IMG/VR virus record: IMGVR_UViG_3300035162_002523
Span: 1 to 27,808 of that record
Origin: a virus
Direction: 5' to 3' (one strand)
DNA length: 27,808 bases
Positions 1 through 27,808 of the stretch are shown here, piece after piece. Under the pieces are notes generated by a model. The model saw only the letters and a list, made by a program, of their open reading frames with translations. It had not been told where the DNA came from and did not search any database. Position numbers and translations under genes: made by a program. Within the stretch, counting starts at the first letter, position 1. Every line of letters starts with the position of its first letter.

Positions 1-1554
1 ACTAACCCCTTTACTACTACTAACGGCCTAGCCCTAGTGACCGTAGATGACGTAGCACATGGGTGTATTACTGGCGATTTCGTTACCTTTAGCGGCGCTA
101 CTACAGTTGGCAGCTTAGACTTAAACAACGAATACCAAGTCACCAAAGTTACCGCAGATCAGTACACCATAACGGCTTCCTCTAACGCTAATGCCACAGC
201 TACTGGCGGCGGCACTGTTACTGCGGCTTACCAACTCACCACAGGCTCTAACATAGGCGTACCTTTTACTGGCTGGAGCGCAGGTGCTTGGGGGCTTGGT
301 ACATGGGGAAACAGTGGAGTTACGACTGCTCCTATTCGATTGTGGAGTCAGTCTAACTTTGGCGAAGACCTAGTGTTTGCGTACCGTGGCGGCCCTATCT
401 GCTATTGGGATGCAAGCACCGGGGTAGGTACTCGGGGTCTGGTCGTTAATGCAACGAATTTCCCCCTACAATCCGACTGCCCTACTGTTGTTAATAGCGT
501 AACTGTGTCGGACATATACCGTTTTGTAGTAGCTTTTGGTGCTAACGACCTAGGCACTGCGGTTCAAGACCCGATGCTCATCCGCTGGTCTGACCAAGAA
601 GACTTCCAAAATTGGACTCCCGCTGCGGTTAACCAAGCTGGTAGTTTACGCTTGTCATCAGGTAGTGAGATCGTAGCCTCTATCCAAGCACGCCAAGAAA
701 TTTTAGTTTGTACTGATACTGCTTTCTATTCCATGCAATATCTCGGCGCTCCTGAAGTATGGGGCGCTCAGTTAATGGGGGATAATATTTCTATAGCTAG
801 CCAGAACTCTATGGCGTATGCAGGTGCTGTAGCGTATTGGATGGGGCGTGATAAGTTCTATATGTACGACGGTACGGTACGTCCGCTGCCTTGTAATGTG
901 CGTAAATACGTATTCACAGATATTAACACAACTCAGTACGATCAAGTTTGTACGGGCACTAATGAGGGTTATCACGAAGTATGGTGGTTCTACTGCTCTG
1001 CGGGTTCTATCACTGTGGACCGTTACGTCATTTACAACTACTTGGATAATGTCTGGTACTACGGCAACATGGCGCGTACTGCTTGGCTGGATTCTTCCTT
1101 ACGTGGTGAACCTATTGCAGCGACTTACAGCAACAACCTCGTTAACCATGAAGTAGGTAACGACGATAACGAGACTGCGGTTACAACTGCTATTCATGCC
1201 TTTGCTACTACGTCTGAATTTGACTTGGATGATGGCGATAAGTTTATGTTTATCAACCGAATGTTACCGGACGTAACGTTTGAGGGTTCTTCCGCCGCCG
1301 CCCCTGCTGCTGTTATGACTTTACTGCCTATGCAGAACTCAGGCTCTGGGTACAATAACCCGTTGTCAGAAGGTGGGACTAACAACGCTACCGTTACACG
1401 CACGGCTACAGTGCCTATTGAAGAGTTTACAGGTCAGGTTTTCTTGCGGATTCGTGGCAGGCAGATGGCGTTTAAGATTGAATCTACTGGGCTTGGAGTA
1501 GCGTGGCAGCTAGGGACACCTCGTATAGAGATGCGTTCTGACGGACGTAGGTAA
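1..1554 (+). CDS. Tail or DNA-stabilization-type virion protein, 5' truncated
   Basis: The frame is open from base 1, so the true start lies upstream; the first in-frame start codon is the GTG at 37, which is probably internal. At least 517 residues are visible. The first 80 or so residues resemble the FCCH-type beta domain often found in phage virion proteins: a 'VTVDDVAHG...GDFVTFSGAT' segment, then 'NEYQVTKV' and 'YTITAS'. The rest is beta-rich, Trp- and Tyr-rich and has no catalytic motif. A 'RWSDQEDFQNWTP' segment near 580-620 is the kind of sequence seen in propeller-like tail nozzle and packaged-DNA stabilization proteins (T7 gp12-like, P22 gp10-like). It heads a tightly packed run of structural genes. 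The structural role is fairly secure; the exact tail component is inference from remembered family patterns. Confidence 0.75.
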   Translation, partial: TNPFTTTNGLALVTVDDVAHGCITGDFVTFSGATTVGSLDLNNEYQVTKVTADQYTITASSNANATATGGGTVTAAYQLTTGSNIGVPFTGWSAGAWGLGTWGNSGVTTAPIRLWSQSNFGEDLVFAYRGGPICYWDASTGVGTRGLVVNATNFPLQSDCPTVVNSVTVSDIYRFVVAFGANDLGTAVQDPMLIRWSDQEDFQNWTPAAVNQAGSLRLSSGSEIVASIQARQEILVCTDTAFYSMQYLGAPEVWGAQLMGDNISIASQNSMAYAGAVAYWMGRDKFYMYDGTVRPLPCNVRKYVFTDINTTQYDQVCTGTNEGYHEVWWFYCSAGSITVDRYVIYNYLDNVWYYGNMARTAWLDSSLRGEPIAATYSNNLVNHEVGNDDNETAVTTAIHAFATTSEFDLDDGDKFMFINRMLPDVTFEGSSAAAPAAVMTLLPMQNSGSGYNNPLSEGGTNNATVTRTATVPIEEFTGQVFLRIRGRQMAFKIESTGLGVAWQLGTPRIEMRSDGRR

Positions 1555-1559
1555 CGTTA

Positions 1560-2459
1560 ATGGCTACCAAGAACCAACAGGCGGTTTCTACGAATGTCGT
1601 GGCCCCGGCTCTACCAACTGCTCCACCTGCGTATAACAAGGGTTACTTAGACAAGTTTAACAACATACTTAGGCTGTATTTTAATCAGCTAGACAACGCA
1701 TTAAGGAACGCTGTGGCTAATTCAGTCCCTTACAATCTACGAGTTTCCCAAGGCAGCGTCGTTGGTGCTAGCCCTTTATATAAGTTTGGGTTAAACCCTG
1801 ACGTTGACGGGACTGAAGAGACGGTATGGACGCAAGGTGGAGACTACCCGTGGCCTACCGGCGCAGCCGTTGTTTATGTCTCTAGCTCCAGTGTAGCTGA
1901 CGCTTCCCCTGCTGGTACTGGCGCACGTACAATACGACTACAGGGGCTTGATACTAACTACCTTGAGATCGAAGAAGACATAGAGCTGCTCGGTCAGACT
2001 CAGGTTGCCACTACTAAGCAATATCTACGGGTTTACCGGGCGTTTGTACTTACTTCAGGGTCAGGTGGAGGTGCAGCGGGTACGGTTTATGTGGGAACAA
2101 CTGGCGCTACAGCCGGTGTCCCTGCTGTTGTGTACGCAGATTTAGCTGTTGGTAACCAAACTCAGATGGCGGTGTACACAGTACCTGCGGGTAAGACGTT
2201 ATACGTAGATGATCTTCTATTTACTGCGGCTATCTCTCTGGCTAACAACTTTGCAACGGTTAAGTTCGCCGCTCGTGACTTTGGTACTAATACGTTTAGG
2301 ACATTAGTGATCCAGAATATCCAGAGTAACGCCGACTTTATCCCTTTCGCGTACCCATTAAAAGTGCTTGAAAAGACAGACATAGAGTGTAGGGCAGTTA
2401 CTACCAGCACAAACAACGAGATCAGCGCCGCCTTTCAGGGCGTGTTGATAGACAACTAG
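1560..2459 (+). CDS. Virion structural protein, beta-rich
   Basis: A 299-residue protein whose ATG lies 5 bases after the preceding stop. Residues 1-55 are a Pro/Ala linker followed by an amphipathic helix ('YLDKFNNILRLYFNQLDN') that resembles N-terminal segments of small virion proteins in marine podoviruses. The remainder is rich in Val, Thr and Gly: a middle beta domain containing 'RTIRLQGLDTNYLEIEEDI', a Gly-rich hinge ('TSGSGGGAAGTV') and a C-terminal beta domain ('YTVPAGKTLYVDDLLF'). The last domain resembles jelly-roll structural domains. There is no signal peptide, TM segment or enzyme motif. Position and composition point to a tail accessory, adaptor or decoration protein; I cannot say which. 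Confidence 0.75.
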   Translation: MATKNQQAVSTNVVAPALPTAPPAYNKGYLDKFNNILRLYFNQLDNALRNAVANSVPYNLRVSQGSVVGASPLYKFGLNPDVDGTEETVWTQGGDYPWPTGAAVVYVSSSSVADASPAGTGARTIRLQGLDTNYLEIEEDIELLGQTQVATTKQYLRVYRAFVLTSGSGGGAAGTVYVGTTGATAGVPAVVYADLAVGNQTQMAVYTVPAGKTLYVDDLLFTAAISLANNFATVKFAARDFGTNTFRTLVIQNIQSNADFIPFAYPLKVLEKTDIECRAVTTSTNNEISAAFQGVLIDN

Positions 2460-2468
2460 GATTAGGTT

Positions 2469-4355
2469 ATGGGAACTAAAACACCTTATGGTATGACCGT
2501 CACTGGTCAAAGCGGCACTTCTTATAGTCCCGGTATGCTCTCTGGTTTAACAAACAGATACAACAGCATTGGAGACGCTGGCGGTATTATGGCTCAAGAT
2601 ACGGGAAAACCCGAGCCAGAAGGAATCCCAGTTGTAAAAGCATTACAACCTACTGGCTTGCCCGCTGCTAACCTCGGTCTCACTTTTGGAGGGGCTGATC
2701 CCAATTTTCGAATGTCGGGGGTTAGTGACTATAGCGAAGGTCAAAGCGCTTATGATGCCATAGTCGCTGCTTCCGCAGCTATAGACACTCCGGGTGAGTT
2801 CCTAGAAGCGGCCTACAATGCTCAGGCGGGTGCGGAGACAGCGTATCAAAATAGGTCAAGGGCGTGGGCGGCTGAAGAGGAAGCTAAAGACAATCTCTAC
2901 AATGCAGAACAAAATGGTACTCCTGCTGAAATCGCCAGTGCTCGTAGTGTGCTTGTCTCGGCACAAAATAATGTAGAGACCGCAAACCAAGCACTTAGTA
3001 ACGCTCAAACCCTGCGTACATCTTCCTATGCGGCGGTTGAAGCTAATGTACCAAAGGGTTTTGCCAGAGACTATGCTACCCAAACCAACCAAACCCCGTT
3101 GCCGTATACCCGCACCATCCTCGATAATGTTACAGATGAGGTTCTTGGGGGGATAGGAAGTCTTGCAGGTGGCTTGTATCGTGGCGCTCATGCGGTCGGC
3201 TCTAACCTACCAGTAGTCGGGGGTTATGTAGGGGATGCTATAGAAGGCGCTGGAGAGTGGTTTCAAACAACGCCGGGAGTTATAGCGGGAAGCCCCTCAG
3301 GTGTTCAAGGACAATGGGGGTCGATCCCGCCTTGGATGCAGACGAGCCAAGTTAATGTCTTAGGCCAAATACCCGGCAGTGCTACTAATGTTGGCACTAT
3401 GACGGGCACTATTCTTGACACCCTCAACGCTGTTCGTAACGGACAAATAACGTTAGCTGAAGCCGTTGAAAAAGACGCAGCGGGACTCGCTGGGGCTATG
3501 GGTGTTAGTGTGGCGGTGCTCCAAACCGCAGTTTTTGCGGGTAAAACTCTACAGGACATTGCTACAGACAGAGATGCAGCCGCCGTAGCCCTAGCAGCGG
3601 ACGAAAACGAAGGGGGCATTACGGTAGGTGGGGTAAGCCTCGACGGCAACGTAGCCACCGAGATAGTAGAAGGAAACACTGCCGCTAAAGCTGCGGAGAA
3701 ACTACTTGCTGACCAACAAGCTGCTTTAGCCAAAGCTACAGAAGTCTTTGACACTGCGGGAGGTGGGGCAGCGGGTACAACAGCGGTGCTTGAAGCACTG
3801 GAGGCCAATGGCTTAACTGTTCAAGACCTAGCTACCCAAACTGGCATTTCTTTAGACGACTTAAACACCTTTATAGGGGCCAACACGGCGGCGGCCACCG
3901 ACGACGAAACAACTACAACTAATGATGAAATAACTAATGATGAAATAACTAATGATGAAATAACTAATGATGAAATAACTAATGATGAAATAACTAATGA
4001 TGAAATAACTAATGATGAAATAACTAATGATGAAATAACTAATGATGAAATAATTAATGATGAAATAACTGATGATGAAGTACCGGGGCTAAGCGAAGTA
4101 CTTGCCCTTCCCGACACCCCCGAGCAAATAATTGGTCAAGGTGGTATGCGTACAATAAGCACAGAGAAAGCAGGCGTTGCGGACATTGCCGCTCTTTATA
4201 ACCCAGCTCTGTCCCTTGCTGAGAACATGGCGATCTTAAGGGGCGGTAAAGCAAAAGAGGAAGACATTGTGGATAGTGCGATATATTACGGTGGTGGTAT
4301 GATACAAAACACTGATATGACTGACGAAATAAACCGTCTGTTACGGGGATACTAA
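2469..4355 (+). CDS. Ala-rich virion-associated protein with NDEIT tandem repeats
   Basis: A 628-residue protein starting 9 bases after the previous stop, with AGG-containing purine-rich sequence just upstream. Residues of about 85-180 are Ala/Glu/Gln-rich and should form long helices or a coiled coil. A Gly-rich stretch near 220-260 ('GGIGSLAGGLYRGAHAVG') could contact membrane. Residues of about 480-540 are eleven copies of an acidic pentapeptide, TNDEI and variants, encoded by the 15-base repeat at 3918-4082. The C-terminal 90 residues are non-repetitive and end in 'INRLLRGY'. Two short stretches look like small helical modules ('LAGAMGVSVAVLQ' and 'LATQTGISLDDLNTFI'), and similar ones occur in the next protein. 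No enzyme motif is visible. The setting suggests an internal or tail-associated structural protein; I do not recognise the family. Confidence 0.7.
   Translation: MGTKTPYGMTVTGQSGTSYSPGMLSGLTNRYNSIGDAGGIMAQDTGKPEPEGIPVVKALQPTGLPAANLGLTFGGADPNFRMSGVSDYSEGQSAYDAIVAASAAIDTPGEFLEAAYNAQAGAETAYQNRSRAWAAEEEAKDNLYNAEQNGTPAEIASARSVLVSAQNNVETANQALSNAQTLRTSSYAAVEANVPKGFARDYATQTNQTPLPYTRTILDNVTDEVLGGIGSLAGGLYRGAHAVGSNLPVVGGYVGDAIEGAGEWFQTTPGVIAGSPSGVQGQWGSIPPWMQTSQVNVLGQIPGSATNVGTMTGTILDTLNAVRNGQITLAEAVEKDAAGLAGAMGVSVAVLQTAVFAGKTLQDIATDRDAAAVALAADENEGGITVGGVSLDGNVATEIVEGNTAAKAAEKLLADQQAALAKATEVFDTAGGGAAGTTAVLEALEANGLTVQDLATQTGISLDDLNTFIGANTAAATDDETTTTNDEITNDEITNDEITNDEITNDEITNDEITNDEITNDEITNDEIINDEITDDEVPGLSEVLALPDTPEQIIGQGGMRTISTEKAGVADIAALYNPALSLAENMAILRGGKAKEEDIVDSAIYYGGGMIQNTDMTDEINRLLRGY
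3918..4082 (+). repeat. 15-bp in-frame tandem repeat, 11 units
   Basis: The unit is act-aat-gat-gaa-ata (TNDEI). Units 1-9 are identical at the base level. Unit 10 starts with att instead of act (INDEI), and unit 11 is act-gat-gat-gaa-gta (TDDEV). Because the unit is a multiple of three, gain or loss of units keeps the gene in frame. Near-perfect identity, including synonymous positions, points to recent slippage or recombination. There are no spacers, so this is not a CRISPR array. Confidence 0.97.
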
Positions 4356-4356
4356 G

Positions 4357-6330
4357 ATGGGCTGGAGAGAGGACTTAACAAAAGGCATAGGTGCTTTAGC
4401 TGATCGCTATACGGACGACGATGACACCATTTCTTGGACGAATGTAGGCAAAGATGCTCTTATGGCTTCTGCTGCTTATGCGGCTCTAAACCCGAATGAT
4501 TCTGAAACCCTAAATAACTTTATGGGGACCAATCAACAAATGCCAGTCGGGTATATGGGTGGTATCCCAAACTATACTGCTTCTCGTGAGTTGCTACCCG
4601 ATGCTTTTGCCCCAACATATACCGACCCGACTACTCAAGAGGTAACACCGCGTCGCCCGGGAAGTGCAGGCCGTCGGTATTTTACTGATACTACTTTTGT
4701 GCAGTCCACGGACGAACCCACTATGGGTAGAACTGCCGAAGACATCGCCAGAGAGAATCAACAAAACGTAGATAATCAAGCAATCTACGAATCCTTAATG
4801 GGCGATGCCTTTGATACACGGGTTGCAAACGAAGCGGCAGGTACTTACGGTTCTTCTGACACCACTGGCTCGGCTTGGCAACCGCAAGCTAATGCGGCCA
4901 ATAATGCTGAAGGTGGACGACGCGGCACCGCTGAAAACAATGCGTATATAAGTAGCATACAAAATTTAGTTACCGCTAACCCCAACATGACTGCGGCAGA
5001 CCTCCTACTTAATTACGGAATTTCTCCGGGGGCCGGTTATGGCGAATTTGCTAGCGTACTACCGACGGATTCCCCGTACTACCAACAACTTTATGGTGGT
5101 GAATACCGTAGAAATGGCGAATTTGGTACGTTTGATACCGAAAGAGTATACAAAGAAGCGTTCCAGCAGAATCCAGACGCGACCATATTTGATACTTCAC
5201 TAGGGCGAGAAGTTAGTTTGTTCAACGAAGCCCCGCTTGGTGGAATAAAGGCGTGGGATATAGACAACGGCAGGTACCAGCTTGCCTCTACCCCAAGCCT
5301 TGCCGAGATTAGAGACCAATATGGGCTAGATACGGCCATCGAAGCCTCTCTTGGTATGATACAAGATGCGGGCTATTACTCTACTGACTTTGATGAGACG
5401 GCAGAAATGTTGGGTGTGGATGTAGCGACGATCCGGGCTTTAGCAGAAAGCCGCCCTGAGTACATTATAACTAACCGAGCTGAAAACTTTGTCCGCAATT
5501 ACACCGGCGATCCTGCGGACTTTACACCTCAAAATGAAGGAGAGCAGTTAGGCAGAAAGTACTTAGGCAATAATAAAGTGGAGTACTTCGGCTTTGGTGA
5601 CATTATTGACGAAGCGAGCAGAATTGGCCCGCAGCAAGGCGTTGCCTACACTTTTACAGCCGACGGCGGGCTTGCAATGGCTGAAGACCCGGAAAACCCG
5701 ACAGGGTGGGTCTATGTTGCTAGCGAAGATAGTTTTATTAGCATAAAAGACGGGGCGCAGATAGATAACACCCCGGAAGCAATTCTCGCGGCTAGGGAAA
5801 GCGGCATGCTGAGTCAAGAGACGGCTGACACAGATTTAGATGCTATTGCTGAAATAATAAGAGAGGGGTCTCAAACTCCTGCGCAGGCTGCAATAGCCGC
5901 TGGCATAAGCGAGGAAGAGCTTATATTACAACTTATTAGGGCGAACGAGACTAACTTTGCTGAAGTAGCTGCGTACTATCAAGACCAAGGATACCCGGGT
6001 ATAACAGCAGCCGAAGTTGAAGGCTACTACAACAACATACTTCAGGAGCGCGGAGAATTTGCACAAGGCGGCAATGTAAACGGGTACTACCTAGGCGGTC
6101 CTACCGATGGGATGGCTGATCAAATCCCCGCTACAATAGATAACTCTCAACCAGCGGCACTAAGTGACGGGGAATTTGTAATCCCTGCGGATATAGTAAG
6201 TCACTTAGGTAACGGCAACTCTGAGGCCGGAGCAGAGAGTTTATACAGCATGATGGAAAGAGTGCGTACAGATCGCACGGGCAATCCAAATCAAGGTCGG
6301 CAAATCGACCCTAACAAATACTTAGCGTAG
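4357..6330 (+). CDS. Virion-associated protein with conserved C-terminal GEFVIPAD motif
   Basis: A 657-residue protein whose ATG lies one base after the preceding TAA, so translation is probably coupled. Most of it is low-hydrophobicity and rich in Asn, Gln, Ala and Glu with no catalytic motif. Around residues 335-385 and 490-555 it has short helical modules of the form 'A..xGIxxxxL' ('AAIAAGISEEELILQLI', 'MLGVDVATIRALA'), like those in the preceding gene. The C-terminal 90 residues, from about 568, contain 'GGNVNGYYLGGPTDGMADQI', then 'LSDGEFVIPADIVSHLGNG' and an Arg-rich tail. I recognise that block as recurrent in virion genes of aquatic podovirus-like phages. An internal or ejection-associated structural role is inferred; its exact place in the particle is unknown. 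Confidence 0.72.
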   Translation: MGWREDLTKGIGALADRYTDDDDTISWTNVGKDALMASAAYAALNPNDSETLNNFMGTNQQMPVGYMGGIPNYTASRELLPDAFAPTYTDPTTQEVTPRRPGSAGRRYFTDTTFVQSTDEPTMGRTAEDIARENQQNVDNQAIYESLMGDAFDTRVANEAAGTYGSSDTTGSAWQPQANAANNAEGGRRGTAENNAYISSIQNLVTANPNMTAADLLLNYGISPGAGYGEFASVLPTDSPYYQQLYGGEYRRNGEFGTFDTERVYKEAFQQNPDATIFDTSLGREVSLFNEAPLGGIKAWDIDNGRYQLASTPSLAEIRDQYGLDTAIEASLGMIQDAGYYSTDFDETAEMLGVDVATIRALAESRPEYIITNRAENFVRNYTGDPADFTPQNEGEQLGRKYLGNNKVEYFGFGDIIDEASRIGPQQGVAYTFTADGGLAMAEDPENPTGWVYVASEDSFISIKDGAQIDNTPEAILAARESGMLSQETADTDLDAIAEIIREGSQTPAQAAIAAGISEEELILQLIRANETNFAEVAAYYQDQGYPGITAAEVEGYYNNILQERGEFAQGGNVNGYYLGGPTDGMADQIPATIDNSQPAALSDGEFVIPADIVSHLGNGNSEAGAESLYSMMERVRTDRTGNPNQGRQIDPNKYLA

Positions 6331-6339
6331 GTAAAGACA

Positions 6340-7257
6340 ATGGCTACTTTTGAAGAATCATCGCTTTCCAGTTGGGCTGGACCTTACGTAACCGAGATGC
6401 TTGGCAGAGGGCAAGCGGCAGCTAGCCAACCCTATACGGCCTACGGCGGACCCCTTACTGCGGGGCAGTCGGGACTACAACAGCAAGCCTTTAGTGGTTT
6501 GGCTGGATTGTCTGTTCCCACTAACATGGGCGGGTTTAACCCCACGAGTTTTACCTCCGGTACGACAGCTCAAAACTACATGAGTCCTTATATGAGTGCG
6601 GCATTAGAACCACAGATGGCCGAAGCGCAACGCCAAGCAGAAATACTGCGCGTGCAAAATGCGGGTAGGTTGGGCAGAGCGGGTGCTTTCGGCGGGTCAC
6701 GTCAGGCTATTATGGAGTCCGAAGGGCAACGCAATTTGACGCGAAACCTCGCGGATATATACGGTGAAGGTATGCAGACCGCCTATACCCAAGGTATGGG
6801 CCAGTTTAATACTGAACAAGATCGCCAGATGACTGCACAGCAACGCACTAATCAATATGGACTTGACGTATTAGGAGCGCAACAAGACGCAGGTGGGGTA
6901 CAGCGTGCCATTGAGGGCCAAGGTATAGCTGCGGACTATGCACAATTTCAAGAAGAGCGAGATTATGATAAGAACAATACGCTCTACATGCAGTCGCTAT
7001 TGGACGGTTTACCGTTAGAGACGCAGACGTATAGCTATTCGGAACCTAGTGGGCTACAGAATATGGGTAATGCACTTAGCGATTCTCTAAATATTTTCGA
7101 TCTACTAAGCGGAAATTCAGGGGATGGGGCTACTGGAGACTACTCAGAACAAACACAACTTCAAGCCTTGCAAGGGCAAATCGACTACTACATCGCTATG
7201 GGAGAAACCCCAGCACAGGCAAGAGTGTCTGCACGAGCTGATTTAGGCATAGGATAA
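6340..7257 (+). CDS. Putative internal or ejection virion protein
   Basis: A 305-residue protein starting 9 bases after the previous stop ('taggtaaagacaatg'). Residues of about 80-210 are long amphipathic helix rich in Gln, Ala and Arg. They begin with a 'YMSPYMSAALEPQMAEAQRQ' pattern and contain 'GRAGAFGGSRQAIMESEGQR'. The combination 'P[YF]..A...........R' followed by 'GAFGGSR' is a recurrent signature of tail or internal proteins in many phages and prophages. The C-terminus holds a hydrophilic linker, a short amphipathic segment ('LNIFDLLSG') and a helix. No cleavable signal, TM helix or catalytic residues are seen. It sits among other repeat- and helix-rich virion genes, which fits a DNA-ejection or tail-core role. 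The family is remembered rather than proven. Confidence 0.7.
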   Translation: MATFEESSLSSWAGPYVTEMLGRGQAAASQPYTAYGGPLTAGQSGLQQQAFSGLAGLSVPTNMGGFNPTSFTSGTTAQNYMSPYMSAALEPQMAEAQRQAEILRVQNAGRLGRAGAFGGSRQAIMESEGQRNLTRNLADIYGEGMQTAYTQGMGQFNTEQDRQMTAQQRTNQYGLDVLGAQQDAGGVQRAIEGQGIAADYAQFQEERDYDKNNTLYMQSLLDGLPLETQTYSYSEPSGLQNMGNALSDSLNIFDLLSGNSGDGATGDYSEQTQLQALQGQIDYYIAMGETPAQARVSARADLGIG

Positions 7258-7261
7258 AATT

Positions 7262-9466
7262 ATGAAAGGATTAGGATCACTTACGCAAGGCGCAGCACCA
7301 CAAGGCCCACCACAAGGCCCACCACAAGGCCCACAGCAGGGTATGCCACAAGGTCAGCAGGGGATGCCTATGCCTCCAGCAAATGACCCGCGTATGGCCG
7401 CAGCTATGGACGTTGTAGAGGCGGACATCCCTGAGGTTTTGAAACAATTAGTAAGCAAAAAGGAATTTGCAGACAAAGCTGAAGAGCTGTTAATGTCCGC
7501 AGGTGGACAAGCCGCGATGAACCAGCCTGCCCCTGCATCCCCTACTATTGCAAAGGGAGTTGAGCAAAAGGCTGAGGAAGGGATTGCGGGGCTTCTAGCA
7601 AGGCTATCTCCGGGTATCCAACAGCAAGGCCAACAGATGGCTATGGCGCAACGACGTCCACCTATGCAGGGGCAACGAATGGCTATGGCGCAACGACGTC
7701 CTCCTATGCAAGGCCAACGCCCACCTATGCAGGGCCAACGTCCACCTATGCCACAACAAGGTATGGCAGGGATGCCTGCGCGTAATATGCAGAATATGGC
7801 TCGTGGCGGTGTGATTGGGTACGCTGGCCCTGATGGCAGTCAAGTAAAACCTACTCCTATGCCTACTAGAGGGACACCAGCAGTAGTGCCAGTAACTCCA
7901 GAGCAAGTTACTGCGTTTTTAGAAAAGTACAAGCAGCTACAAGCAGATTTAGAGCGTAGTTTTCCAGAAGAAAAAGCAGCTTTTAAACAGCGCATAATAG
8001 ATTTTGTAAGCCTTTCCGACCCTAGGGTTCGTGATGCGGCTATCGGTTCTAGGGCAGGTATGGCCCGTGGTGGGATTATTGGGTACGCTCCCGGCGGGGA
8101 TGTAGAGGGCGAATCAATAAGAGAGCGACGTATACGTCGTGAATTTGAAGAAGGGCAACAGTACCTTGATAGACAGAGACGTAGCAAGTCCGAGCAGGCC
8201 CGACAAGCACGTCTGAATAGCCTCTACGCGGAATTGAATAACCCGGAAATTACTTCCGAGGAGAGCGCGGCCCTTACCTTAGAGCTTGAGCAGTTGCGTG
8301 CCTCACAGTCTCTTGATGCCGTTGAACCCGGTGGGATTACCGAGCTTAAACAACCACAGTTCAAAACTGATACGCGATCTCCACAACTCAGACCTTTTCC
8401 CCAACGCCCCTCAAGTCTTATAGACGACAGCTCAGTTGGCATAGCCACAGGTGGTGCGGCACAAGATACCTTTGACCCCCCAGTTGGTGCAACAACAGCA
8501 CCGCCTTTTACTTCTGCTATAGGGGATGCAACAGAGGCACAAATATTAGCGACTCTGGGTAGAGATGCAACAGCCGAGGGAGTAGCAGCCGGGGAGAGAT
8601 ACAGGGAACTAACCGGTGTAGAGGGCTTGCTGGCGGAACGTAAAGCCTTACAGGGAGAAGCTAGAGGGCTAAGAGAAGAAAGATTCTCGCCTGAGCGAAT
8701 GAAAAAGCGTACTTGGCGAGCTGGACTTGCAGGTCTTGGAGCAAAAGGACTTGGTGGGTTTGGTTCTGGCGCTACCACTGAGCGAGACCTAATTGACTCG
8801 GAACGCGCCGCCGCTGCGGGTATCTCTCTTGCCGAAGTAGAGAAGATGATTACCGAAAATAGGGCAATGGGCATGACTCAGTTTGAGGCAGAGAATAAAG
8901 CGCGTGTTGAGGTCGATGGTATTATTTCTGAGGGTGGTCAAATTGCACAGGGCATGCTTGCTACAGATCAACAAAGAGAAGCGGCAGACTTAGACCGTGT
9001 TTCTAGGGAAAACATAGCCTCCGCCCGTGACGAAACTCTGCTAGCGCAATCACGCATTAGCGCTCAAAGAGCGCCGACTGACACGATGTATCAGTTAACA
9101 ACTTTTACTAACCAAGCGCTTCGAGGAAATCCAAATCTAAGTGCTGGCGAAGCCGCAAGTGAAGGTCTGGCTCTTTATAACGAGGCGCAAGAAAGGTTAG
9201 GTCTGGCTAAGTTAGGCCAAACAGAGCAGGCGAACTTTATGTCTCTGCAAGCAAAAGCGCTAGAGATGGCAATTAAAGCGGTTGATGGGCAAATGCCTCC
9301 TCTGCGTGGTGAAGCACGCGAGGCTGAACTCCTCAGGTATCAAGAACTCTTCGTTGAGGGGTTTACCTTACCGGGAAAGACAGGGCCAACAGTGGGGACC
9401 GTTAGAGATGGATTTAGGTTTAACGGGGGTGACCCTAACGTCCGCAGTAACTGGGAAGAGATATAG
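7262..9466 (+). CDS. Pro/Gln/Met-rich virion-associated protein with RGGxIGYA repeats
   Basis: A 734-residue protein starting 4 bases after the previous stop, with 'aggata' upstream. The N-terminus is low complexity: GPPQ repeats (about residues 12-40) and a Met/Gln/Arg-rich tandem repeat (about 126-160, 'MAMAQRRPPMQGQR' twice followed by 'PPMQGQR'). Two copies of 'MARGG[VI]IGYA' follow at residues 179-188 and 267-276, separated by a helical segment. From about 285 onward the protein is charged and helical, with strong coiled-coil character at 285-350 and 425-600. A basic/Gly-rich patch ('KRTWRAGLAGLGAKGLGGFG') lies near 480-500. No enzymatic motif is visible. It precedes the giant protein by 2 bases and is likely packaged with it as an internal virion component; function is inferred from setting only. 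Confidence 0.7.
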   Translation: MKGLGSLTQGAAPQGPPQGPPQGPQQGMPQGQQGMPMPPANDPRMAAAMDVVEADIPEVLKQLVSKKEFADKAEELLMSAGGQAAMNQPAPASPTIAKGVEQKAEEGIAGLLARLSPGIQQQGQQMAMAQRRPPMQGQRMAMAQRRPPMQGQRPPMQGQRPPMPQQGMAGMPARNMQNMARGGVIGYAGPDGSQVKPTPMPTRGTPAVVPVTPEQVTAFLEKYKQLQADLERSFPEEKAAFKQRIIDFVSLSDPRVRDAAIGSRAGMARGGIIGYAPGGDVEGESIRERRIRREFEEGQQYLDRQRRSKSEQARQARLNSLYAELNNPEITSEESAALTLELEQLRASQSLDAVEPGGITELKQPQFKTDTRSPQLRPFPQRPSSLIDDSSVGIATGGAAQDTFDPPVGATTAPPFTSAIGDATEAQILATLGRDATAEGVAAGERYRELTGVEGLLAERKALQGEARGLREERFSPERMKKRTWRAGLAGLGAKGLGGFGSGATTERDLIDSERAAAAGISLAEVEKMITENRAMGMTQFEAENKARVEVDGIISEGGQIAQGMLATDQQREAADLDRVSRENIASARDETLLAQSRISAQRAPTDTMYQLTTFTNQALRGNPNLSAGEAASEGLALYNEAQERLGLAKLGQTEQANFMSLQAKALEMAIKAVDGQMPPLRGEAREAELLRYQELFVEGFTLPGKTGPTVGTVRDGFRFNGGDPNVRSNWEEI
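7298..7333 (+). repeat. 12-bp tandem repeat, 3 units (PQG-rich)
   Basis: Three identical copies of ccacaaggccca encode the PQGP-type repeats at the N-terminus of the 734-residue protein. Confidence 0.9.
7637..7741 (+). repeat. 42-bp tandem duplication plus a 21-bp unit
   Basis: Two 42-base units (7637-7678 and 7679-7720) encode MAMAQRRPPMQGQR twice. A further 21-base copy of the second half follows (7721-7741, PPMQGQR), then a diverged copy (PPMPQQG). Units differ by a few synonymous changes, so this array is older than the one at 3918-4082. Confidence 0.88.
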
Positions 9467-9468
9467 AC

Positions 9469-12400
9469 GTGGCTAAAGCTCCTTGGGAAGAAGATTGGGA
9501 GGTACAAACCGCTACGAGTCCTTCTAAAGCCCCTTGGGAAATAGATTGGACCGCCGAAGAAGTTGCTCCTACCCAGCAAGAACAAAATAACCTAGCCCCT
9601 TGGGAACAAAATTGGGACCAAAAAACTCCTGCGCCTGTTATCCCTGCGCCCGTTACGCCCGCACCTGAAGTAGAAGGCAACCTTCTGCGTGAGACTTTAG
9701 ACATCCCGTTAAAACTCGGAAGTGGTGTGCTTACTGGCACCAAGATGGTCACTGATATATTCGGTGCGGATAATGCGGTGTCTAGTGGGTTGGGTGCTGC
9801 TGAAGAATGGTTAAGCAACTTAGTCTCCGCACAATCCAAAGCTGACTCAGCAGAAATCGCTCGGATAATGCAAGAAGCGGAAGACCTAGGGTTTATGGGT
9901 CAAGCCAAAGCCGCCTTGAATGCCCTCACCGTAGCGCCCATAGACTTCTTAGCACAAGGTGTTGGTACGTTTGTACCCGCTATAGCTGCGGCTATTGGTG
10001 GTGGAGCTGTTGGTGTAGGTGCTTACGGTGTGTCGTCGGGTGTCGGGCTTATTAAGGACACCATATACGATGCTGTACGCGAAGAATTAGTAAAGTCAGG
10101 TAAGTCAGAAGAAGAGGCAGAAGCAGCCGCTACAGAAGCGCAGTCTTACACTGGCGAAAATATAGACATGATCGTAGCGGGAGGAGGCCTTGGTTACTTG
10201 GCTTCCCGTTTTGGTGTGCCTGAAGCTTTCATAAAGGGAAAACTTGGGCAGCGTTTAATTGAAAAGTTCGGGCAAGAAGGCTCGAAAGGTATCCTGAGAG
10301 AAATAGGTAAAGGTGCAGTAAGAGAAGGAATACCTGAGGCGATGCAGGCGGGGCAAGAAAAGTTTGCAGGTAACTTAGCGCTAGCTAGAGAAGGGTTTGA
10401 CGTGCCTTTGGGCCGAGGAGTTTCTGGTCAAGCAGTCCTAGAGGGTGTTATTGGTGGAATACTTGGTGGGGGCATGAGCACCATTGAGACAAGGGCGGCT
10501 GACAAACTAAGCGGAACTTCCGTGGATGGAGTGCTTACTCCCGAGCAAGAACAAGAACGAGATGAGCTAGCTAGTCAAGTAGAGGCAGCGACTGCCGAGG
10601 CAGCGGGACAAAAAGCAGCTAGGGTGCAAACTTATGTGGACGAAGGTATGTCCCCGGAAGAGGCGCAGGAAGCTGAAGGAATCGAAGCTAACGTACAAGC
10701 GGAGGTTCGAAAGCAAGATGCCCAGAAGGAAGTCATTGACCAAGAAGCCCAATATGAAGAGGAAGATCGAGCTGAAGTAATAGCGTTAGCACAGGAATCT
10801 TTTAACACCTCTCCTGAAAGAAACGAGGCAGTAGACGAGCAGCAAGCAAACGTTGCACAGGAGTATGGACCTGAACTCGCCGCCTTGTATGAAAGCACTT
10901 ATGCCTCTCTTGCTAGGGGCATAGTAGCCCCTGCCGCTGAGGTAGCCGCTGAGGTAGCCCCTGAGGTAGCCCTTGAGGGCGATGCTGATCAGCAAATAGA
11001 TTTTGTAGCCGAAGAAGCAGCCGTAGACGGGCAAGAAGAAATAGTTGTGGAGGAAGCTGACCCTGATGCGGATGTCATTAAGTTTATTACAGATACCGGC
11101 ACAACTGCACTTAGTAAAATAAAAACCCAGTTTAAGTTAACTACAGCTAAAGCAAATGAACTTGCTCTTCGCTTAGAAACTAAAGAAGTCCTGTCGAAAA
11201 AAGGACCGGGTGGAAGGCGTACCGTTGGCCCGGCGATAGCTGTGGAAAGTGTGCCAACGCAGGTAAACCCGAGAAGCGAAGCTGGGCAGGACTTTAAAAC
11301 CGAGAGTGACGCAAGGGGTAAGAAATTTAATCAAGAAATTACTCAAGCGGAAAAAGCAGTAACGGACTCAAGCGTTGAGAGTATGCAAGAAGTGCGTAAG
11401 CAATATGGGTTTGAGAACGAAGAAGACTACGAAAACATTATAGACGACGATAAGCGAAGAAGCTTAGTTCAAGCAAAGACTGAAGAGAACTACGCGGCGC
11501 TCGTAAAGGAAGAAGGGTTTGCCCCCGAAGTAACTCCAGAAGTGGCTTCAGACGCAACTCCCAAGGACAAAAAAGTATCTCGCCTAGCTGTTATAGCCGC
11601 TTCAAACGCTCCAAAAATTGCACCAGAGAAAGCTGCTGAGCTACGGGAAAAAGCGGAGAGCCAAGCAAACACAGAAGTTAATGCCTCACTTAAAAAAGGG
11701 CGAATGGTTGAAGCTAAACTTTCCAAGAAAAAGGATGCTCTTGAAAACGCGTTAGGCAATTTGTGGGTAGCACAAAATAACCGAGACAATCGTAGTTATG
11801 CCGCGCGACAAACTAAAGCCGCTAAAGTTCTTGACAACTTAACTCCAGAGCAAAAAGTAATAGCCGAAGAAAAAGGTAAAGAAAAACTTAAAGCCATTGG
11901 CTTACAAGGAAGTAAAAGAAAAGTAGTCCGAAGTGTACGGTCCGACCGCTTAGACGGCATAACCGATCAAAACTATAATGACTCTTACCGATCCGCTAAG
12001 ACTACTACCGAGCTGTTAGATAAAATAATTGCAACGGGGAATAGGTTCGAAAAGTTTCTTGCTCGTAGGTTAAAGCCTTTAGTAAAAGACGTTAAACTAA
12101 TTATTGGTTTCCAGCCAACGCAAATGTTTATAGAGCAAATTAGTGGCGTTGCTCCTCCGATCAATCCAGCAAATCCAAGACAAAAGCAATTCGGTTACCT
12201 CCAAGAAAACCCAGAGGGGCAACGAGGTAATTATAGCGCACTCCCAGATTGGCTAAACGAAACTATGTGGGAGGAAGAATCACAAGGTCTCTACTTCCCG
12301 AGCAGGAACACCGTATTTTTAAACACTACCAGAATGTACGAGGGCGACGACAGCGCAGAAGGACTAAACAACACTACTATTTTGCATGAGTTTATACATG

Positions 12401-15400
12401 CTGCGACTGTAAACGTCCTTTTTGAGTTCGATCTTCGCGGCGGAAAAAATAAAACTAACCCTAGGGCTACTCAGGCAATAGAGGATATAAGAACTCTTAT
12501 GTCCGAAGCGCAAGAAACTTACTTTCGTAGGATGGAAGGTGGGCTTAGGGATGGCATAGAAACCTTAGCCGAAAGGGTAGATATTTTTAACGACATATAC
12601 GAGTTTGTTGCTTACGGTTTAACTGAACCTTCGTTTCAAGAATTTTTGACCAAGGTCACACCTGACTTAAACCAGCAGTCTAAGGCGAGCGTTAACAGTT
12701 TGCGAAATGCTTTAGGTAAGTTCTTAAACTCTATCCGAGAAATACTGGGACTTGCCCCTAGTGAATTTAATGGCTTTGTAGTTCTAACCGACCTTACCGG
12801 AACACTACTAGAAGAAAACCCAGATAGCCCACGCATTAGCGCTGCGGATATAAAACGGGCAGTTGCTAAGACTAAGAGAGCAAGTGCTGCTGCGGAGAAA
12901 GTAGCTAAGAGCCAAGATGCAAAAGGGTTGTTGCGTAATATGTTCTCCGCTGTAACCGAGATTCGAGATGTTGAGGGAGCGGTTAATTTTTTAAAGGGAA
13001 CCTACGACAGCATAGATTCAAATCGTCTAAGGGCGATGTTAGGAGCCTATACCACTGATGGAATCAACAGAGTTTTTGGTGACAAGGTAAAGCTAAATGA
13101 AATTGATTCTAAGGTTGAAGCTTTAAACATCACAAGAGGGCAGCGCCTAAAAGAATTGGCAGAGAAAATTCCCGGTTGGCAAGAGTTTAACGGTTTGTAC
13201 GAAGAAGGTGCGGGCCTACTCGCTGACATAATGTCGTTAGCTACCCTGAACAACTTTGATCCTTTGCTACACAAGGATAAGGCCGCTGCACTAAAGAACG
13301 ATGCCGAGCTAAACCTTAAGAAAAAAGCACTTGCGCGTGCTCAAAGAAACCCCAACAGCACCAAAGGAACCATTAATTATCGAAAGGGTAGGGTTACCGG
13401 CAGAGAGAAAGTAATCAAAGAGTTTTATGACGGTGCAATTATAAAGGGAGAGCGTGTAGCAGGATGGGATCGTTTGCAAGAAGAAGCAAACGGCGGGCAA
13501 CGTGGTGTTGAAATATTCAGAATGGCTAGGGACAGCTACCGACAGACCCTAGAAGATACCTATGCCATTTTAAGAAAGAAGATTGAGAACTCCGAAATTA
13601 AACAAGAGGCTAAAGATGAGCTGCTAAAAACTATTGCGGATCGACTTAAAGCCTCTAAAGTTTTGCAAGTATACTTTCCTTTGATGAGGTATGGAGAATT
13701 TTGGCTGCGGGTAGGTAAAGGCCAAAGAAGAGAATTCTACATGTTCGAGTCGGAACTAGAGCGGAATCTATTCGCTAGAGAACGTGCTAAGGAAGTAGCT
13801 CCTTCAAAAGATTTCACAAAGGCACTCGAAGACGAAGACGTACAAGTTGGTAAGAACACTGGTGATAACCAATTCCGCCAAGAAATGGAAGGCTCTAGCG
13901 AAGCACTTAAAACAGTGTTCGATTTAATAGACGATAAGGCGCTGTCTAAAGAAGACGTGCAGATTATTAAAGACAATGTATATCAAATGTACTTGATGAC
14001 TCTATCCAGTTCAGACATGCGTAGAAAGTTTGTTCATCGTAAGGGTGTTACAGGCTTTAGTAAGGACGCACTACGTAACTTCGTTGTTACCCAGCATACG
14101 AGCGCAAACCAACTTGCTAGGCTGGAGTACACCGACGATATACGTAACGCAATCGAAACTGCTAAAAAACAATTAGACGGAAACCCAGAAAAAGACAAGC
14201 TGCTAATAGTAGTTGACGAAATAGCAACGCGTGCTATGAAAGAAGTGAACCCCCCGGAGCGCACTGAGGGGGTTAACTGGGATGCCGTTGCAGGTTTGGG
14301 GAACAAAGCTGTTTTCTATTGGCTACTGAGTGCTCCTAAGTCTGCTTTAGTGCAGCTTACTCAGTTACCGATTGTAGGGTTGCCCGTATTATCCGCTGAG
14401 TTTAAGAACGCCGACGTAGCCGGAATGGTTGCAAGATACACAAAGATGATGCTAACCGGCGAGAGCATGGCAGAGTACACCGAAGATGAAAACGGTGTAG
14501 GCAAAACCAACTGGCTTAGTAAACCTTCTATTAGCGACAGCAAGTACATCCAGCAAAGTCCCATACGTGCAGCATTAGAAGAAGCCTTTGCACATGCCGC
14601 AGAGCGAGAGCTGTTTATGCAGACTTACGCATCTGATTTAACTGGGCAGGGGAAAGTGAGTACCCGAGAATTTAGTGGTGCTCCGAGCAAAGTTTTCCGT
14701 AACGTCGCTAATTTTATGAGCGGTGGGTTCCATCATTTAGAACGTATAAACCGAGAGGTTATGTTCATGTCTAGTTTTGAGCTAGCTTATGCAGAAGCTG
14801 TAGCTCAAAAATTAAGTCCTGAGGAAGCCCAGAAGGTAGCCCAAGAGCGAGCGATGAAGCTTACTTACGCTGGGCTGTTTAACTACTCAAACTATAATAA
14901 GCCTCGGTACATGACAGCCAATGCTCCGATGAAAATGGCTACTCAGTTTATGACCTTCCCTATGCAAATGACTTCTTACCTTGTAAGGAACTTCTTTAAA
15001 ATGCTGCCCTTTGTGAACAAAGAGGGTAAGGCGGCAGCGGCGACTCAGTTCTTCGGCACTATGGGGATGACGTTCTTGTTTGCAGGCGCTACTGGGCTGC
15101 CCCTGTACACAGCCATGATGGGCTTGATGGAAGGGATTAGAGAGGCAAACCGTCCAGATGAAGACGATGAGGACGCTGACTTCTTATACGACATAGACGC
15201 GGCGGGTAATCCAATGGGTATGCGGAACATGGACATTTGGTTCCGACAATCTTTTATACCTCGGTACTTCGGTGAAGGCAGTAGTCTTGCTGACTTCTTA
15301 GGGCTTTCTCCAGAGCAAGCTGCCGCATTAGCTTTATCCGTAGAGATGGGACCAATATCTGCACTTACTGGGCTTAACATTGGTGCTTCGACTAGCTTAG

Positions 15401-16053
15401 ATGGGATGTGGTTCCGCGATGATGGGAATAAGGATAACTCTGAGGATGCCCTAGTAAACTTCACTTATAATACAACCCTTGGCCCCTTTGGCAGCATAGC
15501 TAGAAGCGCAAGCCGAGCATTGGACGATTTTAAAGACGGGGACTATGGGAGAGCTGCCGAAAACGCTTTGCCCGCTATGTTTAGAAACATTGCTAAGACG
15601 ATACGCTTGTACGAGGAAGGACTCGTTACTAGGCAAGGAAATGTAGTTGCTGATGCTGAGTACTACACAACCTTTAAACTATTTGGTCAAGCTCTGGGCT
15701 TGTCCGATACAGAAGTCGCTACGGACCAAGAGTTTAACTTTCAAGCAAAGAACATGGTTACCGATATGCAAACGGAACGCGGGGACTTGCTAAACGATTT
15801 AGATAAGGCAGTTCTTGAGTACCAAAAAAGTGACGTAAACGACCCTAATGCTTATGACGGGATACAAGAAGTACAAGACGAAATAGTTAAGTTTAACTAC
15901 CGTAATCCTTGGATGCTCATTAAGGCTAGCACTCAGCGTGCTTCTTTAAAAGGAAGGGCTGAACGTCGAGGAAATTCAAGCCAAGGGTTGAACGTAACCA
16001 AGGAACTAGAGAAGTACGTCTTTCCACTAAGAGAAGACTTCCGTAACCGCTAA
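9469..16053 (+). CDS. Giant polyvalent virion protein with metalloprotease motif and PLxRFG-type region
   Basis: A 2194-residue protein with a GTG start 2 bases after the previous stop and 'gggaagag' upstream. Three APWExxW-type repeats lie at residues 4-10, 21-27 and 43-49. A hydrophobic Gly/Ala-rich segment follows (about 154-200), then a long Glu/Ala-rich coiled region. Residues 535-586 resemble an FtsK-gamma winged helix ('DVIKFITDTGTTALSKIKTQ...'). HEFIH at 973-977, with Glu at 1045 in 'YEFVAYGL', fits a gluzincin-type zinc protease. 'PLMRYG' at 1404-1409 matches the PLxRFG signature of very large phage proteins. The C-terminal part (about 1614-1645, 1821-1848 and 1865-1888) is hydrophobic and resembles large polyvalent protein-associated regions such as LPD38. 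Its position last in the virion run suggests an internal or ejected protein. Motifs are visible; family names are from memory and role is inferred. Confidence 0.8.
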   Translation: MAKAPWEEDWEVQTATSPSKAPWEIDWTAEEVAPTQQEQNNLAPWEQNWDQKTPAPVIPAPVTPAPEVEGNLLRETLDIPLKLGSGVLTGTKMVTDIFGADNAVSSGLGAAEEWLSNLVSAQSKADSAEIARIMQEAEDLGFMGQAKAALNALTVAPIDFLAQGVGTFVPAIAAAIGGGAVGVGAYGVSSGVGLIKDTIYDAVREELVKSGKSEEEAEAAATEAQSYTGENIDMIVAGGGLGYLASRFGVPEAFIKGKLGQRLIEKFGQEGSKGILREIGKGAVREGIPEAMQAGQEKFAGNLALAREGFDVPLGRGVSGQAVLEGVIGGILGGGMSTIETRAADKLSGTSVDGVLTPEQEQERDELASQVEAATAEAAGQKAARVQTYVDEGMSPEEAQEAEGIEANVQAEVRKQDAQKEVIDQEAQYEEEDRAEVIALAQESFNTSPERNEAVDEQQANVAQEYGPELAALYESTYASLARGIVAPAAEVAAEVAPEVALEGDADQQIDFVAEEAAVDGQEEIVVEEADPDADVIKFITDTGTTALSKIKTQFKLTTAKANELALRLETKEVLSKKGPGGRRTVGPAIAVESVPTQVNPRSEAGQDFKTESDARGKKFNQEITQAEKAVTDSSVESMQEVRKQYGFENEEDYENIIDDDKRRSLVQAKTEENYAALVKEEGFAPEVTPEVASDATPKDKKVSRLAVIAASNAPKIAPEKAAELREKAESQANTEVNASLKKGRMVEAKLSKKKDALENALGNLWVAQNNRDNRSYAARQTKAAKVLDNLTPEQKVIAEEKGKEKLKAIGLQGSKRKVVRSVRSDRLDGITDQNYNDSYRSAKTTTELLDKIIATGNRFEKFLARRLKPLVKDVKLIIGFQPTQMFIEQISGVAPPINPANPRQKQFGYLQENPEGQRGNYSALPDWLNETMWEEESQGLYFPSRNTVFLNTTRMYEGDDSAEGLNNTTILHEFIHAATVNVLFEFDLRGGKNKTNPRATQAIEDIRTLMSEAQETYFRRMEGGLRDGIETLAERVDIFNDIYEFVAYGLTEPSFQEFLTKVTPDLNQQSKASVNSLRNALGKFLNSIREILGLAPSEFNGFVVLTDLTGTLLEENPDSPRISAADIKRAVAKTKRASAAAEKVAKSQDAKGLLRNMFSAVTEIRDVEGAVNFLKGTYDSIDSNRLRAMLGAYTTDGINRVFGDKVKLNEIDSKVEALNITRGQRLKELAEKIPGWQEFNGLYEEGAGLLADIMSLATLNNFDPLLHKDKAAALKNDAELNLKKKALARAQRNPNSTKGTINYRKGRVTGREKVIKEFYDGAIIKGERVAGWDRLQEEANGGQRGVEIFRMARDSYRQTLEDTYAILRKKIENSEIKQEAKDELLKTIADRLKASKVLQVYFPLMRYGEFWLRVGKGQRREFYMFESELERNLFARERAKEVAPSKDFTKALEDEDVQVGKNTGDNQFRQEMEGSSEALKTVFDLIDDKALSKEDVQIIKDNVYQMYLMTLSSSDMRRKFVHRKGVTGFSKDALRNFVVTQHTSANQLARLEYTDDIRNAIETAKKQLDGNPEKDKLLIVVDEIATRAMKEVNPPERTEGVNWDAVAGLGNKAVFYWLLSAPKSALVQLTQLPIVGLPVLSAEFKNADVAGMVARYTKMMLTGESMAEYTEDENGVGKTNWLSKPSISDSKYIQQSPIRAALEEAFAHAAERELFMQTYASDLTGQGKVSTREFSGAPSKVFRNVANFMSGGFHHLERINREVMFMSSFELAYAEAVAQKLSPEEAQKVAQERAMKLTYAGLFNYSNYNKPRYMTANAPMKMATQFMTFPMQMTSYLVRNFFKMLPFVNKEGKAAAATQFFGTMGMTFLFAGATGLPLYTAMMGLMEGIREANRPDEDDEDADFLYDIDAAGNPMGMRNMDIWFRQSFIPRYFGEGSSLADFLGLSPEQAAALALSVEMGPISALTGLNIGASTSLDGMWFRDDGNKDNSEDALVNFTYNTTLGPFGSIARSASRALDDFKDGDYGRAAENALPAMFRNIAKTIRLYEEGLVTRQGNVVADAEYYTTFKLFGQALGLSDTEVATDQEFNFQAKNMVTDMQTERGDLLNDLDKAVLEYQKSDVNDPNAYDGIQEVQDEIVKFNYRNPWMLIKASTQRASLKGRAERRGNSSQGLNVTKELEKYVFPLREDFRNR

Positions 16054-16247
16054 ATAATTCTCCATATGCGGATGCCTCGCACCCCGTCGGTAATGACTAC
16101 CTTAGTAGCCACCTTATAGCCGAGGCGCTTGGTAACATCCACAATCTTCTTACGGGACTTTCTGGGATCAAGGCAGGGCACAAAGAACGAACACCCCACC
16201 TTAAACTTAACCCAGTTAATCTCGTAAACTATCTTCTCCACTTGCAT
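16050..16247 (-). CDS. Small basic protein of unknown function
   Basis: A 65-residue protein starting with MQVEKIVYEINW. It is basic and beta/alpha in character, with a 'GCSFFVPCLDPRKSRKKI' segment followed by helix and strand and ending 'GVRGIRIWRII'. The pattern (strand, FFVPC, helix, strand, RGxRxWR) looks like a compact folded domain, not a random frame, and similar small proteins are familiar from phage genomes. It overlaps the 3' end of the primase-helicase gene by 32 bases, in another frame. Its TAG stop overlaps the stop of the convergent giant gene by 4 bases. A GAAGAAG stretch upstream of the ATG is a weak ribosome site. It is probably co-transcribed with the primase-helicase. Function unknown. 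Confidence 0.65.
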   Translation of the reverse strand: MQVEKIVYEINWVKFKVGCSFFVPCLDPRKSRKKIVDVTKRLGYKVATKVVITDGVRGIRIWRII

Positions 16248-19155
16248 CTTTAGCTTCTTCAGGTATTAGTTTGCCCATATCTATAAAGTCTGCATGGGAG
16301 GAGTCAAATACTAAGCAACGTACTCCGGGAGAACTAATGCTCATGCCCTTCGACAAGCGCTTGTTTATTGTCTCTAGGTACAAACCCTTAGCACCAAGCT
16401 CCTTCAGTACGTCCTTATAGTCTATCTGCGTTTCTCCACAGTGCTTCCTAAAGTTTTTAACCGGTACAAACAGCTTTTGAGTGTCTGGCTCGTAGCGGTA
16501 AAGCAACGCGCCTTTAGGTTCTACTAAAGGAAACTTAGGCTTCTGGGTACGCTTATCTACACCGTCCTCAACGACTAGCATGTTATGTGGATGGGTGTTT
16601 ACAAACTCTCCGATTACTGAGCTGGCTTCGCTAACTGGAGGCTTAGTGTCCTCACGCATCTCTAGTAGTATGGGGGTAACTACCTTATATATGCGTGCCA
16701 TATCCAGAGTCACGATGTCCAACCTGCGTGCGATGATACCACCGGCTAAGTTGGCTGCAACTATGGCTGACCAGTTTCTCTCCCGCTGCGTTAGATTTAA
16801 GTCTTTGTCTATACGTGCCTGTATGTCCTTAACTAGAGTTTTAGCCTCTTCTAAGTTGCCAGTTAAGTACTTCATGTAGGGTTCAATAGCGTGCCCATAA
16901 TTTTCATTTAGTTGATGGTCAAACATTTGCTTACCCTCTGCTGTAGAAATAATTTCACTTCCCGGATATTCAATACGAAACTCTAAGAGTCTCATCATCT
17001 CACCATCGGCTGCATTCTTTATGGTAGCTAGCTTCTGGTAGAAAGAAGCATTAGCACAAGTCAGAGTAATATCCCGCCAAGTAATGTTGTTAACTCGGAG
17101 CTTGTTCGCACTAGCCTCTGCTTTGTCCTTACCGCGCCCTTGTGAGCAAGCGTATACATAGTCCGAGAAAGGCTCTGGTTTCATGTTAGTCATCTCGTCA
17201 ACGGTGTTAACGATGTTGTTAAGCAAGCCTAGCTTAATCACTTTACTAACCTTAGTGTCCTCAGGCGTACCAAGCAACATCTCTGGATGCCCACATACAC
17301 TGTTTGCCATGCGTAGGACTGTCGTCTTACCTTGCCCAGCAAGGGGATGGATAAGGTTTATAATCGCACCTTTCTGCCCAGTAAACTTTAACAGGGGGGC
17401 ACCAAAGCCACTCAGCGCTGCGAACGCTTGTATTTCTAATCCGGGTCTATTGTAAAGCTCAAAGACCTCACGCCACTTCTCAAGCGTACCTTGTGGCTCG
17501 AAGTAACCCGCCATGCTCTCCGTAGTACTGGATGCAGGTGAGTGGTAAACCCCATCCTTTGCTATCTCTCTAGTACCGACAATAAACTTACTGTCGTTTT
17601 CCGCCCAACCAAATTGGCTCCTCATAATTTCTGCCTTCCTTCTACGTTGAAGCCCTATAACAGAGCTAATAATGAAACTTAAAATAAGCTTGAACTGTTG
17701 CTCTGGTGCAAGGACACCGTGCCTAGAAATCTCCCTACGAAGCTCCCTAGCGTCAGTTATCTTCGCGTTAGAGACTGTAAAAGTCCTAATCCCATCTTGC
17801 GCAGAGTGCAGTCTAAGCACCGCAACGTCCCCTTTGTCTGGGTCTGGGTCATTCATACGCTTCCAAACGTAAAAGTCATGTTCGTACACGAGCTTAGGTT
17901 CGTCGTCGTCTAGGTCTAGGTATATACCACCGTTCTGTCCTCGCTTAAAAGGGAACGGATACTCAGGTATCCTGATCGTTTTGCTAGGATCATCGGGGTC
18001 GGGAATGTCTGTCTCGTAGTACTTCTCTCCCGCGTCTTCCTCCGCTGCGCCTACCTCAGCTTCAGGCGTTACACCTGCTGCTTTGTCTTCGTCTGTGGCC
18101 TCGATTAGCTGCTTACCCAAAGAAATAGGGCCAGTAATCTTGCCTTTGTGTGGGCAACCTTCGCATCCTCCGGGGTTGTTACGCTCAAAAACTTCGCAAC
18201 TATGTGGCCCTAGAATGTGCTCGATCTTCCTCTCCACTGCGGAGGGGTCGTAGTCTGGATGGCCTGAAGATAGGCGGTGTATTGCTTCCTTCTTATCCGA
18301 GCAAAACTTAGCAACAGAGAGTGCGTCAAACCAACGCGGCTCAGCTAATGTTTCTCGGTCTGTGTAGCAGGAGAGTAATTGCGCACAACTAGTGTTGCTC
18401 TTAGCCCGCATCATTATCTTAGTAAATGAGGACTCTGTGTTAGCTGCGAGGGCTTTACCCATTGCTGTTAGCTCGCGCTTAGGCCGTATTACGGTAGCTT
18501 CAAGCTGGCTTATCTCCTCTACTCCAAGGAGTTCCTTGAGGTCATCAAGGGGTATACGGTCGCCTACGTGGGCCACCTGTACTTTGGCAGGGGGATTATC
18601 TTTAAAGTTATAGGTATCAGGAACTCTTAGGATTCGAGAAACTTCGAATACACTTGGGTCAACATGAAAGTCTTGCTTAAGGCAAACCTGCCGTAACCTA
18701 GTGGCTACCGCTTCCCATTCGCCACGAGCTATCTCTTCCTCAAGCACCCAGTATACGTGCAGTCCGCGCCCTGAATTCACTATGGTAGGTCTAGGTAACC
18801 CCACAACTCCACAGAACTTCTTCAGAGCAAGCATCGCTTCCGTCTGGTTAACGTAACCTTCAGGTCGCCCAGTCTTCTCGTTGACTACCGCTTTAGTCTC
18901 ACCGCAGTCGATGTCTAACCAGAAGGCCTTAAGCTTATCTACGTTGTCCTTTTTTCTTCCTCCATCAATAGACTGGAACTTTGCTACCGCAAAAAAGACG
19001 TTGCGTTGTTCTTCAACAAATTTCTTAGTCCAACTGTCAACTTCCTCTCTAGTAGCTACAACTTTTTGTGAGACATCATCCTTGCCTTTAATTCCAACTA
19101 CGACGTATAAACCCTGTGCAGGTTGTACGTAGTCTAGGAGGTCAAAGTCAGTCAT
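16216..19155 (-). CDS. Primase-polymerase / DUF927-like helicase fusion
   Basis: A 979-residue protein that should make primers and unwind DNA at the phage fork. The N-terminal 200 residues look like an archaeo-eukaryotic primase (PrimPol) core: 'FWLDID' with Asp81 and Asp83, 'SGRGLHVYW' at 128-136, and 'VDPSVFEVSRILRVPDTYNF' with Asp166. Residues 257-335 hold a Cys-rich PriCT-like region (Cys320, Cys331, Cys334 and the 'SGHPDYDPSAVERKI' pattern). From about 400 it matches DUF927-type helicases: a P-loop 'HPLAGQGKTT' at 603-612 and a Walker B-like 'IVNTVDEM' near 648-655. I prefer the ATG at 19155, 7 bases after the upstream stop. The alternative GTG at 19179 adds 8 residues, sits inside the HTH gene and has no ribosome site. 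Confidence 0.88.
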   Translation of the reverse strand: MTDFDLLDYVQPAQGLYVVVGIKGKDDVSQKVVATREEVDSWTKKFVEEQRNVFFAVAKFQSIDGGRKKDNVDKLKAFWLDIDCGETKAVVNEKTGRPEGYVNQTEAMLALKKFCGVVGLPRPTIVNSGRGLHVYWVLEEEIARGEWEAVATRLRQVCLKQDFHVDPSVFEVSRILRVPDTYNFKDNPPAKVQVAHVGDRIPLDDLKELLGVEEISQLEATVIRPKRELTAMGKALAANTESSFTKIMMRAKSNTSCAQLLSCYTDRETLAEPRWFDALSVAKFCSDKKEAIHRLSSGHPDYDPSAVERKIEHILGPHSCEVFERNNPGGCEGCPHKGKITGPISLGKQLIEATDEDKAAGVTPEAEVGAAEEDAGEKYYETDIPDPDDPSKTIRIPEYPFPFKRGQNGGIYLDLDDDEPKLVYEHDFYVWKRMNDPDPDKGDVAVLRLHSAQDGIRTFTVSNAKITDARELRREISRHGVLAPEQQFKLILSFIISSVIGLQRRRKAEIMRSQFGWAENDSKFIVGTREIAKDGVYHSPASSTTESMAGYFEPQGTLEKWREVFELYNRPGLEIQAFAALSGFGAPLLKFTGQKGAIINLIHPLAGQGKTTVLRMANSVCGHPEMLLGTPEDTKVSKVIKLGLLNNIVNTVDEMTNMKPEPFSDYVYACSQGRGKDKAEASANKLRVNNITWRDITLTCANASFYQKLATIKNAADGEMMRLLEFRIEYPGSEIISTAEGKQMFDHQLNENYGHAIEPYMKYLTGNLEEAKTLVKDIQARIDKDLNLTQRERNWSAIVAANLAGGIIARRLDIVTLDMARIYKVVTPILLEMREDTKPPVSEASSVIGEFVNTHPHNMLVVEDGVDKRTQKPKFPLVEPKGALLYRYEPDTQKLFVPVKNFRKHCGETQIDYKDVLKELGAKGLYLETINKRLSKGMSISSPGVRCLVFDSSHADFIDMGKLIPEEAKDASGEDSLRD

Positions 19156-19162
19156 AGGATTC

Positions 19163-19408
19163 TCATCTTTGGTAATCACTCTGGTAGAGCGCTATAAGTT
19201 CGCCGATTTCCTCAGCAGTTTGTTTACTAGGTTGATTTACTCCTGTAAACCAGTTGTAAACGGTTTGCCTGCTAACATTTAAATCGGAAGCTACCTCGGC
19301 CACAGGTACACCTAACTTGATGCAAATGCGACCGAGCTTAACCCCCAACGAGCGAGCGCTTGTTTTTTTGTTTATCTGAATTAGTCTTAAACTATATCCA
19401 TAACTCAT
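19163..19408 (-). CDS. Small helix-turn-helix DNA-binding protein
   Basis: An 81-residue Xre/Cro-like protein. The HTH spans about residues 34-56: 'VPVAEVASDLNVSRQTVYNW'. SRQTVYNW is a typical recognition helix. The N-terminal 30 residues ('YSLRL...LGVKLGRICIKLGV') give the preceding helices, and the C-terminal helix could allow dimerisation. Its ATG overlaps the stop of the upstream ssDNA-binding gene as TAATG, so it is translationally coupled. The primase-helicase starts 7 bases after its stop. Sandwiched between two replication genes, it may regulate the replication operon or help bind the origin; the sequence cannot decide which. It is too small to carry a CI-type autocleavage domain. Confidence 0.85.
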   Translation of the reverse strand: MSYGYSLRLIQINKKTSARSLGVKLGRICIKLGVPVAEVASDLNVSRQTVYNWFTGVNQPSKQTAEEIGELIALYQSDYQR

Positions 19409-20334
19409 TAGTCAAGGTCACTCCCCCAGTTCTCGATGATTGAGGCCATCTCAGCACCAACAACTTCCGGCTCGTCCTTCTTAGTGCTGCGCTTCTTTGG
19501 CTCCTCAACAACTTCGGCAACAACCTCTTCTATAGGTTCCTCAACAACCTCCTCTACTACAGGTTTTGCCTCAGCAACTGGAGCTTGGATAGCGGGTTTC
19601 TTTTCTACCTTGTCTACTTGCCCAACCGTAAGTTGTGTATACATCTTAGACTCAGGGTTCTCCTGTGCTTTTAACACTAAGTCAAACTCAGCGTCTGTTA
19701 CTTCACGGACTGGAGAGAACACTAGCTCCATAGTTTCGGCATTAGGGTTAAAAGCAATAGTGGTAACTACGCTGTCGGGAGACAGAGAGTTATTTACCAA
19801 GAAATTTACATAGCTCTCAAATGGATGCAGGTTACCAACGCCCTTACCAAACAAAGACTTAGCAGGTATGTTGAACTGGTAGATCGTCCCACTATCGTCA
19901 CCTTCTAACATGAGTGATACCCGACGTTGGAAGCGACAAGCACGCCCGCCTGTGTCCCCAGAGCCTTTTATGTTCATAGCGCATTCTGAGCAAGTGGTGC
20001 TCTGCGGATCAGATGCAGCCGCCTCTGGCTTATCACCTTGGTTAGACCAGCAGTTAGGGAGGGTAGCTTCTTTGCTTGGGTCGAACTTGTCCTTGTAGTA
20101 TATACGTGAGACGTTCGCCAGCATGTTTACGATAACGGCGTTGAACTCGCCTCGTATAATCTCACCGATTTGATCACCGTTAACTGACTTCTTAAAAGTG
20201 CCGTTGATATTGGCTTGTATACGCCGAGTGGTGCTATTCCTTGAGGTAGCGAGTGTCTGGCTAAGTGCCGTTACTCGCTTTCCAGAAGGGGCTAACGCAG
20301 TGTCGCTAGTAAAAATTGATACGTCCTTAGACAT
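19408..20334 (-). CDS. Probable single-stranded DNA-binding protein
   Basis: A 308-residue protein. Residues of about 35-240 form a beta-rich body holding four cysteines at 95, 115, 118 and 133, a spacing that suggests a bound metal. From about 245 it becomes a long Val/Glu/Pro-rich acidic linker with a basic patch ('KKRSTKK'), ending in the acidic tip 'NWGSDLD'. A compact DNA-binding core followed by a disordered linker and an acidic aromatic-containing tip is the plan of bacterial SSB and T7 gp2.5-type proteins, where the tip recruits partners. It lies between a conserved small protein and the HTH and primase genes. The start is supported by TAGGAG six bases upstream, which overlaps the preceding stop. 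Assignment rests on architecture and context, not a recognised OB fold. Confidence 0.65.
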   Translation of the reverse strand: MSKDVSIFTSDTALAPSGKRVTALSQTLATSRNSTTRRIQANINGTFKKSVNGDQIGEIIRGEFNAVIVNMLANVSRIYYKDKFDPSKEATLPNCWSNQGDKPEAAASDPQSTTCSECAMNIKGSGDTGGRACRFQRRVSLMLEGDDSGTIYQFNIPAKSLFGKGVGNLHPFESYVNFLVNNSLSPDSVVTTIAFNPNAETMELVFSPVREVTDAEFDLVLKAQENPESKMYTQLTVGQVDKVEKKPAIQAPVAEAKPVVEEVVEEPIEEVVAEVVEEPKKRSTKKDEPEVVGAEMASIIENWGSDLD

Positions 20335-20343
20335 CTTGTACTC

Positions 20344-20733
20344 CTATTTAGTAGTTGGTTTTCTTACGGATATTATGTACTTCTTGTTTGACTGCAACCC
20401 TTGAGGGCATTCGTCTGGATTTTCTGTAAGGAACTCTTTCATATTGGTATTATGAATTCGCTTCTCCAGTAAATGATAAGCATCGTTAGCCTCAATGAAC
20501 TTGTACATAGCTTCCCAATCACTTGTCCAGTAGTTGGAGGAAACCCTCCGAGTAATAGTACCCTCGGTAGTTTTCATGCTGTCTAAGTTTTGCTCACTAC
20601 AAAGGGCCAGTAGCTTTTCAGCGACGAACTCTTGCTGCTCTTTGAATAGCTTTATTTCGTCGTCTTTTTCTTTAATCGCGCCGCGTATCTTGATGTAGAT
20701 AGCGACTAATTTGTCAACTGTTAAGTCAGACAT
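20344..20733 (-). CDS. Conserved-looking replication-associated protein (129 aa)
   Basis: A 129-residue, mostly helical protein. Residues 1-50 are charged and coiled-coil-like ('KIRGAIKEKDDEIKLFKEQQ'). 'MKTTEGTITRR' and 'DWEAMYKFIEANDAYHLLEK' then give a beta-hairpin/helix module, and it ends 'KKYIISVRKP'. This arrangement (coiled coil, 'KT..GT', 'W..F..FI', 'LLEKR', '..VR.P') is familiar from a hypothetical family often next to SSB genes in phages, and has a superficial likeness to Gam/Gp157-type proteins. It is the first gene after the promoter at 20763-20790 and has a strong AAGGAG ribosome site. Function is not established; a DNA-end or ssDNA-associated role is only suggested by context. 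Confidence 0.72.
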   Translation of the reverse strand: MSDLTVDKLVAIYIKIRGAIKEKDDEIKLFKEQQEFVAEKLLALCSEQNLDSMKTTEGTITRRVSSNYWTSDWEAMYKFIEANDAYHLLEKRIHNTNMKEFLTENPDECPQGLQSNKKYIISVRKPTTK

Positions 20734-20762
20734 ACCTACTCCTTTTTCTTAGTCGGGAGAGT

Positions 20763-20790
20763 AGTATAGGCCTGTACTTTACAATGTCAA
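20763..20790 (-). promoter_or_regulatory. Sigma70-type promoter for the SSB/primase operon
   Basis: On the minus strand TTGACA (20790-20785) and TATACT (20768-20763) are separated by 16 bases. The -35 box is a perfect consensus match and the -10 box has one mismatch to TATAAT. The -35 overlaps the TGA stop of the upstream helicase gene. An AAGGAG ribosome site follows before the ATG at 20733. The placement in one of the few gaps of the minus-strand block supports function. Confidence 0.72.
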
Positions 20791-22352
20791 GAGTTTAGGT
20801 TTAATTCGTTGCGGTAGAGATCAATTATTTTACTGTGGTTGGTTATGTTGTTCTGAAGCATCCCATACAGCTTAGCCTCAACCTCGCTTCCCTGTATGTG
20901 TACGATGGTCATGGGGTTATGCTGGCCCGGACGATTGATGCGAGCGTTAGCTTGCAGGTAAGTTTCTACGCTAGTAACGGGAGCGTACCAAATTATTGTG
21001 TTGGCAGCGGTTAGAGTAAGCCCATGCGAAGCAGCTTGTGGTTGGATGATAAGCACTTGCGGCGTTTCCTTTTCTTGGAACTCTTTTATTATCTCTGTTC
21101 TCTTATTAACCGATACTTTGCCGGATATAATCTCACAGCTTATCTTTTTCTTAGTGAGGAAATCATTAAGTAAATTAATGGTATGCGTGAAAGGCACGAA
21201 CACTAACACCTTGTGGCTTGACTCCTCTATTACCTCAAGGATAATCTTCAGACGGTTGCTCACATCGAACTCAAGAACTTGCCTCTCGTCTGTGTATACC
21301 GCCCCTCCAGATATTTGCAACAGCTTGTTTAGGTTTGTAGCTGCATTTACTGAGGTTACCTGTTCGCCCCCAGCTTCCATAGTCATCTGTTGCTTAAGGA
21401 GGTTATAGTATTTCTCTTGCTGCTTTGTTAGCGGGGCATCCCGTTCCACAAAGGTAAGTGGTGGAAGGTCAAGGCACTGCGCTCGCTCGAACCGAATAGC
21501 CGGTTGGAGGGCTTCATGCACCGTCTTGTCTGCATCGGGCTTGGGTCGCCATACGTATTGAGTAGCCTTGTACATAACCTTGTCTCGGAACGCTCCGAAG
21601 TACTTAGGCACGCCGTCTGGATTTATTAACTTCGCAAGCCCAAACGCATCCACAGGAGACTGTGCTGCGGGTGTACCAGTTAACATCCATAGCCATTCGG
21701 TGTCAGCAACTAAGTCTCTTAGCGTTTTCCATCGGTCAGTCTGCGCATTCTTGTAAGCGTTGGCTTCATCAATAACAACCATGTCGAACTTAGCGTTCTG
21801 TATTTCTTCTTTGATTACTGCAACACCATCAAAGTTTATGATGACGAACTCGCAATCTTCCGCTAGGACTTTGCGCCTAATATCCGCAGAGCCATGAGCC
21901 ACTGAACAACTCCGGTGCATGGCGAACTTAAATAAGTCCTGCTGCCATGCGGACTTCATAATGGATAGGGGGCAAATGACTAGCACTCGCTTGATCCTGC
22001 CTATCTTCATTAGGTAGTCGGTAGCCCATATAACACTGGCTGTCTTACCTGTGCCTTGTTCGTTAAAGCAAAAGGCTTTCTTGTGGAGTGTTAGGAATCC
22101 AGAGGTATCCTTCTGGTGGTCAAACGGCTCTAACTTGCCTGTCCATTTGTAGTCTCGCTCGATAGGAGAGGGCACTTCTTTAATCTTCAGGCCCGCAAGA
22201 ACTTGAGCTGTCTCTAAGTCCCACTTAATGGCAACCTCGTATACCCCCTGTTCCTCTTTAATGATCACAGTTTTGTGCTTCGCTATTGGCTCGGTCACTA
22301 GATGCGGGCGTTTTGTTTTAAGTACTAAAGCTTTGTTGTCTATTACTCGCAT
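20787..22352 (-). CDS. SNF2-type superfamily 2 helicase/ATPase
   Basis: A 521-residue DNA-dependent ATPase with both RecA-like lobes. Motifs visible: Q-like 'FDHQKDTSGF' (77-86), motif I 'NEQGTGKT' (97-104), Ia 'VLVICPLSIM' (123-132), II 'VVIDEANAYKN' (192-202) and III 'MLTGTPAAQS' (223-232). The second lobe has 'KVLVFVPFT', V 'QAASHGLTLTAAN' and VI 'QANARINRPGQ'. GTGKT, DEAx and the 'R.NRPGQ' ending are characteristic of SNF2-like enzymes (SSL2/RapA/SMARCAL1-like phage forms). Length is that of a minimal two-lobe enzyme with about 65 extra N-terminal residues. It is translationally coupled (TAATG) to the small HNH-like gene. It likely remodels DNA or removes proteins during replication and recombination. 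Confidence 0.9.
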   Translation of the reverse strand: MRVIDNKALVLKTKRPHLVTEPIAKHKTVIIKEEQGVYEVAIKWDLETAQVLAGLKIKEVPSPIERDYKWTGKLEPFDHQKDTSGFLTLHKKAFCFNEQGTGKTASVIWATDYLMKIGRIKRVLVICPLSIMKSAWQQDLFKFAMHRSCSVAHGSADIRRKVLAEDCEFVIINFDGVAVIKEEIQNAKFDMVVIDEANAYKNAQTDRWKTLRDLVADTEWLWMLTGTPAAQSPVDAFGLAKLINPDGVPKYFGAFRDKVMYKATQYVWRPKPDADKTVHEALQPAIRFERAQCLDLPPLTFVERDAPLTKQQEKYYNLLKQQMTMEAGGEQVTSVNAATNLNKLLQISGGAVYTDERQVLEFDVSNRLKIILEVIEESSHKVLVFVPFTHTINLLNDFLTKKKISCEIISGKVSVNKRTEIIKEFQEKETPQVLIIQPQAASHGLTLTAANTIIWYAPVTSVETYLQANARINRPGQHNPMTIVHIQGSEVEAKLYGMLQNNITNHSKIIDLYRNELNLNS

Positions 22353-22645
22353 TATTTTTTACGCGCCTTTACAACGCCACCTTTCTTAGCTTTCATTGCA
22401 CCACTACTAGTCCGGGGGAAAGAAGAGTTGTTCGCCTCAGTCTTAACCGATAAGTTACTAGGTGCGTTACCCCCTCCCTTAGAGATAGGAGTCTTGTGGT
22501 TGACGTGCTTACCATCTCCCTTAGCCACTGCACCGCTAGCCATTAGGGTATTACGCGCAGCATTGCGTGTCGCACGATTCTTCTTTTGCTCTGGTGTACC
22601 TTGGTACTTAGCGTACTCGGCCTTGTAATCTCTTGGCTTTCTCAT
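22352..22645 (-). CDS. Small HNH-like protein
   Basis: A 97-residue very basic protein. The core 'GDGKHVNHKTPISKGGGN' followed by 'PSNLSVKTEANNSS' has the layout of an HNH fold (His47 and His50, Asn64, Asn72/73) but no cysteine pairs. The N-terminal part 'TPEQKKNRATRNAARN' and the KGDGK segment are familiar from a small phage family usually labelled HNH-like or hypothetical, in which a V-D-H is more usual than the V-N-H seen here. The C-terminus is Lys-rich. A clear AGGAG site precedes the ATG. Its stop overlaps the SNF2-type helicase start. It may be a nicking nuclease or only a DNA-binding relative; catalytic competence is uncertain. Confidence 0.7.
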   Translation of the reverse strand: MRKPRDYKAEYAKYQGTPEQKKNRATRNAARNTLMASGAVAKGDGKHVNHKTPISKGGGNAPSNLSVKTEANNSSFPRTSSGAMKAKKGGVVKARKK

Positions 22646-22655
22646 TGTTTATCTC

Positions 22656-23387
22656 CTAATATTTTAAGTATTCGTGTATTTCTCTTCCATTAAATACGGT
22701 AGGTCGCCAATCAGTACGGAACTTATTGCTCTTGCCCATGTTGCACTCTTCGCAAAGTACTTGAAGGTTGCCAAAACTCAGTGCTAATTTAGGCTCGTGC
22801 GACTTAGGCACTATGTGGTCTACATGCACCGATACTCCATGTTCTTTGTAGCTCCTGCCGCAAGCCGCACACGTTGCTTTATAGGCTTCCAAAACTTGCA
22901 TCCGTAAGGTTTGCCATTCCCTCCGTATCTCTAAGTTGTTGTTCCAGTTCGGGTGTACTACATCTTCACGATCAATACACCGCCAATGAAATCTTTTCAT
23001 CTCGCCAATTACTTCGTTGGGGTGTACACCGTTGGCAACCCTCCACTGTACCTGCTCAAAAATATCCCACTGCCAGTATTCAATAGGCTTGTGGCTGCCT
23101 ATAAGTTTGTGGGTAAATCCTTTTGTCGGCTCTGCGTTAAACATCGCTCGGTATAAATCTTTTAGCAAAGCTAAATGGACCATAGAGTATTGAGGAGAGC
23201 CGGGGCTTTTTAAAGTATGGATTAGCGGTTCACTTAGAAAGGTACGCATGTCCGCAAACCAAGCACGACAAATCTTGGGATCATCTCCGTGCCCTTTTGA
23301 CCACCAATCTACGTTACACCTCGGAGCGTCACGCCTATCGTACTCCATGAAAAGGTTTATAGTATTGGGGTCACGTACATTACGCAT
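22656..23387 (-). CDS. HNH endonuclease with uncharacterised N-terminal domain
   Basis: A 243-residue protein whose C-terminal 75 residues are a canonical zinc-supported HNH domain: Cys173 and Cys176 ('CAACG'), 'HVDHIVPKS' at 188-196, Asn207 in 'FGNLQVLC', and Cys212, Cys215 and Asn216 ('CEECN'). The N-terminal 150 residues are Trp-rich ('NVDWWSKG', 'IEYWQWDIFEQVQWRVA', 'FHWRCID') and I do not recognise them. A free-standing homing nuclease usually has a short or different extension. It starts 2 bases after the stop of the Cas4-like nuclease, with AGGAAG upstream, and shares orientation and packing with its neighbours. That suggests a resident replication or packaging nuclease as much as a mobile homing gene. 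Confidence 0.87.
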   Translation of the reverse strand: MRNVRDPNTINLFMEYDRRDAPRCNVDWWSKGHGDDPKICRAWFADMRTFLSEPLIHTLKSPGSPQYSMVHLALLKDLYRAMFNAEPTKGFTHKLIGSHKPIEYWQWDIFEQVQWRVANGVHPNEVIGEMKRFHWRCIDREDVVHPNWNNNLEIRREWQTLRMQVLEAYKATCAACGRSYKEHGVSVHVDHIVPKSHEPKLALSFGNLQVLCEECNMGKSNKFRTDWRPTVFNGREIHEYLKY

Positions 23388-23389
23388 AG

Positions 23390-24058
23390 CTACTTCCTAT
23401 TGTGGGGGCATTTTTTTACGGGGCAATACGCACACAGCGGGCCACTAACTGCATTCCAAACGTCAGACTCTTCCGCACCTGCTAAGCGGTCAAGATCAGG
23501 CTGGAAGGTAGCAAAGTACGACTTGATAAGCTCTCTGTGATGTTCTTTGCGTATGAACTCGTTGCTCACTACATACGCCAGAGCAGACTTAATAGTGTTA
23601 ACTTCGGGGAAGTGTAAGAACGTAGCAGCAGCAAGTGCATCAAGCTGTGCAGTATCCGCATACTTTGCATTCTTACCTGTCTTATAGTCCACCAGAAAAG
23701 CTCTGTCTTCGTGTACGATAACTAGGTCAGCAATTCCTCGCCACCATACTTCCTTCTTTCGGTCGAAGAAAGTGCATGGGGTATACTCCTCTCCGTCGTA
23801 AGAGACACCGAACCTTAGCTCGCAATGTTTTTCTCCCGGGATTTTCTTCAGGGCGTTGAGCGTATCAGTTATAAAGTCAAACTTCTTAGGGATGTCTTCC
23901 CCGTCTTTTATGTACAACTCAGCGGCTTTATGCACCTCGTTGCCATAGCGCATAGCGAAGCTACCCGTATCTTTAACGTCCTTAGCTACCCGCAAGTGGT
24001 AGTACTTCTTGGGGCACTGTTTAAATGTACTTAAGCTGCTATAAGACCAAGCTGTCAT
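23390..24058 (-). CDS. Cas4/RecB-like PD-(D/E)XK nuclease with Cys cluster
   Basis: A 222-residue exonuclease-type protein. PD-(D/E)XK motifs: 'YGNEVHKA' (His43), Glu80, 'RGIADLVIV' (Asp111), 'FLVDYKTGK' (Asp124, Lys126) and Gln138. One Cys near the N-terminus ('FKQCPKKYY', Cys15) and three at the C-terminus ('CAYCPVKKCP', Cys209, Cys212, Cys217) match the four-Cys iron-sulfur arrangement of Cas4 and AddB-like nucleases. No CRISPR array or other cas gene is in the window, so a recombination or resection role is more likely than spacer acquisition. Its ATG overlaps the preceding stop as ATGA. It would process DNA ends together with the nearby SNF2-type ATPase and the ssDNA-binding protein. Confidence 0.9.
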   Translation of the reverse strand: MTAWSYSSLSTFKQCPKKYYHLRVAKDVKDTGSFAMRYGNEVHKAAELYIKDGEDIPKKFDFITDTLNALKKIPGEKHCELRFGVSYDGEEYTPCTFFDRKKEVWWRGIADLVIVHEDRAFLVDYKTGKNAKYADTAQLDALAAATFLHFPEVNTIKSALAYVVSNEFIRKEHHRELIKSYFATFQPDLDRLAGAEESDVWNAVSGPLCAYCPVKKCPHNRK

Positions 24059-24237
24059 TTTGTTTTCCGTTTATCAGGTAATACTCTCAGTTTCTTTTCC
24101 CAAACAGCGTTATCTTTTCTAACTTCAACGACACTCTCGCCGTAAGCATAGGTTCTTATTACGCCACCCCTAGCTAAATAATTTCGGATGTCTTGTGCTA
24201 CCTTCTCGCGCTGTAATTCTTTCTCGTTTTTCACCAT
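24055..24237 (-). CDS. Small charged protein (60 aa), unknown
   Basis: A 60-residue basic protein: an N-terminal helix ('EKELQREKVAQDIRNYLARGG') and a short beta part ('VIRTYAYGESVVEV', 'WEKKLRVLP'). The composition is that of a real small soluble domain. It overlaps the next gene by ATGA, and its own ATG overlaps the stop of an 11-codon ORF as TAATG. Function unknown. Its place in a continuous coupled chain is the main support. Confidence 0.6.
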   Translation of the reverse strand: MVKNEKELQREKVAQDIRNYLARGGVIRTYAYGESVVEVRKDNAVWEKKLRVLPDKRKTK

Positions 24238-24272
24238 TAGTTAGTGCCTGTGTAGAATTCTCTCGTGTTCAT
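24237..24272 (-). CDS. Possible 11-codon micro-ORF (MNTREFYTGTN)
   Basis: An ATG at 24272 overlaps the stop of the 22-residue TM ORF (ATGA), and its TAA overlaps the ATG of the 60-residue gene (TAATG). It exactly bridges the two genes. It may be a real peptide or only a ribosome relay that carries translation to the next gene. There is no good ribosome site of its own. Confidence 0.3.
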   Translation of the reverse strand: MNTREFYTGTN

Positions 24273-24337
24273 GAAGTCATCACTATGACTATGGTTACGG
24301 CGGCTATGCAAGCTAGGGATACTAGTAGTAGGGTCAT
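24269..24337 (-). CDS. 22-residue single-TM micropeptide
   Basis: Encodes MTLLLVSLACIAAVTIVIVMTS, almost entirely hydrophobic and long enough to span a membrane once, with no charged residue. The ATG overlaps the TGA of the 102-residue TM protein (ATGA). It is preceded by a GGAG ribosome site about 8-9 bases upstream ('ccggagaaaacacaatg'). Its stop overlaps the next start. The exact overlap geometry plus ribosome site argue that it is translated. It could be a small holin-like or inhibitor peptide, or an accessory of the TM protein; no family is recognised. Confidence 0.5.
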   Translation of the reverse strand: MTLLLVSLACIAAVTIVIVMTS

Positions 24338-24642
24338 TGTGTTTTCTCCGGCGTAGCTTCAAAGTAGTGCAGCATAATTTCTGGCGAACACTCGATAGTA
24401 AGTGTCACAGTCTGTCGGTCTACTCGATAGCTAAACTCAGGTTCTTGCCGTAGCGTTGAACACTTCTGTCCGTTAAAGTCGAACGCCGGTTTTTCTAAGA
24501 CTACGGCAGGCGGGTTTTGTGCAAACAGTACACCCAACGCTACCACCAAAGCTAAGGCTATCACCCCAACCACAACCAGTGCCGACACTGCACCCCTGTA
24601 CTTATCTTTCCAATACTTTGTTGATGCGCTTAGTTCAGTCAT
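24334..24642 (-). CDS. Single-TM small membrane protein (102 aa)
   Basis: A 102-residue protein with a short charged N-terminus ('ASTKYWKDKYRG'), one strong TM helix at about 19-41 and a C-terminal domain of about 60 residues containing two cysteines (61 and 85). Positive charges before the TM predict N-in, with the C-domain outside the cytoplasm, where the two Cys could pair. I chose the ATG at 24642 because it overlaps the stop of the preceding 19-codon TM ORF (ATGA). The longer frame, to 24774, would run through the end of the zinc-ribbon gene with an implausible Lys/Asn/Ser-rich leader. With no lysis gene visible elsewhere in the window it is a candidate holin- or spanin-like protein, but this is only inference. 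Confidence 0.6.
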   Translation of the reverse strand: MTELSASTKYWKDKYRGAVSALVVVGVIALALVVALGVLFAQNPPAVVLEKPAFDFNGQKCSTLRQEPEFSYRVDRQTVTLTIECSPEIMLHYFEATPEKTQ

Positions 24643-24698
24643 ACCAACCACCCCACTACCAAGAAAGCTCCGTATATTGCTATTGCTATTAGTATCAT
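24639..24698 (-). CDS. 19-residue single-TM micropeptide
   Basis: Encodes MILIAIAIYGAFLVVGWLV, wholly hydrophobic. A very good ribosome site (GGGAGGTGGGG, ending one base before the ATG) precedes it. Its ATG overlaps the TGA of the zinc-ribbon gene, and its TGA overlaps the ATG of the 102-residue TM protein. Both junctions are ATGA. This is stronger support than for most ORFs of this size. Function unknown; a membrane partner or regulator of the next protein is the simplest guess. Confidence 0.52.
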   Translation of the reverse strand: MILIAIAIYGAFLVVGWLV

Positions 24699-24904
24699 TC
24701 CCCACCTCCCGCTTTAATTGTTGGCTGTTTTGTAACTTTAGGTATAACTGTTTCTCTAAGGATAGCTTCTTCAAAGTAATAACACTTTAAGCAGTACCAC
24801 CCCACTCGCTTCTGTGTCTGCATGTTAAGCACTTGCTCAGAAGTTTCTTTGCACTTAGGGCATACGTTAGTACTCAGATCACCTGTAGCGTGGGGTAAGC
24901 TCAT
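24695..24904 (-). CDS. Small zinc-ribbon protein (69 aa)
   Basis: A 69-residue protein with two CxxC knuckles: 'CPKC' at about 15-18 and 'CLKC' at about 38-41, the spacing of a zinc ribbon. The tail is disordered and Lys/Gly-rich. The ATG overlaps the preceding stop (TAATG) and has GGGAGG about 11 bases upstream. Small zinc ribbons are common in phage accessory regions and often act on nucleic acid or host enzymes; the target here cannot be told. Confidence 0.7.
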   Translation of the reverse strand: MSLPHATGDLSTNVCPKCKETSEQVLNMQTQKRVGWYCLKCYYFEEAILRETVIPKVTKQPTIKAGGGE

Positions 24905-25182
24905 TAGTGCAGTGCCTCCCTTGATTTAAAAGCCTGCATTATTAGCATGTTCAGCATCCAAAAACATGGGCCGTCCATCACTAAGCAGTCTTCGCCTTTA
25001 TGTTTCCCCTGATTTAAGTATTTAATAACTTCTTCTTCGCCCACGTCTTGTAATAACTGGTGGCCTTCAAGCAGCATCCTAAAGTTTACCACCTCGTAAC
25101 TTGTACCCGTTTCAGCTTCTAGCTTATCTGCTAGCGCAATAGCGTTCTCTACGCCGTGGATAACTTGGGTGCTATGTTTCAT
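24904..25182 (-). CDS. Hypothetical protein (92 aa)
   Basis: A 92-residue, mostly helical acidic protein. Its helix 'NAIALADKLEAETG' is followed by 'EVVNFRMLLEGHQLLQDVGE', and a C-terminal hydrophobic helix ('FWMLNMLIMQAF') looks like a buried or interface helix, not a TM segment. No motif is recognised. It starts inside the end of the 43-codon ORF (11-base overlap), and its stop overlaps the next ATG (TAATG). It is real by composition and packing; function unknown. Confidence 0.6.
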   Translation of the reverse strand: MKHSTQVIHGVENAIALADKLEAETGTSYEVVNFRMLLEGHQLLQDVGEEEVIKYLNQGKHKGEDCLVMDGPCFWMLNMLIMQAFKSREALH

Positions 25183-25303
25183 CTAGCAAAGCCTCAAGGC
25201 GCGTCTCTAACTTTTCTAGCCGAGCAACAACATCCAACAGTTGTTGGCCTAGCTCTATCACTTCTTCGCCGTCTTCTTCGCTAAGCTCAATTACTACTTT
25301 CAT
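25172..25303 (-). CDS. Small coiled-coil protein (43 aa)
   Basis: A 43-residue protein: 'MKVVIELSEEDGEEVIELGQ' followed by 'LLDVVARLEKLETRLEALL'. The second half has leucines and valines in a clear heptad pattern, so it should form a short coiled-coil dimer or bind a helix of another protein. The ATG overlaps the stop of the preceding 46-codon ORF (ATGA), and the end overlaps the 92-residue gene by 11 bases. Function unknown. Confidence 0.55.
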   Translation of the reverse strand: MKVVIELSEEDGEEVIELGQQLLDVVARLEKLETRLEALLDET

Positions 25304-25440
25304 TCAACATCCCACGTAGACATAGCTTCGTCTGCTGCACGTTCAGCCATCTCTTGCCTACGCTCCGCAGGGTCTACGTAATCTTCTTCTTGTGTGTTTA
25401 GGTACTCTTCTAGCTCTACCGTTACTCTATCTCTACTCAT
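25300..25440 (-). CDS. Small acidic protein (46 aa)
   Basis: A 46-residue, highly charged, helical protein ('MSRDRVTVELEEYLNTQEED' then an Arg/Glu/Ala-rich helix ending 'STWDVE'). It has a strong AAGGAG ribosome site 7 bases before the ATG that overlaps the stop of the upstream zinc-finger gene. Its stop overlaps the next ATG (ATGA). It begins the long coupled chain. Function unknown. Confidence 0.6.
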   Translation of the reverse strand: MSRDRVTVELEEYLNTQEEDYVDPAERRQEMAERAADEAMSTWDVE

Positions 25441-25451
25441 TGTTATTCTCC

Positions 25452-25691
25452 TTATAGATCGTGTTTAATTATAAACTCAGCAAAATTTTGTAGTTCTTTA
25501 GGCGACGAACACTTTTTTTTCATAGGGCTTTGGCATACGGGACACTTAACGTTCCGGACTACCTCCGCTCGGGCATAGTTAGGTGCGTTTGCGTTAACAT
25601 TTTTAACATGTCCACATTCCAAATAAAGAAACCAACAAGGCCTATGTTGAGTCACGCTAACCGGCTGATACTCTCGCTCAATTACTTTCAT
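25452..25691 (-). CDS. Small zinc-finger protein (79 aa)
   Basis: A 79-residue protein with 'ECGHVKNV' (Cys26, His28) and 'KCPVC' (Cys50, Cys53), a zinc-binding set of the type seen in small phage proteins ('L.CGH ... R.KC..C'). The C-terminus is Lys/Cys-rich, then helical. I prefer the ATG at 25691, which has GGAGAGG five bases upstream. A TTG at 25703 would place the ribosome site inside the gene. It is the first gene after the non-coding gap and likely starts the small-gene run. Confidence 0.68.
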   Translation of the reverse strand: MKVIEREYQPVSVTQHRPCWFLYLECGHVKNVNANAPNYARAEVVRNVKCPVCQSPMKKKCSSPKELQNFAEFIIKHDL

Positions 25692-25750
25692 GCCCCTCTC
25701 CAATTTTGATGCGCGCTTAAGGTACTTCGATACTCCACCTATTCAGAATT

Positions 25751-25768
25751 CTTACGCACCTTACGCAC
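25751..25768. repeat. Tandem direct repeat, 2 x 9 bp
   Basis: Two perfect adjacent copies of cttacgcac (gtgcgtaag on the minus strand), in the leader of the small-gene run. Confidence 0.8.
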
Positions 25769-25817
25769 GACTAGCTGTCACGTAGCTTCCCCGACGCAGA
25801 CAAGAAACTGGATAGAC

Positions 25818-25835
25818 ATTTACAGTTATGTAAAT
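25818..25835. promoter_or_regulatory. 18-bp perfect inverted repeat, candidate operator
   Basis: ATTTACA-gtta-TGTAAAT: 7-base perfect arms and a 4-base centre. The size and AT-rich arms suit a dimeric HTH repressor such as the 81-residue protein at 19163-19408, or another regulator. It lies about 130 bases upstream of the zinc-finger gene. The dyad is directly visible; the operator role is inference. Confidence 0.5.
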
Positions 25836-25925
25836 ACCTCTTGTTTTCCTTCTGCATTGCGGGTGTTTTTTGCAAGCTACCCACCGCCCGCTGGGGTATT
25901 CGGGGTAAGCAAAGAACCCCCGTAA

Positions 25926-27752
25926 TTAACACTCACCATAAGAGTTAGCGTATCCACCTTCGCAATCTAAGGGTAAGTCCAACGCCCACTCGGGGCGCAC
26001 CTTCATTGAGTCCTCTACGTAAGCCATAGCTTCTTCTACTTCGGCTATGGGGGCTATACACCCTATAGCATCATGCACAGTCATTACAACTTTATAGCGT
26101 TTCGCTACACGTAATAGCTGCTCGCCAATGACTATGCGAGCTAATGCTTGGCAGACGTTCTCTATAACTTTACCGCCGTAAATACGGTTAGGTATAATAG
26201 CGCGGCCTCGTTTAGTGTCGTACACAACCTCTACTCGCCCGTCTTCTTCGTTTCTTTCTTTCCTTAGGTTGGGGTACTTAACGTACAAGCCATTAGGAAG
26301 CTCGATCCCGTTGTCGGTATCTACAACCACAACTCCTTCCTTACCAATCGCTTGGCTTTGCCCTACCATTATGCCTTGAAGCGCACTGCCTGCCTGCTTC
26401 CATAGCTTAGGGATACTGGAGTACGTCTCCCGATACACCCTGATGATCCGGTCACACTCATCTTGCTCTAGCTCTACGCCAAAGGTCTTTAACTGATCCT
26501 TAAACTTAACCGCACCCATGCCGTAACCTGCACCTAAGATTGTAGTTTTACCTACGAACCTTTCCTCCTTGTCTATGTCTTCCGGCGCTTTGTTGTATAT
26601 TGCAGAAGCCATGATCTTGTATACGTCGTCCCCTCGGTCGAATGCCTCTACTAAGGACTCTTCCTCAGCTAACCATGCTAACGTGCGTGCTTCAATCTGC
26701 GATAAGTCGCAGTCAATAAACTTATACCCGTCTGGAGCACATATCGCCTTCTTGAGTATCGAGCCTCGTGGTAAGTTCTGCATGTTGACCTTATCGTCGC
26801 CACCCCACCGCCCTGTGTGTGCTGCGTAATACTTCAGTGGTATAGGGAGTTTGCCCCTTCCACCTATTGCAATAAGCCGCTCTGTGCGAGTCTCGTCTAT
26901 CGTAGACTTTACCCCTAGCCGTGTGGCTACAAGGATTTGAACTAACGGGTTAGCGTGGCTTTGTAATTCCTTAAGCCCTTCGTCTGTCTTAGCAAATGCA
27001 AATGCCTCCTTGCCTGTGCGCAAACTTATCTTAGTGGGAGGTTCTACACCGCACTGTCTAAGAAGCGCAGCAAACTTAGGGTTACTCATTATCTCTGCGC
27101 GATCTACCTTAGCCTTAGACAGCAGCTTCTCTTTGGTATCCCTAATCTTATTAAGGTGCGTGATCAACAGCTCTCGGTCTACCTCAAGTACTGGCTCAGT
27201 AAACATCCTTAGAGTGAGGTCTATTAGGTTTAGCTCTAGCTTAGAAATCTTAGGGGCCAGTACACCGAACAAAGCGTATGTAAGCTCTACGTCATTAATA
27301 CAATACCCACCGTAGGCTTCCATCTCTTCTGGGCTGAAGTCCAACCGCCGCTTGCCTAGGGCATCTAGCACCTCAGTGCCTTTCAATCCCAGTTCGTAAT
27401 GCTGCACCAAAGCCGAAAGGCTACCACCAACTTCTATAGTGTGGATGGCGCGTGCCATGCAAAGTGTATCGGCTATCTTCTTCGGGACTATACCGAAGTG
27501 CCAATTCATTATAGAGAGATCAAACCTTGCGTTGTGCGCAATAGCAGCGGAGTTACTCCAGTCGAAGGAATCCAAAAAGGCTTTTACTTTCTTCTTTGTT
27601 CCTGTGACGAACTTAGTCTCCTCGTTGTTCTTCTTCACCGCTACGCCTATAACCTCAAAGCGCTTGTCACGGATGTACTCCTCAGTAGTGAACTTCCTAA
27701 GGCCAAAGTCTTTTGCATAATAAGTTTCGAAATCAATCGTAAGCATATCCAT
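25926..27752 (-). CDS. polA: DNA polymerase I (family A) with 3'-5' exonuclease, Leu762 type
   Basis: A 608-residue replicative polymerase (numbering from the ATG at 27752). DEDDy exonuclease: 'IDFETYY' (Asp7, Glu9), 'AHNARFD' (Asp78) and 'YCINDVE' (Tyr150, Asp154). Polymerase: motif A 'DLSQIEART' (Asp349, Glu354), O-helix 'RFVGKTTILGAGYGMG' (Arg398, Lys402, Leu406, Tyr410) and motif C 'TVHDAIG' (His560, Asp561). There is no 5'-nuclease domain, as in T7-like phage enzymes. Leu406 corresponds to Phe762 of E. coli Pol I. The frame also opens at ATG 27803 near the window edge. I prefer 27752 because homologous proteins start near the DFE motif and an AGGTG lies 10 bases upstream. ATG 27746 is a further alternative. 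Confidence 0.92.
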   Translation of the reverse strand: MDMLTIDFETYYAKDFGLRKFTTEEYIRDKRFEVIGVAVKKNNEETKFVTGTKKKVKAFLDSFDWSNSAAIAHNARFDLSIMNWHFGIVPKKIADTLCMARAIHTIEVGGSLSALVQHYELGLKGTEVLDALGKRRLDFSPEEMEAYGGYCINDVELTYALFGVLAPKISKLELNLIDLTLRMFTEPVLEVDRELLITHLNKIRDTKEKLLSKAKVDRAEIMSNPKFAALLRQCGVEPPTKISLRTGKEAFAFAKTDEGLKELQSHANPLVQILVATRLGVKSTIDETRTERLIAIGGRGKLPIPLKYYAAHTGRWGGDDKVNMQNLPRGSILKKAICAPDGYKFIDCDLSQIEARTLAWLAEEESLVEAFDRGDDVYKIMASAIYNKAPEDIDKEERFVGKTTILGAGYGMGAVKFKDQLKTFGVELEQDECDRIIRVYRETYSSIPKLWKQAGSALQGIMVGQSQAIGKEGVVVVDTDNGIELPNGLYVKYPNLRKERNEEDGRVEVVYDTKRGRAIIPNRIYGGKVIENVCQALARIVIGEQLLRVAKRYKVVMTVHDAIGCIAPIAEVEEAMAYVEDSMKVRPEWALDLPLDCEGGYANSYGEC

Positions 27753-27762
27753 TTGGGGCTTA

Positions 27763-27799
27763 CACCTGCTGTTTGTCAGGTAGTTGTTGAGAACAACTA
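27763..27799 (-). promoter_or_regulatory. Double dyad in the polymerase leader
   Basis: Read on the minus strand, an 8-base perfect inverted repeat (TAGTTGTT-CTC-AACAACTA, 27799-27781) abuts a second dyad (ACCTG-8 nt-CAGGT, 27781-27764). The second arm of the latter contains most of the AGGTG that is the best ribosome site for the start at 27752. If that start is right, the RNA could hide its own ribosome site. If the start is 27803, both dyads are coding. Confidence 0.45.
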
Positions 27800-27808
27800 T
27801 CATAGTGC

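Follow-up and report, generated by a model that had tools for sequence, protein, structure and literature searches.

The window analysed here, a 27.8 kb virus record (27,808 nucleotides), carries on its minus strand ten ORFs that tile positions 25440-23390 end to end, with nine small ORFs followed by a nuclease gene (Table 1). The chain is flanked by a family A DNA polymerase gene (25926-27803) and by this PD-(D/E)XK nuclease gene, whose product matched PF12705 (E 3.7e-15, 57 bits against a cut-off of 22) and the phrog_69 exonuclease (E 6.8e-23). Six of the nine joints are ATGA, two are TAATG and one is a longer overlap at 25172-25182; thus the stop and start codons share one or four bases on the same strand at 8/9 joints, and ATGA opens eight of the nine downstream starts. 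The initial annotation had listed the same ten ORFs, and the position and length of every one were confirmed, while its count of seven ATGA or TAATG joints was corrected to eight, since the joint at 24055-24058 is itself ATGA. An assembly error is not the cause of the tiling, since L002, the contig nearest to the window, shows a single difference in 3040 bases. The chain begins at 25440, and the preceding gene (25691-25452) is set off from ORF1 by 11 bases. This upstream minus-strand ORF of 79 aa contains a CxxC motif and is related in sequence to short genes in the corresponding interval of relatives.

Table 1. Features of the minus-strand gene array and their positions in the window.
Feature	Position	Strand	Description
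ORF1	25300..25440	-	46 aa, acidic; ATGA joint to ORF2
ORF2	25172..25303	-	43 aa, anchor of the array
ORF2/ORF3 overlap	25172..25182	-	11 bases
ORF3	24904..25182	-	92 aa, optional cassette
ORF4	24695..24904	-	69 aa, zinc-ribbon-like
ORF5	24639..24698	-	19 aa, hydrophobic; candidate leader coupling ORF6
ORF6	24334..24642	-	102 aa, predicted one-helix membrane protein; mobile cassette
ORF7	24269..24337	-	22 aa, hydrophobic microprotein
ORF8	24237..24272	-	11 codons; 3' part a cell-wall-hydrolase gene scar
Scar TTCTACACAGGCACTAACTAATG	24235..24257	-	final codons (FYTG..) of the Hydrolase_2 gene with its stop/start seam
ORF9	24055..24237	-	60 aa, SutA-RBD-like
SutA-RBD-like stretch of ORF9, residues 5-30	24148..24225	-	HMM alignment to SutA
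PD-(D/E)XK (Cas4/RecB-like) nuclease	23390..24058	-	222 codons; closes the chain via ATGA

The longest chain joined strictly by ATGA or xxATG comprised eight ORFs in the window, whereas 3000 dinucleotide-Markov sequences of the same length yielded one to four, and window regions away from the block contained strict chains of only one or two. The suggestion that such perfect tiling is unlikely by chance was thus borne out. Since the whole-chain simulation leaves real genes out of its model, fairer figures come from the gap tests, in which the chance of exact tiling by micro-ORFs was ~0.022 for the gap filled by ORF5 and ~0.0011 for that filled by ORF7 and ORF8.

We then compared the relatives with the window by pooled pN/pS, which was 0.16 for ORF1, 0.27 for ORF2, 0.23 for ORF3, 0.30 for ORF4, 0.47 for ORF6, 0.24 for ORF7 in its own frame, 0.48 for ORF9 and 0.16 for the nuclease. 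These ratios indicate that purifying selection acts on ORF1-4, 6, 7 and 9 and that they encode genuine proteins, several of the micro-ORFs among them, so that this part of the proposal of one translational unit holds. Usable Shine-Dalgarno sites precede ORF1, 3, 4, 5 and 7, which could therefore initiate alone; the anti-Shine-Dalgarno energy was -9.3 for the strong AAGGAG site of ORF1 and -11.6 for the GGGAGG site of ORF5, the strongest of the array. The sites of ORF8 (-0.2), ORF9 (-2.5) and the nuclease (-3.5) are weak, which is suggestive of dependence on coupling. ORF4 carries cysteines in the arrangement C15-x2-C18 ... C38-x2-C41, all four conserved in close relatives, and gave sub-threshold Pfam matches to zinc ribbons.

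ORF5 has no relative in the related contigs beyond the near-identical L002, and a degenerate-pattern search added four hits beyond this virus, on contigs returned by no other search. The case for ORF5 consists of its tiling and its strong Shine-Dalgarno site; we keep this putative ORF as a candidate leader, a short one that probably serves ORF6. ORF6 has relatives in other slots (L083 and L084, 62% identity; L061 and L063, 32%) and two conserved cysteines in its C-terminal domain. Its AlphaFold model, of low confidence (mean pLDDT 52.9), contains only a membrane-type helix at residues 6-42 and was too poor for a fold search. ORF7 retains 20 of its 22 residues in L083 and L084, where it is preceded by ORF6, and the overlapping frame changes more than its own. 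In L003 and L052, a homology block starts one base before the ORF7 ATG. In L083 (2593-2703) and L084 (2877-2987), a 36-residue membrane-type ORF takes the place of ORF8 after ORF7, joined via ATGA. An origin of ORF7 as a hydrolase 5' remnant was also considered and rejected, as the resemblance (SLACIA / SLVCIA) is unconvincing, with codon-shuffle p values of 0.004-0.22 before correction among the eight best of 22 loci.

A nuclease-based search of viral contigs yielded 539 related stretches, of which 80 were used. Gene content varied among relatives even where the nuclease did not. Two loci with 100% identical nucleases lack ORF5-6 (L003) and ORF5-8 (L004), respectively; in L005 (93% identical), ORF3 and ORF5-8 are missing and a gene of 116 residues stands in their place, and L052 (69% identical) lacks ORF3 and ORF5-6. 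ORF1, 2, 4 and 9 and the nuclease are retained in all four, ORF1 also in L026 and L095, while ORF3 is present in L003, L004, L095 and L096 and absent from L005, L052, L026 and L061. Genes thus come and go between close relatives while their neighbours are retained, as in a mosaic. The initial annotation had read the array as one unit of one purpose placed before the nuclease, to be abandoned if small ORFs were lost from relatives that kept the neighbours; such losses were found for ORF3, 5, 6, 7 and 8, and not for ORF1, 2, 4 and 9. The tiling itself stands, but the array is no fixed unit, and a one-function operon is rejected by these losses.

The joints were followed across 43 distinct polymerase-to-nuclease intervals, with gene calling that gave ATGA no bonus. 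Members were found to be swapped like cassettes, while several joints persist with a changed partner. The ORF2 family, present in 39 of the 43 intervals, is entered through ATGA from either upstream partner, namely ORF1 (7/7) or a DUF3310 gene (18/18). Similarly, the nuclease is entered through ATGA from an SNase-like gene (25/26) or from ORF9 (6/9), and a Hydrolase_2 cell-wall hydrolase (PF07486, E 1e-21) overlaps by one base into ORF9 (12/14) or SNase (4/5); Pfam confirmed the DUF3310, SNase and Hydrolase_2 identities. The Hydrolase_2 gene lies just before ORF9 or SNase at L060:3413-3820, at L036:2293-2700 and in ~30 other loci. SNase is the commonest gene before the nuclease, with ORF9 in that place in 9/43 intervals, and ORF6 precedes ORF1 in L061/L063 and SNase in L038. 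In relatives without ORF3, ORF2 runs directly into ORF4 with an 11-base overlap as in the window. The conservation of the overlaps, which had been proposed as a check, was therefore partial: several joints survive a change of partner, but in relatives many neighbouring genes are separated by 0-20 bases, which shows that tight overlap is no requirement.

The 5' edges of homology blocks also tend to fall at gene starts. In seven relatives, ORF2-like homology extends through the next ATG (edge 25179-25180), counted as one site. Of the 17 distinct 5' edges, 11 lie within 12 bases of a start codon, with 2.8 expected, though related loci contribute edges that are not independent of one another; 3' edges showed no clustering at start codons. 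Breakpoints near gene boundaries, a further mark of a mosaic, are thus present at the 5' edges.

ORF8 (MNTREFYTGTN) differs from its neighbours in origin. The sequence TTCTACACAGGCACTAACTAATG, which comprises its last codons and the stop/start, agrees with the hydrolase 3' end and joint at 16-20 of its 23 bases in 14/14 loci, and in each of these the hydrolase 3' end is the unique best match place; L095 has a shorter hydrolase-like tail. On the strength of this match, ORF8 is mostly the scar of a lost cell-wall-hydrolase gene, still serving as the seam of the ORF9 stop/start. The likeness to Hydrolase_2 (PF07486) concerns the 3' end of the gene in relatives, which matches the last codons of ORF8 and the ORF9 seam, whereas the window does not have the catalytic gene in this slot. 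Other genes fill slots of the array in relatives, and most of ORF8 derives from the 3' end of a different gene, both of which speak against the one-unit claim. That an ORF of 11 codons can turn out to be a scar and no gene calls for caution in small-gene catalogues.

We also investigated ORF9, for which a testable function can be proposed: this phage protein may attach to the host RNA polymerase where SutA does. All 21 members of its family matched PF20661 (SutA-RBD) at E up to 0.01 (best 6.8e-10); two relatives scored 37.4 and 32.4, above the curated cut-off of 29.3, whereas ORF9 of the window scored 21.2, below it. The model had no match in 14 control genomes, and a profile of the family retrieved SutA 7f0r_G from the PDB (E 1.1e-4). 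In SutA of Pseudomonas aeruginosa (PDB 7f0r, 7xl3, 7xl4), changes at the interface residues K60, R64, L67, M71, F74, L75, G78, G79, V81 and I84 impair its binding to the beta protrusion of RNA polymerase (PMC9300723). The HMM alignment places K6, R10, V13, I17, Y20, L21, G24, G25, I27 and Y30 of ORF9 at these ten positions, all identical or similar. A helix is predicted at residues 3-22, with high confidence in the middle, as in SutA. ORF9 thus resembles SutA in the RNA polymerase-binding helix, the GG turn and the following stretch, and is predicted to bind the beta protrusion of host RNA polymerase via a SutA-type helix.

However, the SutA-like acidic N-terminal arm is absent from ORF9, where only about four residues precede the binding stretch, and the C-terminal tail has no SutA match. 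Since this arm is essential for activation by SutA (PMC9300723), we infer that ORF9 would not be a second SutA but would bind and, in doing so, compete with or alter host factors. A bolder reading, which we hold tentatively and at somewhat less than even odds, is that the phage family represents SutA binding arms without the activator, proteins of 60-100 residues that would occupy the SutA site on the beta protrusion, block SutA or redirect the polymerase during infection, and travel as a cassette with a stop/start seam preserved through changes of neighbour. No report of a phage SutA-like protein was found in the literature searched, and neither ORF9 nor its best SutA-like relative had a match in isolated phage records. 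Members of the ORF9 family occur in ~40 loci, with weak PHROGs matches to function-unknown groups.

Taken together, we favour, at a probability of about 0.72, the reading that the array is a translationally coupled, modular set of small phage genes, with ORF9 as a predicted host RNA polymerase binder. The block between the DNA polymerase and nuclease genes would be read as one message, and ribosomes ending one gene would restart on the next by termination-reinitiation. An ATGA start would supply the stop codon for any upstream frame arriving in the right phase; because such a start brings the preceding stop codon, start codons could be the points where genes enter, leave or are exchanged, while new neighbours stay tightly joined. 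The array would have no single function, its members being accessory or host-takeover genes. The perfect tiling would thereby be explained without a new system, as a start codon that supplies the preceding stop allows shuffling while the genes remain joined.

Coupling finds its precedent in E. coli, where all but one of the tested pairs with stop/start overlaps were coupled (PMC6728339). The coupled translational unit of the initial annotation may accordingly be kept by analogy as the natural reading, without its single purpose. The array shares the 4- and 1-base ATGA/TAATG overlaps of termination-reinitiation pairs (PMC6728339, PMC10666635), several with a Shine-Dalgarno site inside the upstream gene, but differs in its nine consecutive joints, its micro-ORFs down to 11 codons and its phage setting. 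It also resembles the single-gene mosaicism of tailed phages (mycobacteriophages, PMC3029335) in its single-gene modules, breakpoints near boundaries and small function-unknown genes, and belongs to an established class, the phage mosaics with overlapping genes. Unlike in that mosaicism or in classical morons, the genes lack a promoter or terminator of their own, and joints are common to neighbours. Indeed, a sigma-70-type scan of 23300-26000 found no promoter-like site on the minus strand, the sole site being on the other strand, and minus-strand terminator-like matches there sit inside genes; Rfam detected no known RNA elements.

Three other explanations were weighed against this reading. 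That all ten genes make up a single functional module, with small proteins acting with the nuclease, might seem to follow from the perfect tiling, the invariant ATGA between ORF1 and ORF2 and the intervals in which ORF9 directly precedes the nuclease. This explanation is very improbable, and the ten-gene unit is already largely refuted, as relatives with nearly identical nucleases lack ORF3, 5, 6, 7 and 8, ORF6 changes place, and SNase, not ORF9, most often precedes the nuclease. The overlaps could instead be a by-product of genome compaction, in which deletions trim spacers and coupling plays no role. Phage genomes often contain small overlaps, ORF1, 3, 4, 5 and 7 carry their own Shine-Dalgarno sites, and 0-20 base spacers are frequent in relatives. 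We nevertheless consider compaction by itself unlikely, since a given joint type is found with more than one partner and the Shine-Dalgarno sites of ORF8, ORF9 and the nuclease are weak.

It is also rather improbable that ORF5, ORF7 and ORF8 are leftovers or chance frames between true genes. ORF8 does carry the hydrolase scar, and ORF5, without a relative outside the same virus, had a 2% chance of tiling its gap, but the conservation of ORF7 in two contexts, with its low pN/pS and a more variable overlapping frame, and the far smaller chance of tiling the gap of ORF7 and ORF8 argue against this explanation.

Elsewhere in the window, the plus strand contains a near-perfect 15-base tandem repeat of 10.9 copies at 3917-4079, encoding NDEIT repeats inside a 628-residue ORF. 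On the same strand, opposite to that of the array, a 2194-residue ORF at 9469-16053 perhaps encodes a large virion protein.
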